Of a stretch of 64,000 nt of DNA, positions 1-64,000 are shown one piece after another. Numbering within the stretch: the stretch's first letter is position 1; each line of letters begins with the position of its first letter. This DNA comes from a bacterium (GTDB lineage: Bacteria; CAIWAD01), in assembly GCA_030429345.1 (NCBI GenBank), contig JAUIFJ010000011.1, positions 70,795-134,794 of the forward strand. Direction: 5' to 3'. Position numbers and translations under genes: made by a program. A model generated the notes under the pieces. That model ran no database searches. It worked only from the letters and a program-made list of their open reading frames with translations, and had not been told where the DNA came from.

Positions 1-827
1 AAACCGCGCTGGCGCAGGCTGCTGAAGGCGGCATCGGAGAGAAGCACGCGCAGGACCAGGTTCTGTTGCGGATCCAGCGATACACGGCAATGGAACCCGT
101 CGGGAGATCGTATCACGTCCGTGCCGTCTGTTCGCGTTGAGGACAGGAAGGACGGCACGGGGTCAGGGAGGTCCCCGGCGGCAGCCAGGATCTGCTCATC
201 CTGTTGCACCAGGGCCCAGCGAATGTGATCCTGGGCGCAGGCCTGTCGCAGGCTCTGTCCCATACCCGACAGGCGACGAAGGCCCAGCCATTCCTCGGCG
301 CGGATCGCCGCGCAGGCGAAGCCGCCATGATCCGTGATCACAGCGACGGCGAAGACCTGTCCCTCCGGAGGGCCCACCAGGCCCAGCTTGCGTTCCCGAA
401 GCTGGCTGGGGGAATGCTTCGCGGCAAGGGCCTTCGCAATTTCCTCGAGCAGCATGCTGTCGTCGGTGGTGGCTTCCTGTACCTTCACGGATGAGTCGAA
501 ACGGGCCAGCAGGGCGACGCCTCCCCGACCCAGCAGAGTGCCCAGGTCCGTCCAGGCAGCCGACTCTGCCTGTGCCGCAAGCCAGGCAGCCGCAAAAAGC
601 TGATCCGTCAAGGATTCACTGAGCAAGGCTTCCGAGTTCCGGGCCTGGAGCACGGCCTGCTGAATGCGGTCCGCCAGTTCCCCGGCCTGCACTCCAGCGA
701 GGGTTTCCAGGTTGCGCTCCAGTGAGCGCTGCTCCCAGAAGGCAGCTGCAAGCAGCAGCAGGGCCAGGAGCACAAGAGGAACCAGCCGGGTGCGGATGTG
801 AGTCCGGTCCATGGCCGAATATGCCAT
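1..827 (-). CDS. Membrane-anchored sensor-like protein, 5' part only (runs off left edge)
   Basis: This minus-strand frame stays open from the start near 827 to the window edge, giving about 275 residues of the N-terminus. The protein opens with a basic stretch and one hydrophobic segment (about residues 13-29 of the longer form), followed by an Ala/Leu/Glu-rich region of helical character without a recognisable catalytic motif. That layout is typical of the periplasmic sensory part of a membrane sensor kinase or chemoreceptor, but the signalling half lies outside the window, so the class is inferred. Two in-frame ATGs are possible, at 827 and 812; a GGGA run lies just before 827 and nothing better precedes 812. 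A dyad repeat at 940-966 lies about 113 bp upstream, in the same orientation as a copy upstream of the channel gene at 44902. Confidence 0.55.
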   Translation of the reverse strand, partial: MAYSAMDRTHIRTRLVPLVLLALLLLAAAFWEQRSLERNLETLAGVQAGELADRIQQAVLQARNSEALLSESLTDQLFAAAWLAAQAESAAWTDLGTLLGRGGVALLARFDSSVKVQEATTDDSMLLEEIAKALAAKHSPSQLRERKLGLVGPPEGQVFAVAVITDHGGFACAAIRAEEWLGLRRLSGMGQSLRQACAQDHIRWALVQQDEQILAAAGDLPDPVPSFLSSTRTDGTDVIRSPDGFHCRVSLDPQQNLVLRVLLSDAAFSSLRQRG

Positions 828-939
828 TCCCGTGTGGCTTCAATAAGGAAGGGCGTGGAACAAGGCGCCCGGGTTCCGCGGCATGCCGGAGTGTCCAGTT
901 TGCCGGAAAGAGTGTTAGGGATTTTTTTGGCAATAAAGC

Positions 940-966
940 TGTGCACTGTGAGTAGGAGCGTGCACA
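940..966 (-). repeat. 27-bp dyad element, copy 1 (TGTGCAC-N13-GTGCACA)
   Basis: A perfect 7-bp inverted repeat, TGTGCAC and GTGCACA, encloses a 13-nt spacer. Read on the minus strand it is followed by AGCTTT. The same arms, spacer length and right-hand flank recur at 44751-44777 and 55274-55300. This copy is intergenic, downstream of the small gene ending at 995 and about 113 bp upstream of the sensor-like gene. It could be a transcription-factor operator or a dispersed repeat; the sequence does not decide. Confidence 0.75.
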
Positions 967-994
967 CTTCGCACTTCTCCCTCCCACCCCAGCC

Positions 995-1372
995 TCAGGC
1001 CGTCCGGCTATACAGCCTGGAGCTGTGCGGCGGCCGGGCGCTGTGCGTACGCAGTTCGCTGACTGTAATCCCTTCCGAGGCCAGTCCGCTGAAGACCCGC
1101 TCGCGATTCTGTTCCGGGTCTCCCATGAACAGGCTGTAGTCCGGATCGATCAGAACCACCCGCTGGCTGTCGCTGGCCAGGACTTCCTGCACGAGCGATT
1201 CGATCCAGGGGCGCGGGGAGCCCAGGCGCGTTGCCAGATCCACCTCGCGGATCCGGTCCATGGACAAGCTGCGGCCACCCCAGGCGCTCAGACCGCGCAC
1301 GGCATCGGCCCTGTCGCGGAAGTGGATCATCAGCGGTACGGTCGGGTTCTTTGTGGGAAGGCTCTGCTTCAT
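995..1372 (-). CDS. Hypothetical protein, 125 aa
   Basis: I do not recognise this protein. The start at 1372 is well supported by an AGGAGA ribosome-binding site a few bases upstream on the minus strand. The product is soluble, with no signal peptide or membrane segment, and is mixed in charge. It contains an Arg-rich central part and a segment reading VVLIDPDYSLFMGD around residues 72-85 that resembles a beta-strand followed by an acidic loop. It precedes the sensor-like gene on the same strand, but about 170 bp and a repeat element separate them, so a shared transcript is uncertain. Confidence 0.6.
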   Translation of the reverse strand: MKQSLPTKNPTVPLMIHFRDRADAVRGLSAWGGRSLSMDRIREVDLATRLGSPRPWIESLVQEVLASDSQRVVLIDPDYSLFMGDPEQNRERVFSGLASEGITVSELRTHSARPPHSSRLYSRTA

Positions 1373-1547
1373 GGTGGTCTCCTTTGGTTGTTTGCCGCAG
1401 GATCGCTGGGGGGTGAGACATTTTATGACTGACAGGGCTGGGGGGATCTGGACTGAATAACGTTGTTCGTTACAGATCTTTGATTTCCATAGGGTTTAAA
1501 GCTATTGACAGTTTGTTGGTCTTGTCCCTTTTTAGGTCTTCCGGCCT

Positions 1548-1563
1548 GCCTATAATAGTAGGC
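1548..1563 (+). promoter_or_regulatory. Candidate promoter -10 with overlapping dyad, upstream of the selenoprotein gene
   Basis: TATAAT at 1551-1556 lies inside the inverted repeat GCCTA-N6-TAGGC. No good -35 sits at 17 bp; the TTGACA at 1505-1510 is 40 bp away and cannot pair with it. If this promoter is used, the transcript has a leader of about 225 nt before the start codon at 1789. I found no known riboswitch signature in that leader. The rest of 1373-1788 holds no convincing gene. Confidence 0.35.
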
Positions 1564-1788
1564 GGGTTTCCAGTACCTGAACCGCGCCGCTGTCCGGATC
1601 GGCGCAAAGTCGGCCAGGCAAAGCCGTTTTCAGCGTTGAATTCTGCCGATACCTCGTGTATCACGCCCATCGAGGGGCCGATGGCACGAAACAGTCCGTG
1701 CTCCAGTGCCGAATGGGCGCCCGCGCGGAATGGAAACATACCGGAATCGAAAAAGACAACTGCATCCTCAGAACGAAAGGAACCGTCT

Positions 1789-3600
1789 ATGCGTAAGGCA
1801 ATCCTTCTTGGCGCCATGGTGGCTGGCCTTGCCGTGTCTGCCCACGCCGAGTACGCGATTGGCGAAACTCCGCCGGACTTCACCTGCGACACCACGTTGC
1901 CGGGCGAATTCGGTGCGGAGTGGAACCTGTATGAACACCGCGGCCAGGTCGTGCTGATCAACTTCGGGGCCACGTGGTGACCGGCTTGTAATACGGAGTT
2001 TCCGCATTTACAAACCGATTTTCGCGAAGTCTACAGTGAAGCCGAGCTGGAGATCGTCCACATTGACACCGACGGTATTTCGGCCAGTGCGCTGAACAAC
2101 CACTGGAGTCAATACAACCCGACCTTCCCCATCCTGCAGGGCTGCAACAGCATCTATGGCCCCTACGGCACGGGTTACATCCCCCACACCACCATCCTGG
2201 ACACCGAGGGCATCGTCCGCGGCAACTGGGTCGGCTACAGCAGTGGAGTCGGCGCCGAAATGGCCGCCATCATCGAGCAGTTCGCCTCCATCGACCATCC
2301 TGCCCTGGCCATCGAGATGCTCGAACTGAGTGGCGACGCCAACGGCGACGGCCGCCCGGATCCGGGTGAGACCATCGACCTGGCCCTGACCCTGGTCAAT
2401 CCCGGCATCGCCGTGGACGGCACCAGCATCAGTGCCACCTTGACCTGCAGCGATCCCGGCATCACCGTGCTGAACGACATGGTCACCTTTGCCGACTGCC
2501 CCGCGGGCGGCACCACCACGGGTGACGCCATGTTCAGCTTCAGCGTTGCCGAGGGCACCGATCCCTTCTTCGCCACCTTCTCCTTCGAGATGTCGGCGGA
2601 TTACGAAGGCGCCAGCGAGCCCTTCATTTCCATGGAAGACCAGATGGTCCGCATCGGCCGTCCCGCCACCCTGGTGGTCGACAGCGACGGTCCGGACGAC
2701 GATAACGAGACTTTCCTGACCAGCGAACTGGCCAGCCGCGGCATCGGCTATGATGTCTGGGCCACCCCCACCACCGGTGAGATCGACGGCGACGAGCTGA
2801 TGCGCTATGATCGCGTCTATTGGCTGGGCGGCACGAATCCCAACGACCTGATGGCGACGGAAGCCTTCGGCCTGGCCGCCTTCCTGGACAACGGCGGCGA
2901 GCTGATCATGAGCAGCCAGTACGCCACCGACAACAGCGAGAACAGCCAGTTCATCGAGGACTACTTCGGCGTGCAGCTGGAGCAGGACCTGGGTGTGACC
3001 ACCTTCCTGCTGGAAGGCGTCGAGGGCGATCCCTACTTCGGCAACACCAACTTCGTCATCACCGGCAGCGGCGGCGCCTCGAACAACGAGCATCCCGACC
3101 GCCTGATGGTGACCGGCGACCACGCTACCGGCTTCACCACCTGGTTGCAGGGCGGCGGCACAGGCGGTGTCTATGTCGAGACCGACGACTACAAGGCGAT
3201 TTTCATGGGCTTCCCGGTGGAGGCTGCGCGTACGCACAGCAGCTATCCCAACAGCCTGACCATGGACACCTTCCTGGACCGCGCGGAGAACTTCTTCAGC
3301 GGCAACACCAGTGTGGGCGAGCCGGCCCTGGCCAGCGAGTTCCGCATTGAAGGCGCCTGGCCGAATCCCTTCAACCCGAGCACGATGCTATCCTTCACCC
3401 TGCCCCAGGCTTCGAATGTGAACTTCACGGTTTACAATACCCTGGGCCGCAAGGTGGCGAACATCGAAGGCGGCGCCCTGCCCGCCGGCACCCATGAGGT
3501 GACGGTTGACGGCAGCGCCCTCGCCAGCGGCCTCTACTTCATCCAGATGAGCGCCGACGAGCAGGTCCGCGACCTGATCAAGGTGAGTCTGGTCAAGTAG
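1789..3600 (+). CDS. Probable selenoprotein: thioredoxin-fold, T9SS-exported, Sec at codon 64 (TGA 1978-1980)
   Basis: The frame starts at ATG 1789 with a signal peptide (about residues 1-20) and reads into a TlpA/AhpC-like thioredoxin domain. At the redox motif it reads FGATW-TGA-PAC, so TGA occupies the first position of a W-C-x-x-C motif. The same frame continues without interruption through the rest of the thioredoxin fold (residues about 65-160), a long beta-rich middle and a T9SS type A sorting domain (PNPFNPST at 525-532, ending near residue 603). Reading TGA as selenocysteine gives a 603-residue protein with U64-P-A-C67. An ordinary caller would split it into a 63-residue fragment and a 446-residue ORF from 2260. 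A thiol/selenol oxidoreductase role at the cell surface or outside follows from the motif and sorting domain and is inferred. No selA, selB, selC or selD lies in the window. Confidence 0.85.
1982..2017 (+). promoter_or_regulatory. SECIS-like hairpin directly after the Sec TGA
   Basis: The bases after TGA 1978-1980 fold into a stem: CGG 1982-1984 with CCG 2015-2017, TTGTAA 1986-1991 with TTACAA 2008-2013, and an upper CGG/CCG stem (1994-1996 with 2002-2004) closed by an AGTTT loop at 1997-2001. The apical loop G is about 17 nt after the TGA, in the usual range for bacterial SECIS elements. The stem uses TTA, TTT, CAT, AAT and CAA codons that are rare in this GC-rich gene, which suggests selection on the RNA. 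Folding was done by eye only. Confidence 0.7.
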
Positions 3601-3623
3601 ACCGATTCCCGGATGTATCCGGA

Positions 3624-3655
3624 GCCCCGCGATCGCTTGGATCGCGGGGCTTTTT
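3624..3655 (+). terminator. Rho-independent terminator after the selenoprotein gene
   Basis: A perfect 11-bp GC-rich stem, GCCCCGCGATC with GATCGCGGGGC (3624-3634 and 3640-3650), has a 5-nt loop and is followed immediately by TTTTT. It lies 24 nt after the stop codon at 3600. Confidence 0.93.
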
Positions 3656-3747
3656 CACTTTTTCCACATGGCGGTACCGGAGACGCAAGTTCCGCTTTCA
3701 TCGGTCGATATTCTGGAAAGAGACCCCTCTGAATCGGAAACGGAGCC

Positions 3748-4107
3748 GTGAGCGAAATCAGGCCTGAACACTGCATCCTCCTGGCGGATGATGAAGCCGT
3801 CCTGCTGAAGACCTGCGCCCAGCTGCTGAACCTGCTGGGCTATGAAGTGGTGACGGCGGAAAACGGCCTGCGCGCCCTGGACCTGTTCCAGGAAAGCCCG
3901 GAGCGCTTCTCGCTGGTCATGGTGGACGAGAACATGCCCAAGCTCACCGGACGCGAAGTCTGCAAGCGGATCCGCCAGTCCTTCCCGGACCAGAAGGTGC
4001 TCATCTGTTCCGGGTACCGGGACATGAGAGACTGCGATCTGCCCAACCTGCACAAGCCCTACAGCCTGGGCGATCTTGAATCCACCCTGAACAGCCTGCT
4101 CCCCTAG
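3748..4107 (+). CDS. Single-domain response regulator (REC)
   Basis: This 119-residue protein is a stand-alone receiver domain. The acidic pair D14-D15, phospho-acceptor D60 (in VMVDENMP), S88 and K103 (in LHKPYS) match the conserved CheY positions in order and spacing. There is no output domain, so it would act as a phosphate-accepting signalling or relay protein in the cytoplasm. The start is a GTG at 3748. It follows the terminator at 3624-3655 and precedes rlmN by 96 bp. No histidine kinase is adjacent, so its partner is unknown. Confidence 0.88.
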   Translation: MSEIRPEHCILLADDEAVLLKTCAQLLNLLGYEVVTAENGLRALDLFQESPERFSLVMVDENMPKLTGREVCKRIRQSFPDQKVLICSGYRDMRDCDLPNLHKPYSLGDLESTLNSLLP

Positions 4108-4203
4108 CGCAATGGCTTCAGGCCCTGCAGTTCCGGCCGCTTCTCCAGCGGCTCGAGCGGGGTCCGTCTTTGAATATCTTGGCTTCGGGGCTATCTTTCC
4201 CGG

Positions 4204-5253
4204 ATGCAAAAAAGTGCCTGCGATTCACGCCCCAATCTTTGCGGCCATACCCCTGTCGAGCTGGCGGAACTCTTCCGCGAGCGCGGGGAGGCCTCGTGGC
4301 GTTCGGACCAGGTCTTCCAGTGGATCCACAAGAAGCAGATCTTCGATTTCGGCGAGATGAGCAACCTGGGCAAGGGGCTCCGCGAGCAGCTTGCCGGCGA
4401 GTTCGCGACCATGGACCTGGTCGCCGTGAGACATGCCGTCAGCCGGATCAGCGACTGCGAGAAGTTCCTCTTCCGCCTCTCGGACGGGGAGCACATCGAA
4501 TCCGTCTGGATGGATTTCGGGGACCGGCAGACCCTCTGCGTCTCGAGCCAGGTGGGATGCGCAATGGGCTGCAGCTTTTGTGCGACAGCGACCATGGGGC
4601 TCAAGCGCCACCTGCAGGCCGACGAGATCCTGCAGCAGGTGCTCTACGTGCAATCCCTGCCGGGGAAGGACCTGCGCAACATCGTCTTCATGGGCATGGG
4701 CGAGCCCCTGCACAACTTCGACGAGGTCGATCGCGCCGTCCGCCTGCTCAATGACCCCCTCGGCATGGCCATCGGCGCGCGGCGTATCACCGTGTCGACT
4801 TCCGGCCTGGTGCCGCAGATCCGTCGCCTGGCCGACGAGGGCGTGCCCTGCAGGCTGGCCGTGAGCCTCAACGCGGTCAACGATCCGCTGCGCGGCGAAC
4901 TGATGCCGATCAACCGCAAATGGGGGCTGGACGAGCTCTTCGATGCCTGTCGCTACTGGACCGACAAACGCAAGGACCGTGTGACTTTCGAGTACATCCT
5001 CATGGATGGGGTCAACGATGCCGAAGAGGACCTGAAGGGCCTGCGCAGCCGGCTCTCCCGCCTGCCCTGCAAGCTGAACCTGATCTACTACAACCCGACG
5101 GACCGCGGCTACCGCAGCAGCGAGACGCGTGTATACGACCGCTTCTTCGAGGCGCTGAGGAACTCGCCCTTCGCCGTCACCCTGCGCCAGAACATGGGAA
5201 CCGACATCAGCGCCGCCTGCGGGCAGCTGCTCGTAGAGGAGAGTCGCGGCTGA
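4204..5253 (+). CDS. rlmN: RlmN, 23S rRNA/tRNA adenine-C2 methyltransferase
   Basis: A 349-residue radical-SAM enzyme of the RlmN/Cfr family, which methylates C2 of A2503 in 23S rRNA and A37 of certain tRNAs. The iron-sulfur cluster motif is C119-x3-C123-x2-C126, followed by the family signature FMGMGEPLHN. The C-terminal catalytic cysteine is C339, in GTDISAACGQL. The mechanism also needs a cysteine that forms the RNA adduct. The length is normal for the family. The stop TGA overlaps the ATG of the glycosyltransferase (5253), so translation is probably coupled, although the functions are unrelated. Confidence 0.96.
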   Translation: MQKSACDSRPNLCGHTPVELAELFRERGEASWRSDQVFQWIHKKQIFDFGEMSNLGKGLREQLAGEFATMDLVAVRHAVSRISDCEKFLFRLSDGEHIESVWMDFGDRQTLCVSSQVGCAMGCSFCATATMGLKRHLQADEILQQVLYVQSLPGKDLRNIVFMGMGEPLHNFDEVDRAVRLLNDPLGMAIGARRITVSTSGLVPQIRRLADEGVPCRLAVSLNAVNDPLRGELMPINRKWGLDELFDACRYWTDKRKDRVTFEYILMDGVNDAEEDLKGLRSRLSRLPCKLNLIYYNPTDRGYRSSETRVYDRFFEALRNSPFAVTLRQNMGTDISAACGQLLVEESRG

Positions 5254-6149
5254 TGCAATCCCCGCAGGCGAAGGCGCCGCGCGTCTCGATCGTCATTGTG
5301 CACTACAACACGCTGGAGCTTACGCGTGCCTGCCTGCGCAGCATCGAGCGGGATGCCGCGGACCTGGCCGTAGAGACCTGGCTGGTCGACAACGGCAGCG
5401 ATGACGGTTCGGGATTCACCCTGGCGAAGGAGTTTCCCTGGATTCGCCATGAACGCAGCGATGCCCGCCTGGGATTCGCCGCGGCCAACAACCTGGCCGC
5501 CCGCAAGGCAGGGGGCGAGTTCCTGCTCTTCCTCAATTCGGACACGGAACTGCGCAACCGCGTGTTGCAGCAGCATTGCGTTTTCATGGACGAGCACCCG
5601 CAGTGCGCGCTGAGCGGCTGTCGGCTGCTCCGCCAGGACGGCAGCCTGGACCGGGCCTGCCGCAGGAGCTTCCCCACGCCGCTGGTTTCCCTCTACAAGG
5701 TCCTGGGGCTGAACGCGCTCTTCCCGAAGGTGAAGCACTTCTCGCGCTACGACCTGAGCTACCTGCCGGAAAACGAACGCTACCCCATCGACTGCGGAGT
5801 CGGCGCCTTCCTCTTCTGCCGCCGGGAAGTGGTCCTGCCCCTGGGGCCCTTCGACGAGGACTATTTCTTCTACGGCGAGGACATCGACCTGTGCTACAAG
5901 GTCCGCGAGGCAGGGCACGACATCTGGTATTTGGGCGACATTGACATCCTGCATCACAAGCGCGGCACGAGCCTGCGCAACGGAAGCTGGGTGATCCACC
6001 ACTTCCATCGCAGCATGTGGATCTTCTATCGCAAGCACTACCGACACCGCTATCCCTTCTTCGTCAACTGGATGGTCTATGCCGGCATCGGCCTGCGCTG
6101 GCTGTCGGTCCGCGCGGCGGGAGCCATGCTTGGAAGGCGGGGGGCGTGA
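5253..6149 (+). CDS. Family 2 glycosyltransferase (rhamnosyltransferase-like)
   Basis: A 298-residue GT-A glycosyltransferase. The N-terminal VSIVIVHYNT strand and VDNGSDDGS segment are the nucleotide-sugar binding region; LNSDTEL is the metal-binding DxD equivalent; a GPFDEDYFFYGEDIDLCYKV segment marks the acceptor and catalytic region shared with WbbL/RfbN-like rhamnosyltransferases. It likely adds a sugar to a lipid-linked envelope glycan on the cytoplasmic face. The start is the ATG overlapping the rlmN stop. Its own stop overlaps the next start (GTG 6146), a sugar-phosphate transferase, which supports a shared polysaccharide role. The exact sugar cannot be read from sequence. Confidence 0.9.
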   Translation: MQSPQAKAPRVSIVIVHYNTLELTRACLRSIERDAADLAVETWLVDNGSDDGSGFTLAKEFPWIRHERSDARLGFAAANNLAARKAGGEFLLFLNSDTELRNRVLQQHCVFMDEHPQCALSGCRLLRQDGSLDRACRRSFPTPLVSLYKVLGLNALFPKVKHFSRYDLSYLPENERYPIDCGVGAFLFCRREVVLPLGPFDEDYFFYGEDIDLCYKVREAGHDIWYLGDIDILHHKRGTSLRNGSWVIHHFHRSMWIFYRKHYRHRYPFFVNWMVYAGIGLRWLSVRAAGAMLGRRGA

Positions 6150-7477
6150 TCGCCCGCTACCTGCTGCGCTTCGCCCTGGCCGTGCTCGACCTGTCGGCCC
6201 TGCTGATCGCCGCCGGCCTTGGCTGGTGGCTGCGCTTCGAGATCCTGCCGCGTTTCCTGCCGGGCATGGTTCATGTGACACAACCCATGGGCAAGATGAC
6301 CGGCTTCCTGGTCTTCTGCGCCCTGGCCCAGCTCTTCTTCGCCGCGAACAGCGGCCTGTACCACTTCCGGACCAACATCTTCCGCCAGCAGTTCTTCGGC
6401 AGCCTGCGCACCGTCTCCCTGCTCTTCCTGCTGGTCGTCGCCTACCTGGTCGTCTTCAAGATCAACTTCGAGTTCAGCCGCCTGGCGACGCTGATGAGCA
6501 TGCTCATCCTGGCTATCCTGATGCCGGTGCTGCGATTCGTCTTCCTGCGGCTTGTCGTCCGAGTCGGAGTGTTGCGGCTGCCTGCGCTGTTGATCGGGAC
6601 GGAAAGCGCCCGCAAGGCCTTCGCCGAGCACATGGAAGACCGGCACTTCGAGCGTCAGACACGCGTATTGGCGCGCCTCTCGCCGGACGAACTGATCGAT
6701 CCGGAAAACCACCTGCTGCGGGAGGAGTGGGATCGTCGCATCGAGCAGATGATCCGCTCCGACGGGCTGGGGAAGATCGTGATCCTGATGGAGGGCCTGC
6801 CGCGCCGGCAGCTGGTGGCCCTGCTGCGCGAATTCGAGATCCGCCTGAAGTACATCCAGCTCGTGCCGGACGCGCCCTCGCTGGCCCTGGTCGGCAGCAC
6901 GCCGGTCGAGACGGACAATGCCCTGATGCTCAGCCTGCGCCAGACCCTGATGCGTCCGGCGGCGCGGATCACAAAGCGCCTCGTGGACAATCTGCTGATT
7001 CTGCCCTTCCTGCTTCCCCTGGGCCTGCTGCTGTTCCTTTGCCTGCCCTTCTTCCGCGGGAAGCCCCTGACGCGTATACAGCGCTTTGACCTGGAGGGGC
7101 GCCCTTTCCATCTCTGGCAGTTGGCGGTCGACTACGAGCGCGGCGGTTTCCTGTTCCAGAGCGGCCTCTACAAGCTCCCGGAGATCCTGGGCATCCTGAC
7201 CGGACGCCAGGCCCTGGTCGGTCCGGCGCCGCTGATCGAGCGCGAACTGGGCGAGTATCACCACATGAGCGGGGCCCTGCGCCGTGTCCGGCCCGGCATG
7301 ACGGGCCTGTGGCAGATCAGCGATTTCGGCTATTTCAACGCGGATCACCGCATGGCGCTGGACCTGTACTACGCCATGAACTGGTCCCCGCTGCTGGACC
7401 TGCGCATTCTCGCGGAGTCCGGGTGGAAAGGCGTCTACAGCCTCTTCCGTCCCCGCCAGGGAGGCATGCGTGCCTAG
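6146..7477 (+). CDS. Undecaprenyl-phosphate sugar phosphotransferase (WcaJ/WbaP-like)
   Basis: This 443-residue polytopic protein would transfer a sugar-1-phosphate to undecaprenyl phosphate, the first step of exopolysaccharide or O-antigen assembly. Several N-terminal membrane segments fall in about residues 5-25, 45-70 and 90-150. A Rossmann-like middle domain follows, then a re-entrant membrane helix near 285-310 and the catalytic bacterial sugar transferase domain. Its signatures are visible: GPAPLIERE, RPGMTGLWQISD and LDLYYAMNWS. The GTG at 6146 overlaps the preceding stop and puts the first hydrophobic segment right at the start. It overlaps murE by 8 bp. Confidence 0.92.
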   Translation: MIARYLLRFALAVLDLSALLIAAGLGWWLRFEILPRFLPGMVHVTQPMGKMTGFLVFCALAQLFFAANSGLYHFRTNIFRQQFFGSLRTVSLLFLLVVAYLVVFKINFEFSRLATLMSMLILAILMPVLRFVFLRLVVRVGVLRLPALLIGTESARKAFAEHMEDRHFERQTRVLARLSPDELIDPENHLLREEWDRRIEQMIRSDGLGKIVILMEGLPRRQLVALLREFEIRLKYIQLVPDAPSLALVGSTPVETDNALMLSLRQTLMRPAARITKRLVDNLLILPFLLPLGLLLFLCLPFFRGKPLTRIQRFDLEGRPFHLWQLAVDYERGGFLFQSGLYKLPEILGILTGRQALVGPAPLIERELGEYHHMSGALRRVRPGMTGLWQISDFGYFNADHRMALDLYYAMNWSPLLDLRILAESGWKGVYSLFRPRQGGMRA

Positions 7478-8939
7478 GGCCGGGGCATCCCGCCTGGCTG
7501 CCCTGGAGGGCGTGATCCGGAACCGGCTCCCGGCCGGACATGCCTGGGCCGCGCCGCGCGAGGAGGGGCCGCGCTTGTGCACGGATCACCGCCATGCCCG
7601 CCCCGGCGATCTCTTCGTCGCCGTGCGCGGCGAGCGCTTCGACGGCCACCGGGTCGTGGACGGGCTGCGCGCCCGCGGAGTCCAATGCGTGATCCAGCAG
7701 GGGGAAGCGGCTTCTGAGGCCGAGCTGGTCGTTTCCGACAGCAGGGCCTGGCTGGCCCGGGCGGCGGAACTGCTGGAAGGGGATCCCAGCCGCTCGCTGC
7801 GCCTCTACGCGTTTACCGGAACCAACGGCAAGACGACCACGGCCTGGATCCTGCAGCACCTGCTGCTGCGGGAAGACCCCCGCGCCGGTTTGTGTGGCAC
7901 GCTGGGCATGAGGATCGGCGACAGTCCCCTGGAAAAGGGATCGCTGACGACTCCTCCGGCCTGGGAGTTGAGCGGCTTCTGCGCCGATGTCGTACGGCAG
8001 GGCGGGCGGTCGCTCGTGCTGGAGGCCTCGAGTCACGCCATCGACCAGCGCAGGCTGCATGGCCTTCATGTATACGCAGCGGCCTTCCTGAACCTGGCTC
8101 CCGAACACCTGGACTACCACGGGGACATGGACCGGTACTTCCGCTGCAAGGCCGGCTTCCTGCAACGCGAGGAACTGCAGCTGCGCGTCGTGCTCTGCGA
8201 GGATGACTGGGGCCGCCGCCTGGCGCAGACGCCGGGCTATTCCTGGACCCGGGTGGGCGGGAATCCGGATTGCCGCTGGCAGCTTCTCCTGCGGGAATCC
8301 AGCGAACACGGGCAACGGATGCGTCTGCGCGGACCGCAGGGAGAAGAAGACTACACCCTGCCCCTGCCGGGCGTCTACAATGCGCAGAATGCCCTTGCGG
8401 CCATCGTCTTGGCGCGTGAAAGCGGTTTGTCCCGTGAAGCTGTCCGCGATTCCCTTGGGACCCTGCCTCTTGTTCCCGGGCGGATGGAGCTATTGCGCGC
8501 CCCGGGTCGGCCGACCGTGGTCATCGACTACGCGCATACGCCGGACGGCTATCGGGCCTGCCTGCAGAGCCTGGCCGAGTGGCACAAAGGGCCGCTGACC
8601 TGCCTCTTCGGCTGCGGCGGCGAACGCGATCGCGAAAAGCGCCCCGAGATGGTGCGCGCCGCGGCCGAGCACGCCGGCCAGCTGGTGTTTTGCCTGGACA
8701 ATCCACGGGGGGAGGATCCGGAGCAGATCTTCAGGGACATGCAGGCCGGTCTCGATTCGCGTATACAGGCCCGGCGCGTGGACGACCGGCGGGAAGCCAT
8801 CCGCTGGGCGATCGGGAACACGCCCGCCGAGGGCCTTGTGGTCCTTTTGGGGAAGGGACATGAACGCTACCAGCTCATCGGGAAGGAACGCCTGCCCTTC
8901 GATGAGCCGGCCATCGTGCGCGAGGTCTTCGATGGCTGA
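7470..8939 (+). CDS. murE: MurE, UDP-MurNAc-L-Ala-D-Glu:meso-DAP ligase
   Basis: A 489-residue Mur ligase that adds the third amino acid of the peptidoglycan stem peptide in the cytoplasm. The ATP-binding loop GTNGKTTT lies at residues 117-124. The motif DNPRGEDP begins at residue 410; the DNPR sequence is the hallmark of MurE enzymes that select meso-diaminopimelate rather than lysine, so the peptidoglycan is predicted to be of the mDAP type. The start is GTG 7470 inside the end of the preceding gene. The stop overlaps murD. Between murE and murD one usually finds murF and mraY in dcw clusters; both are absent here. Confidence 0.95.
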   Translation: MPRAGASRLAALEGVIRNRLPAGHAWAAPREEGPRLCTDHRHARPGDLFVAVRGERFDGHRVVDGLRARGVQCVIQQGEAASEAELVVSDSRAWLARAAELLEGDPSRSLRLYAFTGTNGKTTTAWILQHLLLREDPRAGLCGTLGMRIGDSPLEKGSLTTPPAWELSGFCADVVRQGGRSLVLEASSHAIDQRRLHGLHVYAAAFLNLAPEHLDYHGDMDRYFRCKAGFLQREELQLRVVLCEDDWGRRLAQTPGYSWTRVGGNPDCRWQLLLRESSEHGQRMRLRGPQGEEDYTLPLPGVYNAQNALAAIVLARESGLSREAVRDSLGTLPLVPGRMELLRAPGRPTVVIDYAHTPDGYRACLQSLAEWHKGPLTCLFGCGGERDREKRPEMVRAAAEHAGQLVFCLDNPRGEDPEQIFRDMQAGLDSRIQARRVDDRREAIRWAIGNTPAEGLVVLLGKGHERYQLIGKERLPFDEPAIVREVFDG

Positions 8940-10260
8940 GCGGATCCTGCTCATCGGCAGTGGCCTCAGCGCCATGGCCGCCGCCCGCCTGGCCCGCAGC
9001 CGACAGGCGGAGGTCGCGCTCTGCGACGACAGGGATCTCCGCGAGGAGCGCAAGGGTGAATTGCGGGAGCTGGGTGTCACCGTTCTCGCGCCGGCGCAGG
9101 CTGCCGCTTTCCTGGAGGAAGACGGCACGGTCCTGCCCAGCCCGGCAGTGCCCATGTCGCACGGAATCCTGAAGGAAGCCCGCCGCCTGGGGCGACGTAT
9201 ACAAAGCGAGATCTCCTACTCCCGTTCCTTCTTCGACGGCCGCCTGACCGGAATCACGGGAAGCAACGGGAAGTCGACGGTCACGGCGCTGACGGCGCAT
9301 GTGCTGCAGCAGGCCGGGCGGAAGGCGGAAGCCGGGGGCAACATCGGCCTGCCCTTCGCGGAACTCGCCTTGCGGACTCCCCCGGTGGAACACGCCGTGC
9401 TGGAGCTCAGCAGCTACCAGCTCGAGACCACCGACGAGCTGCAGGCCGACTGCGCCCTGCTGCTCAACCTGAGTCCGGACCACCTGGAGCGGCACGGCAG
9501 CCTGGAAGCCTACGGGAAGGCCAAGCTGAGACTGGCGGAGCAGCTCCGGCCGGACGGCTGCCTGGTGCTGGGACGTGATGCCGCCTTTTTCGCCGAAGGG
9601 ACGAAGGGGCTGAAGCGGCGGCGCCTGTTCTTCGGCCGAAGCCCGGACTGCGCCATCTGGCGCGAGGGCTCCGTGATCCATTTTCCGGAAGCCGGCCTGA
9701 AGGACTGGCTGCGCGAAGAGGACCTGATCCTTCGCGGATCACACAATCTGGACAACGCCATGGCGGCGGCATTGGCCTGCTTCTGCGCGGGACTTGGAGC
9801 GGAAGAGACGGCGCGCGGGCTGTCCACCTTCCATCCCCTGGCGCACAGGCTGGAACCGGTGGCGAGTCGGCATCCCGCGCACTGGATCAACGACAGCAAG
9901 GCGACCAATGTAGACGCCGGCCGCATGGCGATTCTCAGCGTGCGGACGGGAGGGCTGTGGCTACTTGCAGGCGGAGAAGCCAAGGGCCCCGATTTCAGCC
10001 TGGTCCGTGATTGCCTGCAGGGGCGGGGCGCCCGGGTGATCTGCTACGGGAGGCATCGCGACTGGATCCGCGAGGGCCTGTCTTCGGTGGCTGAAGTCCG
10101 CTGTCTCGAGACCCTCGAAGAGGCTGTCGCACAGGCGGCGCGAGAGGCGGGAGCGGGGGACACGGTGCTCTTCAGTCCGCTCTGCGCCAGCTTCGACCAG
10201 TACCGGAATTTCGTAGAACGAGGAGAGCATTTCCGCCGGCTAGTGGAGGAGCTGCAATGA
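8932..10260 (+). CDS. murD: MurD, UDP-MurNAc-L-Ala:D-Glu ligase
   Basis: A 442-residue Mur ligase that adds D-glutamate to UDP-MurNAc-L-alanine. The N-terminal Rossmann-like UDP-binding region (ILLIGSGLSA) is followed by the P-loop GSNGKST at 110-116, the LSSYQLE segment, the NLSPDHLERHG motif and the C-terminal INDSKATN motif diagnostic of MurD. ATG 8932 was chosen because it overlaps the murE stop and begins directly at the Rossmann strand. Murl follows with an ATGA overlap, so D-Glu production and its use are encoded side by side. Confidence 0.96.
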   Translation: MAERILLIGSGLSAMAAARLARSRQAEVALCDDRDLREERKGELRELGVTVLAPAQAAAFLEEDGTVLPSPAVPMSHGILKEARRLGRRIQSEISYSRSFFDGRLTGITGSNGKSTVTALTAHVLQQAGRKAEAGGNIGLPFAELALRTPPVEHAVLELSSYQLETTDELQADCALLLNLSPDHLERHGSLEAYGKAKLRLAEQLRPDGCLVLGRDAAFFAEGTKGLKRRRLFFGRSPDCAIWREGSVIHFPEAGLKDWLREEDLILRGSHNLDNAMAAALACFCAGLGAEETARGLSTFHPLAHRLEPVASRHPAHWINDSKATNVDAGRMAILSVRTGGLWLLAGGEAKGPDFSLVRDCLQGRGARVICYGRHRDWIREGLSSVAEVRCLETLEEAVAQAAREAGAGDTVLFSPLCASFDQYRNFVERGEHFRRLVEELQ

Positions 10261-11087
10261 GCCCGAAGGAACGCAGCGCGCCGATCGGCGTCTTCGATTC
10301 CGGCGTCGGCGGCTTGACCGTCCTGGGCGGACTGCGCGCGGTCCTGCCGGGAGAGGACCTGATCTACTTCGGGGACACGGCGCGGATTCCCTGGGGGATC
10401 AAAAGCCCGCAGGTTGTCACACAGTTCAGTCGCGAAATCTGCCGCTTCCTGGAGCGCAAGGGCGTCAAGGCGATCGTCGTCGCCTGCAACACGGCCAGTG
10501 CCGCGGCGCTGCCCGTGCTCGAGCAGGAGCTCTCGCTGCCGATCCTGGGCGTGGTCCGCGCCGGCGCGCGCCATGCGGCCCAGGTGACCCGCACGCGCCG
10601 CATTGCCGTGCTGGGAACGGAAGCCACCATTCGCAGCCGGGCCTACCATCGGGCCATCGAGGCCATCGACCCCGGCCTGCGGATTCTCGGCCGCGCCTGC
10701 CCGCTCTTCGTCCCCATGGTGGAGGAAGGGATTGTCGACGGCCCGCTGGCGGAAGGGATTGTCGAGCACTACCTGGGCGACCTGCGCGGCGAGGAGGTCG
10801 ATACCATCGTGCTGGGATGCACGCACTATCCGCTGCTTGCCGATGTGATCCGCAAGGTGCTCGGCGGCGACCTGCAGGTGGCGGACGCGGCGCGCACCGC
10901 GGCCATGGAACTGAAGGATCTCCTGGAAGAACAGGATCTGCTGAACCCGAGCCTCGGCCCGCCGAGCGAGCAGTTCTTCTTCAGCGACCGGACCCCGGCC
11001 TTCCAGCGCCTGGCGCGGCTGATCCTGCCGGGCATTCCGGAGGACATGGAACGCGTGGATGTCGAAAGCGAGGACTTTCGTTCCTGA
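10257..11087 (+). CDS. murI: MurI, glutamate racemase
   Basis: A 276-residue cofactor-independent racemase that converts L-glutamate to D-glutamate for peptidoglycan. The N-terminal GVFDSGVGGLTV segment, the first catalytic cysteine C77 (in VACNTASA) and the second C188 (in LGCTHYPLL) are all present and correctly spaced. Its ATG overlaps the stop of murD, whose substrate it makes, implying co-translation. The length is normal for the family. Confidence 0.96.
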   Translation: MSPKERSAPIGVFDSGVGGLTVLGGLRAVLPGEDLIYFGDTARIPWGIKSPQVVTQFSREICRFLERKGVKAIVVACNTASAAALPVLEQELSLPILGVVRAGARHAAQVTRTRRIAVLGTEATIRSRAYHRAIEAIDPGLRILGRACPLFVPMVEEGIVDGPLAEGIVEHYLGDLRGEEVDTIVLGCTHYPLLADVIRKVLGGDLQVADAARTAAMELKDLLEEQDLLNPSLGPPSEQFFFSDRTPAFQRLARLILPGIPEDMERVDVESEDFRS

Positions 11088-11124
11088 ATGTAGCACAACC
11101 CGAAGTGGACGGGAGGAGAAGACC

Positions 11125-11589
11125 ATGCGCATCGATCTCGACACGGAAGAGTACCGGCGCCTGCTGCAGCTGGCGGCCCTGGGTGCCTGGATGCTGGAAA
11201 GCGGACACGAGGAGCCGCGACCCGAACACGAGGCTTTCGTCAAGGTCCTGCAGGACCTCTACCGCGAAGCCTCCGCGGCGGGCTGCGGGGAATGGATCGA
11301 GGAGGAGGACGGCCAGTACTTTGAGTCGGCAAGGCTGGAGGAGTGGATGGCCACGCGCATCCAGGACTACGACAACTACATCTTCTGGGATGAGCTGGTT
11401 CTGCGCATGGCCGATCGCGACTACGAAGAGGCCGGCGGCATCGACTGGATCGACGGCCTGGGAGAAGTGGAACGCATCGAGGAACAGATGCCCCTCGAGG
11501 AGCGCTGGTGGGAAGAGTTCTCCAGTTTCGGCCTGGACCGGCTGGTCGTCGACGAATCCCGCAAGGCGCGTGATCCAAAGAAAGGCTGA
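11125..11589 (+). CDS. Hypothetical acidic protein, 154 aa
   Basis: I do not recognise a family. A strong GGAGGAGA ribosome-binding site precedes ATG 11125, which is preferred over an upstream in-frame start that lacks one. The protein is strongly acidic and rich in Glu, Asp, Trp and Tyr, with no signal peptide or membrane helix and a predicted mostly helical fold. It sits 37 bp after murI and 5 bp before a nucleoside-kinase-like gene, so it probably belongs to the same operon. Nothing in the sequence indicates a catalytic site. Confidence 0.7.
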   Translation: MRIDLDTEEYRRLLQLAALGAWMLESGHEEPRPEHEAFVKVLQDLYREASAAGCGEWIEEEDGQYFESARLEEWMATRIQDYDNYIFWDELVLRMADRDYEEAGGIDWIDGLGEVERIEEQMPLEERWWEEFSSFGLDRLVVDESRKARDPKKG

Positions 11590-11594
11590 GCGCC

Positions 11595-12266
11595 GTGGCC
11601 GGCAAACTCTGTCCGAAACTGATCCTGGAAGGCACGCGTCTCACGCGCAAGACGGAACTGGCCTTCGCGCTCAACGAGCACGAGCGGATCACCGGCCGCC
11701 GCGCCTACCGCTATCACACCCCGCTGGTCAGCGGAGAGTGGTGCGGCTTCACCAACGCGCCCTGGGGCCGCGGCCTGCTCAACTACCTGCCCGAAGAGGA
11801 AGCCCTGGCCCTGAGCGCCTACGAGGCCTGGCTGAACCTCTTCGCCCACATGCGCTACTACTCCTGGATCGTCGACCGTTTCCACCTGTCGACGATGCTG
11901 GTGCAACAGGACCTGCACGGACACGCGCCGGACTTCTCGACACTGGAGGAGCGGCTGGTCGAACTGGGATTCCGGCTGGTGCTATGTACACGGCGCGAGG
12001 AGACCTTTCCGCAAGCGCTGGCCGAGCGCCTGGCCATCAGTGGAAATCCCTCCCAGTACGATGGCTTCGAAGGCTATCTGCGCGAACAGGAGCGCTTCCG
12101 CGACCTGGCGCGGAATTCCAGGCTGCCGCAGCTCGAGCTGGATGTGAGCGATGCCAGCCTCGACGAGTTGTGTCACAGCGTCGCCGACTGGCTGGAAGCC
12201 GATGGCGGCCTGACCCTGCCGGGCGAAAGGGTGCAGCTGGGACCGAAGGGCCCCCATGCCTGCTGA
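11595..12266 (+). CDS. P-loop nucleoside/nucleotide kinase-like protein with a degenerate P-loop
   Basis: The 223-residue product has the layout of thymidylate or deoxynucleoside kinases: an N-terminal strand leading to a loop, LILEGTRLTRKTEL at residues 8-21, and a DR motif in YYSWIVDRFHLST near residue 92-98, matching the DR[SH] motif of this fold. The expected GxxGxGKS/T loop reads EGTRLTRKT here, so the central glycines are lost while the Lys-Thr pair remains. Activity is therefore uncertain. The start is GTG 11595, just after the preceding stop. Its proximity to murI does not suggest a clear pathway. Confidence 0.6.
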   Translation: MAGKLCPKLILEGTRLTRKTELAFALNEHERITGRRAYRYHTPLVSGEWCGFTNAPWGRGLLNYLPEEEALALSAYEAWLNLFAHMRYYSWIVDRFHLSTMLVQQDLHGHAPDFSTLEERLVELGFRLVLCTRREETFPQALAERLAISGNPSQYDGFEGYLREQERFRDLARNSRLPQLELDVSDASLDELCHSVADWLEADGGLTLPGERVQLGPKGPHAC

Positions 12267-12290
12267 GCTCGTCGTGAACCGGAGATGCCC

Positions 12291-13442
12291 ATGAATACAG
12301 GCGCCCTGCTTTCCCGTCTGCAGAGACAGTGCATCGAGGACTTTCGCCGGGCAGAGGCGCTCTCCGCCGAGCAGGCGCGGACCCTGTCGGAGCTCGGTCA
12401 AAGGGAGAGTTTCGCCTTCCAGCGACTTCGAGTCGCGGGTGTAATACGGGAGTGCGGTGGCGGACGCTTCTACCTGGTCGAAGAGCGCGTCAGCCAGTGG
12501 AAATGGCGCCGCCGCCTCCGCGTGCTGTTCGCCGTGCTGCTGGCGCTGGGCATTCTGGCTGTGTCACGGATCGCGCGGGGACAGCAGCAGGCGGATCCGG
12601 AGTTCCGTCCCGCCGAGCGTGTCCCGCGCTACGCGGACAACGGGCCCCGAGTCCTGATCGACGAAGCGCATCACAACTTCCACACGGCGAGTGGCCGCTA
12701 CCGGCCGTTCGCCCGCGTCCTGCAGAGTGACGGATACCGTGTGGAAGCCTGGCGAGGCCCCCTCCAAGGGGACAGCCTGGCGGAGGCGGATGTCCTCGTC
12801 CTCGCCAACGCGCTCCACGAAAGCAATGCGCAGGACTGGAGCCTGCCGAATCCTTCGGCCTTCACGCGGGAGGAGATCGTCGAGCTGCGCCGGTGGATCG
12901 AAGAGGGAGGATCGCTCCTGCTGATCGCGGATCACATGCCCTTTGCCGGGGCAGCGGCGGAGCTGGCGGCGGCTTTCGGTTTCGCATTCCACAATGGCTT
13001 TGCCATCGACAGCACGAGCGGCGGGCGCGAGCTGTTCTCGAGGAACGACGGAAGCCTGCTGGATCACGCCCTGACGACAGGGGGTCCGGGGTTCGAGCGC
13101 ATCGACTCCCTGCGCACCTTCACCGGGCAGGCCTTTCATGCGCCTCCGCAGGCGCAGGTGCTGTTGCGCCTGCGCGCGCCCTTCCTCAGCCTGCTGCCGG
13201 AACGCCCCTGGGCATTCGAAGAGAACACGCCGGCCGTGAATGCAGCCGGCTGGTCGCAGGGGGCGCTGCTGGAGATCGGTCAGGGCCGCGTCGCGGTCTT
13301 CGGAGAGGCGGCCATGTTCACGGCCCAGTACCTTGCCGAGCATCAACTCTGGTTCGGCATGGGCTCACCCGGCGCGGAGCAGAACGAGGCCTTCCTGCTC
13401 AATGTGATGCACTGGCTCAGCGGGGACGACCCTCGCCCCTAG
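12291..13442 (+). CDS. DUF4350-like membrane-anchored protein
   Basis: This 383-residue protein has a cytoplasmic N-terminus of about 75 residues containing a winged-helix-like helical stretch, one membrane helix (about 80-96), and a larger outer domain. That domain begins VLIDEAHHNFH and contains DVLVLAN, a WIEEGGSLLLIADH segment and a C-terminal GRVAVFGEAAMFT segment, the pattern of the glutamine-amidotransferase-like DUF4350 fold, which often lacks catalytic residues. ATG 12291 is preferred over 12285 because GGAG lies six bases before it. The gene converges on uspA with a 4-bp overlap. Its role is unknown. Confidence 0.65.
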   Translation: MNTGALLSRLQRQCIEDFRRAEALSAEQARTLSELGQRESFAFQRLRVAGVIRECGGGRFYLVEERVSQWKWRRRLRVLFAVLLALGILAVSRIARGQQQADPEFRPAERVPRYADNGPRVLIDEAHHNFHTASGRYRPFARVLQSDGYRVEAWRGPLQGDSLAEADVLVLANALHESNAQDWSLPNPSAFTREEIVELRRWIEEGGSLLLIADHMPFAGAAAELAAAFGFAFHNGFAIDSTSGGRELFSRNDGSLLDHALTTGGPGFERIDSLRTFTGQAFHAPPQAQVLLRLRAPFLSLLPERPWAFEENTPAVNAAGWSQGALLEIGQGRVAVFGEAAMFTAQYLAEHQLWFGMGSPGAEQNEAFLLNVMHWLSGDDPRP

Positions 13443-13951
13443 GTCATCTGGGACATGTCCTGCTTGCCTTCGGGTACCTGCACGACCAGCACGGGGACCG
13501 GGCTTTCGCTGATCACCTGCTGGGTCGAGCTGCCCATCAGCCGTTCGATCATGGTCGCCTGGGCATGGGCGCCCATGACGACGATGTCCGGCTTGTGCTT
13601 TTCGATCTGCTCCAGGATCACCTGGCGCACCTTGCCGCGGATCACGAGGATCCCGGTGATGCGCTCCTTCTGGAAGTGCTCCGCGCTGGCCTTGCGGCAG
13701 AACTCCTCGACCCTCGCGCGCAGACGGTTTTCGGAGAACTGTTCCTGCTCGCTGACCACTTCGCTCAGGCTGCCCTCGCCCGTGTATCCTTCCACGAGCT
13801 TCGTGTCATCCTTGCGGATGCCCTCGATGACGTGCAGCACGATGATCTGCGCGTCCAGGTTGCGCGCCAGGCTGGCCGCCCAGCGGAAGACGTAGGGCGT
13901 GTTCGGTCCCATCTGCGTGCAATACAGGATGGTCTTGAGTTGGGGTAGCAT
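13439..13951 (-). CDS. Universal stress protein (UspA family)
   Basis: A 170-residue Usp domain. The N-terminal ILYCTQMGPNT strand and loop, the VLHVIEG second strand, and the C-terminal nucleotide-binding loop IVVMGAHAQATMIERLMGSS match the family, with alanine in place of the second glycine of the usual G-2x-G-9x-G-S/T motif, so ATP binding is probable but not certain. It is the last gene of the minus-strand TRAP operon, 12 bp after the permease. Usp proteins paired with TRAP transporters (as in TeaD) regulate uptake; that role here is an inference from context. Confidence 0.9.
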   Translation of the reverse strand: MLPQLKTILYCTQMGPNTPYVFRWAASLARNLDAQIIVLHVIEGIRKDDTKLVEGYTGEGSLSEVVSEQEQFSENRLRARVEEFCRKASAEHFQKERITGILVIRGKVRQVILEQIEKHKPDIVVMGAHAQATMIERLMGSSTQQVISESPVPVLVVQVPEGKQDMSQMT

Positions 13952-13963
13952 TCGATATGCCTT

Positions 13964-16372
13964 TCAAGCCCTTGCGGGTTGCAGGTCGTCCCTGCGGTTC
14001 TTGGCCTTCTGCATGATGTATACGGCGGCGACCAGGACCAGTCCCGCGCCGTCCGTCAGGAAGGTCGGCCAGTAGAGCAGAACTGTTCCGACGGCCAGCA
14101 GCGCCCATTCCGGGATTGTCGTACGGCGGATCAGGTAGAACATGGTCAGGGCCGAGAAGGCGAGCGTGCCTAGGAAGGCCGAGAACATGGAGGAGAAGAC
14201 ATCCAGTCGTCGGGCGCGCGTCTCGGCGAAGATGCTTCCGCCTTCGACGAAGTTGCCCTGCATCACGGTCAGTTCCTTGATGATGCCGGCGCGCTGCGCC
14301 TGGACGTCGACCAGGTTGTCGCCGTCGAGCAGGGTGGCCAGCTTGTCTCCCTTGTCGAACTCGTCTCCGACCTGCACGTGGATCTCGGTGACCATGGCCC
14401 CCATGATCTCGTCCTGCACCTCCGGCAGGTGGACAGCCTTGCCTTCCAGCAGGATCGCCGGCGTGAAGGCGAAGAGCAGGGGCATCACATAGAGCAGCTT
14501 GGCGAACTTGAAGGCCGTCCAGCCGGTCTTCCAGGGGTCCGCCCCGGCAATGGCCGCCCCGGCGTAGGCGGCCACACAGACCGGCGGGGTGATGTTCGAG
14601 TCCTGGCTGAACCAGTAGACGATCATGTGGGCCGCGATCAGGACCACGCCCATTTCCATCAGGGGCGGGACGGCGAGCACGGCGGTGATCAGGTAGGCCG
14701 CGGTCACGGGTACGCCCATGCCGAGCACAAGCGAGGCGATGCCGACCAGGAAGATCGCCGGCAGCAGGTGCCCCTGGGCCAGGCTGATGATGATGTCGGA
14801 GAACTTCAGCCCGATGCCCGTCAGCGAGATCGTGCCGACGATCACGCCGATCACGCCGAGAGTCGCTCCAATGATCAGCGTATTACGCGCGCCGGTCTGG
14901 ATCGCTTCCCAGATCTCCTTCGGCCCCATGCGCGTCTCCTTGCGCACCCAGCTCACCGCGATACAGGACAGCGTCGCCCAGAAGGCGGCATTGCCGGGCG
15001 AACGGCCGAGCAGCATCAGCACGGTAATTATCACCAAGGGCATGGCGAAGTACCATTCGCGCTTGAGCACTGTGGTCCAGTGCGGCGCGTTCTCGTCCTG
15101 CAGGCCCTCGATCTTGTGCTTCTTGGCCTCGAAGTGGATCATGCAGAACACGGAGAAGAAGTACAGCATGGCCGGCACGATGGCGATCAGCATGATGTGC
15201 GCGTAGGGGGTTTCCGTGAGCTCCGCCATCAGGAATCCGCCGGCTCCCATGATCGGCGGCATGAACATGCCCCCGATGGAAGCGGAGGGCTCGATGGCGC
15301 CCGCAACGTGCGGCCGGAAGCCGGCACGCTTCATCAACGGAATCGTGAAAGCGCCCGTCGACACGGTGTTGGCGATCGCGCTTCCGGAGACCGAACCGAA
15401 GAGCGCGGAGGCCATGACGGCGACCTTGGCAGGGCCCCCCGCCGACCTGCCCGCGAGTGACATGGGCACGTCGATGAAGAACTTGCCCGCGCCGGATTTC
15501 TGCAGGAAGGCCCCGAAGAAAATGAACAGGATCACATAGGTCGCCAGCACGCTGGCCATGACTCCGAAGACGCCGTTGGTCGTGATGAAGAGCGCCGTGC
15601 AGAGCCGTTCGATGCCGAAGCCCCGGTGGGCGATGATGTCCGGCATGTATGCCCCGAAGTGGGCGTAGAGCAGGAAGCCGACGCCGATCATCGTCATCAC
15701 CCAGCCGAGCACGCGGCGGCAGACTTCCAGGGAGAGCAGGATTCCCAGGATGCTGATCAGCGCGTCCAGGTTGGTCTCGGCCCCCGCGCGGAAGTTCAGG
15801 TTCTCGAATTCGTGGATCCAGTAGTATACCGCTCCGGCCGAGCACAGGGCCAACAGCACATCCGATAGCGTCGGATTGCGCGGCCAGCGGCGACGGGCGA
15901 ACTCGTTGACCAGATGGATCACGGCCGCCGCCGCCAGGGCCAACAGGATCAGCGGCCAGAAGGAGGCGATCGCCGACAGGGTCGCCCCTGCGCCCTCGGC
16001 CGCTCCCACGCCCATCAGGCGTTCGTGGAACACATCCGTGCTTCCGGACTGGAAGATGCCTGCGCAAACGGCAATCACGGCGCCCAGCAGGAAGGGAAGG
16101 GCGTAGCGCACTCCCTTGTGGCCCACCGGGTAGATCAGGAAGACCAGGACATAGGTCAGGAATACGTATACGCCGCGGTGGTACTGGGTGGCCACCGAGG
16201 CGACCCCGGCGGAATAGAAATAGAACAGGACCATGCTCCCGGCCAGGATCGAGACCAGGGCCTTCCAGGAGCCGGTCGCTTCGCGGCCGCTCTTGGCGTC
16301 CTTCTCCAGCAGCGCCTGGAGCTGCTCGTTGTGCTCTTCCTGCTGCCTTGCGTCGGGTTCGTGTTCGCTCAT
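13964..16372 (-). CDS. Fused TRAP transporter permease (4TM/12TM) with C-terminal lipoyl-like barrel
   Basis: An 802-residue inner-membrane permease of the TAXI-TRAP type in which the small (DctQ-like) and large (DctM-like) subunits are fused. Membrane segments run from about residue 40 to 640; FIDVPMSLAGRSAGGPAKVAV and GSGSAIANTVSTGAFTIPLM are typical DctM-like sequences. It would import an organic acid or amino acid with a cation gradient together with the binding protein encoded upstream. Unusually, residues about 650-717 read like a biotinyl/lipoyl barrel-sandwich domain (VGDEFDKGDKLATL, then GIIKELTVMQGNFVEGG), but the position of the modifiable lysine holds no Lys. Two further membrane helices follow. 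The substrate is unknown. Confidence 0.9.
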   Translation of the reverse strand: MSEHEPDARQQEEHNEQLQALLEKDAKSGREATGSWKALVSILAGSMVLFYFYSAGVASVATQYHRGVYVFLTYVLVFLIYPVGHKGVRYALPFLLGAVIAVCAGIFQSGSTDVFHERLMGVGAAEGAGATLSAIASFWPLILLALAAAAVIHLVNEFARRRWPRNPTLSDVLLALCSAGAVYYWIHEFENLNFRAGAETNLDALISILGILLSLEVCRRVLGWVMTMIGVGFLLYAHFGAYMPDIIAHRGFGIERLCTALFITTNGVFGVMASVLATYVILFIFFGAFLQKSGAGKFFIDVPMSLAGRSAGGPAKVAVMASALFGSVSGSAIANTVSTGAFTIPLMKRAGFRPHVAGAIEPSASIGGMFMPPIMGAGGFLMAELTETPYAHIMLIAIVPAMLYFFSVFCMIHFEAKKHKIEGLQDENAPHWTTVLKREWYFAMPLVIITVLMLLGRSPGNAAFWATLSCIAVSWVRKETRMGPKEIWEAIQTGARNTLIIGATLGVIGVIVGTISLTGIGLKFSDIIISLAQGHLLPAIFLVGIASLVLGMGVPVTAAYLITAVLAVPPLMEMGVVLIAAHMIVYWFSQDSNITPPVCVAAYAGAAIAGADPWKTGWTAFKFAKLLYVMPLLFAFTPAILLEGKAVHLPEVQDEIMGAMVTEIHVQVGDEFDKGDKLATLLDGDNLVDVQAQRAGIIKELTVMQGNFVEGGSIFAETRARRLDVFSSMFSAFLGTLAFSALTMFYLIRRTTIPEWALLAVGTVLLYWPTFLTDGAGLVLVAAVYIMQKAKNRRDDLQPARA

Positions 16373-16400
16373 GGACTCTCCCGGGATTCCCTGGAAAGAA

Positions 16401-16425
16401 CCGCCGGGATCCGGGATCCCGGCGG
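16401..16425 (-). terminator. Intercistronic hairpin between TRAP binding protein and permease
   Basis: An 11-bp perfect inverted repeat (CCGCCGGGATC and GATCCCGGCGG) has a 3-nt loop. In the minus-strand transcript it lies between the stop of the binding-protein gene (16448) and the permease start (16372), followed by a short T-rich run (TTCTTT). Such hairpins act as partial terminators or mRNA stabilisers that let the binding protein be made in excess. The effect here is inferred. Confidence 0.65.
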
Positions 16426-16447
16426 CTTTGCTGATTGTGCCCGGAGA

Positions 16448-17398
16448 CTAGTTGCCCGTCTGGGCGGGTTGCAGTGTCAGGCCGTTCTCCTGCCAGAAAC
16501 GGGCCGCGCCGGGGTGCACGCGGCTGACGATTCCGCTGAGCGCGCCCTGGATGCTCATGGCCTTGGCCGTGCTCTTGACCTTGACCATGTAGGCCAGACC
16601 TTCCCGGGAGAAGATGTCGGATACGGCATTGTATACCAGGTCCGCGTCCACGTGGCTGCCGGCGATCCAGAGAGCGCTGTCCTGGAAGGAGAGCACGTCG
16701 TAGTCCACGCCGCTGTAGGTGCCCTTGGGAATGGTGATCTTCGTGTAGAAGGGATAGGTATCGAAGAAGCCGGCTTCCATGCCCGCCTCCTCGAGCGACA
16801 GCAGGCGGATCGGGTTGCTGGCAGCGGCCTGGATCACGGCGGACATGGGATAGCCCGCGAAGACCCAGAAGCCGTCCAGCAGTTTGTCTCCCATGGCAGA
16901 GGCCGCGTCGCTGTAGCCCAGGTACTCCACGTTCATCTTGTCCCACAGTCCAAGGGCCTGGAAATAGCGGCCCGCCGCGGTGGCGGCGCCGGAACCGGCT
17001 CCGCCGACCGCCACGCGCTTGCCTTCCAGCTGGCTGACGGAGGTGATGCCGCTCTCCTCGAGCACGACAAGGTGCGCGGGCGCGCCGTAGAGATAGGCCA
17101 GGGCCTGTACGTCTGTATACTTTCTTGTTTCCCTGGTCAGTCTTCCGTTGGCTGCCAGGAACACATCCCCGGAGTAGGAGATGCCGAAATCGGCTTCTCC
17201 GCTGTTTACCCGCCGCAGATTCTCCAGCGAGCCGGCGGAGGCCGTGTTGCTCACTTCGGTATCCGGCAGGTTCTTCGACAGCCGCGAGCTGATGCCGTTG
17301 GAGAAGTACTGGAATGTGCCGCCCTGCGGGCCGCCGGAAAAGGCCAGCCGCTGCTTGGCGATGCTGACGCCCAGCGAGAGCGCGACGCTGGCGCCCAA
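16448..17398 (-). CDS. TAXI-family TRAP solute-binding protein
   Basis: A periplasmic binding protein of the TAXI family. After an N-terminal signal region it reads FSGGPQGGTFQYF, the family's ligand-loop motif, then ASAGSLENLRRV, ADFGISYSGD and VAVGGAGSGAATAA, all in the usual order. It delivers substrate to the downstream fused permease. The start is doubtful: TTG 17398 leaves only a short signal peptide, whereas the same frame extends to an ATA at 17431, giving a proper basic n-region (RTTR) and lying 4-5 bases after an AGAGAGGA ribosome-binding site. No ATG or GTG exists in that extension. The upstream gene ends at 17445. Confidence 0.9.
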   Translation of the reverse strand: MGASVALSLGVSIAKQRLAFSGGPQGGTFQYFSNGISSRLSKNLPDTEVSNTASAGSLENLRRVNSGEADFGISYSGDVFLAANGRLTRETRKYTDVQALAYLYGAPAHLVVLEESGITSVSQLEGKRVAVGGAGSGAATAAGRYFQALGLWDKMNVEYLGYSDAASAMGDKLLDGFWVFAGYPMSAVIQAAASNPIRLLSLEEAGMEAGFFDTYPFYTKITIPKGTYSGVDYDVLSFQDSALWIAGSHVDADLVYNAVSDIFSREGLAYMVKVKSTAKAMSIQGALSGIVSRVHPGAARFWQENGLTLQPAQTGN

Positions 17399-17444
17399 GG
17401 CCAGGGCCAGGATCCGGGTTGTTCGTGTTATAGAGTCCTCTCTT

Positions 17445-17906
17445 TCAGGGATCTTCCACGGAACCGCTCAGGTCCTCGGGCTCCCAGCGGAGCTGAAGGC
17501 CGGATTCCGTTTCCTTGTCGTACAGCGTATTCATGTTGCCGAGCAGGCCTGCAAGACTCCTCAGGCTGTCGATGCCCGCGTGGCGCAGGCGCTCCCGCTC
17601 GATGACCGCGGCGATCAGCTCGTCGAGCAGCTCGTTCCGGCTCCCTTCCTCGAGAAGGGACGCGCGCAGTCGCTGCAGTTGATCGTTCTCGATCCGCAAG
17701 CGCTCCGTGTGCCGCGCCTCCAGCGAATCGGCTCGTGCTAGTATGCGTGCCGGCAGCCGGTCCTCGGCCGCGGCTCTTCTCAGTGAGTCGTGCAGAGTCC
17801 GGAAGGCCGGCTCCGGCTGTGCGACTTCTGTCTTGTCGCACAGACCGGAGCCGTTGGTCGCCAGGAGAAGAGCGCATACCGGCAGGAAGTGGATCTTTCG
17901 GATCAC
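17445..17906 (-). CDS. Small exported coiled-coil protein, TRAP operon
   Basis: I do not recognise a family for this 153-residue protein. It has a signal peptide (IHFLPVCALLLATNG, residues 5-19) and then long Arg/Glu/Leu-rich helices with heptad-like spacing from about residue 35 to 125, so a periplasmic coiled coil is likely. A cysteine at residue 23 follows the hydrophobic segment, but the residues before it (SGL) only loosely resemble a lipobox. It lies between the porin and the TAXI binding protein, 13 bp from the porin gene's end, which suggests a helper function in uptake or in linking outer and inner membrane components. That role is inferred from position. Confidence 0.72.
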   Translation of the reverse strand: MIRKIHFLPVCALLLATNGSGLCDKTEVAQPEPAFRTLHDSLRRAAAEDRLPARILARADSLEARHTERLRIENDQLQRLRASLLEEGSRNELLDELIAAVIERERLRHAGIDSLRSLAGLLGNMNTLYDKETESGLQLRWEPEDLSGSVEDP

Positions 17907-17919
17907 GCCGTTTCGCTCG

Positions 17920-19083
17920 CTAGTAGGTCGTGTAGAAGCCGATCATGATGGTCGAGATCGCATCCTCGTTCGTACCATCGATCGGGGCGTCGGCCGTGAA
18001 GTTCTCGAAGCCGATCTTGATGTTCGCGTTGTGGCCCTTGATGAAGTAGGTCAGGCCCAGGCGCAGGGTCGTGGAGCTGCCCATGTCCACCTCGGCGATC
18101 CAGTTCTCGTAGAGGAACCAGGGCTGCCATTGCTTGTTCGGCAGCAGATAGCCGGCCTGCAGGTAGAGGCCGCTGCCCTCGATCTGGTCCATCAGCCCGC
18201 CCAGATCCAGGGTGGAGTAGCCGAGTTCGGCGCTCAGGGAGCCATCGCCCAGGGGCTGTTCGGCGAAGACATCGGCACTCATGTATCCGTAGTCGACATC
18301 CTCCATGCCTGCCGTGGCGACCTTTCCCTGCATGTCGTACGAGACGCCCACGCCGATGGTCTGCTTCTTCCCCAGGTAGCTGCCACTGTTGTAGTACCCG
18401 CCTTCCGCGTCGCCCAGGTTGAACTGGACGCGTGCGGTCATGCGACTCTCGTCGTCCTTGGTTCCTCCGACGGGGAGGCCGTTGTACATGCCGAGGTAGT
18501 ACTTCATGTGCAGGTCGTCGCTCAGGTCCCTCGTACCGAAGACGGTGCACCCCAGATCCCGGACATTGTACTCCGTACGCAAGGTGGAGTCGCTGTCCTT
18601 GTAGGTCGAGGTCGTGAAGGTGTGCAGGGAGCGCATGCCCCAGTTCATGGACTTGTAGGACGAGCCTGTGAAGTCCATGGCCATGAGGGCGCCGGAACTG
18701 GTCACGTTCTGACGGTTTGCAGGCACCAGGTTCTCGCCGACGATGAACTGCAGCATTGCCATGGGCTTGTAGTGGATATAGGCGTCGATCATCTGCATGG
18801 CGGCCTTCGAGACATCCGTCTGGAAGAACATGCTGACCTGGCTGTTGACTACGCCCTTCAGGCGGAAGCGGGCGCGTCTCACTTTCCATTCCGTATAGGG
18901 ATCGTACTCGCCGTCGCCGTCGAAGTCCCGGTTGGTGAAAATGGACTGTACCTGTAGACGGAAGCCGAGATCGATGGAGGATTCGTCATTGATCTTGATC
19001 TTCGCGCCGGCTTCGGCGGTCTGCCAGCCACAGGCAAGGATCGTTGCCAGGGCAAATCCTGTTACAAGCCCTTTGCTACGCAT
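17920..19083 (-). CDS. Outer-membrane porin (OprO/OprP-like)
   Basis: A 387-residue outer-membrane beta-barrel. The start at 19083 has an AGGAGA ribosome-binding site and begins a signal peptide ending near AEAGAKI; an upstream in-frame ATG at 19149 lacks one. The mature part begins with DLGFRLQVQSIFTN and KVRRARFRLKGVV, the RRAR strand typical of phosphate-selective-type porins, followed by alternating amphipathic strands, and it ends in an aromatic residue (FYTTY), as Bam substrates do. It heads the TRAP operon and probably provides outer-membrane passage for the same solute. Earlier members of this family often transport organic or inorganic anions. Confidence 0.85.
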   Translation of the reverse strand: MRSKGLVTGFALATILACGWQTAEAGAKIKINDESSIDLGFRLQVQSIFTNRDFDGDGEYDPYTEWKVRRARFRLKGVVNSQVSMFFQTDVSKAAMQMIDAYIHYKPMAMLQFIVGENLVPANRQNVTSSGALMAMDFTGSSYKSMNWGMRSLHTFTTSTYKDSDSTLRTEYNVRDLGCTVFGTRDLSDDLHMKYYLGMYNGLPVGGTKDDESRMTARVQFNLGDAEGGYYNSGSYLGKKQTIGVGVSYDMQGKVATAGMEDVDYGYMSADVFAEQPLGDGSLSAELGYSTLDLGGLMDQIEGSGLYLQAGYLLPNKQWQPWFLYENWIAEVDMGSSTTLRLGLTYFIKGHNANIKIGFENFTADAPIDGTNEDAISTIMIGFYTTY

Positions 19084-19792
19084 ACGCGGTTCTCCTGATT
19101 TGGGGTCGTGAGGTCTCTTTTTTGGAATGGCTATGGATTTCCATCGCACATGAAATGCATAGCGGTGTTCTCATTGAACGCCCGGAGTGAATCACGGTGG
19201 ACAAACGGAAGGTTTGCCTGTCGATGGACCGCCGGATTGCGGCTTGGCGGCCCGGATACTGAGCTGCGACTTTGAGCAGGGCAGCCGATCTATGGCGATG
19301 CACTATCGCCGAATCGTGAGGATTTCTCGTTTCTCAAGTGAGACAAGCAGGGGCGTGGATCAGGGTTCGAACAGTCTGTAATCGCCCCAACCCCAAGAAA
19401 GTACAAATCGTGTGAGGGCCGGATTCTTGATGTAGGTCATACAATTAAGGAGAGGCGAAGAAGTTTTGCATCTGCTGCGTGACTTTTGCAGGGAAGAGGT
19501 CGGCGGAACAGGGCCCTTATGTTTGAGTCTCGTCGCCGAAGTCTGCAAGTTACTGTCCAGATTGCCGTCGGTGCCGGATTCAGGACAGTGCTGCAGGAAA
19601 TGCGGCCCTGACCGCTTTGTTCCGTGTACCCGTCTTACTTCGGAGAGAGCACAGGACGAGTATACAGGAAATAATTATAGCTAAGACTGCAGGGTTGCTT
19701 CCCAAGTGGACACTGTCAGAAGCATTCTGCCTCTGGCTGCTGGATTTCCTTCGGGAAATGTGCTCGGACAGGCAGGTTTTTCAGGTGAGAGC
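19084..19792. other. 709-bp region without a convincing gene
   Basis: Short ORFs on both strands lack ribosome-binding sites and protein-like composition. The stretch is less GC-rich than its surroundings, with an AT-rich patch around 19660-19685. I see one small hairpin (GGCGAT at 19294-19299 with ATCGCC at 19305-19310) but no tRNA, CRISPR or mobile-element signature. It probably contains the porin promoter on its left and the 3' end of the lipid operon on its right. Confidence 0.5.
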
Positions 19793-21061
19793 TCAAAGCC
19801 TGGGCACGGAAGGGAGGCGGCACTCGGGACGGGTCAGCAGGACCTGCACATCGCCGATGGCGCGCTCCAGGAAACCGCCCTCGCAATAGGCCAGATAGTA
19901 GTCCCACATGCGGATGAATTCCTCCGGATAGCCCAGTTCCCGCACATCCGCCAGGCGCTCGTGGAAGTTCCGCCTCCAGTGGCGCAGCGTTGTCGTGTAG
20001 TGCGGGCCGATGTCTTCCAGGTGGAAGATCTTCATGTCCGTACTCCGCACCAGGCTGTCGCTGATCGCCCCCACGGACGGAATGAAGCTTCCCGGAAAGA
20101 TATAGCGCTTGATGAAGTCGATGGTCTTCAGCGCTTTCCTGTAGCGCTGGTCCTGGATCGTGATCGCCTGGAGCAGCATGGCGCCCTGCGGCTTGAGCAG
20201 CCTGCAGCAGGTTTCCAGGTAGGTGTCCAGGAACTGGTGGCCCACCGCTTCGATCATCTCGATCGAGACCAGCTTGTCGTACTGCCCTTCCAGGTCGCGA
20301 TAATCCTTCAGCAGGAGCATGACCCGGTCCTCGAGGCCGGCCTCGCGCACTCGCTGGCGGGCCAGGTCGTACTGTTCCCGCGAGATGGTGGTCGTTGTCA
20401 CACGACAGCCATAGTTGGCGGCTGCGTGCAGGGCGAACCCGCCCCAGCCGGTGCCGATCTCGACCACGTGATCCGCCGGCCCCAGGTCGAGCTTGCGGCA
20501 GATGCGGTCCAGCTTGTTCACGGAGGCTTCGTGGAGGGTGCTGGTCTCCTTCTCGTATACGGCGGAGCTGTACATCATGGTCGGATCCAGCCAGAGCCGG
20601 AAGAAGTCGTTGCCCAGGTCGTAGTGGGCGGCGATGTTGCGTCGGCTGCCGCTGCGCGTGTTCCGTCGCAGGGAGTGCATTGTGCCGAGCAGCGGGCGCC
20701 TCAGGCTTGCGCCGACGCCGTCCATCCCCTCCAGGACCTCCCGGTTGCGCAGCAGGATGCGCACGAGCTCGACCAGGTCCGCCGTCTTCCAGGCCCCTTC
20801 CATGTAGGATTCCCCGGCGCCGAGCGCGCCTCCGAAGGCGATCGAGGAATAGAATCCCGGATCGTTCACATGTAGAGCGGCCTCCAGCCCGTCCGGGACA
20901 GAGCCGAATGAATGCTGTCCTTCCGCCTCGTGAAGGTGTATACGGCCTTCGCGAATCTGCTCGAGCTTCTTGTGCACCTGGTTGCGGGCCAATCGATCGA
21001 GAAAGGACGGAGTCGCGTTCTGCGCTGTGATACGGGCGCCCTCGAGGCTGGCGGTCTTCAT
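19793..21061 (-). CDS. Cyclopropane-fatty-acyl-phospholipid synthase family methyltransferase (copy 1)
   Basis: This 422-residue enzyme uses S-adenosylmethionine to modify unsaturated acyl chains in membrane lipids. The N-terminal lipid-binding part contains SYMEGAW; the methyltransferase core has NIAAHYDLGNDFF, YSSAVYEKE, the SAM loop VVEIGTGWGGFALHAA, ISREQYDLA and SIEMIEAVG, all signatures of bacterial CFA synthases. ATG 21061 has a GGAGA site and overlaps the DUF1365 stop. It is the last gene of the lipid operon. Whether the product is cyclopropane, methylated or furan-type cannot be decided. Confidence 0.92.
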   Translation of the reverse strand: MKTASLEGARITAQNATPSFLDRLARNQVHKKLEQIREGRIHLHEAEGQHSFGSVPDGLEAALHVNDPGFYSSIAFGGALGAGESYMEGAWKTADLVELVRILLRNREVLEGMDGVGASLRRPLLGTMHSLRRNTRSGSRRNIAAHYDLGNDFFRLWLDPTMMYSSAVYEKETSTLHEASVNKLDRICRKLDLGPADHVVEIGTGWGGFALHAAANYGCRVTTTTISREQYDLARQRVREAGLEDRVMLLLKDYRDLEGQYDKLVSIEMIEAVGHQFLDTYLETCCRLLKPQGAMLLQAITIQDQRYRKALKTIDFIKRYIFPGSFIPSVGAISDSLVRSTDMKIFHLEDIGPHYTTTLRHWRRNFHERLADVRELGYPEEFIRMWDYYLAYCEGGFLERAIGDVQVLLTRPECRLPSVPRL

Positions 21062-21837
21062 GCGGGGTTCTCCAATTCTTGCTTCAGCTTGTCCGGGTGC
21101 GTGTGGAAAGGGGCTTTCTTGAGCCACAGGCGAAGGGCCTGCCAGTAGATGGCGGCAATGACCTTGAAGGGCAACACGGCACTGCGCAGCAAGTTGCCCG
21201 CCAGCGCGTTCCGGGAGATTGCGCGGCGCTGCAGCTTCATGCGGGCGGAGAAGAAGCCCCTGTCCTCCCGGCGGCAGATCATGGTGACATTCAGCTCATT
21301 CCCGGGAGCGCTGAAGCGCCATTCATAGTCCACGTCCATGGGCATGAAGGGTGAGACATGGAAGTCCTTGCGAAAACGGAAGCTTCCCTGTCCTCCTTCC
21401 TTCCAGGGGTGTACATAGCAATGCTGCTCTCCCCAGGGCGTGTTGTTGACTTCCGAGACCACGGCCCGAAGATCATGGCCGTTCTCTTCGTAGACGAAGT
21501 AGAAGCTGACCGGATTGAAGCCGTAGCCGAAGGAGCGCAGTGTCGTCAACAGACGAACCGGTCCGCGGACTTCCCGCCCCGTGTCGCTGGCGACCCGTTC
21601 GCGGACACAGTCGGCCAGCGGACGTTCGGGATCCCCCATGTGATCCGAGCGCTTCATCCAGAGCAGGGCCGGCTTGCGGACGGACCACAGCCAGCGTCCC
21701 TTCAGCAGGCGCGGAGCCTCGTCCAGGTCGAGGTAGAGCATCGTGTGGGCATAGTCGAAACCGTGATCAACCGGCGCAGTCCGCCGGTGCCACACGCGCC
21801 CCTCGTAGATGCAGCTCTTGTGTGCCGTGTTGCTCAT
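21058..21837 (-). CDS. DUF1365 protein
   Basis: A 259-residue member of DUF1365, a family nearly always found beside CFA-synthase-like and FAD amine oxidase genes. The family-typical N-terminus CIYEGRVWHRR, the MLYLDLDEAP segment, FGYGFNPVSFYFVY and EVNNTPWGEQHCY are all present. The biochemical role is not established. Its start at 21837 lies 71 bp inside the upstream oxidase gene, and because the conserved N-terminus is within that overlap the overlap looks real. ATGA overlap with the CFA gene downstream indicates coupled translation. Confidence 0.9.
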   Translation of the reverse strand: MSNTAHKSCIYEGRVWHRRTAPVDHGFDYAHTMLYLDLDEAPRLLKGRWLWSVRKPALLWMKRSDHMGDPERPLADCVRERVASDTGREVRGPVRLLTTLRSFGYGFNPVSFYFVYEENGHDLRAVVSEVNNTPWGEQHCYVHPWKEGGQGSFRFRKDFHVSPFMPMDVDYEWRFSAPGNELNVTMICRREDRGFFSARMKLQRRAISRNALAGNLLRSAVLPFKVIAAIYWQALRLWLKKAPFHTHPDKLKQELENPA

Positions 21838-23064
21838 GGAAGTGCTCCAGGGCTGCCAGCGCGCTGACGACCCCGTCCTCGTGGAATCCGTTTCTCCAGT
21901 AGGCTCCGCAGTACCAGGTCCGCTGCGTGCCGTTGAGTTCCTTGTGCCGTTGCTGTGCGGCGATGCCCTCGGGGGTGAAGACCGGGTGACGATAGCTGAT
22001 CCGGCGGATCACATGCTCCGGGGCGATCGCTTCCGTATTGTTCAAGGTCACGCAGAAGTCCACCGGGGCATCGAGGCCCTGCAGAATGTTCATGTTGTAG
22101 CTCAGGGCGACCTGTTTCTTCGGCTCGGCCGGGAGGTGGTAGTTCCAGGCCGCCCAGGCGAGCCGGCGACGCGGCATCAGGGAGGCATCCGTGTGCAGCA
22201 CCGCCTCGTTGGCCTGGTAGGGAATCGCTCCCAGCACTTCTCGCTCAGCCTCCGTGGGCTTTTCCAGCAGGGCCAGGGCCTCGTCGCTGTGACAGGCCAG
22301 GAAAACCTGGTCGAAGCGCTCCGGCGCGTGGCCTTCGCATTCCACCCAGACGGCATCCTCCTCCCGTCGCAGGCGTCTCACAGGCATGCCGGCGCGAATG
22401 CGCTCCCGGTGCCCGGCGATCAGGCGGTTCATGTAGTTCACCGACCCGCCCTGGATCACGCGCCAGACCGGACGGTCCTTCAGGTCAAGCATGCCGTGGT
22501 TGTGGAAGAAGCGCACGAAGAAGCCGGCCGGCATGCCCCTCAGGCGGCGCGGTTCGGCGGACCAGATGGCGGCTCCCATGGGCAGGATATAGTGCTCGAC
22601 GAACTCCCGCGAGTAGCTTTCCCGCACCAGGTAGCTGCCCAGGCTCAGGTTCTCGTCCGGACCGTCAAGCAGGGTCGGGGCCTCGCGATTGAAGCGGAGG
22701 ATATCCCGGATCATGCGGTGGAAGGATGGCCGCAGCAGGTTGCGCCTCTGGGCGAAGAGCGTGTTGAGGGTGTGACCGCAGTATTCCAGTCCGCTCCGCT
22801 CGCAGCGCACGCTGAAGCTCATGCGGCTTTCCCGGGTCGGCACCTGCAGCTCGTCCAGCAGGCGGCAGAAGTTGGGATAGGTGCGCTCATTGTAGACAAT
22901 GAACCCCGTATCCACGGACCAGCTCTTTCCGCCGTGCTCCAGTTCCACCGTATGCACATGGCCGCCGATGCGCTGATCCGCCTCGAAGACCGTGATCTCG
23001 TGATCCCGGGCCAGTTCGCGGGCGGCAAGGTTGCCCGCGATTCCCGTTCCGACAATGGCGATTT

Positions 23065-23068
<4 letters not shown>
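21767..23068 (-). CDS. FAD-dependent amine oxidase/desaturase-like oxidoreductase
   Basis: A 433-residue flavoprotein beginning directly with the dinucleotide-binding motif IAIVGTGIAGNLAARELA and the FAD-contact EADQRIGGHVHT, followed by SVDTGFIVYN and a C-terminal family segment WYCGAYWRNGFHEDG. It belongs to the NAD(P)/FAD group that accompanies DUF1365 and CFA-like genes; related proteins in alphaproteobacteria take part in furan fatty acid formation, but the assignment here is by family and neighbourhood only. Start ATG 23068 overlaps the desaturase stop. The 3' end overlaps DUF1365 by 71 bp. Confidence 0.88.
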
Positions 23069-24023
<955 letters not shown>

Positions 24024-24027
<4 letters not shown>

Positions 24028-24575
24028 TGTCCGGCTCCGGCCTGTGGCACTTTTCTCAGCAGGTTCGTGTCGTAGCCCATGGCGCGCACCTTGTCGACCA
24101 GCATCTCGTATACGGGAGCAGACAGAACCGGCTCGCGGGCCATGATCCAGACATAGTCCCGCTTTTCCCGGGCGATGATGGTCGTGCTGTAGGTCTCGTC
24201 CAGCCAGGCAATGCGGAAGTCCGCGCGGAAGGGCCAGATGAATCTCATGCCCCAGACCGCGTTGCTTTCCGTATCACGAATCACGGCCTTTGGGTGATAG
24301 ACCTTCTCCGGGCCTTCCGGCCCGCCCTTCCGGAAGCGGAAGGTGGTCTGCACGCGGCCCTGCTCATCCAGCCGGTAGCTCTCGACGGCATGCCAGGCCT
24401 CCTTCTCGAGGAAGGTGGGGATGGAGGCGATCACGTACCAGTCGCCCATGAAGCGTTCCAGGTCCACCGATTCCTCGATCACCAGGGGAGGCAGATCCCG
24501 GCATCCGGAAAGCACTCCGAAGAGAAGGGCAGCAAGGCCCGCCAGTACAATGGACTTCGGGCTAGCGGCGTACAT
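24024..24575 (-). CDS. Lipocalin-family lipoprotein (Blc-like)
   Basis: A 183-residue outer-membrane lipoprotein. The signal peptide ends in a lipobox (LLFGVLSGC, Cys at residue 25). The mature protein has the lipocalin signature ERFMGDWYVIASIPTF, the central WPFRADFRIAWLDETYSTTIIA strands and YVWIMAREP near the C-terminus, as in bacterial Blc. It likely binds or shuttles lipids and fits the lipid-modification operon. It overlaps both neighbours by a few bases. Confidence 0.93.
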
Positions 24576-25206
24576 AGTCCAGCACCTTGCCTTCGACTGT
24601 TTTCGAGCGCAGTCCCAGCCACTCCTTGTCTTCGCCGTACCACAGGTCCAGGCTCAGGTCCTCGCCCTTCAGGCGGTAGCGCGTTGCCACTCGTTCTCCG
24701 TCCTGCATGCGCTCCTGCCCGAGTTCGTCCACTGTCACGTCGACCAGTTCACCCGTCTGGGCATTCAGCAGGCGCTCGCTTTCCAGGAAATCCGTGTTCC
24801 AGTAGGCAAAACTCATCACGCAGCCGGGCAGGGATTCATTCCGCTCTCCGCCGGAGTCGACAAGCAGGCCGTTGTCGTTGCGTCGGGCCTCCACGACCTC
24901 TGTCCGGCCGTTGGTCACGGTTTTCGAGTCGAGGCGTTCCAGGCAGTCGCCTTTCCAGACTTCGCGGTTCCTGTGACTGTAGCTCCAGGCCTCGATAAAG
25001 AGGATCTTGACCGAGAAGTCGGCCCGGCTGTCGACCCACAGGGTTTCTCCCTGGCGGCGCAGCTCATAGCGGTGTGTGCCAATGCTGTTGCCGTCCAGGA
25101 GCACATCGAATTCCAATTGCTTCGATTCGATGTCGGCGAGGCTCAGTGCAGTCGTGAAAAGAAGCCCTGCGCAGAGCAGCCCACTGGAACGCGCGAGCGT
25201 GTTCAT
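24562..25206 (-). CDS. Exported DUF6134-like protein
   Basis: A 214-residue protein with a signal peptide (residues 1-24). The mature part is beta-rich, with FDVLLDGNSIGTHRYELR near the N-terminus and YRLKGEDLSLDLWY near the C-terminus, resembling the periplasmic DUF6134 family that travels with CFA-type clusters. No catalytic residues are evident. Start ATG 25206 fits the signal peptide and overlaps the upstream stop; it overlaps the lipocalin start by 14 bp. Function unknown; a periplasmic lipid or pigment-handling role is only a guess from the operon. Confidence 0.75.
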   Translation of the reverse strand: MNTLARSSGLLCAGLLFTTALSLADIESKQLEFDVLLDGNSIGTHRYELRRQGETLWVDSRADFSVKILFIEAWSYSHRNREVWKGDCLERLDSKTVTNGRTEVVEARRNDNGLLVDSGGERNESLPGCVMSFAYWNTDFLESERLLNAQTGELVDVTVDELGQERMQDGERVATRYRLKGEDLSLDLWYGEDKEWLGLRSKTVEGKVLDYVRR

Positions 25207-26006
25207 TGTCCGCTCTCTCCCTGCAGGGAGTCCGATGCCTGCGCAGAGCGCCGGGGAACGCCCGGCAGGAAGGCGGGGGTGCGACGCATGTACTCGCGGT
25301 AGGCCGGGCGGCGTTCGTGGATGTCCTTCTCCAGGAGGCTGACACCTGAAACACGAAGCAGGAGAAGGGTCATTCCCGCAGGGGCGAAAAGCGTCCACCA
25401 GGCCCCCGCGGACAGGGCACACAAGTAGAAGCCCCACCAGACAACGGCTTCGCCGAAGTAGTTGGGGTGCCGACTCAGACCCCACAGTCCCGAGTCGAGC
25501 ACACGCCCCCTGTTTGAAGGGCGGGCAAGAAACCTGCTGAGCTGAGCATCGGCAATGGATTCCCAGAGCAGGCCCGCGAAGGCGACCAGCAGTCCGGCAA
25601 GGAATAGGGGCGTCAGAATTGCCTCACTTCGCAGGGCAAAGGCTAGGGGCTGGGAGATCACGAAGGCCAGCAGGCCCTGCAGCAGGAAAACCTTGTACAG
25701 GCTGGAACTCTCGAAGCCCGGTGAATTGCGCTTGCGGATTTCCTGGTAGCGGCGATCCTCGGGCTTGCCGTGGTTGCGCCAGGTGAGGTAGACCGACAGA
25801 CGCAGGGACCAGGCGATCACCAGGGCCAGCAGCAGCTGGCCGGCGAATCCCGGCGTGTTGCCCACCAGGGCGTAGCACAGGGCTGCCGCCAGGAAGAACA
25901 GGGACCACAGGCTGTCCACGATGCTCACATCGTGGATGCTTCGGCTGATTGCCCAGCCCGCGAATGCAATGGCGACGATGGCCAGCAGTGCTGTGATCCA
26001 GGCCAT
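25203..26006 (-). CDS. DUF1295/steroid 5-alpha-reductase-like membrane protein
   Basis: A 267-residue polytopic inner-membrane protein with about seven hydrophobic segments. The C-terminal family motif LWGLSRHPNYFGEAVVWWGFYL, followed by LEKDIHERRPAYREYMRRTPAFLP, is the NADPH-binding region of the DUF1295 / isoprenylcysteine methyltransferase-like group. It probably reduces or otherwise modifies a lipid. The ATG overlaps the DUF2878 stop (TGATG). Such genes are common partners of CFA-like methyltransferases. Confidence 0.9.
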   Translation of the reverse strand: MAWITALLAIVAIAFAGWAISRSIHDVSIVDSLWSLFFLAAALCYALVGNTPGFAGQLLLALVIAWSLRLSVYLTWRNHGKPEDRRYQEIRKRNSPGFESSSLYKVFLLQGLLAFVISQPLAFALRSEAILTPLFLAGLLVAFAGLLWESIADAQLSRFLARPSNRGRVLDSGLWGLSRHPNYFGEAVVWWGFYLCALSAGAWWTLFAPAGMTLLLLRVSGVSLLEKDIHERRPAYREYMRRTPAFLPGVPRRSAQASDSLQGESGQ

Positions 26007-26563
26007 CAGGCTACCTGCCCTTCCACCGACTTGTCGGACCTGTTTCCGGAAGAGGCGGCATGCAAGCTGGCTGCCCGCTGGAGCAGCAGGGGCATGGAGA
26101 TCGCCCAGATCACGCCGATCACGGCCAGCCCGGCGATCCCGCCATGGATCTCGACCGCTCCCAGTCCCTGGCCGCCCAGATAGGCCAGAGGTCCTCCCGC
26201 CAGTCCGACCAGGGCTGCCAGGATCGGCTTCCCCTGCAGAAAGCGGAATGCCGTATTCAACAACGGCGCGAAGTTGATCCACATGACCACGATCCAGATG
26301 GCCGCGGTTCCAGGGAGTATCACGCCGGACTGGAAGCTCAAAAGGCCCGCACCGGCGAGGAGGCTTTCAAACAGGACACCGATCAACCCCGAGAACAGTG
26401 CCAGTTGAATCTCCTGCGCCGGGCGGGCCGACAGGCTGATGTGAGTCGTCACGATGGCCAGCGCCACCAGGCTTCCGAGGATGGGCCACCCCTGCGCTCC
26501 CCCCAGAACACAGGCGAACCAGCCCACATTGAAGGCGACCAGCGGAAACAGCGTTTTCATCAT
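26006..26563 (-). CDS. DUF2878 membrane protein
   Basis: A 185-residue protein consisting almost entirely of six or seven hydrophobic helices, with the family-like opening NVGWFACVLGGAQGWP and WINFAPLLNTAFRFL in the middle. DUF2878 proteins have no known biochemical activity but recur in the same conserved neighbourhood as CFA-like enzymes and DUF1295. Two adjacent ATGs (26563 and 26560) could serve as start; both overlap the preceding stop. Confidence 0.85.
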   Translation of the reverse strand: MMKTLFPLVAFNVGWFACVLGGAQGWPILGSLVALAIVTTHISLSARPAQEIQLALFSGLIGVLFESLLAGAGLLSFQSGVILPGTAAIWIVVMWINFAPLLNTAFRFLQGKPILAALVGLAGGPLAYLGGQGLGAVEIHGGIAGLAVIGVIWAISMPLLLQRAASLHAASSGNRSDKSVEGQVA

Positions 26564-27642
26564 GAGACGCTCTTCCCGGCTTGCGGGCCGCGGCCCAGAA
26601 GGGTGTGCGCCACCATCCACTCGCAGCCCTGGCGGTAGCCGAAGAGCTCTTCGCAGGCCATGAAGAACAGCCGCCACCGCATCCACCAGCGCGGGGCCTC
26701 CGCTTCGCCGTATACGGACTGCAGGACGGGAAACAGCTCTTTCCGTGATGCGTCCATGCGGTCCAGCCATGCCCGGGCCGTCTTCTCGTAGTGCCGGCCG
26801 CTCCAGCACCACTGGTCCTCGACCCGGAGACTGTGGGGAAAGCGCAGGGGAAGGTCCCGGCTGGGCATGATCCCGCCGCTGAAGAAATGGCGGCTCATCC
26901 AATCGGATGGGCCTCGGTCCTCGAAGAGATAGGGTGTGCTGCGATGGCAGAACACATGCATGAAGAACAGGCCGTCGTCCTGCAGCCAGTCTGCCACACG
27001 CGAAAACAGGGTCGGCCAGTTGCGCATGTGTTCGAACATTTCGATGGACACGATGCGATCGAAGCGGCCTTCCGGGTGAAACTCGTTCATGTCCTTCGTG
27101 ACTACCTGCAGATTCGTCAGCCCCCGCTCCTTGGCGCGATCCAGAATGAACTCTTTCTGGCTGGCCGAATTGGAAACGGAGGTGATGCGGCTTTCCGGGT
27201 AGTGCTCGGCCATCCACAGGCTCAGCGAGCCCCAGCCGCAGCCCAACTCGAGGACACGCTGACCGTCCTCGAGCCGGGCGCGTTGGCAGGAAATGGTCAA
27301 GGCCTCCGCTTCGGCCTCATCCAGTGTGGAGGTTGTCTCACTCCAATGACAGCTGCTGTACTTCAAGTGGGCGCCCAGCACCTTTGTATAGAAGGCGGCG
27401 GGAATCTCGTAGTGCTGCTCATTGGCCTTTTCCGGCACAGCGGCAACGGGCGCGTGGTGCAGCATTTCAATGAAGGCACTGAGACGCCGGGAGGCGGCTT
27501 CCGGGTTCGAGGCCTCGATTTCGTCCAGGCGCTGTTGCAGCAGGCGACGAATGCCCAGGCGGATCACCGGATCCGGCAGGTATCGTACGGGATCCATGCT
27601 TTCCCTAGGCTCTGCTGTGTTGGCGCGTGCTGCCAGGCCCAT
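26560..27642 (-). CDS. CFA-synthase family SAM methyltransferase (copy 2)
   Basis: A 360-residue methyltransferase and first gene of the lipid operon, with a good AAGGAG site before ATG 27642. It keeps ANEQHYEIPAAFYTKVLG, YSSCHWSE, the SAM loop VLELGCGWGSLSLWMAEHYP and SIEMFEHMRNW, but it lacks the N-terminal lipid-binding region of ordinary CFA synthase and is closer to the short N-methyltransferase-like branch. The two CFA-family genes in one operon probably act on different substrates or successive steps; this is inferred. Confidence 0.9.
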   Translation of the reverse strand: MGLAARANTAEPRESMDPVRYLPDPVIRLGIRRLLQQRLDEIEASNPEAASRRLSAFIEMLHHAPVAAVPEKANEQHYEIPAAFYTKVLGAHLKYSSCHWSETTSTLDEAEAEALTISCQRARLEDGQRVLELGCGWGSLSLWMAEHYPESRITSVSNSASQKEFILDRAKERGLTNLQVVTKDMNEFHPEGRFDRIVSIEMFEHMRNWPTLFSRVADWLQDDGLFFMHVFCHRSTPYLFEDRGPSDWMSRHFFSGGIMPSRDLPLRFPHSLRVEDQWCWSGRHYEKTARAWLDRMDASRKELFPVLQSVYGEAEAPRWWMRWRLFFMACEELFGYRQGCEWMVAHTLLGRGPQAGKSVS

Positions 27643-27712
27643 GGTGTGCTCCTTTTTTGTTCACGCCAAAATGTAAACAAAAACTAGACAGAATCAAGAT
27701 GTTTGAGACGAT

Positions 27713-27789
27713 TTTGTCCAGATTTCTGCATCTATTGGCCTTAATAATTGAAATATCAAGACATAAAGTTTTGATGCAAACTGGACAAA
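27713..27789. promoter_or_regulatory. Inverted repeat in the divergent control region
   Basis: TTTGTCCAG at 27713-27721 is perfectly repeated in inverted form as CTGGACAAA at 27781-27789. The pair lies in an AT-rich 234-bp gap between the lipid operon and the divergent methyltransferase gene, the most AT-rich stretch nearby. It could be a pair of operator half-sites for a regulator of either side, possibly bound cooperatively. No regulator gene adjoins it. Confidence 0.45.
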
Positions 27790-27876
27790 TATTGAACACG
27801 GCGATTCGGGCTGGGTTCCGGTCCGGGGAGCATTTTTCGATCTTCCTGCCACATGCCAGGGTGAAAGGGAAATTCA

Positions 27877-28695
27877 ATGCCAAAGCATCCGAGTGAGATT
27901 GCGGGAAGTCGGTGGAACACGGAGCAGTACGGCCTCTTCGACCGGGAGAGACTGCAGCCTGGCCTGGACCTGCTGGCGCGCATCGAGCACAGACAGGTTC
28001 AACATGCCATCGACCTGGGGTGCGGCAGGGGAGAGCTCACGGAGCTCATTGCAGCACGCTGGCCGAAGGCGCGGGTCGTCGGTTTGGATCACAGCGCGGA
28101 GATGCTGGCCAAGGCTCCAGGCGGTTCGCGCATACAGTGGCTGCACACGGATCTGGCAGAATGGGATCCCGGGCAGAAATGGGACCTGATCTTTTCCAAC
28201 GCGGCCCTGCATTGGCTGCCGGATCACGCAACCCTGTTCCCGCGGCTTGCGGCGATGTTGAATCACAACGGGTGCCTGGCCGTGCAGATGCCCGACAATT
28301 TCTCCGAACCTTCCCACCAGTTGATTCTCGAGGCGCTGCGAACCGGATGTGCTGGAGGAGCAGCACTCTGTGAAGCCGACCTGCTGGAAAGCCTGTCTAC
28401 GAAACGGGTTCTTCCGGCGAGTGCCTACTACGACCTGCTCTCGTCCCTGGGTGGCAGAGTCTCACTGTGGTGCACGACCTATATCCATTCACTGCAGGGA
28501 GAGAACCCGGTACTGGAATGGGTGCGCGGCAGCGCTCTTCGGCCGGTCCTGGCTTCCCTGGGACCCGGGCAGGCGGAACGCTTCGAAGAGGTCTACGCGC
28601 AGCAACTGCGCGCGGCCTATCCCGCATCGACTGACGGCCGTACGCTCTTCCCCTTCCGCCGGCTCTTTCTGTTATACAGTGCGAAGGAGCGCTAA
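27877..28695 (+). CDS. tam: Trans-aconitate 2-methyltransferase-like SAM methyltransferase
   Basis: A 272-residue class I methyltransferase. The SAM-binding strand and loop is IDLGCGRGELTELIAARWP, followed by GLDHSAEMLAKA, the FSNAALHWLPDH segment and VQMPDNFSEPSH, which together match bacterial trans-aconitate 2-methyltransferase (Tam) over the full length. It would methylate trans-aconitate and so relieve aconitase inhibition. The start ATG 27877 has a GAAAGGGA site. It is divergent from the lipid operon. Substrate assignment within this subfamily is less certain than the fold. Confidence 0.82.
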   Translation: MPKHPSEIAGSRWNTEQYGLFDRERLQPGLDLLARIEHRQVQHAIDLGCGRGELTELIAARWPKARVVGLDHSAEMLAKAPGGSRIQWLHTDLAEWDPGQKWDLIFSNAALHWLPDHATLFPRLAAMLNHNGCLAVQMPDNFSEPSHQLILEALRTGCAGGAALCEADLLESLSTKRVLPASAYYDLLSSLGGRVSLWCTTYIHSLQGENPVLEWVRGSALRPVLASLGPGQAERFEEVYAQQLRAAYPASTDGRTLFPFRRLFLLYSAKER

Positions 28696-28845
28696 AGAGC
28701 CCTGCCGGGTGCACCGATAGGCATCCGGAACCATGAAGCGCGGATCCTGTACCACGCGTACTTTCCATCTGATTCGGGATGTGCGATATTGGGCCGCTAT
28801 TCATTGCCGGAACACACCGACCACAAACTGGCCAGACAGAGTTCA

Positions 28846-29568
28846 ATGTTGCACCCACTGCCCGAGAACGAGGCCGCGCGCCTGCGACTGCTTCGCCTGC
28901 ATGACATTCTGGATACAGCTTCGGAAAAGGCTTTCGACGAGTTGACGCGCCTAGCGGCCACCCTGTTCGATGTGCCGATCAGCCTGATCTCCCTGGTGGA
29001 CGAGAACCGGCAATGGTTCAAGTCCCGCGTTGGGCTGGAGGCCGAGCAGACGCCCCGCAGCCACGCCTTCTGCGCCCACGCCATCATGGGACCGGAACTG
29101 ATGGTTGTCGAGGACGCGACGCAGGATCCGCGCTTTCGCAGCAATCCGCTGGTTCAGGGTGAACCGCGCATCCGCTTCTATGCCGGTGCTCCGCTGGAGC
29201 TTGAACCGGGCCGCTGCATTGGTACGCTGTGTGTCATTGACAGGAAGCCGCGTCGCCTGGACGAGCGCCAGCGCGAGAGCCTGGCCAGCCTGCGAAATGC
29301 TGTTGTCTCACAGCTGGAACTCCGAAAGGCAATGGAAGAACTGCGCTCTCTGCGCAGCCTGCTTCCGGTCTGCGCCTGGTGCAGCAGCATTCGCGTGGAA
29401 GGCCCTCAGGGAACCAGCTGGCACGGCCTCAAGGACTATGTCAACGGCTTGTCGGGTGTGACACACAGCATCTGCCCCGACTGCAGCGAGAGCATGACGG
29501 CAGAGATGAACGGCATGGGGCGCGGCCCGGCCGAGGGCGAAGCCCCTACTTCCGCCATTTCCAGCTGA
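28846..29568 (+). CDS. GAF-domain protein with C-terminal two-CxxC segment
   Basis: A 240-residue cytoplasmic protein. Residues about 20-160 form a GAF domain (LISLVDENRQWFKSRVGL, SHAFCAHAIM and CIGTLCVID are characteristic). A short helix links it to a C-terminal segment, LLPVCAWCSSIRV through SICPDCSESM, with paired CxxC motifs seen in many bacterial sensory proteins and likely to bind zinc. No output enzyme domain follows, so it probably works through a partner. ATG 28846 is chosen over an upstream in-frame GTG because the family-typical NEAARLRLL start lies just after it. The 3' end overlaps tamB convergently by 23 bp. Confidence 0.85.
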   Translation: MLHPLPENEAARLRLLRLHDILDTASEKAFDELTRLAATLFDVPISLISLVDENRQWFKSRVGLEAEQTPRSHAFCAHAIMGPELMVVEDATQDPRFRSNPLVQGEPRIRFYAGAPLELEPGRCIGTLCVIDRKPRRLDERQRESLASLRNAVVSQLELRKAMEELRSLRSLLPVCAWCSSIRVEGPQGTSWHGLKDYVNGLSGVTHSICPDCSESMTAEMNGMGRGPAEGEAPTSAISS

Positions 29569-32500
29569 AGGCCAGGCCGGACTGGCTTTGCCGTCCCAGC
29601 GTCGATTCCAGCCTCAGGTTGCTGCTGAGCACGTAGTCCAGCCGCAGGCGGAAAATGTCCTGCCGATCCAGTGCCTGCTCGTAGCGCACGAAGACCCGCG
29701 GTCCCAGGTATTTCCCAAGTTCCAGGCTGCTGCCGCCTCCGGCGCCTTCGCGATTGAAGCGCAGCAGGTCCACGCCGAATTCTCGTGCAACACGCGCGCC
29801 GAGCTGCGCCATGCCGTACTCGGTCGCCATGTTCGTTGCCCGCTGTTGCAGGAGCTCTTGCTGGTCCATGTCCAGTTCCTGCCCCGGGCGACCGAAGAGC
29901 AGCAGGGACAGGATCTCGCCTTCGGCCAGCTCCGGTTCCGAGGAAAGCGAGAGCACCGGCTTCTGGAAGCTGCCTCGCAGGCCGACGAAGACTTCCGTTT
30001 CATCGATCTGTGTTCCAAGCTCCAGGTCCAGCGCCGGGTCCAGGGCGCCTTCCCCGTAGAAGCCGATCTCGCCCCGTGACAGCTCGACCTGCCGTCCCAT
30101 GATGCTGAACTGCCCATCGCTGGCCGCCAGTTCCCCGCTCAATCGCGGCATGCCGCCCTCGCCTTCGATGTCCAGTTCTCCGCTGGCGGCGAGCTGCAGG
30201 TCCCGGCCCTCGAATCGAATCGGTCGTGGCACACGCAGCTGGACCTTCAGCTGCAGGGAGTCGGCGATGCCGGCGCTTGTCCTTCCGGCAGTCGAGTCGG
30301 CGTCGGGCGCCTCGAGCTGCCACAGCCGGGCCTCGCCTTCCACGGGATGCAGGCTGCGGGGCAGGTCCGGAATGGCGACCACGCCATTGTCCAGCGAGAC
30401 CCATCCTTCGATCGAGGGGCGACTCAGGCGGCCTGCCAATTGCAGGTCGGCAGAGGTATACAGGCGCGTGCCGCTGGCCTGGCCGATCTTCAGTTCCCGC
30501 AGACGGACGTGTCCGCTCAGGGAGGGGTTGATGGCCTCGCCGGCGGCAGTCAGCGCCACACGGCCGTTCCCGTCGAGCCACAGGTCGGCGGGGAGCCAGT
30601 CGTTCAGCCTGCGGAAATCCAGACTGTCCGCCTGCAGCTCCGCCCGCAGCGAGTCGGGGCGCCAGGCGCCCTCTTCCTCCTTCAGGAAGGCCAGGCGGCC
30701 CCGCCCTTTCAGGATCGATTCCCTGTGATGCAGAATCGATGTCTCGGCAAGCAGGACCGCGCTCGTCGAGGATGCCGGGATCTCGCCCTTCAGGATCACG
30801 CGCCAGCCCTCCAGGCGACGGCTTCCGGTGAAGGCGAGAGAAAGATCGGTTGCCAGATCCAGCCGATCCGCCCTGCCGTCCAGGTGCAAGGATCCCGACA
30901 GCGCGCCCTGTTCACCGCTACGGAAGGCCTCTGGAGCGAGATCCGCGAAGGGCAGGGGAAAGGCGCGGGCTTCGAGAACCAGCTGCAGGCGCTCCGGGTG
31001 TGTCTGTAGTTGGCCGGCAGTGGCGGACACGCTGTAGGGCAGGGTCGTACGGCTGGAGAGCAGGGAGTCGCCGGCAGACAGCGCGTGGGCGTGCAACACG
31101 GGGCGCTGCAGTCCTCCCTGCAGCGAGAGTTCCAGGTCCAGTCTGTTCCTGGAGTCCAGTCGCATTCCCCCGAGGACCACGTCGGCGTGATGCAGGCTGT
31201 CACCGTCCAGGAACAGGTCCAGTTCCAGGGAATCGGGGCGCAGGGCCTCGGGAACCTCCAGCCGCTCCAGCAGGGCGAAAGGAGCCAGGCGGGCCGCCAG
31301 GCGGACACGGTGACCGTCCGCCTGGCGGGAGCCCTCTGCCAGCACTGTGCCCAGGCTGCCTTCCAGTTCCATGGCGCTCAGCTCCAGTCCGCCTTCCGGA
31401 CCCTGGATCACACGGAAGGGCGAGCGGCTGCGCAGGTCCCCTTCAGGGCCGGAAAGCGCGAGGAGCTGCCAGTCCAGCACCAGGCTGTCCCCCAGGCTTG
31501 CGCTCAGTTCCTGTTCGTGGCGCCAGCCGCCTCCGGAAAGCTCCAGGGCGGCCCGGCCGGAGCGGGCATTCGCCGGCCCCTCCCAATGAAGGGAGAGGGC
31601 ATCCAGAACCGGGCCGGGACCCTTGAGGCCCTTCGCGAGATCCAGGTGCGCCAGGAGCCGCGTGTCATTTCGTGATACATCCAGAGTAAGGGTGTCGATG
31701 TTCCAGTCGCCATAACCAAGGGATCCGGCCAGCCGCGCGTGCAGCAGGGGCGCTTCCGCGGTTCCGCGCAGGTCGGCCTCCAGGCCCAGCCTGGGCTGCA
31801 GATCCTTCAGCGCCGGGCTGAGGCGGGACGCGAATTCCGTGCCATCGAAGTCGATGCGCGTGTCCAGGGCCAGTGTATCACCGGGCAACGCGCCCAGGGC
31901 ACGAAGCTTCAACCCGGGAAGGGCAAGGGCCAGGCTGTCCAGGAGAAGCCCGCCGGAAGGCTGCGGTTGCAGCGAGGCCGCCAGTTCGCGGAGCCATTCC
32001 GAGGGGAGGGCCTGCAGTTGGATGGATCCTTCGCCCAGGGAGAGACGCAGATCCAGGTCCTCCAGGTCCTCGACGCGTGCTCCGGGCGGAAGAAGTGCGC
32101 GCAGGCGAGCCGGGCCGGGCAGGTGCAGTTCCGCTTCGGCACGCGCGCCCCAGGGCAGGTCCTCCTTCGCCCAGATGGCTCGGGCCGAAAAGCCCGGAGG
32201 TGCCCCGCGGGACCAGTCGCTTTGGAAAAGACTGTCCCTTTCGGCCGGGACGAAGGTCTGTCGTATACGGTCCGGCAGACGTCGCAGCCGCAGGTCGAGC
32301 CTTGCCTCGTTCGTTCCGCTCCCCAGCGCGCCGTCGAGTGACAGCTCCAGCCAGTTGCCTCCAAGCTGCAGGGTCTCGACGTGGATCACGCCCGTTTCGG
32401 AGCGTGTGACCCGTACTTTTCCGTCTGGACCGGAAAAGGCGCCCGTGGCTTCATCCAGGCGGAACTCCCGCAGGTCGGCGCGCAGTTGTGCTCCGGTGTG

Positions 32501-33925
32501 GACGGCTCCGGCCAGGCTCAGGCGCTGCTCGAAGGCCAGGGCTTCCACTTCGATCTGGAGCGGGGCGTCCTCTCCTTCCTGCCGTTCCGCGCTCAGAGTC
32601 AGGCTGTCCAGGTGTGATCCATTCAGATCGGCTGCGAGCCCGCCGTGAAGACGAAAGCCCGAATGGCTCGTGGATCCGAAGACTTCTCCCTGGAAGGCCG
32701 CCTGCAGGTCAAGTCCCTCCGGCAGATCGAGATCCAGGCGACGAGCCCATTCCAGGTTCCGGTTTTCCACTTGCACGGAACCCTTCAGGCTCTCCTCCCG
32801 GACAAGTGCCTCCGCCAGGATTTCCATGCCGCCCAGGGCGACACGCAGTTCCTGTAGACGCGTCTGTTCCTTGTTGTGATCCACCGCGGCAACAAAGACA
32901 AGGTCCCAGGCGTTCGGAGCCAGGCGCGTCTTCAGTTCGGCGCTGCCTTCTTCCGGACGGAAGAGCCCCTGCAGCTCCAGGGCCAGTTCCGGCCAGGAAG
33001 GAAGACCGGACACGTCCAGCTCCAGCTGCTCCAGTTCGCCTGCTGTCGGGAGGGCGACTCGCGCTTCCAGGCCCAGGCTTTCCAGGCGTCTGTCATCGGT
33101 CCAGGTCAGGGCGCCGCCCAGTTCCAGCTGTCGTGTCCAGTCGCCGCGCTTCAGGTCGAGCAGCGTACTCCATCGATCGCGCCCGACGGTCTGCGCCTGG
33201 AGGGAGAGCCTTCCGGCCTCCCCCGCGTCCAGGGCCAGGAACCCGCTGAAATGGCCGGCGGCGGGATCCAGCCGGAAGGAGCCGCCAGAGGCGGACAGGC
33301 CCTTCGCCCTGTCTGCCAGGGCCAGGGTATCCACGACGAGACTGGGCGCGCTCCCCGACAGGGCGCGGACCTCGCCGACCAGCCGCAGGTTCTCCACTGT
33401 GCTCAAGCTGTCGAGTCGCAGCTCATCGCCCTGGATCCGGATCTCCAGCACAGCCAGGGAGGGCAGGCCCGGCAGGGAGCCCTCGCGCAGCCATCCGCCG
33501 GCTTCCGTGCTGCTCGTGTCCGTCTCCTGCGCGGGGGGCAAGTGCTGCAGGATGGCGGGCAGATCGGCACTCAGGCCTTCCAGCCGAAGCTCGCGCAGCA
33601 GCAGGTCGCGCTGCAGGAGCGCCCCAAGATCCACCTCGATGGCCAGGGGCCCCAGGGTAGCCAGTGTGTCCGCCCCTTCGGTCCATGTGATCCATTCCGC
33701 CTCCAGTCGCCCGAGGCGCGACCAGTCCAACCCGCGGATCACAAGGTCCCCCGGAAGTCGCGGAACGACTTCCTGGATCACGCGATCCAGGGCCGATGTG
33801 CGCAGGCCGGGCAGGGCCAGCCCCGCGGCCAGCAGGAGCAGTAGCAGGATCAGCAGTGCCAAGGGAGTTGCCAGCGCCCACAACCAGGGCCTGCGCGGCC
33901 CTTTCTCGCGTGTTGCCTTGCCCAT
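29546..33925 (-). CDS. tamB: TamB, translocation and assembly module inner-membrane protein
   Basis: A 1459-residue protein anchored by one N-terminal membrane helix (residues about 16-36), with a very long repetitive beta-rich periplasmic region and a C-terminal DUF490 domain. The segment GEILSLLLFGRPGQEL near residue 1330 and the strands before the end are diagnostic. TamB forms a lipid-conducting groove that bridges the inner and outer membranes and works with TamA in phospholipid transport and outer-membrane assembly. ATG 33925 overlaps the tamA stop, as in many bacteria. It is somewhat longer than the E. coli protein. Confidence 0.93.
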   Translation of the reverse strand: MGKATREKGPRRPWLWALATPLALLILLLLLLAAGLALPGLRTSALDRVIQEVVPRLPGDLVIRGLDWSRLGRLEAEWITWTEGADTLATLGPLAIEVDLGALLQRDLLLRELRLEGLSADLPAILQHLPPAQETDTSSTEAGGWLREGSLPGLPSLAVLEIRIQGDELRLDSLSTVENLRLVGEVRALSGSAPSLVVDTLALADRAKGLSASGGSFRLDPAAGHFSGFLALDAGEAGRLSLQAQTVGRDRWSTLLDLKRGDWTRQLELGGALTWTDDRRLESLGLEARVALPTAGELEQLELDVSGLPSWPELALELQGLFRPEEGSAELKTRLAPNAWDLVFVAAVDHNKEQTRLQELRVALGGMEILAEALVREESLKGSVQVENRNLEWARRLDLDLPEGLDLQAAFQGEVFGSTSHSGFRLHGGLAADLNGSHLDSLTLSAERQEGEDAPLQIEVEALAFEQRLSLAGAVHTGAQLRADLREFRLDEATGAFSGPDGKVRVTRSETGVIHVETLQLGGNWLELSLDGALGSGTNEARLDLRLRRLPDRIRQTFVPAERDSLFQSDWSRGAPPGFSARAIWAKEDLPWGARAEAELHLPGPARLRALLPPGARVEDLEDLDLRLSLGEGSIQLQALPSEWLRELAASLQPQPSGGLLLDSLALALPGLKLRALGALPGDTLALDTRIDFDGTEFASRLSPALKDLQPRLGLEADLRGTAEAPLLHARLAGSLGYGDWNIDTLTLDVSRNDTRLLAHLDLAKGLKGPGPVLDALSLHWEGPANARSGRAALELSGGGWRHEQELSASLGDSLVLDWQLLALSGPEGDLRSRSPFRVIQGPEGGLELSAMELEGSLGTVLAEGSRQADGHRVRLAARLAPFALLERLEVPEALRPDSLELDLFLDGDSLHHADVVLGGMRLDSRNRLDLELSLQGGLQRPVLHAHALSAGDSLLSSRTTLPYSVSATAGQLQTHPERLQLVLEARAFPLPFADLAPEAFRSGEQGALSGSLHLDGRADRLDLATDLSLAFTGSRRLEGWRVILKGEIPASSTSAVLLAETSILHHRESILKGRGRLAFLKEEEGAWRPDSLRAELQADSLDFRRLNDWLPADLWLDGNGRVALTAAGEAINPSLSGHVRLRELKIGQASGTRLYTSADLQLAGRLSRPSIEGWVSLDNGVVAIPDLPRSLHPVEGEARLWQLEAPDADSTAGRTSAGIADSLQLKVQLRVPRPIRFEGRDLQLAASGELDIEGEGGMPRLSGELAASDGQFSIMGRQVELSRGEIGFYGEGALDPALDLELGTQIDETEVFVGLRGSFQKPVLSLSSEPELAEGEILSLLLFGRPGQELDMDQQELLQQRATNMATEYGMAQLGARVAREFGVDLLRFNREGAGGGSSLELGKYLGPRVFVRYEQALDRQDIFRLRLDYVLSSNLRLESTLGRQSQSGLAFSWKWRK

Positions 33926-35766
33926 CAGAAGGGGTGTCCAATGCTGAAGTGGAGCGCCTGGGAGGGGCGATCGTCCCCGGCTCCCAGGCGGTGTCCCCAG
34001 TCGACGCGCAGGGGACCAACCGGTGTCGACAGCAGCAGGGCCGGTCCTGCCGCCACTTCCAGGTCGTCGGCCGCGATCTCGGACTGCCGGGACCAGACCT
34101 GCCCCGCGTCTACGAAGAGCGCCATCGAGAAGCGGCCGGGAAGGGGAATGCGCGCCTCCAGGGACGTGATCGCCAGGAAGCGTCCGCCCAGCGGTCCGTC
34201 GTCGTCGTCCAGCGGTCCCAGCCCGCGGCGACTGAATCCGCGGTGGGATCCGCCGCCGGCATAGAAGCGGTGCGTCGGCAGGAGCTCGCTGCTCCCGGCG
34301 ATCGGCCAGGCCGCGCCCCCGTGCAGGCGGAAGGCGAACACGATTCCGCCGACGGCGTGATACGCGGTGCGCTCGCCCTCCAGCCGGATCAGGTCCACGT
34401 CGCTCAGGAAGCCCGGAACGGTCCATTCGAGGCGCAGGGAATGCACGCCGCCGCGGGTCGGGTGGAAGGGGTCGTCGCTGTTGTCGTGGAGCGCGCTCAT
34501 GTAGAAGGTGGTCAGTTTGAGGGGCTCGACGGGCAGCGTGCTCAGTTCGACGCTCAGGTCGCTGAGTCTCACATCCGAGAAGCCGATGCCGCCCAGGAAC
34601 TGCATCTGCAGCGTGGGGCGCCAGTTCAGCCCGAGCCGCAGGGTGCGTTCCAGGCTCTTGAAGCTGTTCTCGTTCTGGCGGTCGATGCGGTAGCTGGTCT
34701 CTCCGTCTACAAGCCGCCCGGCAAGGGTGGGCCACCAGAAGCGAAGCTGGCCCGTCTGCCTCCTGGGACTCAGGCTTCCGCGTGTTTCCATGCCGCGGCC
34801 GACCTTGAAAAGATTGGCGTGCTTCCAGGAGGCCTCGACGCGAGGCCCCTCGTCGCTCCAGTAGCCGATGCCGGACTGGATCGTGATCGGTTTGCGGCTG
34901 GCGAGTTTCGCGCGAAGGACGCGATCCCCCTCCTGCCCGCTGGCGGAATCCGCCGGCAGGTCGAGACGGATCTCGCGGAAGAGGTTCAACAGGCGCAGGC
35001 GATCACGCACTTCCGTGATACGCTCCGGATCGTAGTCGCGATCCTTGAGCGTGCGCAGCTGGCGCATGGCAAGCTTGCGCAGATCCGGCGCGACTCCGGT
35101 GGCTTCCACGCGCACGATCCGGCAGGGCGGACCCGGGGTCAGCCGATAATCGAGTCGCACGCGGTCGTCCTTCAGGCTGTCCGCCCGGCCCTCGCTGCTT
35201 GCCAGGGCGAAGCCTTGTTCGCGCAGGGCCGTTTCCAGCCGTCCCGTATCTGCCTTCAGGCCGGCGTCATGGAAGACCTGTCCCGGTTTCAGCTCCAGGC
35301 GGCTTTGCAGCAGGCTGTCCAGGCCCCCGGGAGCGCCGTGTATCTGCACGGTCCCGACGCAGATCGCCTCGCCGCGCTCGATGCGAAGGCGCAGCTCCAG
35401 TTCCCGCTCCTTGGCATCCGGCAGGAAATCGACCTGGATCTGCGCGCGCGGATAGCCTCGCCGCGCCAGGTAGAGGCGGATCCGCTGAAGGTCACTTTCC
35501 AGAAGGGGGGAGCTGAGCGCCGGGCGTTTGCGTCCCAGCAGGCCGAAAAAGCGCGCTTCGCCGTGGCAGGCCAGTCCCGAGCGCAGGCGAAAGCCCTGCA
35601 GACGCGACAGGCCATCCAGCTCGAAGTCCTTGATCTGCCAGCCCTTGTAGCGAGCGGCTTCTTCGAGCGACGGGTGGCCCTGCGCCTTCGACAGGACTGC
35701 CAGGCCAAGGAGGGCGATACAGGAAATGAGAGTAAACAGGCGCAGGGTGGTTTCCACTTCTAGCAT
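33925..35766 (-). CDS. tamA: TamA, Omp85-family outer-membrane protein
   Basis: A 613-residue protein with a signal peptide (residues about 8-28), three POTRA-like domains up to about residue 285, and a C-terminal 16-stranded barrel. The barrel contains FYAGGGSHRGFSRRGLGPL, the GRGF/VRGF-type loop motif of Omp85 proteins, and it ends in a hydrophobic aromatic strand (LHFSIGHPF). It is the outer-membrane partner of TamB; the two genes overlap. Start ATG 35766 fits the signal peptide; no strong ribosome-binding site is visible. Confidence 0.92.
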   Translation of the reverse strand: MLEVETTLRLFTLISCIALLGLAVLSKAQGHPSLEEAARYKGWQIKDFELDGLSRLQGFRLRSGLACHGEARFFGLLGRKRPALSSPLLESDLQRIRLYLARRGYPRAQIQVDFLPDAKERELELRLRIERGEAICVGTVQIHGAPGGLDSLLQSRLELKPGQVFHDAGLKADTGRLETALREQGFALASSEGRADSLKDDRVRLDYRLTPGPPCRIVRVEATGVAPDLRKLAMRQLRTLKDRDYDPERITEVRDRLRLLNLFREIRLDLPADSASGQEGDRVLRAKLASRKPITIQSGIGYWSDEGPRVEASWKHANLFKVGRGMETRGSLSPRRQTGQLRFWWPTLAGRLVDGETSYRIDRQNENSFKSLERTLRLGLNWRPTLQMQFLGGIGFSDVRLSDLSVELSTLPVEPLKLTTFYMSALHDNSDDPFHPTRGGVHSLRLEWTVPGFLSDVDLIRLEGERTAYHAVGGIVFAFRLHGGAAWPIAGSSELLPTHRFYAGGGSHRGFSRRGLGPLDDDDGPLGGRFLAITSLEARIPLPGRFSMALFVDAGQVWSRQSEIAADDLEVAAGPALLLSTPVGPLRVDWGHRLGAGDDRPSQALHFSIGHPF

Positions 35767-36042
35767 TCATGATCCGAGTGCGGAATCTAGCGATCAGGAA
35801 GGGGGAGTGAAGCGTCCCCAGCGCGGGCAGGCCTTCCCGGAAGCCGCAGGCAGATTGTTCGCAGGAGATCGATTCAGCCTGAATCCGGTCGGCCGCTGTC
35901 GTACCTTCCTGTCATGACCCGCGAAACCATTCGTATGACCCTTTGCCACGCTTCCGCTGCTCGATCCGCGCAGTCGGATGTGGCTCATCTTGAACCTGCC
36001 GAGCGTTTGGCCGAGGAAAGAGATTGGAGGAAGCTGTCCCAG

Positions 36043-36354
36043 CTAATCCATCAGTAGCAGGCAGCCGATCGCCAGCGTCCACAGGAGAATCCCGAGAAAG
36101 CGCCAAATCTCGATGGGTGTGGATGTCGTTCCGAAGCGGCGGCTCTTGAGGAAGCCCGCGTGATGGAACGGGCCCCGCATCAGTGAGTCCATGATGCCAC
36201 CAAGGAAGAAGGTCATTCCTCCCCACAAGGTTAGAATACGCACGATTCTGCCCTTGGGCCGTGTCATGTCGAAGGACAGATAGACCAGCAGGACGGTTCC
36301 TGCCGCAAGCAGGATGTACACAACAATGCGTATCGTGGAGCGTCGGTCCGGCAT
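36043..36354 (-). CDS. Small membrane protein, 103 aa
   Basis: I do not recognise a family. The protein has three probable membrane helices (about residues 8-26, 42-58 and 84-101) with a basic loop between the second and third, and no obvious catalytic residues. The start at 36354 has a purine-rich GGAAGGG upstream and leaves a compact protein; an upstream in-frame start at 36540 would add low-complexity residues. It is divergent from the exported gene at 36464, and no gene function is suggested by context. Confidence 0.6.
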   Translation of the reverse strand: MPDRRSTIRIVVYILLAAGTVLLVYLSFDMTRPKGRIVRILTLWGGMTFFLGGIMDSLMRGPFHHAGFLKSRRFGTTSTPIEIWRFLGILLWTLAIGCLLLMD

Positions 36355-36463
36355 GGTTGACCCTTCCGCTGGCGGTTGGAGTGAAAACCAGAACACCGCC
36401 GGGAATCTAGCTCTGCCGGAGGATAGATTGCCTGGCGGGCCGATGGTTCGGGCAGGTGGTAGA

Positions 36464-36877
36464 ATGATGCTTGCTGCATCCCTGCGATGCAAATGGATCT
36501 CCTGGTTTCTCATTGTGGGCCATCTTCTGTCAGTCGGCATGGCGGAAGCGTATACGCCCGCTGAATCAATCCAACGGTTGCAGGATCAGATTCGAGCAGG
36601 TGCCCTTCTGAAGGTGGGAGACCAGGTCGAGCTGACGACCAGACAGGGAGATGTTCGCGACGTCCGAATCATTGGACTCGACCAGCACTTTATCACGATT
36701 TACGAGAAGGGCGAGAAGATCGCCATCGAGGATGTGGTTGCGGTTCGAGACCTGAATCAAGACGGATACAAGGTCTGGACGACCGTCGGAGCCACGGCAG
36801 GAGCAGCTGCCGCCACAGTTGCCGTGGTGACGATTGCGTTGATTGTCGTGTTTGTTTCGAACTTCCGTCTCTGGTAG
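36464..36877 (+). CDS. Exported small protein with Sm-like barrel and C-terminal Gly/Ala-rich helix
   Basis: A 137-residue protein of unknown function. It has a signal peptide (residues about 12-28), then a short beta-rich stretch, LLKVGDQVELTTRQGDVRDV... EKIAIEDVVAVRDL (about residues 46-94), with the strand pattern of an Sm-like or small barrel fold, and a C-terminal Gly/Ala-rich hydrophobic helix that may insert in a membrane or act as a glycine-zipper. Two adjacent ATGs (36464 and 36467) are possible. It is divergent from the small membrane protein gene. Confidence 0.65.
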   Translation: MMLAASLRCKWISWFLIVGHLLSVGMAEAYTPAESIQRLQDQIRAGALLKVGDQVELTTRQGDVRDVRIIGLDQHFITIYEKGEKIAIEDVVAVRDLNQDGYKVWTTVGATAGAAAATVAVVTIALIVVFVSNFRLW

Positions 36878-37049
36878 GCGCATCCAGGTGAACAGGAACA
36901 GCGCGTCGACGCCCTGGCTCTCTACTGCATGGCGGCCCCCCCGGGGCAGGTTGCCCGGCGCTTGCAATGGATTCGCGAAGGCCGCCAGGACAGCCTCTAC
37001 CGCCCCCTGTTGCCGGAATTGCAGAGGCTGATCGGCCGGAACCCCTGAT
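36878..37049 (+). pseudogene. Possible gene remnant in frame after 36877
   Basis: The frame of the preceding gene stays open for another 57 codons after its TAG stop and ends at TGA 37047-37049. The translated segment (for example VARRLQWIREGRQDSLYRPL) looks like the C-terminus of a soluble helical protein rather than random DNA, but it lacks a start codon at its beginning; an internal ATG would leave about 40 residues. It may be a decayed gene fragment or a short independent peptide. Evidence is only compositional. Confidence 0.3.
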
Positions 37050-37184
37050 TCCTTCGTGAAGCAGCGGGCAGCATTCCGTTCTCGCTCATCCCGCCCTCAT
37101 TTTGTACTGTCTTTCCACACAGCGTCTCCAACCACTTCACTGGACTCAAGAGGCCGCTGCAGCCGCGGCGGGAAAGGGTGTTCC

Positions 37185-38423
37185 ATGCGCATGGTTCTCA
37201 AGATCCTTCTGGGCCTGATTGTTCTGCTTCTCGTGATCGGCGGAAGCTTCGTCGCCGTGATCCATTTCGGCGGCGTGCCGCAGTATGATCCTCCGCGGAT
37301 CGACCTGCAGGTCGAGCTCACGCCGGAACGCGTTGCGCGCGGCAAGGATCTTTCGCGCATGTCCTGCAACGAGTGTCACCTGGATTTCGAGAAGGGACGC
37401 TTGAGCGGGCGGCGCATGTTCGATGTTCCGCCGGTCTTCGGCGTCGCCTATTCGACCAATATCACCCAGGACCCGGTGCATGGGATCGGCTCGTGGACCG
37501 ATGGCGAGCTGATCGGCCTGCTGCGGACGGGCATCGGCCGCGATGGGCATTTCAGCATGCCCTGGATGCCCAAGCTGCCGCGCATGGCCGACGAGGATCT
37601 GTACTCGCTGATCGCCTGGCTGCGTTCGGATGATCCTCTCCTGGAGGCCACGCCGGAACCGAACCGGCCCCAGGAATTGAGCTTCCTGGCCAAGTTCCTC
37701 AGCCGTGTGGCCTTCAAGCCCTTCGAGTGGGACGGCGCTCCCCGTGTAGCACCGTCTCCGGCGGATCCCGTCGAGTTCGGCCGCTACCTGGTCCACGACC
37801 ACCTGGAGTGCTACAGCTGCCACAGCGCGGATTTCAAGACCGTCGACGACCTGGATCCACCGGCCAGCGAGGGCTACATGGGCGGCGGCAACCGCCTGCT
37901 CAGCCTGGACGGGGAGATCATCCTCAGCGCCAACATCACGCCGGATCACGAAACGGGCATCGGCGCGTGGAGCGAAGAGGACTTCGTGCGCGCCCTCCGC
38001 GAGGGGATTCGCCCCGACGGGCGCGTGCTGCGCTATCCGATGAGCCGCCGTCCGGAGTATACGGTGGAAGAGGCGCAGGCCATGTTCGCCTACCTGCGCA
38101 CGGTTCCCGCGCTCCGCAACCCGGTCGACCGGCGCTTCCACGAACAGGGCGGACCGGCCCTCGCCGACGGGCGGGCGATCTACGAGAAATACGGATGTAT
38201 CACCTGCCACGGACCGGATGGCAGGGGCCTGGGCAACCTGGCCGCGAACCTGAAGCGCTTTCCACAGGACTCGACCCTGGCCGCCTGGATCCGCAACGCC
38301 TCCCTCTTCGATCCGCACACGCGCATGCCCAGCTACGAGGGCCGGATCCGCGAGAGCGAGTACGAACCCCTTGTCCGCTTCGTCAGGGGCTTCGCGGACC
38401 AGGCCGCCGCCAGCCATCGCTGA
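37185..38423 (+). CDS. Triheme cytochrome c (membrane-anchored)
   Basis: A 412-residue cytochrome c with an uncleaved or signal-type N-terminal helix (residues 5-26) and three CxxCH heme-binding motifs: CNECH at 61-65, CYSCH at 209-213 and CITCH at 338-342. Each is followed by an expected distal methionine region (for example FSMPWMP after the first and MPSYEG after the third). The family resembles periplasmic cytochromes of alcohol or other dehydrogenase systems. It would carry electrons in the periplasm. The partner dehydrogenase is not in the window. Start ATG 37185 has a purine-rich GGAAAGGG site. Confidence 0.92.
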   Translation: MRMVLKILLGLIVLLLVIGGSFVAVIHFGGVPQYDPPRIDLQVELTPERVARGKDLSRMSCNECHLDFEKGRLSGRRMFDVPPVFGVAYSTNITQDPVHGIGSWTDGELIGLLRTGIGRDGHFSMPWMPKLPRMADEDLYSLIAWLRSDDPLLEATPEPNRPQELSFLAKFLSRVAFKPFEWDGAPRVAPSPADPVEFGRYLVHDHLECYSCHSADFKTVDDLDPPASEGYMGGGNRLLSLDGEIILSANITPDHETGIGAWSEEDFVRALREGIRPDGRVLRYPMSRRPEYTVEEAQAMFAYLRTVPALRNPVDRRFHEQGGPALADGRAIYEKYGCITCHGPDGRGLGNLAANLKRFPQDSTLAAWIRNASLFDPHTRMPSYEGRIRESEYEPLVRFVRGFADQAAASHR

Positions 38424-38436
38424 TACGGTCTTCGCC

Positions 38437-38973
38437 ATGAGTGAAACACAAGTTGCCTTCCACTCCCCTCGCCTGTCCATGCGCCCCTGGCGCCTGGAGG
38501 ACCGGGAGGCCTTCCTGGCCCTCTTCGGCGATCCGCGCGTGATCTGGTGGAGGGATCCGCCCCGGACTGCGCAGCAGCTGGAGGAGGACCTGCAGCGCGT
38601 CGTCGCCGAACCGATCACGGATGGACTGGGCCGTTTCGCCGCCGTGAGACAAGGGGAGAACCGGCCGATCGGCAATGTGGTCCTGCAGCCGGCGCCCTTC
38701 GTGGAGGGAGTGGAGGTCGGCTACCATTTCGCCCATGCGGAATGGGGCAAGGGCTTTGCCTCGGAAGGCGCTCGCGCGGCCATGCAGCACGGTTTCGAGA
38801 GCCTCGGGCTGGAGGAGATCTGGGCGATTGTCGCCCTGCAGAATCCGGCCTCCCTGCGCATCGTCGAAAAGCTGGGCATGCGGGCCGTGCGCGACATGGA
38901 TCGCCTGGGCCTGCCTCACCGTCTCTTCCGCATGGGGGCGGGGGAATGGAACACGGACGGAAACGGACGATGA
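38437..38973 (+). CDS. GNAT-family N-acetyltransferase (RimJ/RimL-like)
   Basis: A 178-residue acetyltransferase. The N-terminal SPRLSMRPWRLEDREAFLALFGDP, the EVGYHFAHAEWGKGFASEGARA acetyl-CoA binding strand-loop-helix (motif A) and the ALQNPASLRIVEKLGM segment are typical of the RimJ/RimL subfamily, which acetylates protein N-termini or small amines. The substrate is not readable. Start ATG 38437 lies 13 bp after the cytochrome gene. The stop overlaps the next gene. Confidence 0.93.
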   Translation: MSETQVAFHSPRLSMRPWRLEDREAFLALFGDPRVIWWRDPPRTAQQLEEDLQRVVAEPITDGLGRFAAVRQGENRPIGNVVLQPAPFVEGVEVGYHFAHAEWGKGFASEGARAAMQHGFESLGLEEIWAIVALQNPASLRIVEKLGMRAVRDMDRLGLPHRLFRMGAGEWNTDGNGR

Positions 38974-39752
38974 CGGGCGCAAGGCCCTTGCTGTGCATTG
39001 CCCACCGCGGAGCGAGCTATCACCAGCCGGAGAACACGCTTCCAGCCATCCGCAAGGCCCTGGAACTGGGGGCGCGGGCCATCGAGATTGATGTGTGGGC
39101 CATTGGTGGCGAAGTCTTCGTATTCCACGACCGGCGCCTCGAGCGTCTCACGGCAAGCCGCGGACTCCTCGCGGACTGCACAATCGCGGAAGTCCGCGCT
39201 CTGCGCATTCGGGGGCAGGAACCGCTGCCGACGCTGCAGGAAGTCCTGGAGCTGGTCCAGGGAAAGGCCCTGCTCAACATCGAGCTGAAGGGGCCGGAAA
39301 CGGCCGCGCCGGTTGCCGGCGTTCTACGGCACGCGCTCGCCGGCGGCTGGAAGAGCGGGGACCTGCTCGTCAGCTCCTTCCGCCACGGCGAGCTGCATCG
39401 TTTCGCCGCCCTGCTGCCGGAGGTTCCGCGCGGCGCGATCGTCTACGGAGCTCCGCTGGATCACGCCGCCTGCGCCACGGCACTACAGGCCTGGTCGATC
39501 CACGCGGCCCTCGAGTTCGTCGACAGGGCCCTCGTAGAGGATGCCCGCCACAGAGGCCTTCGCGTGTTCGTCTACACGGTCAATCATCCGGACGATCTGG
39601 AACACGCCCGCGCTCTCGGCGTGGACGGGGCCTTCAGCGATGATCCCGGGATGATCCTGGAGCACACTCCGCAACCGGATACGGCTTCCGGCTGGGTCGG
39701 CCTGCCTCACTTGTCCTATGGCGCTGGAGCGCGCCGGGATGGTTTCGCATGA
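38970..39752 (+). CDS. Glycerophosphodiester phosphodiesterase (GDPD)
   Basis: A 260-residue TIM-barrel GDPD that hydrolyses glycerophosphodiesters to glycerol-3-phosphate and an alcohol. The catalytic HRGASYHQPENT (two His, Arg, Glu), the metal site AIEIDVWAIGGEVFVFHDRRL and the ELKGPE segment are intact. No signal peptide is evident, so it is probably cytoplasmic and serves lipid turnover. ATG 38970 overlaps the GNAT stop by four bases. Confidence 0.94.
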   Translation: MTGARPLLCIAHRGASYHQPENTLPAIRKALELGARAIEIDVWAIGGEVFVFHDRRLERLTASRGLLADCTIAEVRALRIRGQEPLPTLQEVLELVQGKALLNIELKGPETAAPVAGVLRHALAGGWKSGDLLVSSFRHGELHRFAALLPEVPRGAIVYGAPLDHAACATALQAWSIHAALEFVDRALVEDARHRGLRVFVYTVNHPDDLEHARALGVDGAFSDDPGMILEHTPQPDTASGWVGLPHLSYGAGARRDGFA

Positions 39753-39894
39753 AAGATCCCGCTCCTTGTTTCGGGGAAAGCTCGGAAGAAGACCGTCCAA
39801 CCGGGATCCACGCACGCGAACGCAAGGCCGGCCACCGCATCGATTTCGCTTCATGGAGTGGCTCATGAGCACAGGGATTGGCTATACTGGATGC

Positions 39895-40530
39895 ATGAAG
39901 AATTTCCCTATCCTCCTCTGCGGCCTGCTGGCCGCCGCGCCTGCCCTGCGGGCGGACAGTCCGAATCCCGGCCTCGACACTCTGACGGAATGGATGACCG
40001 GCTCCTTCGACAGCCGGCGCCAGGCCGAGGCGGACACCAACTACCTGGAAATCCACCTGCAGATGGCGCGCATCTGGCCCGAGCGCAAGGATGCCGTCTG
40101 GCTCTACGTGGAGCAGGCGGCCGGCTGGGCGCTGGAACGGCCCTACCGCCAGCGCGTATACCGTGTCAGCGAACTGGACAAGGGCTACGAGAGCGCCGTC
40201 TACACGCTCGAGGATCCCCTGCGCTTCACGGGTGCCGCGAAGAACCTCGACCTGCTGGCCGGGATCACGCCGGATTCGCTGGAGCTGCGCGAGGGCTGCG
40301 CCATCCACCTGCGCTGGGACGGCGAGGCCTTCAGCGGCAGCACCCACGACAAGGACTGCGGCAGCACCCTTCGCGGGGCGAGCTACGCCACTTCGGAGGT
40401 GCGGATCACGGCGGATCTGCTGGAAAGCTGGGATCGAGGCTTCGACGCCGGGGACGAGCATGTCTGGGGCGCGGAGAATGGTCCCTATCTCTTCCGCCGC
40501 CAGGAACTTGCCGCGACCGATGGCCGCTGA
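39895..40530 (+). CDS. CpeT/CpcT-family exported protein
   Basis: A 211-residue protein with a signal peptide (residues 1-20). The mature part follows the CpeT/CpcT pattern: LTEWMTGSFDSRRQAEAD, IWPERKDAVWLYVEQAA, YRQRVYRV, then SLELREGCAIHL and SYATSEVRITADLLESWDRGFD. In cyanobacteria these proteins attach bilins to phycobiliproteins; there are no phycobiliprotein genes here, so another lipocalin-like binding role is more likely. It overlaps the NeuD-like gene by 11 bp. Confidence 0.88.
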   Translation: MKNFPILLCGLLAAAPALRADSPNPGLDTLTEWMTGSFDSRRQAEADTNYLEIHLQMARIWPERKDAVWLYVEQAAGWALERPYRQRVYRVSELDKGYESAVYTLEDPLRFTGAAKNLDLLAGITPDSLELREGCAIHLRWDGEAFSGSTHDKDCGSTLRGASYATSEVRITADLLESWDRGFDAGDEHVWGAENGPYLFRRQELAATDGR

Positions 40531-41167
40531 GCGACTGCTGATCCTGGGCGCCTCCGGCCATGCGCGCGTGCTGATCGACATCGTCGAGAAGCAGGGAGTG
40601 TGTGACATCATCGGCCTGCTGGATCCGCGCCACGCGGAGCTGCCCGAGCGGATGGGCTATCCCGTGCTCGGCCCCGACGAGATGCTCGCCGCGCTGGTCG
40701 CCGAACACGGCATCACCTGCCTGCTGCTCGCCATCGGCGAGAACCGCCTGCGCAGGCGTGTCGCGCAATACGCATCCAAGGCCTGCCCCGCGCTGGGCTT
40801 CCACACGGCCATTCATCCCGACAGCAGCCTGGCGCGGGACGTGAAGCTCGGGGAGGGCACGGTCGTGATGGCGGGGGCGCGGATCAATTCCGGCTGCCGC
40901 GTCGGACGCCATGCCATCCTGAACACGAACTGTTCGCTGGATCACGAAAGCCGGCTCGGGGATTTCGCCAGCATGGGACCGAACACGGCGAGCGGCGGGA
41001 ACTGCGACATCGGCGAAGAGGCGATGATCGGCATCGGCGCGAACCTGCTACCCGGCGTGACTGTCGGGGCGCGGACGCAAGTAGGCGGAGGGGCCACCGT
41101 GACCCGTGATCTCCCCGACGACTGCGTCGCCGTGGGCACGCCGGCGCGAACGGTCAAGCGGAACTGA
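40520..41167 (+). CDS. NeuD/PglD-type sugar O-acetyltransferase
   Basis: A 215-residue acyltransferase with an N-terminal Rossmann-like domain (LLILGASGHARVLIDIV) and a C-terminal left-handed beta-helix of hexapeptide repeats (from about residue 95). The motif LNTNCSLDHES contains the catalytic His of the family. It would acetylate an amino sugar of a surface glycan. ATG 40520 lies inside the end of the CpeT gene. No partner aminotransferase or dehydratase is adjacent. Confidence 0.9.
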   Translation: MAAERLLILGASGHARVLIDIVEKQGVCDIIGLLDPRHAELPERMGYPVLGPDEMLAALVAEHGITCLLLAIGENRLRRRVAQYASKACPALGFHTAIHPDSSLARDVKLGEGTVVMAGARINSGCRVGRHAILNTNCSLDHESRLGDFASMGPNTASGGNCDIGEEAMIGIGANLLPGVTVGARTQVGGGATVTRDLPDDCVAVGTPARTVKRN

Positions 41168-41256
41168 GTTCGCCCTTTCGGCATTCTACCCTGAGATCTG
41201 CACCGCAGCACTGTGCGGCCAGACGAGCGATGGACAGTCCCAGACGAAGGAGAGCC

Positions 41257-41874
41257 ATGAAGACTCTTGAACGACTGCTTGAGCGGAACCGGAATGCCGT
41301 CCGCAACCTGGAATCCGGGAAGCCCGAATGGCTGGAGGCAATTGCCGCGCCCCAGAAACCGGATATCTATTGGATCGGCTGCTCCGACAGCCGCACCGCG
41401 CCGGAACGCATTCTGCAGGCCATTCCGGGGGAATTGTTCGTGCGTCGCGGAATCGCCAACCAGTTCCGGCCGGAGGAATCCGGCGATCGAGCCCTTTTGC
41501 ATTTCGCGGTCAATGTGCTCGGTGTCTGCCAGATCGTGGTCTGTGGCCACACGGACTGCGGCGGCGTGCTGGGAAGTCTGCAGGACGGCCCCTCCGGTGC
41601 GCTGGACGAGTGGCTCGAGCCGATCCGCGGCCTGCGGCGTACACGCCAGGAGGAGCTCGCCGGCCTGGAGACCGGAGCCCAGGAACGCAAGCTCTCCGAA
41701 TGGAACGTGATCCACCAGGTGGAGCTGCTGCGGCAAAGCGATGTCGTGCGACAGGCCTGGAAGGAGGGCCGGCCGCTGAGCGTCTCCGGGCTCCTGCTGG
41801 ACCTCAAGGATCCGCGGCTTCACAAGCTGATCAGCTACCAGGGAACCGCATCGGGCGAGGGGATCGAGGCGTGA
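41257..41874 (+). CDS. Beta-carbonic anhydrase
   Basis: A 205-residue beta-class carbonic anhydrase that interconverts CO2 and bicarbonate. The zinc ligands are C43, with the acidic partner D45 in IGCSDSRTAPE, and the HTDC pair (His and Cys) in VCGHTDCGGVLGS near residues 97-100; the residues ELFVRRGIANQF are also conserved. A strong AAGGAGAG site precedes ATG 41257. It is cytoplasmic; the length is normal. Confidence 0.95.
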   Translation: MKTLERLLERNRNAVRNLESGKPEWLEAIAAPQKPDIYWIGCSDSRTAPERILQAIPGELFVRRGIANQFRPEESGDRALLHFAVNVLGVCQIVVCGHTDCGGVLGSLQDGPSGALDEWLEPIRGLRRTRQEELAGLETGAQERKLSEWNVIHQVELLRQSDVVRQAWKEGRPLSVSGLLLDLKDPRLHKLISYQGTASGEGIEA

Positions 41875-42221
41875 TCGACAAGATCACGCTCGCCGTCCGG
41901 AAGGGGGAGGCCATGGCGGCCTTCTACGGCGCCCTGCTCGACACGGACTTCGTCCCTTTCGAGGTGGCCGGTCACAAGCTGTATTCCGGCAAGCGTGATG
42001 GCGTAGAATGGCTGCTCTGTCCGCGCGAGTTGGCGGGCATCGGGGACGGCAGCAACACGATCCAATTGCGAATCGTCGTCGACGACCTGCGCGCTGCCCA
42101 TGCGAAGGGGTTGTCACATGGCGGCGAGGAGCTGAACGCCCCCGCCGAGCAGGAGGGGCGCCTGTTTTCCGCCCTGAGGGACCCGGACGGCAACTCGCTC
42201 GAACTCGTGCAGGCGCTGTAG
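41871..42221 (+). CDS. VOC/glyoxalase-fold protein
   Basis: A 116-residue single VOC-superfamily domain, with VRKGEAMAAFYGALLDTDF at the N-terminus and FSALRDPDGNSLELVQAL at the C-terminus, the two most conserved parts of this fold. The C-terminal Glu is a typical metal ligand. Substrate unknown. The GTG start overlaps the carbonic anhydrase stop by 4 bp. It converges on the Ppx-like gene with only 6 bp between stops. Confidence 0.85.
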   Translation: MIDKITLAVRKGEAMAAFYGALLDTDFVPFEVAGHKLYSGKRDGVEWLLCPRELAGIGDGSNTIQLRIVVDDLRAAHAKGLSHGGEELNAPAEQEGRLFSALRDPDGNSLELVQAL

Positions 42222-42227
42222 ACGAGC

Positions 42228-43109
42228 TTATCCGACCAGCCGCTCCAGCGCCAGGCCATGCACGGCGTTCCAGGGCAGGAAGCGCAGCTGCTGGAATCCG
42301 CGTCCCTCCAGCAGGGTGCGCACGATGGCCAGCGTGTCCCGCAGCATGTGCCCCTTGCCCTTCAGCAGCGGCAGCATGCCGCGCTGTTCCCCGTCCAGCT
42401 CGAGCAGTCGCTCCTCGAAGGCGGCCAGATCCTCCGGCGCCCACTCCCGCTCCTCGAGCATCTCCGTATCCATGTACGCCATGCGCCGCAGCTGGGCGCC
42501 GAGCAGCCAGGCCGGATGTCCGCAGAGCAGCAGTTCCTTCAGGTGTCCGCGCAGGACCTGTTTCAGGGCCGCCTCCGCCGGCTCGTCGAGCACGGCCTCG
42601 TCGTTCATCACGCCGGGGCGTTCGCTGCCAAGGGGCAGCAGGCGGCAGTGCAGCTGGCGTCCCAGGTCGGCCACCAACAGCGTGGCATGTGCACCGGGCT
42701 GGACAAGGTAGACGCCTTCGATGCTGGCTTTTCTCGCCTGGCGCGCTCCCAGCAGCAGGCGCGCTTCCTCGAATGGCGTGAGACAAAGCGTGTCGCTGAT
42801 CACCCCGCCGACAAGGGAGCGCAGCTCCCCGGGCGAGGAGGAATCCGGCAGCAGGCCCTCGCCGAGCGCGCTGCCGATCACGCAGCAGCTCTCGTCGGCC
42901 CGGTTGTGGAAATCGGCCATCAGGCCGCGCAGCTGGCGCGCGAGCAGCTCCAGGGCCTGCTTCCGGAAGACCCCGTGTCGCGCAAGGGATTCGCCCAGGG
43001 CATTGTCCAGGAACCGGTGCTCGTGCACCTTCAGCCGGACGCCGCTCCTCGAGGCCAGCAGGGCCTGTGTCCATCCGTCGTATACGCCGATGACCAGCAG
43101 CATTTTCAT
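42228..43109 (-). CDS. Divergent Ppx/GppA-like actin-fold protein
   Basis: This 293-residue protein is a distant match to the exopolyphosphatase/guanosine pentaphosphatase group. It has an N-terminal strand (KMLLVIGVYDG) where Ppx proteins have the phosphate-binding loop, a TPFEEARLLLGARQ segment equivalent to GEEEARL, and a C-terminal FLPWNAVHGLALERLV like the SPxGLREGL motif. The usual glycine-rich phosphate loops are degraded, so activity is doubtful. ATG 43109 overlaps the prmA stop. The assignment rests on pattern similarity only. Confidence 0.5.
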   Translation of the reverse strand: MKMLLVIGVYDGWTQALLASRSGVRLKVHEHRFLDNALGESLARHGVFRKQALELLARQLRGLMADFHNRADESCCVIGSALGEGLLPDSSSPGELRSLVGGVISDTLCLTPFEEARLLLGARQARKASIEGVYLVQPGAHATLLVADLGRQLHCRLLPLGSERPGVMNDEAVLDEPAEAALKQVLRGHLKELLLCGHPAWLLGAQLRRMAYMDTEMLEEREWAPEDLAAFEERLLELDGEQRGMLPLLKGKGHMLRDTLAIVRTLLEGRGFQQLRFLPWNAVHGLALERLVG

Positions 43110-43978
43110 CAGGAGGCATCCGGGTTGGTGTAGCACAGGGCGATCCACTCGCCGCGGCGGCGGACTTCCTCCAGCGCGCAGTCGTACTCTCCGGCCAGGG
43201 CCCGCATGCGTTCTTCCTCTTCCGCCAGGATTCCGCTGACCAGCAGCCGCCCGCCGGGCGCCAGGGCCTGGATCAGGTCGGGATAGAATTCCTCGATCAC
43301 GCTGCGCTGGATGTTGGCCAACACCACTTCGAACTTGAATCCCGTGTTGAGCAGGCGCGGGTTGTCGACCTTGAAATGGCTGTTCGTGCGACAGCCGTTG
43401 GCTTCGGCGTTCTCGCGCGCCGCCGTGATCGCTTCCTCCTCGATGTCGATGCCCCAGCAGAATCCCGCTCCCAGCTTGAGCGCGGCGATGCCCAGGATGC
43501 CTGTGCCGCATCCCGCGTCGAGTACGTTGGCCTGCTCGAGCTCCAGGTCCTCCAGCCACTCCAGCAGCAGGCCGGTGGTTTCATGGGTGCCCGTGCCGAA
43601 AGCGCTGCCGGGATCCACGCGCAACACGATGCGCCCCTCGTGTTCGGCCCCGGGCTCGATCCAGCTCGGGCAGACCAGCAGGCGCTTCCCGCTGGGCAGG
43701 GCCTGCCAGTGGGATTTCCACTCGCTGTTCCAGTCCGCGTCGGCATGTTCCTCGACACGGTGGTTCCAGCTCAGGAGCTGCTCCGGGTGCATCTCGGCCA
43801 GGCTTTCCAGATAGCTGTCCAGCGAGGCGCGCAACTGGTCCATGGAATGCTCGGCGGAGAACCAGGCCTCGATGCGGTCCTCGTCCTCCTCGATGCCGCT
43901 GCAGCCCTGGTCGAAGAGCCAGGAAGAGAGCGCCTCCCGGGCCCAGTCGTTGTAGCGGATGCTCAGTTTGTAATGCAT
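43109..43978 (-). CDS. prmA: PrmA, ribosomal protein L11 methyltransferase
   Basis: A 289-residue SAM methyltransferase that trimethylates ribosomal protein L11. The N-terminal L11-recognition domain is followed by the signature DPGSAFGTGTHETT (about residues 119-132), the SAM loop NVLDAGCGTGILGIAALKLG, and NIQRSVI (the NPP-like catalytic loop region). The length is normal. It is transcribed with the Ppx-like gene downstream. Confidence 0.93.
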   Translation of the reverse strand: MHYKLSIRYNDWAREALSSWLFDQGCSGIEEDEDRIEAWFSAEHSMDQLRASLDSYLESLAEMHPEQLLSWNHRVEEHADADWNSEWKSHWQALPSGKRLLVCPSWIEPGAEHEGRIVLRVDPGSAFGTGTHETTGLLLEWLEDLELEQANVLDAGCGTGILGIAALKLGAGFCWGIDIEEEAITAARENAEANGCRTNSHFKVDNPRLLNTGFKFEVVLANIQRSVIEEFYPDLIQALAPGGRLLVSGILAEEEERMRALAGEYDCALEEVRRRGEWIALCYTNPDAS

Positions 43979-43994
43979 GGGTCTCCTGGGTTGG

Positions 43995-44609
43995 TCATCC
44001 GGGCATTCCGAGCCAGGCGGCTCTTCCGGCTCCGAGCAGCGCTCCGCCGAGGATCAGCCAGGTCGTGTTGACTTTCCAGCGGAAGAGCAGCAGCGCCGAC
44101 AGGGCCAGGATGCCGATCGACACCGGATCGACCAGGGCCGTTTCGGCAAGGTAGAAACTCACTGCCGCCATCAGCCCCAGCGAAGCCGCGTTGACTCCGT
44201 CCAATAGGGCCCCGGCCCAGGGCGAGCGGCGTATACGGGGAATCAGCGGATTGGAGAGGGCGACGAAAACGAAGGACGGCAGGAAGATGGCCAGCGTGCC
44301 CACCAGCGCGCCGGGCACTCCGCCGAGCACATAGCCGACGAAGGTCGCCGTCGTGAACACCGGGCCGGGCATGGCCAGCCCGGGCCAGCCGGCGCGGCGG
44401 AAGCCCAGGTGGATCGCCATTTCCGTCGAGTTGGGACCCGGAATCAGGTTGGTCGCGCCCATCAGGTCCATGAACTCTTCGTCGCTGAGCCACTTGCGGC
44501 GCTGCACGCATTCATCGTGCAGCATGGCAATGTGCGCCGCCGGGCCGCCAAAGGCGGTAAAGCCCAGGCGCGTCATGAGAGCGGCGACTTCTCCGAGGTG
44601 GGACGGCAC
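43995..44609 (-). CDS. chrA: Single-domain chromate transporter (short ChrA)
   Basis: A 204-residue membrane protein with one CHR domain. The opening GFTAFGGPAAHIAMLHDE, NLIPGPNSTEMAIHLGF and the PSFVFVALS segment are the CHR-superfamily signatures. Long-chain ChrA proteins carry two such domains; short-chain ones usually occur as adjacent pairs of about 180-200 residues that act together, but no second half lies next to this one. It may use chromate or another anion, and could be an orphan half. About six membrane segments are visible. It is 16 bp from prmA. Confidence 0.85.
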   Translation of the reverse strand: MPSHLGEVAALMTRLGFTAFGGPAAHIAMLHDECVQRRKWLSDEEFMDLMGATNLIPGPNSTEMAIHLGFRRAGWPGLAMPGPVFTTATFVGYVLGGVPGALVGTLAIFLPSFVFVALSNPLIPRIRRSPWAGALLDGVNAASLGLMAAVSFYLAETALVDPVSIGILALSALLLFRWKVNTTWLILGGALLGAGRAAWLGMPG

Positions 44610-44750
44610 GCTGTTCTCCCGCTAGATCCGTGTGTCGGGCCGATCGGGGGACCGGCTGCGGGTCAACTTGGCAATCGCAGTGGATTCTTCCCGCAGGATC
44701 TTCCTTGCCGATTGTGCTCGTCCCCTCCCGGCAGGAGTACGGTTTGGCAC

Positions 44751-44777
44751 TCTGCACACAGGTACTCACAGTGCACA
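44751..44777 (+). repeat. 27-bp dyad element, copy 2
   Basis: Arms TCTGCAC and GTGCACA enclose a 13-nt spacer ending in TACTCACA, as in the other copies, and AGCTTTG follows. It lies 125 bp upstream of the channel gene start at 44902 and is oriented the same way relative to that gene as copy 1 is to the sensor-like gene. Confidence 0.72.
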
Positions 44778-44901
44778 GCTTTGAACCCCCCTCCACTATC
44801 CACCACACTGCCCGGATTTCCGGACGCACAATACGCGCGCCCCTGGAGGAAAGACTATCTTGCCCGCCGGTGCCACTTCGTCCATCAAGTCCCGGGGACC
44901 C

Positions 44902-45963
44902 ATGTCTCGCTTCATCCTTTTTCTGCTGTCGCTGCTGCTGCTTGCCTCCGCCGGATTCTCGTCTTCCGACACCCTGCATGTCGGTCTGCGCCTCACTCCG
45001 CCCTTCGCCACCCTGGACGATGCGGGCCGGCCGGAAGGGCTGGCCGCCGGGCTCTTCGAGGAGATTTCCCTGGGCCTGAACCGTCCCTGGACCTGGGAGG
45101 CCGTCGAGCTGCAGGAACTGCTGGACGGCATCCAGGAGCAGCGCTTCGACATTGGCGTCGGCGGCCTGACGATTACCGCCGAACGCGAGGAAGAGATGGA
45201 TTTCAGCCACCGCTTCCATTCCGGCGGCCTGGGAGTGGCCGTGCATCAGCAGTCGGATGGCCTGGGGCCCTTGCGCAGCCTGCTCAGCGGCCCCCTCCTG
45301 CGCGTGCTGGGAGTGCTGGTGATCGTCCTGCTGCTGGTCGGACTGTTGATCTGGCTCCTGGAACGGCGCAGCAATCCGGACGATTTCGGAGGGGGCGCGC
45401 TGAAGGGCATCGGGGCCGGATTCTGGTTCAGCGCGGTGACCATGACCACCGTCGGCTATGGCGACAAGGCGCCGAAGAGCCTGGGCGGGAGGATCCTGAC
45501 CCTCTTCTGGATGTTTGCCGGCCTGATTCTCGCGTCCTCCTTCACGGCGGCAATCACGACGGCCCTGACTGTCGGCCGCCTGGAGAGCGGGATCTCTTCC
45601 TTGAAGGATCTCCGCGGCCAGCCCGTGGCGACGCTCAAGGAGAGCACGGCCGTGGACGCGGTGCGCGACTACGGCCTGGCGGCCGTCAGTTTCGCGACCA
45701 TCGACGAGTGCCTGGATGCGCTGCAGAGGGAAGAAGTCCGTGCCGTGATCTACGACTCGGCCATTCTCCGCTACATCCTGCTGGGCGGCTACCCGGAACT
45801 GCGCCTGCTTCCCGATGAATTCTATGTGCGACACTACGGCTTCCTGCTGCCCCAGGATTCGCCGCTGCGCGAGCCGCTGAACCGTGAGCTTCTGCGCGTG
45901 CTGGAGGAAGAGCGCTGGATCAGCCTCAAGCGCCGCTGGCTGGGGCAGGACCAGGAACGATGA
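44902..45963 (+). CDS. GluR0-like ligand-gated potassium channel
   Basis: A 353-residue protein in which a family-3 periplasmic amino-acid-binding domain is split by a K+ channel pore. A signal peptide (residues 1-21) is followed by the first ligand-binding lobe, membrane helix 1 (about 132-153), a pore helix and selectivity filter TVGYGD at 183-188, membrane helix 2 (about 197-219), and the second lobe (about 230-345). This matches the prokaryotic ionotropic glutamate receptor GluR0 in order and size. It probably opens a K+ conductance upon binding an amino acid or related solute. ATG 44902 fits the signal peptide. Confidence 0.92.
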   Translation: MSRFILFLLSLLLLASAGFSSSDTLHVGLRLTPPFATLDDAGRPEGLAAGLFEEISLGLNRPWTWEAVELQELLDGIQEQRFDIGVGGLTITAEREEEMDFSHRFHSGGLGVAVHQQSDGLGPLRSLLSGPLLRVLGVLVIVLLLVGLLIWLLERRSNPDDFGGGALKGIGAGFWFSAVTMTTVGYGDKAPKSLGGRILTLFWMFAGLILASSFTAAITTALTVGRLESGISSLKDLRGQPVATLKESTAVDAVRDYGLAAVSFATIDECLDALQREEVRAVIYDSAILRYILLGGYPELRLLPDEFYVRHYGFLLPQDSPLREPLNRELLRVLEEERWISLKRRWLGQDQER

Positions 45964-46664
45964 CTCCCGGCAGCTGCGCGAAATCGATCCTGTCCGAACT
46001 GCGCGCCCTGGGGCCCGGGCCGCGGGACGGGCATCGTCCGAGCGCGGAAAGAGACCTGGGCGTCTACGCGAAGGACATGGCCGCCGTGTTGCGTGCCTGG
46101 AAGCAGCGCCTCAAGACGGAAGAGGCGGAGTTCGTGATCCAGCTGACGCGGAGCCTGCGCCGATTCGGCGTGCGCGAGTGTAGACAGCTGGGCTGTGAGC
46201 TGCTGGCCGGACATGCCGCGGCCTTCGCCCGTGTCGACCGCGCCCTGCTGGAAGAGTTCGGGACAGGCATGGACAACTGGTCCTGGGTCGACCATTTCGC
46301 CTGCACTTTGGCCGGGCCGGCATGGCGGGCCGGACAACTCCGGGATTCGGTGGTCCTTGCCTGGAGCCGTTCGACGGACCTGTGGTGGAGAAGGGCGGCC
46401 CTCGTGGCGACGGTGCAGCTCAACACGAAGAGCCGCGGGGGCCGCGGGGACGCCGAACGCACCCTGGCCGTCTGCCGCGCACTTGTCGAGGATCACGAGG
46501 AGATGATCGAGAAGGCCCTCAGCTGGGCCCTGCGCTGCCTGGCTCCCTGGGATGCGAAGGCGGTCAGCGGGTTCCTGGAGACGCATGACGCCGCCCTGGG
46601 CACGCGGATCCGGCGCGAAGTAGCACGCAAGCTGCAGACGGGGACGAAGCGCGGCTCTAGTTGA
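45960..46664 (+). CDS. AlkD-like DNA alkylation repair protein
   Basis: A 234-residue HEAT-repeat protein of the AlkD group of DNA glycosylases, which remove N3- and N7-alkylated bases. The segments NWSWVDHFACTLAGP and DLWWRRAALVATVQL match the family's DNA-binding and catalytic regions; the paired aspartate-tryptophan positions appear in DNWSWVDHF. The ATG overlaps the channel gene's stop. The 3' end overlaps the M28 peptidase gene convergently by 8 bp. Catalytic competence was not proven residue by residue. Confidence 0.8.
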   Translation: MTPGSCAKSILSELRALGPGPRDGHRPSAERDLGVYAKDMAAVLRAWKQRLKTEEAEFVIQLTRSLRRFGVRECRQLGCELLAGHAAAFARVDRALLEEFGTGMDNWSWVDHFACTLAGPAWRAGQLRDSVVLAWSRSTDLWWRRAALVATVQLNTKSRGGRGDAERTLAVCRALVEDHEEMIEKALSWALRCLAPWDAKAVSGFLETHDAALGTRIRREVARKLQTGTKRGSS

Positions 46665-47583
46665 GCCCCTTGAGCACTTCCCAGACGACCTCTCCGACGA
46701 TGCCGAGGCTTTCGGCGCTGCACTGGTCGGGTGTGTCACGGTTCGTGTGCCAGGCGGGATAGTCGAAATCGATGATGTTGATCACCGGAATGCCGACCTC
46801 GATCAGCGGCACGTGGTCGTCGAGGATCTGCTGGCCGATCTCGTCGACGAAGATGTGCTCGTAGCCCAGGGCTTTCGCCGTGCCCCAGACCTGCCCGACC
46901 AGCGGGCGATTGGCGATCAGGCTGTTGACCTCCACCGGAATGCGCAGGTCGCGATCCCCGATCATGTCCAGGTTCATGCCCAGGGAGGGGCGGGGGTCGG
47001 GAATGTTCTGCGCGAAATAGCGTGATCCGATCAGGTATTGGTGGGAATCGCCTTCCTCGCCCCAGTCCTCGCCGTCATAGAGCACAATGTCCACGCCGAC
47101 GGCCACGGGCTGCTCCTTCAGCAGGCGGGCCAGTTCCAGCAGCACCACGACTCCGCTGGCGGCGTCGTTGGCGCCGACGAGCGGAACGGCGGCCTTGTCC
47201 GGATCCGTTTCCCGGTCCGAGAAGGGGCGGCTTTCCCAGTGCGCGCTGAGCAGGATGCGCCGTGATTCAAAGGGATTGAAACGGCAGAGGATGTTCGACA
47301 ATTCCAGGTAGGGCTTGTCCCTGTCGTACATCGGGTGCTTCTCTTCCACCGGGTGCTGGAAGTTCTGCAGGAAGGTCACATCGCCCAGGTCTTCCAGGCG
47401 CTCCACGATCCAGTCCCTGGCCACCGTGTGACCAGGCGCTCCGGGATAGCGGGGCCCGATGTCGCAGAAGGCGATCAGGTCCTCCATGGCCTTCTCGCCC
47501 GAGAATTCGGAAGCGAGGCCAGTGCCGGTCGCGGCCAGCAGGCAAGAGGTCGTCAGGCCCAGGAACAGGCTTCGCATGCTCAT
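46657..47583 (-). CDS. Exported M28-family zinc peptidase / glutaminyl cyclase-like
   Basis: A 308-residue secreted enzyme with a signal peptide (residues about 4-24). Zinc-ligand regions are present in order: SAHWESRP with H115, GANDAASGV with D140, YDGEDWG with E172 after D170, MNLDMIGD, and the C-terminal PAWHTNRDTP His. Members of this group include glutaminyl-peptide cyclotransferases as well as aminopeptidases; the sequence EDWGEEGDSHQYLIGSRYFA favours the cyclotransferase-like branch slightly. It is downstream of sprA on the same strand and its start overlaps the sprA stop by 4 bp. Confidence 0.87.
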   Translation of the reverse strand: MSMRSLFLGLTTSCLLAATGTGLASEFSGEKAMEDLIAFCDIGPRYPGAPGHTVARDWIVERLEDLGDVTFLQNFQHPVEEKHPMYDRDKPYLELSNILCRFNPFESRRILLSAHWESRPFSDRETDPDKAAVPLVGANDAASGVVVLLELARLLKEQPVAVGVDIVLYDGEDWGEEGDSHQYLIGSRYFAQNIPDPRPSLGMNLDMIGDRDLRIPVEVNSLIANRPLVGQVWGTAKALGYEHIFVDEIGQQILDDHVPLIEVGIPVINIIDFDYPAWHTNRDTPDQCSAESLGIVGEVVWEVLKGLN

Positions 47584-50500
47584 CGGTTTCCTCCCGAGCC
47601 GCCGCGGCGGCCGCGGCTGTTGCGGATCTGGATCGTGCAGTTCACGCCGAACTCGGTGTAGGAGGTCTTGTTGCTGATGGTGCCCGTCTCGCTGGAACCG
47701 AATTCGTAGAAGGCGCCGCCGCTCACATTGGTGCTGAACTGGAAGTCGGCGCTTCCGCGCAGCGTCCAGCTGCGGTCCTCCTGCGGCGTGTTCCAGACCA
47801 GTTCCTCCAGCGCCTCCTCGCCGTTCTCCTGCGGCGTTCTGCGAGTGGTACTGTTGATCGAGGTGTCCAGGTTCCGCGTGTACTCCAGCCTCAGGGTGGT
47901 CTGGTTGCGGAAGGGGGTCTTCATGAAAGGCAGCTTGAAGCCCTTCTCCAGCCGCCGGTTTCCGGAGATCGAGAGGCTGTTGCGGCTGGTGTAGCTCAGG
48001 CTGCGGCTGTCCGAGTCCGGGTCGTTGACGCGGATCGAGCGGTTGGCGTTGTAGTTCAGGCTGCCGCTCCAGCCCTTGCCGGTGTTGAAGTCCAGGCCGA
48101 CCAGCGGACTGAAGGAGCGGCTGAAGTTCAGCTGGCTGCGGAACAGGCCGCCGCTCGTGCTCGCGCTGTAGGAGGTCTGCAGGCGCCCGGTGTAGTTGTG
48201 ATTCATGTTCACGCTGTTGAAGGCGCTCTTCAAGAGCGGCAGCTTTTCCAGGCCGCCAATGGAGAAACTGTAGTTGGGAATGGCCCGCAGGGCGGGGTTC
48301 CCGCCGATCACGTCGCCGTCTCCCAGCGTCCCCTTGCCCAGCAGTTCCTCGTTGTCGAAGTCGTACCAGCCGTTCTCGCTTTCCGAGCGGATGGTCTCCC
48401 GCTCGTCGGTGAAGCTCTGGCTGAACTCGTACTCGTAGCTCAGGTCCAGCGGAATGCGGGGGATCACCTTGAGCTGCGTGTTCAGGCGGTAGTCGTAGCC
48501 GAAGGTGCGCTGCGACTGGACCGTGTAGTTGCCTACATTGATCGTGTCGATTCCCGTATCACGGCTGAGGCCCAGCTGGTAGGCCAGGCTGGCGTGGCGA
48601 TCCGTCCAGTCGCTCGTCCAGGGATAGACCGCCTGGCCCGGATTGGTGAAGCTGTTGTTGCGGTTGAAGTTGATGCTCAGGTCGTCGAGAACCTCCGTCA
48701 ACAGGGCCAGTCGGTGATACACGGCGCGCGTGCCGCGTGCCAGGATCCCCGGGCCCTTGTCCTCTTCCGGCTCTTCCTGGATCACGGGTCCGGCGCTTTC
48801 CCGCGCCTCGACGGAATCCGGCAAGGCGGCGGCAGGCAGGCTCTCTTCCGTGTCCAGGCTGTCGCTGCCGCTTTCCCCCATGCGGGAGAAGACGGGTTCC
48901 TGGCCCTCGTCCCTGCCGGCCATGTCTTCCCGGCTCGCCTCGAGGGGCGGCGGCGGCGGCGGAAGCAGGTCGTTCCCGTCCACGGTGCCGTCCTCGCCGT
49001 TCTTGCGCGCCTCTTTCTCCTGGCGCTTGCGCTCCTTTTCCGCCTTCCGCTCCTCGCGGCGTTCCTGGCGCTCGGCCTTCTTGCGCTGGCGCTCCTCGGC
49101 CCGCTCGGCCTTCCGCTCCTGGTGCGTGTTCTTGATTTCACGCATCTCCTCGGTATCGAGGAAGAGCATGGTCTGCAGGACCTGCGGCGTCTGCAGGCGG
49201 AAGCGCGTGCTGAAGTCGCCGCGGCTGGCCACATCCACGCCGCGGGCAGGCTCGATCAGTGTGCGCCGCCAGGTATAGCTGCTCGAGTAGCTGAAGCTCG
49301 TGCTGAGCCAGTCCAGCAGGTCCGGGTCGAAACTGGCGCTGAAGGGCTGGCTGATGTTGTGATCCCCCTCGAAGAAGCCGGCGCTGCCCTCCAGCCAGCG
49401 CTCGTAGCCCTCGTAGAAGGCGTCGTCCGATTCGCGGGTCGGGTCGTCTTCCGGAACGGTCGTGAGACGCCGGTCGAAAAGCAGGTTGTTCTGGTACTGG
49501 CGGCTGATGTTGAAGCCCAGGTTGCTGAAGAGCTGCCAGCCGGTCGAGGCGTTGCGGTCCAGCGTATACTGCTCGGTGTGGAGGAAGGTGCCGTCCCGGT
49601 CCAGCTTGTCGCGCAGCGTGCGGCGGGCCGAGGCGGTCAGGTTCAGGTTGGTGGGGAAGTAGTTCAGCTCCACTTCGCCCAGTCCGCCGATCAGCGGCCA
49701 GTCGGGCACGAAGACCAGCGGCTGCAGGCGGTGCTTCCAGTTGAAGTTGCCGCTGTTGAAGCCGACGTTGAAGTTCTGTGTCACGGTCGTGTCGCCGGCG
49801 ACCAGCTTGTTGCGGCTGACGGTCTCGGCAATGTCGTAGCTCAGGGAGACCTTATCGACGAGCACGCGGCCGACCAGCGACTCGGACTCGTTCTTGTCGA
49901 AGCCGATGCGCGCGTTGCGGCGGCGTGAGACATCCTCGACCCATTCCGGATGGTCGTCGGGATCCACCTCGTCGTCGTCGTTGGGGAAGTACTTGGGCAG
50001 CTTGAAGTCGTGCGACCAGCTGCCGGATACGGCGATGCTCGTGTTCCACGAAGGGGGCAGGAAGCGCCCCAGGTCCGTGTTGCCGTTGAAACTGCGCTTG
50101 CGCTGGAAGGTCTGGTTCGTGCCCGAGCTGCGCTGTTTCACATTGTGGAACTCGGCATCCTGCTGCTCGAAGTTGACATCCATGCGCAGGAAGTCGCTGA
50201 ACTTGGCGTCGACCTCCGCTCGCACGGCGGTGGCGTTCTCCTTCTTGACATCGGAAACGCGCAGCTCATTGAACCAGACTTCGGTCGTCGCGGGACGCGC
50301 GTCGTGGTTCTTGACGCCGAAGAGCAGCGTGCGCACCTGGTTGATCGAGGGACTGCCGACCACGCGGACCTGCCCCCCGTCGCTCAGGAGGATCGGCTTG
50401 TCCGGCTCCTCCTGCTGCTTGCGCGCCTCGCTGAAGGTTTCCAGTCCGGTGATCTCCCGCAGGATGATGTCCACGGAGTTGCTCTCCGCCCAGCCTTCCT

Positions 50501-53500
50501 CGATGAACTTGCTGTACTCGTAGTAGTTGCCCTCGCTGGACTGGATGCGGAAGATGAATTCCAGCTTGTCCTCGCCGACGAAATCGACCACGCCGGGCAG
50601 CTCGCCGCTTTCCGCCGTTCTCGTGAAGGAGCCGCCGTGCAGGAACATGCGCAGCTTGCGGTACTCGGTGAAGCTGGCGGCGGTGGCGAACTGCTTGCGC
50701 GCCCAGGCCGTCTGGCCGAAGGGCATGTCCTCGAGTTGCATCACGAGGCTCTGCTCGCGGCTGACCTGGTTGGTCAGGAAGTCCAGCTGGCCCTGCACGC
50801 CCGGCGGGCCGTAGTAGTCCTGCCGGTTGTCGAAGTTGTTGAGCACGGTCAGCTCGTAGTGGCTTGTATCACTGTCGGCGATCTGGATCTCGCGCCATTC
50901 GTTGCCGACCACGTTGAACTCGACCAGGTCCATCGTCAGCGGCTCGACATTGCCGGTGAACCACAGGCGCACGCCGTTGACCAGGGTCAGGCTGGGCGCG
51001 CCGACGCGCTCGGCCTCGTCCGGGTCCAGGGGAATGCGCACGTAATACCAGTCGTTGTCCAGCGGCGAGGCGTAGACCGGGAATTCCGGGTGGTTCGGAT
51101 TGAGCGGGATCGAGTAGGTGTAGTACGCGTCTTCCTGGTCCAGGCTCTTGTTGCCGTTGCGGTCCTCCGTGTCCGGGTAGTTCTGCTCGGCGTTCAGCCG
51201 GTTGCCTTCCCAGCCGTGTCCCCTGTCGAATCCGTCGACAGCGGGGTCGTTGTCCGGCAACACGGTCAGTTCGGTCGGGCTGCGCACCCAGTTGTCGTAG
51301 GACCAGGGCTCGGCGGGTTCCTTGACGCCGTTGAAATTGATGTCCCAGAAGTCGTAGGGCAGTTCCGTGCTCAGACCCGTCGCGCCGAAGAGCTCGTCCG
51401 GCATCGGCCAGGGCGGGTCCTCGCCGATGGCCCCGTCCAGGCCCACGTCCTCGCTGGTCGCCAGCAGATTGTCGTTGTTGATGTCCTCGGTGTCGAGGGT
51501 GCCGTTGGGGATCACATCCTCGCTGACGCGCCCCAGGTCGATGTGCATCGTGCCGCTGCGGTCGCCGTAGGCGCGGAAAGTCAGTTCCAGGTATTTCTTG
51601 TCGCTCAGGTCGTCGTAGGCGCCGCGGAAGTCGTAGTAGATGCCGCCCCAGCCGTCTCGCCGCTCGATGGGCGTGCCGTTGGGGCCGATCTCCGTGTCCG
51701 TGCCGACCTGGCTCTCCAGGGTGAAGGGGTAGTAGTGGATGCGGAAGACGCGCAGGTTGTTTTCCGCGGTCTGGTTGTCGCCCTGTTGGAACTGCTTCCA
51801 GATGTCGCGCGCCTCCACGCGGTCCCGCGGATTCCACCAGCCGATCTGTCCGCGGTAGCCCAGAATGCCGTTGGCCGGCCGGGAGCTGATGAACCACTGG
51901 TTGTGACTCAGGCCCATGGGGATTTCCTGCTTCGAGCTCTCGAAGTCGTCCACGTAGGCCACGCCGTTGTTGTCCCCCGTGTTGCCGTTGTTGCTCGGAT
52001 TGGGATCCGGCAGCACCATGGCGAACTCGGCTTCCAGGTTGAGCTCCGACTCGGCATCGGCCTCCACCAGGGGCAGGGCGTCTACAAGGGAGGTCATCAG
52101 CCGCGGCTTGAAGCCGATCTTCCCGTTTACATCGAAGATCAGGTTCTTGATCGGCTCGTTGCCCAGGCGGATCTTCCGCTCGCTGCTCTCCTCGTTGAAG
52201 TAGATCATGCTCGCGCCCAGGAAGTTGTTCTGTCCCAGGTCGTACTTGGCGCTCAGGCCGGCATAGGTCTTCTTGCGCAGCTGGAAGAGCTGCGGCGTCT
52301 CGTAGGTGACCTCGATCTCCTGGTTGGGCGCCGTATACTGTGCGTTCGTGATGCGCACGATGCCGGCGAACTCGTCCAGTTCGTAGTCCGTGCCCTCGGT
52401 GAGACGGCGCCCGTTGGCCGTCACGCTGACATTGGTCACATTCCAGCCCAGGCTGATCACTTCCGTGCCCACCTGTGCCGTGCTCTCCAGCGTATACTTC
52501 GAGATCAGGTCCAGGTAGTCGATGGCCGTCTCGCGGATCGAGTAGAGCGTGTCGATCTCCGCCGCGTCCTCAAAGGGCGTATAGCGCGAATCGGTGGTGG
52601 AATTGACCACGTTCGGCAGCACGGTCCGTCCCGAGGGATTGTCACTCAGCGCCACGTTCCAGGTCGTGTCCGCGCCGAAGGGCTCGACGACGGGAAACCA
52701 CAGCTCGCCCTTTTCCGTGTCCAGCCAGTCCAGGTCGACCTTGCCGTCCTTTCCGGGAATGCCGGTGGCGTTGTTCTTCGTGTCCAGGTAGAACAGCGAG
52801 AGGTAGCTGTCGCTGCCCTGGCTGGGATTGCCCGTGCTGCCGCTTCGCGTCTGCAGGATGCGCATGCTGAAGTCGCCGTCCTCCGCGTTCTGCGCGTTCA
52901 TGCGGTAGACGTTCTTCAGCTGCAGCTCCCAGTAGGGATCCGTGTCCGGACTCATGTTCTGCGGCACGAGGACGACCACCTCGTCGCCGTTGGCGGCCGT
53001 GTTGCCGTTGTTCCCCGTGAGCACGCCCTGGTTGAAGGGGCCGTGTGTCAGCCCGCTCTGGGCGAGGGTGATCTGCCCGTCGAAGAGGCCTGGTGTGGAG
53101 GTCGAGTAGGCCATGGCGACGAACTCGTTGCGGCTGGGGCGGAAGTTGAGCCTCACGATGCCGCGGTAGGGATCGATCTCGAAGTCCAGGTCCTCCGTCG
53201 TGCCCGGCGTCCAGGTCTGGGGGATCATCAGGTAGCCGCCCTCGAAGGGGCTGGGCCCGCCCGGTTCGGGGTGGGCCAGCTGCAGCTCCTTGCGCTCGGC
53301 GTCGTCGGCGGCCGAAAAGCGGAAGAGCGTGAAGCGCGTGATGCGCGCATCCTCGATGTAGTTGTGATCCATCGTCCCGGAGGTATACATGCGGTAGCGG
53401 TCGCGGTAGAAGGAATTGATGAAGAAGATGTTCTTCACCCAGTCGCCCAGGTTGCGCTCGGTCAGGCTTTCGCTGCTGCCGTCGCCACGGGCCTTCTGGC

Positions 53501-54518
53501 TCTTCGACTCGTTGCGCTCGCTGGAGGCGACGCCGGTCAGCTCCAGGGGGCCGAAGCGGGTGACGGCCTTCAGGCCGAAGAGGCCGCTGGAGCGCTCGCT
53601 GAAATTGACAAAGCGCGTCGAGGGCAGGCTGAGCGAGATGTTGCCCACCTGCAGGCTCTGGATCACCTCTTCCGGCTCGCCGGTGTAGGTGATCGAGAGA
53701 CTGTTCTCGAAATCGAAGGTGCGTTCCGTGTCCTGGTCGATGTGCACATCCACCTTCTCGCCGATCTTGCCGACCACGGTGAACTGCTGGCTCTGTTCCA
53801 GGTTGAAGTTGCTGTTGTTGTTGGCGAACTGGCTGGCGCTTTCCGATTCGCGCTTCTCGCGACGGAAGGCGCCGCGAATGCCGATCTGGCCGGTGACATT
53901 CATGCCGATGCGGCCGCTGCCGAAAATGCGCTGGAAGGTCTGGCTGCGGATCTTGAAGGGAATGTCGATCTGGATATGCTCGCCCGTGGAGCTGCCTCCG
54001 CCGAGGCTCTCTTCCTGGATGTCCTTGCGCAGCAAGGAGTGGTTGCGGTCCCGCCGTTGGCTTTCGCGCAGCTGCTCGAAGCTCAGGAAGCGGGTTTCCA
54101 GCAACTGGCCGCTGTAGTCGTAGCGGCGCTGCACCACGCCCGTCGCCAGGGTGTCCAGGACGATGCGCCCTGGCGCCAGGCCGAGCAGGTTGTTCAGGGA
54201 TGCATCCGGGGCCGTGCCCAGCCAATCCGTGGAAGCGCCGCTTCGAAAGCCGGTTTGCAGGGAGCGGTCCTCTTCCTGCGCCGTCAGCCGGGCACAGAAC
54301 AGCCCGACCAGCAGAAGTGCCAGTCCGAGCGCATGCCATCCTCGAGTGGGAATCCCTTGCCTCTTCAGTGGTGAGATGTGGGGTGTCCTTTGGAAGTCCT
54401 TGAGCGGGAAAGCCCTGCTTTCCTGCGCCGCCGCGAGAAAATCCTTAGCAGTAGATCCGGATGGTCCTCCTTTCGGACACGAGACAAGGCAGAACGGTCT
54501 GCCGGCGAAGTCGCCCAT
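47580..54518 (-). CDS. sprA: SprA/Sov, T9SS outer-membrane translocon
   Basis: A giant protein of up to 2312 residues, matching the SprA/Sov translocon of the type IX secretion system, which forms a very large 36-stranded outer-membrane barrel. A signal peptide is visible (LGLALLLVGLFCARLTAQ, roughly residues 64-81 of the longest form). Repeated amphipathic strands continue to an aromatic C-terminus region. Residues about 1790-1920 carry an unusual, very charged Arg/Lys/Glu-rich segment with a proline run (PPPPPP), unlike the rest. The true start is unclear: the ORF's GTG/ATG at 54518 has no ribosome-binding site, and the signal peptide begins some 55-60 codons later with no ATG, GTG or TTG before it. 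The window's selenoprotein carries the matching sorting signal. Confidence 0.93.
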   Translation of the reverse strand: MGDFAGRPFCLVSCPKGGPSGSTAKDFLAAAQESRAFPLKDFQRTPHISPLKRQGIPTRGWHALGLALLLVGLFCARLTAQEEDRSLQTGFRSGASTDWLGTAPDASLNNLLGLAPGRIVLDTLATGVVQRRYDYSGQLLETRFLSFEQLRESQRRDRNHSLLRKDIQEESLGGGSSTGEHIQIDIPFKIRSQTFQRIFGSGRIGMNVTGQIGIRGAFRREKRESESASQFANNNSNFNLEQSQQFTVVGKIGEKVDVHIDQDTERTFDFENSLSITYTGEPEEVIQSLQVGNISLSLPSTRFVNFSERSSGLFGLKAVTRFGPLELTGVASSERNESKSQKARGDGSSESLTERNLGDWVKNIFFINSFYRDRYRMYTSGTMDHNYIEDARITRFTLFRFSAADDAERKELQLAHPEPGGPSPFEGGYLMIPQTWTPGTTEDLDFEIDPYRGIVRLNFRPSRNEFVAMAYSTSTPGLFDGQITLAQSGLTHGPFNQGVLTGNNGNTAANGDEVVVLVPQNMSPDTDPYWELQLKNVYRMNAQNAEDGDFSMRILQTRSGSTGNPSQGSDSYLSLFYLDTKNNATGIPGKDGKVDLDWLDTEKGELWFPVVEPFGADTTWNVALSDNPSGRTVLPNVVNSTTDSRYTPFEDAAEIDTLYSIRETAIDYLDLISKYTLESTAQVGTEVISLGWNVTNVSVTANGRRLTEGTDYELDEFAGIVRITNAQYTAPNQEIEVTYETPQLFQLRKKTYAGLSAKYDLGQNNFLGASMIYFNEESSERKIRLGNEPIKNLIFDVNGKIGFKPRLMTSLVDALPLVEADAESELNLEAEFAMVLPDPNPSNNGNTGDNNGVAYVDDFESSKQEIPMGLSHNQWFISSRPANGILGYRGQIGWWNPRDRVEARDIWKQFQQGDNQTAENNLRVFRIHYYPFTLESQVGTDTEIGPNGTPIERRDGWGGIYYDFRGAYDDLSDKKYLELTFRAYGDRSGTMHIDLGRVSEDVIPNGTLDTEDINNDNLLATSEDVGLDGAIGEDPPWPMPDELFGATGLSTELPYDFWDINFNGVKEPAEPWSYDNWVRSPTELTVLPDNDPAVDGFDRGHGWEGNRLNAEQNYPDTEDRNGNKSLDQEDAYYTYSIPLNPNHPEFPVYASPLDNDWYYVRIPLDPDEAERVGAPSLTLVNGVRLWFTGNVEPLTMDLVEFNVVGNEWREIQIADSDTSHYELTVLNNFDNRQDYYGPPGVQGQLDFLTNQVSREQSLVMQLEDMPFGQTAWARKQFATAASFTEYRKLRMFLHGGSFTRTAESGELPGVVDFVGEDKLEFIFRIQSSEGNYYEYSKFIEEGWAESNSVDIILREITGLETFSEARKQQEEPDKPILLSDGGQVRVVGSPSINQVRTLLFGVKNHDARPATTEVWFNELRVSDVKKENATAVRAEVDAKFSDFLRMDVNFEQQDAEFHNVKQRSSGTNQTFQRKRSFNGNTDLGRFLPPSWNTSIAVSGSWSHDFKLPKYFPNDDDEVDPDDHPEWVEDVSRRRNARIGFDKNESESLVGRVLVDKVSLSYDIAETVSRNKLVAGDTTVTQNFNVGFNSGNFNWKHRLQPLVFVPDWPLIGGLGEVELNYFPTNLNLTASARRTLRDKLDRDGTFLHTEQYTLDRNASTGWQLFSNLGFNISRQYQNNLLFDRRLTTVPEDDPTRESDDAFYEGYERWLEGSAGFFEGDHNISQPFSASFDPDLLDWLSTSFSYSSSYTWRRTLIEPARGVDVASRGDFSTRFRLQTPQVLQTMLFLDTEEMREIKNTHQERKAERAEERQRKKAERQERREERKAEKERKRQEKEARKNGEDGTVDGNDLLPPPPPPLEASREDMAGRDEGQEPVFSRMGESGSDSLDTEESLPAAALPDSVEARESAGPVIQEEPEEDKGPGILARGTRAVYHRLALLTEVLDDLSINFNRNNSFTNPGQAVYPWTSDWTDRHASLAYQLGLSRDTGIDTINVGNYTVQSQRTFGYDYRLNTQLKVIPRIPLDLSYEYEFSQSFTDERETIRSESENGWYDFDNEELLGKGTLGDGDVIGGNPALRAIPNYSFSIGGLEKLPLLKSAFNSVNMNHNYTGRLQTSYSASTSGGLFRSQLNFSRSFSPLVGLDFNTGKGWSGSLNYNANRSIRVNDPDSDSRSLSYTSRNSLSISGNRRLEKGFKLPFMKTPFRNQTTLRLEYTRNLDTSINSTTRRTPQENGEEALEELVWNTPQEDRSWTLRGSADFQFSTNVSGGAFYEFGSSETGTISNKTSYTEFGVNCTIQIRNSRGRRGGSGGNR

Positions 54519-54735
54519 GGCTTAAATCGTCAGCCGGGGGCCGGAATTCAAGCGGGGATCGAATCGGATGTCAGGCGTGAGGCGACGGCCAAGGACTCGC
54601 CTGACAGCAGTCGGCAAATATAGGTTTGTGCCTCTAATAGTCAGGATCGATCCGGGTTCCCCGCGGTTCCTGAGAAATGGCAATAAACGCCCATGAGTGC
54701 CGTTTGAGCAGACAGAAACAACAAGGAGAAACCAC

Positions 54736-55212
54736 ATGCACCACTTACGAATTCTGACCCTGCTGCTCCTTGCGGGCAGCCTGCAGGCAGCCGGCTTGAG
54801 AACCGTCCTCATGGATCCCGCCTTCGACCTGGACTCGGAACAGCGAGTGCGTGTCGAAAACCTGCTCGAGGAACACGAACTGGAGCTGATCGACCTGCGA
54901 GCGTCCAGGGTGCGCGCCGAACTGGCACTTCAGCAGGCCGTGCGCAAAGGCGAGGAGTCCATATCCCGGTTGGAAAAGCGAGTGGACGAGGTCGCCGAGG
55001 CCCGCGCAAGCCTGGAGAAGAAGCGCCTGCGGACGCGGATGGAAGTGAGGAAAGTGCTAAGCAAGGAACAGCGGGAGCTCTTCGACCGCCTGCAACCGGC
55101 ACATCCGCCGCGAGCCGGCCTGCGCAAGGGGCCGCGCGTACAGGGCCCGCAGTGCCACGCCCGACTGCACGGACCGCCGCCGGCGAAAGGGCGGCATCGT
55201 GGTCTGCGCTAG
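54736..55212 (+). CDS. Exported Spy/CpxP-like helical protein
   Basis: A 158-residue protein with a signal peptide (residues 1-18) and a strong AAGGAG site before ATG 54736. The mature part is a long charged helix rich in Glu, Arg and Leu (about residues 32-115), containing LSKEQRELFDRLQP, reminiscent of the LTxxQ motif of periplasmic Spy/CpxP/zinc-resistance proteins. The C-terminal 40 residues are rich in Arg, His, Gly and Pro. Family assignment is tentative. It is divergent from sprA and may be an envelope-stress protein. Confidence 0.65.
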   Translation: MHHLRILTLLLLAGSLQAAGLRTVLMDPAFDLDSEQRVRVENLLEEHELELIDLRASRVRAELALQQAVRKGEESISRLEKRVDEVAEARASLEKKRLRTRMEVRKVLSKEQRELFDRLQPAHPPRAGLRKGPRVQGPQCHARLHGPPPAKGRHRGLR

Positions 55213-55273
55213 GGGGCCATTCCGGCTGTCCAGGAAAATGGACGAAGGGCGGGAAGGGGTGATGTGTCGGGGG

Positions 55274-55300
55274 TGTGCACGCTCCTACTCACAGACCACA
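55274..55300 (+). repeat. 27-bp dyad element, copy 3 (right arm degraded)
   Basis: Left arm TGTGCAC and the complete spacer GCTCCTACTCACA match copy 1; the right arm reads GACCACA, two changes from GTGCACA, and AGCTTTG follows. It is downstream of the exported helical protein gene and no plus-strand gene starts soon after, so this copy may be decayed or serve another purpose. Confidence 0.65.
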
Positions 55301-55365
55301 GCTTTGCGGCAAGGGAAAACTTTGCCGAATCTGTCAGCCGGGTCAAAATGTCCAGAGCGCTGGAC

Positions 55366-56547
55366 TCAGAGGCAGCGGATCAGATCGAACTGGCGCGTGC
55401 CCTCGGCGACGACGGCCTGGCCTTCGGCGTCGACGAGCACATCGATCTCCGAGCGGAAGCCCATCTCGGGCAGGTAGATTCCGGGTTCGATGGAGAAGAG
55501 GGTCCGCGGAATCAGGGGCCGTGTCTCACGGCTTTCCAGGTCGTCCATGTTGGCGCCGTTGGCGTGATCCACGGTGTGCATGCTGTGCCCGGTCCGGTGG
55601 ATGAAGGCCTCGCCGTAGCCTGCCTTGTCGATCAGGTCCCGCGCCGCACGATCCACTTCCCGGCCCTCGACGCGCCGGCCGGCCTGCAGGCCCTCGACCA
55701 CCAGTGCCAGGGCGGCTTCGCGGGCGTCCCGCGTGATCTCCCAGCGGGTCTGGATGACCTCCGGGACGGGTCCCGGGCCGGTCCAGCCCATCCAGGTCTC
55801 GTCGGCGTATACGGCGTGATCCGCCTTCTCGCGGGCCCAGAGGTCGATCAGCAGCAGCTGGTCCTTTTCCAGCAGGGCCGAGTGCTCCGGAGAGGGTTCG
55901 TAATGCGGGTCGCCCGCGTGGGGGCCTTGTGCGACAATCGGCGGATGATCCGTCTGCAGGCCCCGCCTGTCGAATTCCTGCAGGATCCACTGCTGGAGGT
56001 CGTATTCCTTCAGGGCCTGCCCTGACGCCAGATGCTCGCCGGCGCGGGCGAAGGCGCCGGCCGCGATATCCCGTAGCTGTACCGCCGCGCGCAGGTGACC
56101 TTCCATCTGTTCATCGTCCAGGGTCGCTTCGAAGTACTGCACGAGTTCGGCGCTCGAGCAGACCTCCACCCTCAGGCTGCGGATCAGGTCGATCGTTCCT
56201 CCGTCGACCCACGAGACCGTCGGGATCTCGGCCATCGGGCTGTACTCCATCGCCACGCGCCCCGCGCCGGCGAGCATGGCCGCCAGCTCCTCGCGCAGGC
56301 TGGTGTAGCTCAAGTAGCTGCGATCCTCCCCGGGAAGCCCGGCCAGGGTATGCGGCTCGATGCGGTGCTGGAGGCGGACGGGCTCGCCCTTGACCGGAAT
56401 CCAGTAGAAGCAGCGCCGGCTGCGCAGCCCCTGCAGCCCGAGCATGGAATCCGCGACGGGGTTGGTATCACGAAAGACGTAGAGCAGCCAGCCGTCGAGT
56501 CCCAGCTCCTGCAGCTTTTCGCGGATTTCCTTGATGCTCGCCTTCAT
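55366..56547 (-). CDS. M24-family metallopeptidase (Xaa-Pro aminopeptidase-like)
   Basis: A 393-residue cytoplasmic peptidase of the pita-bread fold. The N-terminal creatinase-like domain is followed by the catalytic domain with LIDLWAREK, VYADETWMGWTGP, FIHRTGHSMHT, LFSIEPGIYLPEMGFRSEIDVLV: aspartate, histidine and glutamate metal ligands are in the expected places, although the first aspartate motif is atypical (LIDLWA). It probably removes N-terminal residues ahead of proline. A strong AAGGAGG site precedes ATG 56547. It is divergent from the desulfurase gene. Confidence 0.88.
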   Translation of the reverse strand: MKASIKEIREKLQELGLDGWLLYVFRDTNPVADSMLGLQGLRSRRCFYWIPVKGEPVRLQHRIEPHTLAGLPGEDRSYLSYTSLREELAAMLAGAGRVAMEYSPMAEIPTVSWVDGGTIDLIRSLRVEVCSSAELVQYFEATLDDEQMEGHLRAAVQLRDIAAGAFARAGEHLASGQALKEYDLQQWILQEFDRRGLQTDHPPIVAQGPHAGDPHYEPSPEHSALLEKDQLLLIDLWAREKADHAVYADETWMGWTGPGPVPEVIQTRWEITRDAREAALALVVEGLQAGRRVEGREVDRAARDLIDKAGYGEAFIHRTGHSMHTVDHANGANMDDLESRETRPLIPRTLFSIEPGIYLPEMGFRSEIDVLVDAEGQAVVAEGTRQFDLIRCL

Positions 56548-56628
56548 CTTTTCCTCCTTGCTGGATGGCGGACCCTGTGGCGCGAAGCATACCAAATCGC
56601 GGGCAGGCCCGACAATTCCGGAGGAGCC

Positions 56629-57756
56629 GTGCAGGATATCTATTTCGATCACAATGCCTCCACTCCCCTGGCGCCGGAGGCGCGCCGGGCAATGGAGGAT
56701 TGGCTGGATCACGCCGCCAATCCGACCAGCGGGCATCGCGCCGGACAGGCGGCGGCCCGCGCCATCGAGCAGGCCCGCGAGGACCTGGCGCGCATGCTGG
56801 ACTGCGCTCCGGAGGAAGTCTACTTCACCAGCGGCGGGACGGAGGCGGACAACTGGGCGCTGCGCGGCATCTGCCACGGGGAGCCGGGGCACCTGGTCAG
56901 CTCGGCCATCGAGCATCCGGCGGTCATGGAGACCGTCCACGCGCTTCGTCGGGAAGGGTGGCAAACGGATCTGGCTCCGGTGGACGGCCAGGGGCGTGTA
57001 CGGATCGACGAGCTGCGCGGGCTCTTCACAGGAGAAACGCGCATCTGCAGCCTCATGCTGGCCAACAACGAGACGGGCGCGATCCAGCCTGTCGGAGAGA
57101 TGGCGGCTGCGGCTAGGGAACGGGGCATCGTGAGTCACACGGACGCCGCCCAGGCCCTGGGAAAGCACCCGGTCTCGTTTCGCGAACTGGGGGTGGATCT
57201 GCTGACCCTCGCCGGACACAAGATGAATGCGCCGATCGGAGTGGGAGCCCTTCTGGTCCGCAAGGGGCTGGAGCTGAAGCCGCTGCTCTACGGTGCCGGA
57301 CACGAAAGGGGCCTGCGCCCGGGGACGCTCAACCTGCACCAGATCGTTGCCCTGGGGGCGGCGGCAAAGCGCTTCCGGCTGGGCCGGGAAGAGGTCCTGG
57401 AGCACAACCGGAGCCTTCGGAACGCCTTCGTGATGCAGATGCGACAAGCGGTTCCGGGACTGCAGGTCAACGGCGAGGAGGCCGAAAGGCTGGGCAATAC
57501 GGCCAGCCTGGCTTTTCCGGGAATCCTGGCCGGCGACCTGCTGGCCGCCTGTCCCTGGCTTGCCGCCAGCGCGGGCGCGGCCTGCAACCGGGACTTCACC
57601 AAGGCGAGTCATGTACTCCAGGCCATGGGATTGCCCATGGAGCGTATACGCTCGACGATCCGGTTTTCTTTCGGGCTGGGGAACCGGATGGAAGAGATCC
57701 CCCAGGCGGTCGCGGAGATCCGCGCCGCCTGGGAGCGTCTCACGAAAAAGCCCTAG
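56629..57756 (+). CDS. Cysteine desulfurase (NifS/IscS family)
   Basis: A 375-residue PLP enzyme that releases sulfur (or selenium) from cysteine (or selenocysteine). IYFDHNASTPLAPE, TSGGTEADNWAL, SHTDAAQALGK and LAGHKMNAPIG (PLP Lys K198) are canonical. The catalytic cysteine is C319, in SAGAACNRDFTKASHVLQ, in the short-loop arrangement of group I-like enzymes, though the flanking SSGSAC consensus is altered. It may supply Fe-S clusters or thio-modification; given the selenoprotein in this window a selenium-delivery role is conceivable but unproven. GTG 56629 follows a GGAGGA site. Confidence 0.9.
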   Translation: MQDIYFDHNASTPLAPEARRAMEDWLDHAANPTSGHRAGQAAARAIEQAREDLARMLDCAPEEVYFTSGGTEADNWALRGICHGEPGHLVSSAIEHPAVMETVHALRREGWQTDLAPVDGQGRVRIDELRGLFTGETRICSLMLANNETGAIQPVGEMAAAARERGIVSHTDAAQALGKHPVSFRELGVDLLTLAGHKMNAPIGVGALLVRKGLELKPLLYGAGHERGLRPGTLNLHQIVALGAAAKRFRLGREEVLEHNRSLRNAFVMQMRQAVPGLQVNGEEAERLGNTASLAFPGILAGDLLAACPWLAASAGAACNRDFTKASHVLQAMGLPMERIRSTIRFSFGLGNRMEEIPQAVAEIRAAWERLTKKP

Positions 57757-58712
57757 TAGTCCCGGATGTTGGCGCGCAGGCGCTCGTTGACATCCCCGGG
57801 ATCGGCCTGGAAGGTGGTTCCGGTAATCGCCTCGAAGGCCTCGATGTACTTCAGGCAGGCTTCGATGCGCAGGTTCTCGTCGATCTCCGGCACGGGGCCG
57901 TCGCCGGTGAAGCCTCGTTCGGCGAGCCAGGTGCGCATCACGTCCTTGTCGATGCGTCGCTGCTCCTCGCCGGCCTCGAAGCGGGCCTGATAGGTGTCCG
58001 TATACCAGAAGCGGCTCGAGTCGGGAGTGTGGATCTCGTCGATCAGCACGATTCGACCATCGACCAGGCCGAACTCGTATTTCGTGTCGACCAGGATGAT
58101 CCCCTGGCGGGCGGCGATCTCCGTGCCGCGCTTGAAGAGGGCCATGCTGATCCGGCCCAGTTCCTCCATCATGTCGGCGCTCACATGGCCTCGGCGCACG
58201 ATCTCTTCCGCCGCCACGCTTTCGTCGTGATCCCCCTGCTCGGCCTTCGTGCTCGGCGTCAGGATGGGTTCCGCGAAGGCCTGGTCCTTCCTCATCCCCT
58301 CGGGCAGCACGTTTCCGCAGAACTCCCGCACGCCCTTCTTGTAGTGGGTCAGCACGCTGGTGCTTGTCGTACCGGTCAGATACCCGCGCACGACCATCTC
58401 CACCTTGAGCGGTTCCACGTCGCGCACGATCATCGCGTTGGGGTCCGGCAGGGAGACCACATGATTGTCTACAATATCCCGGGTCTGCTCGAACCAGTAG
58501 GCGGCCATCTGGTTCAGGACCTGCCCCTTGAAGGGTACGGTGGTCAGGACGACGTCGTAGGCACTGACGCGGTCGCTGGTGACGATCAGCCGGCGGCCCT
58601 CCCGGTGCCAGCTGTCACGCACTTTGCCGCTCTGGCGTACGCCCGGCAGGTCCAGCCGGATCTCGTCACAGGCAAGGGCAAGCTGCTCCTGCGCGATGCT
58701 GCGGTCGATCAT
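57753..58712 (-). CDS. purC: PurC, SAICAR synthetase
   Basis: A 319-residue phosphoribosylaminoimidazole-succinocarboxamide synthase of purine synthesis. GKVRDSWHREG, TSDRVSAYDVV, VRGYLTGTTSTS, LVDTKYEFGLVDG and DEIHTPDSSRFW are the expected motifs. The form is the longer, single-domain type (about 300 residues). ATG 58712 has a GAGAGGA site. It is 20 bp downstream of asnS and probably co-transcribed. Its end overlaps the desulfurase gene convergently by 4 bp. Confidence 0.96.
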   Translation of the reverse strand: MIDRSIAQEQLALACDEIRLDLPGVRQSGKVRDSWHREGRRLIVTSDRVSAYDVVLTTVPFKGQVLNQMAAYWFEQTRDIVDNHVVSLPDPNAMIVRDVEPLKVEMVVRGYLTGTTSTSVLTHYKKGVREFCGNVLPEGMRKDQAFAEPILTPSTKAEQGDHDESVAAEEIVRRGHVSADMMEELGRISMALFKRGTEIAARQGIILVDTKYEFGLVDGRIVLIDEIHTPDSSRFWYTDTYQARFEAGEEQRRIDKDVMRTWLAERGFTGDGPVPEIDENLRIEACLKYIEAFEAITGTTFQADPGDVNERLRANIRDY

Positions 58713-58732
58713 GGGTTCCTCTCCCTGTTTAT

Positions 58733-60124
58733 CTAGAACTCGCAATGGCCGGGTGTCCGCGGGTAGGGGATCACGTCGCGGATGTTCTCCATGCCGGTCA
58801 GGTACATCAGCATGCGTTCGAAGCCCAGGCCGAAGCCGCTGTGCGGTGCCGTGCCGTAGCGCCGGCTGTCCAGGTACCAGCGGTAGTCCTCTTCCTCCCC
58901 GCCCGTTCCGGCAATGGCTTCGCGTAATACACTCACGCGTTCTTCCCTCTGGCTGCCGCCGATGATTTCTCCAACGCCGGGAACCAGCAGATCCATGGCG
59001 GCGACGGTCTTGTCGTCGTCGTTGCGGCGCATGTAGAAGGCCTTGATGTCCTTCGGGTAGTCCACCAGGAAAACCGGGCGCCCCAGGTGCTTCTCTGTCA
59101 GCCAGCGCTCGTGTTCACTCTGCAGGTCCTTGCCCCAGGAGACGGGGAACTCGAAGGACTCGCCGCTGGCTTCCAGGGCCTTGACCGCGTCCGTGTAGGT
59201 CATGGTCTCGAAGGGGCTGGAGGCGACCTTCTCCAGCTCATCCAGCAGTCCCTTGCGGATCCACTGGCCGAAGAAGGCCATGTCTTCCGAGCAGTGCTCG
59301 AGAACATCGCGGATCAGGTAGCGCAGGAATTCGCCGGCCAGTTCGCAGTCTCCGGCAAGGTCGCAGAAGGCCATTTCGGGCTCGATCATCCAGAACTCGC
59401 TGGCATGGCGCGTGGTATTGCTGTTCTCCGCCCGGAAGGTCGGACCGAAGGTGTAGACGTCGCACAGAGCCAGCGAGAACATCTCCACGTTCAACTGGCC
59501 GCTGACCGTCAGATTCGTATCACGGGCGAAGAAGTCTTTCGTGTAGTCGACCTGGCCGTTCTGCAGCGGCGGGCTGGAGGGATCCAGGGTAGTGACGCGG
59601 AACATCTCCCCTGCGCCCTCGCAGTCGCTGCCCGTGATGATGGGCGTGTGCACATACACGAATCCGCGCTCCTGGAAGAACTGGTGGATCGCGTAGGCCA
59701 GGCGGCTGCGGACACGGAACACGGCGCCGAAGGTATTGGTCCGCGGGCGCAAATGGGCGATGGTGCGCAGGAACTCGAAACCATGGCGCTTCTTCTGGAG
59801 CGGATAGTCCGTGTCACAGTGTCCGACAATCGTCACCTGCTTCGGATGGATCTCGACCTTCTGGCCCTTGCCCTGGCTGGCGACGAGCGTTCCTGTCACA
59901 CGCAGACAGGATCCGGTCAGCGCCTTGGCCACCTCCACGTGGTTCTCGAGCTGCTCCGCGGTGTATACCACCTGGATGTTGCTCATGCACGAGCCGTCAT
60001 TGAGCTCGATGAAGGAGACGTTCTTGCCGCTGCGGTTGGTCCGCACCCATCCGGCTGTGGTGATCTCGGTGTCGACCAGGCTCCCGTCGGAGAGGAGACT
60101 GGCAATGCGGTTGCGCTTGCCCAT
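58733..60124 (-). CDS. asnS: AsnS, asparaginyl-tRNA synthetase
   Basis: A 463-residue class II aminoacyl-tRNA synthetase that charges tRNA-Asn. The N-terminal OB-fold anticodon-binding domain is followed by the class II core with [40 protein letters not shown] (motif 2), and [15 protein letters not shown] (motif 3). The short linker distinguishes it from AspRS. Its presence argues against sole reliance on transamidation of Asp-tRNA-Asn. ATG 60124 begins the conserved protein; upstream frame is not conserved. Confidence 0.95.
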
Positions 60125-60167
60125 GGAGTGCCTGCTTGCGTTAATAGGGGTATGGCTCAATGACCGG

Positions 60168-60188
60168 TTCCGGATCCCGGATCCGGAA
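60168..60188. repeat. 21-bp palindrome in the asnS upstream region
   Basis: TTCCGGATCC and GGATCCGGAA flank a single central C. It lies 44 bp upstream of asnS on one side and far from the divergent gene on the other. It could be an operator dyad for a dimeric regulator or a strong hairpin in a leader. The nested GGATCC resembles the hairpin at 16401-16425. Confidence 0.5.
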
Positions 60189-60399
60189 GCGCGGAATCTA
60201 TCAAATGGAGTCCATCCCTCCTTTTGCACGCCTTCGTGGTGCAAGTCCACCGAGGAACAGCCCTAAGTCCATAAAACAGCTTTGTCTATGCCTGAATGGT
60301 TCATCTGGGCCACTCTGGGCGCTTTCGCCTTCGGCGCTGCTGTCCCTGCTCTGCGCGGGATCCACAAAGAGTAATGGAAACAGCTATTTAGCGAAGGGG

Positions 60400-60424
60400 T
60401 GTGATTTCTGGCACAGATCCTGCC
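60400..60424 (+). promoter_or_regulatory. Sigma-54 promoter with overlapping CRP-like site
   Basis: TGGCACAGATCCTGCC at 60409-60424 has GG and GC ten bases apart, the -24/-12 spacing required by sigma-54 (RpoN) promoters, with TGGCAC matching the -24 consensus. TGTGA-N6-GCACA at 60400-60415 matches a CRP/FNR-family site with one change and overlaps the -24 box. The start codon lies about 60 bp downstream. A sigma-54 promoter needs an enhancer-binding activator, not seen in the window. Confidence 0.65.
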
Positions 60425-60484
60425 TAAGTCTTCACCGAAGCAAGATCCACTGCCTTGGACAGGCAATCTGAAAGGAAGTTCACG

Positions 60485-60814
60485 ATGAAGAAGACCCTCA
60501 CCACCATTGCCCTCGTATTGACCAGCGCCCTTGTCGCAAGCTCTGCCGTTGACAGAGTCAACACCCTGCAGGCTACTTCGTCGATCGGAAACGCTCCCCA
60601 GCTGCAGCAGCTGTACTACGCTGGCGTCGTCACGGACGTCATCAACAGCACGACATGCATTGTCCGCTGCGATGGCGGATTCGTATACGTTTCCTTCCCT
60701 ACGCGCTTCTTCGGCGATCCCGGGTCGGAAATCGATTTTAGCGCCGTATCACAAGGAACGATCAAGTACGAAAACAGCACCCTGCGCCATGTCCTGGCGC
60801 TGGACTGGAAATAG
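60485..60814 (+). CDS. Small exported protein (109 aa), relative of 61126 gene
   Basis: A secreted or periplasmic protein of unknown function with a signal peptide (residues 1-21) and a beta-rich mature part of about 88 residues: YYAGVVTDVIN, FVYVSFPTR and GTIKYENSTLRHVLALDWK. The strand pattern suggests a small OB-like barrel. The downstream protein at 61126 has the same order of segments (YFTGTAVEKLG, YLVLVFDG, GFAKYRSSQTRVLDV), so the two are probably distant paralogues. A GAAAGGAAG site precedes ATG 60485. It has its own promoter and terminator. Confidence 0.75.
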   Translation: MKKTLTTIALVLTSALVASSAVDRVNTLQATSSIGNAPQLQQLYYAGVVTDVINSTTCIVRCDGGFVYVSFPTRFFGDPGSEIDFSAVSQGTIKYENSTLRHVLALDWK

Positions 60815-60838
60815 AGAATCCTGATCTCCTGTCGTGTG

Positions 60839-60874
60839 CGGGCGGCTTCCACCAGGAAGCCGCCCGTTCTTTCT
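60839..60874 (+). terminator. Rho-independent terminator after the 60485 gene
   Basis: A 12-bp perfect stem, CGGGCGGCTTCC with GGAAGCCGCCCG (60839-60850 and 60855-60866), with an ACCA loop and a following T-rich TTCTTTCT. Confidence 0.9.
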
Positions 60875-61038
60875 CCCGTCGATGCTAGCGGCGGGATTTC
60901 TCATTGTGAGTGATAATCGTGAAACGTTTCCGGCCTGGTTCAATGCCCCCATTCCGGTTTGTGCGAATGAACCATGAAAGCAGGCCGCTTCCGGGTGTGA
61001 CAGGCATGGCAGGAATAAGTTATTGATAATTAGAGAAA

Positions 61039-61073
61039 TGTGATGTGGATCACAAACTGGCATGCGATATGCT
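61039..61073 (+). promoter_or_regulatory. Consensus CRP site abutting a sigma-54 promoter
   Basis: TGTGATGTGGATCACA at 61039-61054 is a perfect TGTGA-N6-TCACA dyad, the CRP-family consensus. Four bases downstream, TGGCATGCGATATGCT at 61058-61073 has GG (61059-61060) and GC (61071-61072) ten bases apart, the sigma-54 spacing. The start codon at 61126 lies 53 bp further on. The arrangement matches that upstream of the related gene at 60485. Confidence 0.65.
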
Positions 61074-61125
61074 AAAGGTACCCACGAAGGCAACAAGACA
61101 CGATGACAAGATCATGGAGAAAACA

Positions 61126-61464
61126 ATGAAGACCCTGACCACCCTGATGACCGGATTGCTGATCGCCTCCACCTCCTTCGCCGCCCGCGGCATGAGTGAC
61201 GTCAGCCTGGGTACACCCGGCGGCCTGAGCCCTGTCACGGACACGACGCCTGTCGTATACTTCACCGGCACGGCCGTCGAGAAGCTCGGCGAGAACTCCT
61301 GGGCCATGTACGTGAACAACGCCTATCTCGTGCTGGTCTTCGACGGCACGGTCAGCTTCGACAGCAACACGGCAATGCTGGTCAGCGGCACCTATGCCGG
61401 CTTTGCCAAGTACCGCTCCTCGCAGACGCGCGTGCTGGACGTGAACAGCTTCGAGATCAAGTAG
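61126..61464 (+). CDS. Small exported protein (112 aa), relative of 60485 gene
   Basis: A small protein with a signal peptide (residues 1-20) and a beta-rich mature domain. It has no family I can name. It is similar in length, segment order and C-terminus to the product of 60485, and the two are separated by a terminator, each with its own CRP-like plus sigma-54 promoter. ATG 61126 has GGAG six bases upstream; an in-frame ATG at 61114 lacks one. It may be secreted in response to a nutritional or stress signal. Confidence 0.75.
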   Translation: MKTLTTLMTGLLIASTSFAARGMSDVSLGTPGGLSPVTDTTPVVYFTGTAVEKLGENSWAMYVNNAYLVLVFDGTVSFDSNTAMLVSGTYAGFAKYRSSQTRVLDVNSFEIK

Positions 61465-61485
61465 GACAAACTTCCTTTCGAGCCA

Positions 61486-61517
61486 AAGGCGGGCGCCGCG
61501 GAGCGGGCCCGCCTTTT
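61486..61517. terminator. Terminator between the small exported gene and the M42 peptidase
   Basis: AAGGCGGGC (61486-61494) pairs with GCCCGCCTT (61507-61515) across a 12-nt loop, followed by TTTTC on the plus strand. As it lies between convergent genes and has A and T runs on both sides, it may work in both directions. Confidence 0.85.
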
Positions 61518-62543
61518 CTATTTCTTGTCGTAGCGGTACTTCAGCAGGGACTTCATGAGGGCCACGGTGGCCTGGAGCGCCTCTTCGTGCGTTCTCTCGA
61601 CACCGTGCGAGGCAGCGACTCCCGGGCCCGCCAGGGCAACTCGGAATTGGCCGCCTCCTCGCAGGGCGGCGCTTCCGTCACTTCCGTAATACGGGTACAC
61701 ATCCACTACATGGGGCAGTTTCTCCCTGCGCGCCAGCTCGACAAGCTCCCTGCGGAAGGTATAGTCGTAGGGGCCGCTGCTGTCCTTGGCGCAGATGCTC
61801 AGGTGGTGCTCGTCGCCATCCAGCCCGTCGCCTACCACACCCATGTCGATCACCAGCATGTCTTTCACGCTGGGCGGGAATCCCCCGGACGCGCCATGTC
61901 CCACTTCTTCATAATTCGAGAAGAAGAAGCAGACCGGGAGTTCCGCAAGCCTGTCTGCCAGGTCGTCCATCACCTGCAGCATACAGGCTGAGCCGGCCTT
62001 GTTGTCCAGGAAGCGTGATCGCAGATAACCCGTCTCGACGAACTCGAAACCGGGATCGAAGAGGACGATGTCGCCGATGCCGACTCCCGCCTGCTCGAGA
62101 TCTTCACGGCTGTTCGCCTTCAGGTCGAGTCTCACATGGACGTTTTCCATGGAGCGGTTCGTGCTGTCGACCTGCCGATTGGCGTGTACGGAAGGATTGT
62201 CCACCAGCAGGCAGCCTCGTATCCTTTTCTGGTCATGAGTCACCAGGGTCAGGCTGCTGCCGATGAACGAGGCGATCGGCCAGCCGCCCAGTTGTGAAAC
62301 GCGCAGCACCCCGTCGCCCGAGATGCTCGAAACGATCGCCCCGAGCGTATCGATGTGTCCGGCAACCAGCAGCTCCGGTTCCGGGTGGTTGCCTGCCAGC
62401 AGGGCGCCTTTCCGTGTCCGTTCCGTTCGTATGCCGCGGTCCCGGCATCGTTTTTCGAGCCAGTTGACGGCCTCGTCCGTGTAGCCGGTCGGGCTGTCCA
62501 CGGCGATCAGGTCTCGTGTCAGGCGGGTAACTTCGAGCATCAT
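61518..62543 (-). CDS. M42-family metallopeptidase
   Basis: A 341-residue cytoplasmic aminopeptidase of the M42/glutamyl aminopeptidase group with a nested PDZ-like subdomain. Metal-ligand regions appear in order: VAGHIDTLG (H63, D65), FLDNKAGSA, the NYEEVGHGASG glutamate pair, MLVIDMGVVG and a C-terminal SHGVERTH. Such enzymes form dodecameric tetrahedral complexes. The start at 62543 or 62540 (double ATG) is plausible. It converges on the gene at 61126. Confidence 0.92.
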   Translation of the reverse strand: MMLEVTRLTRDLIAVDSPTGYTDEAVNWLEKRCRDRGIRTERTRKGALLAGNHPEPELLVAGHIDTLGAIVSSISGDGVLRVSQLGGWPIASFIGSSLTLVTHDQKRIRGCLLVDNPSVHANRQVDSTNRSMENVHVRLDLKANSREDLEQAGVGIGDIVLFDPGFEFVETGYLRSRFLDNKAGSACMLQVMDDLADRLAELPVCFFFSNYEEVGHGASGGFPPSVKDMLVIDMGVVGDGLDGDEHHLSICAKDSSGPYDYTFRRELVELARREKLPHVVDVYPYYGSDGSAALRGGGQFRVALAGPGVAASHGVERTHEEALQATVALMKSLLKYRYDKK

Positions 62544-62675
62544 GTACTCCGGGTTTGTGCGGTCCAGAGGGGATCCTTACTATTTGATCGCATTGTCGCG
62601 AACCGGTCCCCGGTCGCTGCTAATCTACTGTCAATCTGTCCATCCGCAATACCATCCATAGATCGAGGACGCCAC

Positions 62676-63791
62676 ATGGCCGCGACCCGCGAGGTCGAAG
62701 GGATTCTTGAACTGAGTCCGAAAGGATTCGGTTTCCTTCGCCAGTTGAATGCAGATCTGAAAAGTCAGGACACGGACGCCTACGTGAGCCAGGATCTGTG
62801 TCGCAACATGAAACTGCGCAGCGGTTGCCTGGTGAAGGGGCTTGCCCAGCAGCAGAAGGGGCGCTCGCCGAAACTGTTCAAGGTCACCCATGTGCAGGGC
62901 TTGTCGCCGGCGGCCTGGAAGGACTGCAAGGACATCGACCAGCTGACGCCTGTCGATCCCGAGGAGAGGCTGGATCTGGAATACGCCGGGTGTCCGCCCG
63001 CCTGTCGCCTGCTGGATCTCTTCGTCCCCATCGGCAAGGGGCAACGAAGCCTGATTGTCGCTCCACCGCGCAGCGGCAAGACAGTGCTTCTGCAGCAGCT
63101 GGCCGAGTCCCTGCACCGCAATCATCCGGATGTATTACAACTGGTTCTGCTGGTCGATGAGCGTCCCGAGGAAGTCACCGACATGAAGCGGCACATCCGT
63201 GGACATGTGGTCGCTTCCAGCTCGGACAGCACGACAGTCAGTCATGTGAGGCTGGCGGAACTGCTGGCGGATCACGCCCGCCGCTGCGTGGAGGCGGGGC
63301 AGGAAGTCGTTCTGCTGCTGGATTCGCTGACCCGTCTGGGCCGTGCCTTCAACAAGGAAACGCGCAATAGCGGCCGGATCCTGTCCGGCGGCATCGACAG
63401 CCGGGCCCTGGAGCGTCCGAAGAGACTCTTCGGCGCAGCCAGGAAGATCCAGGATGGCGGCAGTCTTACCATTATTGCCAGCATTCTGGTCGGAACCGGA
63501 AGTCGAATGGATGACGTGATCTTCCAGGAGTTCAAGGGGACCGGCAACATGGAGCTGGTCCTGGACCGCCGCATGGCCGAGAAGCGCATCTGGCCGGCGA
63601 TCGACCTGGAGCAGTCCGGGACAAGAAAGGAAGAGAAGCTTCTTGGCGAAGCAGAATTGCGTGCGATGTCCCTTCTGCGCAGCGGGCTGATCAGTCGGGG
63701 TGCGGCCCAGGCCATGCCGGAGTTGATCAAGAAAATGGCTTCCACCCCGTCCAACGCGGACCTGATCAAGGCCCTGCCCGGCTTGCGCTAG
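62676..63791 (+). CDS. rho: Transcription termination factor Rho (short form)
   Basis: A 371-residue hexameric RNA helicase that ends transcription. It has an N-terminal RNA-binding cold-shock-like part (GILELSPKGFGFLR through DAYVSQDLCRNMKLRSGCLVKG), then the catalytic core with the P-loop APPRSGKT, LLVDERPEEVTDMKRH, LLLDSLTRLGRAFN and SGGIDSRALERPKRLF, and the GSRMDDVIFQEFKGTGNMEL segment. It lacks the N-terminal helical domain present in E. coli Rho (419 residues), and the extra insertions seen in many FCB Rho proteins. ATG 62676 has GAGGA upstream. It precedes a possible rRNA leader. Confidence 0.93.
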   Translation: MAATREVEGILELSPKGFGFLRQLNADLKSQDTDAYVSQDLCRNMKLRSGCLVKGLAQQQKGRSPKLFKVTHVQGLSPAAWKDCKDIDQLTPVDPEERLDLEYAGCPPACRLLDLFVPIGKGQRSLIVAPPRSGKTVLLQQLAESLHRNHPDVLQLVLLVDERPEEVTDMKRHIRGHVVASSSDSTTVSHVRLAELLADHARRCVEAGQEVVLLLDSLTRLGRAFNKETRNSGRILSGGIDSRALERPKRLFGAARKIQDGGSLTIIASILVGTGSRMDDVIFQEFKGTGNMELVLDRRMAEKRIWPAIDLEQSGTRKEEKLLGEAELRAMSLLRSGLISRGAAQAMPELIKKMASTPSNADLIKALPGLR

Positions 63792-63900
63792 AAAAGCGCA
63801 ACAAATTTCTCACCTCCGCTTCGATTTCTCTTGCATAATCATAACGGTGTAGCTACCATGGGGGTCTTGTCGCTTTTGCGGCAGCCGTTCTGAACGGCGC

Positions 63901-63936
63901 GCCATCGTGAGCGATGGCAGAGATTGTTCTTTCACA
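63901..63936 (+). promoter_or_regulatory. Possible rRNA operon leader: hairpin plus boxA-like sequence
   Basis: A perfect 7-bp hairpin, GCCATCG-TGAG-CGATGGC (63901-63918), is followed by TGTTCTTTCACA (63925-63936), close to the boxA antitermination consensus TGCTCTTTAACA. The remaining 64 bases to the edge contain no ORF. This suggests that a 16S rRNA gene begins just beyond the window, but no rRNA sequence is present here. A CATAAT hexamer at 63834-63839 could be a -10 box, with no clear -35. Confidence 0.4.
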
Positions 63937-64000
63937 TAGTTGACAACAAACGGCCACGTCACCTGAAGTCCTTCGGGGCTTCGGGAACAATGAGTTTCGC

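Follow-up and report, generated by a model that had tools for sequence, protein, structure and literature searches.

A candidate selenoprotein of the thioredoxin fold with a type IX secretion sorting domain

A frame on the forward strand of the 64-kb stretch of DNA analysed here (the window), interrupted by one TGA codon, is best explained as an intact selenoprotein gene. We estimate a probability of about 0.85 that it encodes a redoxin with selenocysteine (Sec) at residue 64, which would be exported via the type IX secretion system (T9SS) and act as a selenol/thiol-disulfide oxidoreductase at the cell surface or outside the cell. The parts of this prediction, drawn from sequence comparison, differ in strength. 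Sec insertion at residue 64 is proposed with high confidence and T9SS export of the Sec protein with moderate confidence, and it is with low confidence that we consider a reaction of the dithiol-disulfide type likelier than a peroxidase reaction. The genome that contains the window is 4.24 Mb in size and 98% complete.

In the proposed pathway, a hairpin a few bases after the UGA at 1978-1980 would recruit SelB with Sec-tRNA, and Sec would be inserted as residue 64, so that the TlpA/ResA-type thioredoxin domain would have W-U-P-A-C as its active site. The signal peptide would take the protein through the inner membrane, the type A sorting domain would lead it to the SprA translocon for subsequent cleavage or anchoring by PorU, and the redox domain would act at the cell surface or extracellularly.

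Gene structure, domains and predicted chemistry

When translated, the frame 1789-3600 (+) gave 603 residues up to a TAG stop codon, and TGA occurred in it once, at residue 64; this confirmed the otherwise open frame reported in the preliminary description. Together with the domain matches and the conservation of orthologues, the translation points to a complete selenoprotein gene with one Sec (1789..3600, +). A Shine-Dalgarno-like AAAGGAA (1776..1782, +) was read from the sequence 6 nt before the ATG, and an intrinsic terminator-like hairpin of 14 pairs (3621..3653, +) was likewise found in the sequence directly 3' of the TAG. The proposed Sec codon (1978..1980, +), at the first position of U-P-A-C, has the surroundings INFGATW-U-PACNTEFPHLQ. 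It falls at the first Cys of the W-C-P-A-C motif of a TlpA/ResA-type thioredoxin domain, and the catalytic Cys of redoxin homologues aligned with it, in agreement with the position that had been proposed for it within W-C-x-x-C.

The predicted protein begins with a putative Sec-type signal peptide (MRKAILLGAMVAGLAVSAHA; 1789..1848, +), recognized by inspection, with cleavage probably after AHA; the N-termini of homologues are also hydrophobic. Residues 25-160 (1861..2268, +) form a TlpA/ResA-type thioredoxin (redoxin) domain, in which the Pfam AhpC-TSA match (44.2 bits) spans residues 25-144 and PDB profile matches were obtained to ResA (3c71/1st9). The two flanks of the TGA thus belong to one thioredoxin fold, as the preliminary description held. 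Two further cysteines of this domain, Cys33 and Cys119 (columns 38 and 127 of an 18-sequence alignment), are both present in 8 sequences and both absent in 10, and coordinated changes at the two positions also occur inside the orthologues (L021) and inside the paralogues in which Ser replaces Sec (L029). With none of the 18 homologues having one of the two without the other, Cys33 and Cys119 probably form a structural disulfide, as expected in an oxidising compartment.

The middle of the protein was assigned from an AlphaFold2 model with a mean pLDDT of 70, which was used for the middle domains only (the active-site loop scored <50). Residues 173-290 (2305..2658, +) form an all-beta (Ig-like) linker domain, seen in the model and in its likeness to the C-terminal parts of predicted exported S8 and M6 proteases. 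Residues 294-505 (2668..3303, +) form a ThuA / glutamine-amidotransferase-like alpha-beta domain, for which Foldseek returned 4jqs and 1t0b with target TM scores of 0.56-0.57. The region between the redoxin domain and the tail resembles the C-terminal parts of a subtilase (S8) and an M6 peptidase encoded in the same genome, whose own tails match just below the Pfam cut-off. Our guess is that the Ig-like and ThuA-like domains, which the phylum's predicted exported proteases also have, are a surface or substrate-binding module.

Judged from fold and motif, Sec64 would attack the substrate and Cys67 would resolve the intermediate. The combination of U-x-x-C with a TlpA/ResA cis-Pro loop (GYIP), instead of the peroxiredoxin T-x-x-C, argues for action on disulfides, as do the best named relatives, ResA, StoA, TlpA and DsbE. 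These features make it rather unlikely that the exported selenoprotein is a peroxidase or reductive detoxifier of peroxides, polysulfide or metalloids that does not act on protein disulfides. That alternative nevertheless draws on the best Pfam match, which is AhpC-TSA/Redoxin, on the preference of peroxidases for Sec, and on a surface location that meets oxidants first.

Sorting domain and predicted export

The T9SS type A sorting domain that had been noticed at the end of the frame was recovered by two family models. TIGR04183 matched residues 524-594 (3358..3570, +) with 35.1 bits (cut-off 23), and Por_Secre_tail (PF18962) matched residues 524-592 with 34.2 bits (cut-off 27). The supposition that the cell has a type IX system was also borne out, as both SprA and PorU are encoded in the genome. 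The gene for the T9SS outer-membrane translocon, sprA/sov (47580..54518, -; 2312 aa), was identified by TIGR04189 (664 bits over the frame) and Pfam SprA_N (118.5 bits), and PorU is encoded outside the window and scored above the curated cut-off. The sprA/sov gene and the selenoprotein gene lie in the same 64-kb window, about 44 kb apart. The component search covered SprA and PorU, and both scored above the curated cut-offs in five of the five phylum genomes.

A type A tail above the cut-off was found in eight TGA members of the family, the window protein and seven relatives. The relative in G005, a genome outside the phylum that also has SprA, carries a stronger tail (42.9 bits). When matches to the window protein within its own genome were scored (150 in all), most were to the C-terminal tail, at query residues ~500-603, a pattern that a shared export tag would produce. 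No T9SS tail was detectable in the Sec paralogues L024, L025, L026, L030 and L072; T9SS export therefore does not characterize the family as a whole. Export seems to be common in the family, by a route that varies among the predicted proteins.

It is improbable, given these results, that Sec is inserted into a protein that stays periplasmic or associated with the outer membrane, with the C-terminal Ig-like domain serving a structural role and carrying no T9SS signal. The tail does also match FlgD_ig (28.7 bits, cut-off 27), several Sec paralogues have other C-termini, and ResA and TlpA relatives are periplasmic. Set against this are the TIGR04183 score of the tail, the dominance of tail matches within the genome, the presence of SprA and PorU, and the G005 relative with its stronger tail and SprA. 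Together they favour T9SS export of the predicted selenoprotein.

Evidence for selenocysteine at the TGA codon

A TGA at the same codon was read in 15 family members from 7 genomes: 3 in the genome of the window, 10 in the phylum's four other genomes and 2 outside the phylum. None of the five phylum genomes examined lacks a TGA member. Three other species of the family have orthologues with TGA at this codon that match the window protein at 47-48% identity from end to end, and the identity continues across ~540 residues downstream of it. TGA paralogues are also encoded in the same genome (C46:30194 and C46:32104) and in G002, G003 and G004, the last from another family. A search of 386 relatives added the two members outside the phylum, both with TGA, and the one in G005 aligned with the window protein end to end at 32% identity and shares its domain architecture. 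The comparison of homologues at this position, which the preliminary description had proposed as a check, therefore gave TGA in these 15 members, Ser in three paralogues and Cys in none. Across 84,980 genomes, a pattern scan returned no Cys-containing orthologue and only generic redoxins, mostly with WCPPC; the WCP pattern used was built with Cys, and Sec members could be found only via a second pattern.

Downstream of the TGA lies a bSECIS-like stem-loop (1986..2013, +), identified by folding and covariation, with the core CGGA-GUU-UCCG at 1994-2004. A bSECIS downstream of the UGA is a general bacterial rule (PMC13188914). The published model calls for a loop of 3-9 nt, a stem of 4-16 bp, a G in the first two loop positions, a spacing of 16-37 nt and a minimum free energy (MFE) of at most -7.5 kcal/mol (PMC13188914). 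The hairpin of the window, with its GUU loop 17 nt after the TGA, a 4-bp core in a longer stem and -9.0 kcal/mol, lies within every one of these limits. In 13 of 13 phylum members the stem has at least 4 pairs, the loop 3-6 nt with G in the first two positions, and the spacing is 16-18 nt; 10 of the 13 are also within the energy limit, and the weaker hairpins of L022, L026 and L028 fail that limit only. Rfam scans of the region gave nothing relevant, and the hairpin was therefore judged against these published rules.

The MFE of the window's own 61-nt stretch was unremarkable (z -0.91), and synonymous recoding was therefore used as the control. Only 1 of 200 recodings of the window sequence reached the bSECIS model, and none was as stable. 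For the V-type homologues 22-30% of recodings also passed, so the evidence for the hairpin rests on the window's own sequence and the H-type sequences. In the H-type subset, columns 17 and 27 carry compensatory C-G, A-U and U-A pairs with the 3' partner at the wobble position of a Pro codon; 1 of 500 shuffles reached the covariation score, which was uncorrected for relatedness and lay above every slid register. RNAalifold on nine sequences found no single consensus, because the V-type and H-type stems differ in register by one base. Among the codons that follow the TGA are TTT, TTA, CAA and a second TTT, all of them rare across seven long open reading frames or gene segments analysed in the window (TTT 4.5% of Phe, CAA 6% of Gln, TTA 0/541 Leu).

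The genome encodes the complete machinery for Sec insertion, and the selA, selB, selC and selD genes that had been named for a search were all present: tRNA-Sec with the anticodon UCA, SelA (499 bits in a profile search), SelB (307 bits; its gene lies near that for SelA, in the same orientation on one contig) and SelD (341 bits). SelD (L017, G000:C46:5003-5920) carries an in-frame TGA in the active-site region, KTCG-U-AAK, and is probably a selenoprotein as well. SelA was found in all three same-family genomes, and tRNA-Sec in two of these three and in the other-family genome. No SelA match was obtained in G004 (67% complete) and no tRNA-Sec match in G001 (91% complete). G003 has two selA copies with the same coordinates near contig ends and very similar scores (G003:C185 and G003:C37); one carries an in-frame TAG, and the pair is probably an assembly duplicate.

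TGA is a stop in table 11 and assemblies do contain single-base errors, so that the codon might be a genuine stop in a decayed pseudogene, a misread TGC or TGT, or the deliberate end of a 63-residue product; conservation of the same-codon TGA in 15 members and 7 genomes with protein conserved on both sides, the full Sec machinery, and the constrained hairpin with its rare codons leave this with next to no probability, and a pseudogene or a sequencing error is refuted in practice by the TGA conservation. Genome-wide reassignment of TGA, for instance to Trp, has nothing in its favour beyond the readthrough itself and was rejected as vanishingly improbable, since ordinary genes of the window such as rlmN and sprA end in TGA, which indicates that the code is not reassigned, the position aligns with the Cys of CxxC in redoxins, and a tRNA-Sec with anticodon UCA is present.

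Relation to known proteins and variant family members

The window protein shares with ResA, TlpA and DsbE (NF002854, TIGR00385; PDB 1st9, 3c71) the thioredoxin fold, the W-C-x-x-C site, the cis-Pro and, putatively, an N-terminal signal sequence, and differs from them in having Sec for the first Cys and additional Ig-like, ThuA-like and T9SS sorting domains. It scored well below the cut-offs of both families (62.9 vs 170 bits for NF002854; 28.8 vs 123 bits for TIGR00385). It has the ResA/TlpA fold and falls outside the ResA equivalog family.

The preliminary description had regarded U-x-x-C as an established selenoprotein motif, and selenoproteins of the redoxin/TlpA kind with this motif are indeed a known theme in PMC13188914 (Table 1) and in NCBIfam (NF041054, NF053656). 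The UxxC redoxin-fold families listed there are the Prx-like thiol:disulfide oxidoreductase (PF00578), cd02966 isomerase-like and Redoxin (PF08534) families, which share with the window protein Sec first in UxxC and a redoxin/TlpA fold. The passages of Table 1 consulted show neither a T9SS sorting domain nor a ThuA-like module for them, whereas the window protein has both, and a text search of that review gave no mention of secretion or signal peptides. None of the NCBIfam selenoprotein models reached its cut-off on the window protein. NF041054 (ResA-like WAxxUGC motif-containing protein) shares a ResA-like selenoprotein fold; the window protein scored 22.9 bits against it (cut-off 300) and has UPAC, not UGC, and the matched part has no T9SS tail. 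T9SS type A cargo (TIGR04183) shares the C-terminal sorting domain and, putatively, the signal peptide; no selenoprotein cargo was found in the literature searched, whereas the window protein contains a predicted Sec. The preliminary description had presented a selenoprotein sent through the T9SS as a combination not known to be described. In the open-access literature searched no relevant paper was found, and no family model for such a protein was found either; an earlier description elsewhere is possible. Only the combination of a U-x-x-C redoxin selenoprotein with a T9SS signal appears to be new.

Selenocysteine is an expensive residue that is prone to oxidation, and the bacterial selenoproteins described so far mostly function within the cell or the periplasm. 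We tentatively suggest, at somewhat less than even odds, that the phylum has a set of selenoproteins outside the cell, with up to several Sec redoxins per genome, many of them T9SS-tailed, which together would make up a selenol redox system at the surface, supplied by an extracellular electron source of its own. If T9SS-sent selenol enzymes do occur in all five phylum genomes examined, Sec chemistry would pay off outside the cell, and the question would arise of what reduces such an enzyme there. Such genes are split, and their active site is dropped, by gene callers that take TGA as a stop, which makes the family easy to overlook in genome databases.

Several family members depart from the common pattern. 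In three paralogues (L029, G001:C198; L031, G003:C130; L032, G002:C44) Ser replaces Sec, in GQTASQPC, and the second Cys is retained without the rare-codon hairpin. These proteins may have a different redox role or none; in G002, a Ser paralogue adjoins a Sec paralogue. Outside the phylum, L090 (G080:C3:328747-329202) is a related TGA redoxin with no T9SS tail and a weak dockerin-like C-terminal match (17.7 bits, below the Pfam cut-off of 22.9), and a search of its genome for SprA gave no match. Related lineages may thus use other C-terminal modules. The paralogue L027 (G001:C280:5142-6092) appears to lack most of its redoxin domain between NFG and PDPGE and to shift frame; the gap seems to be a deletion or an assembly fault. 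In the paralogue L075, near 1684 (G004:C95:10995-11480), the motif is W-U-P-P-W-C, that is U-x-x-x-C, and is accompanied by a strong hairpin, GUCGAG-GGC-CUCGAC.
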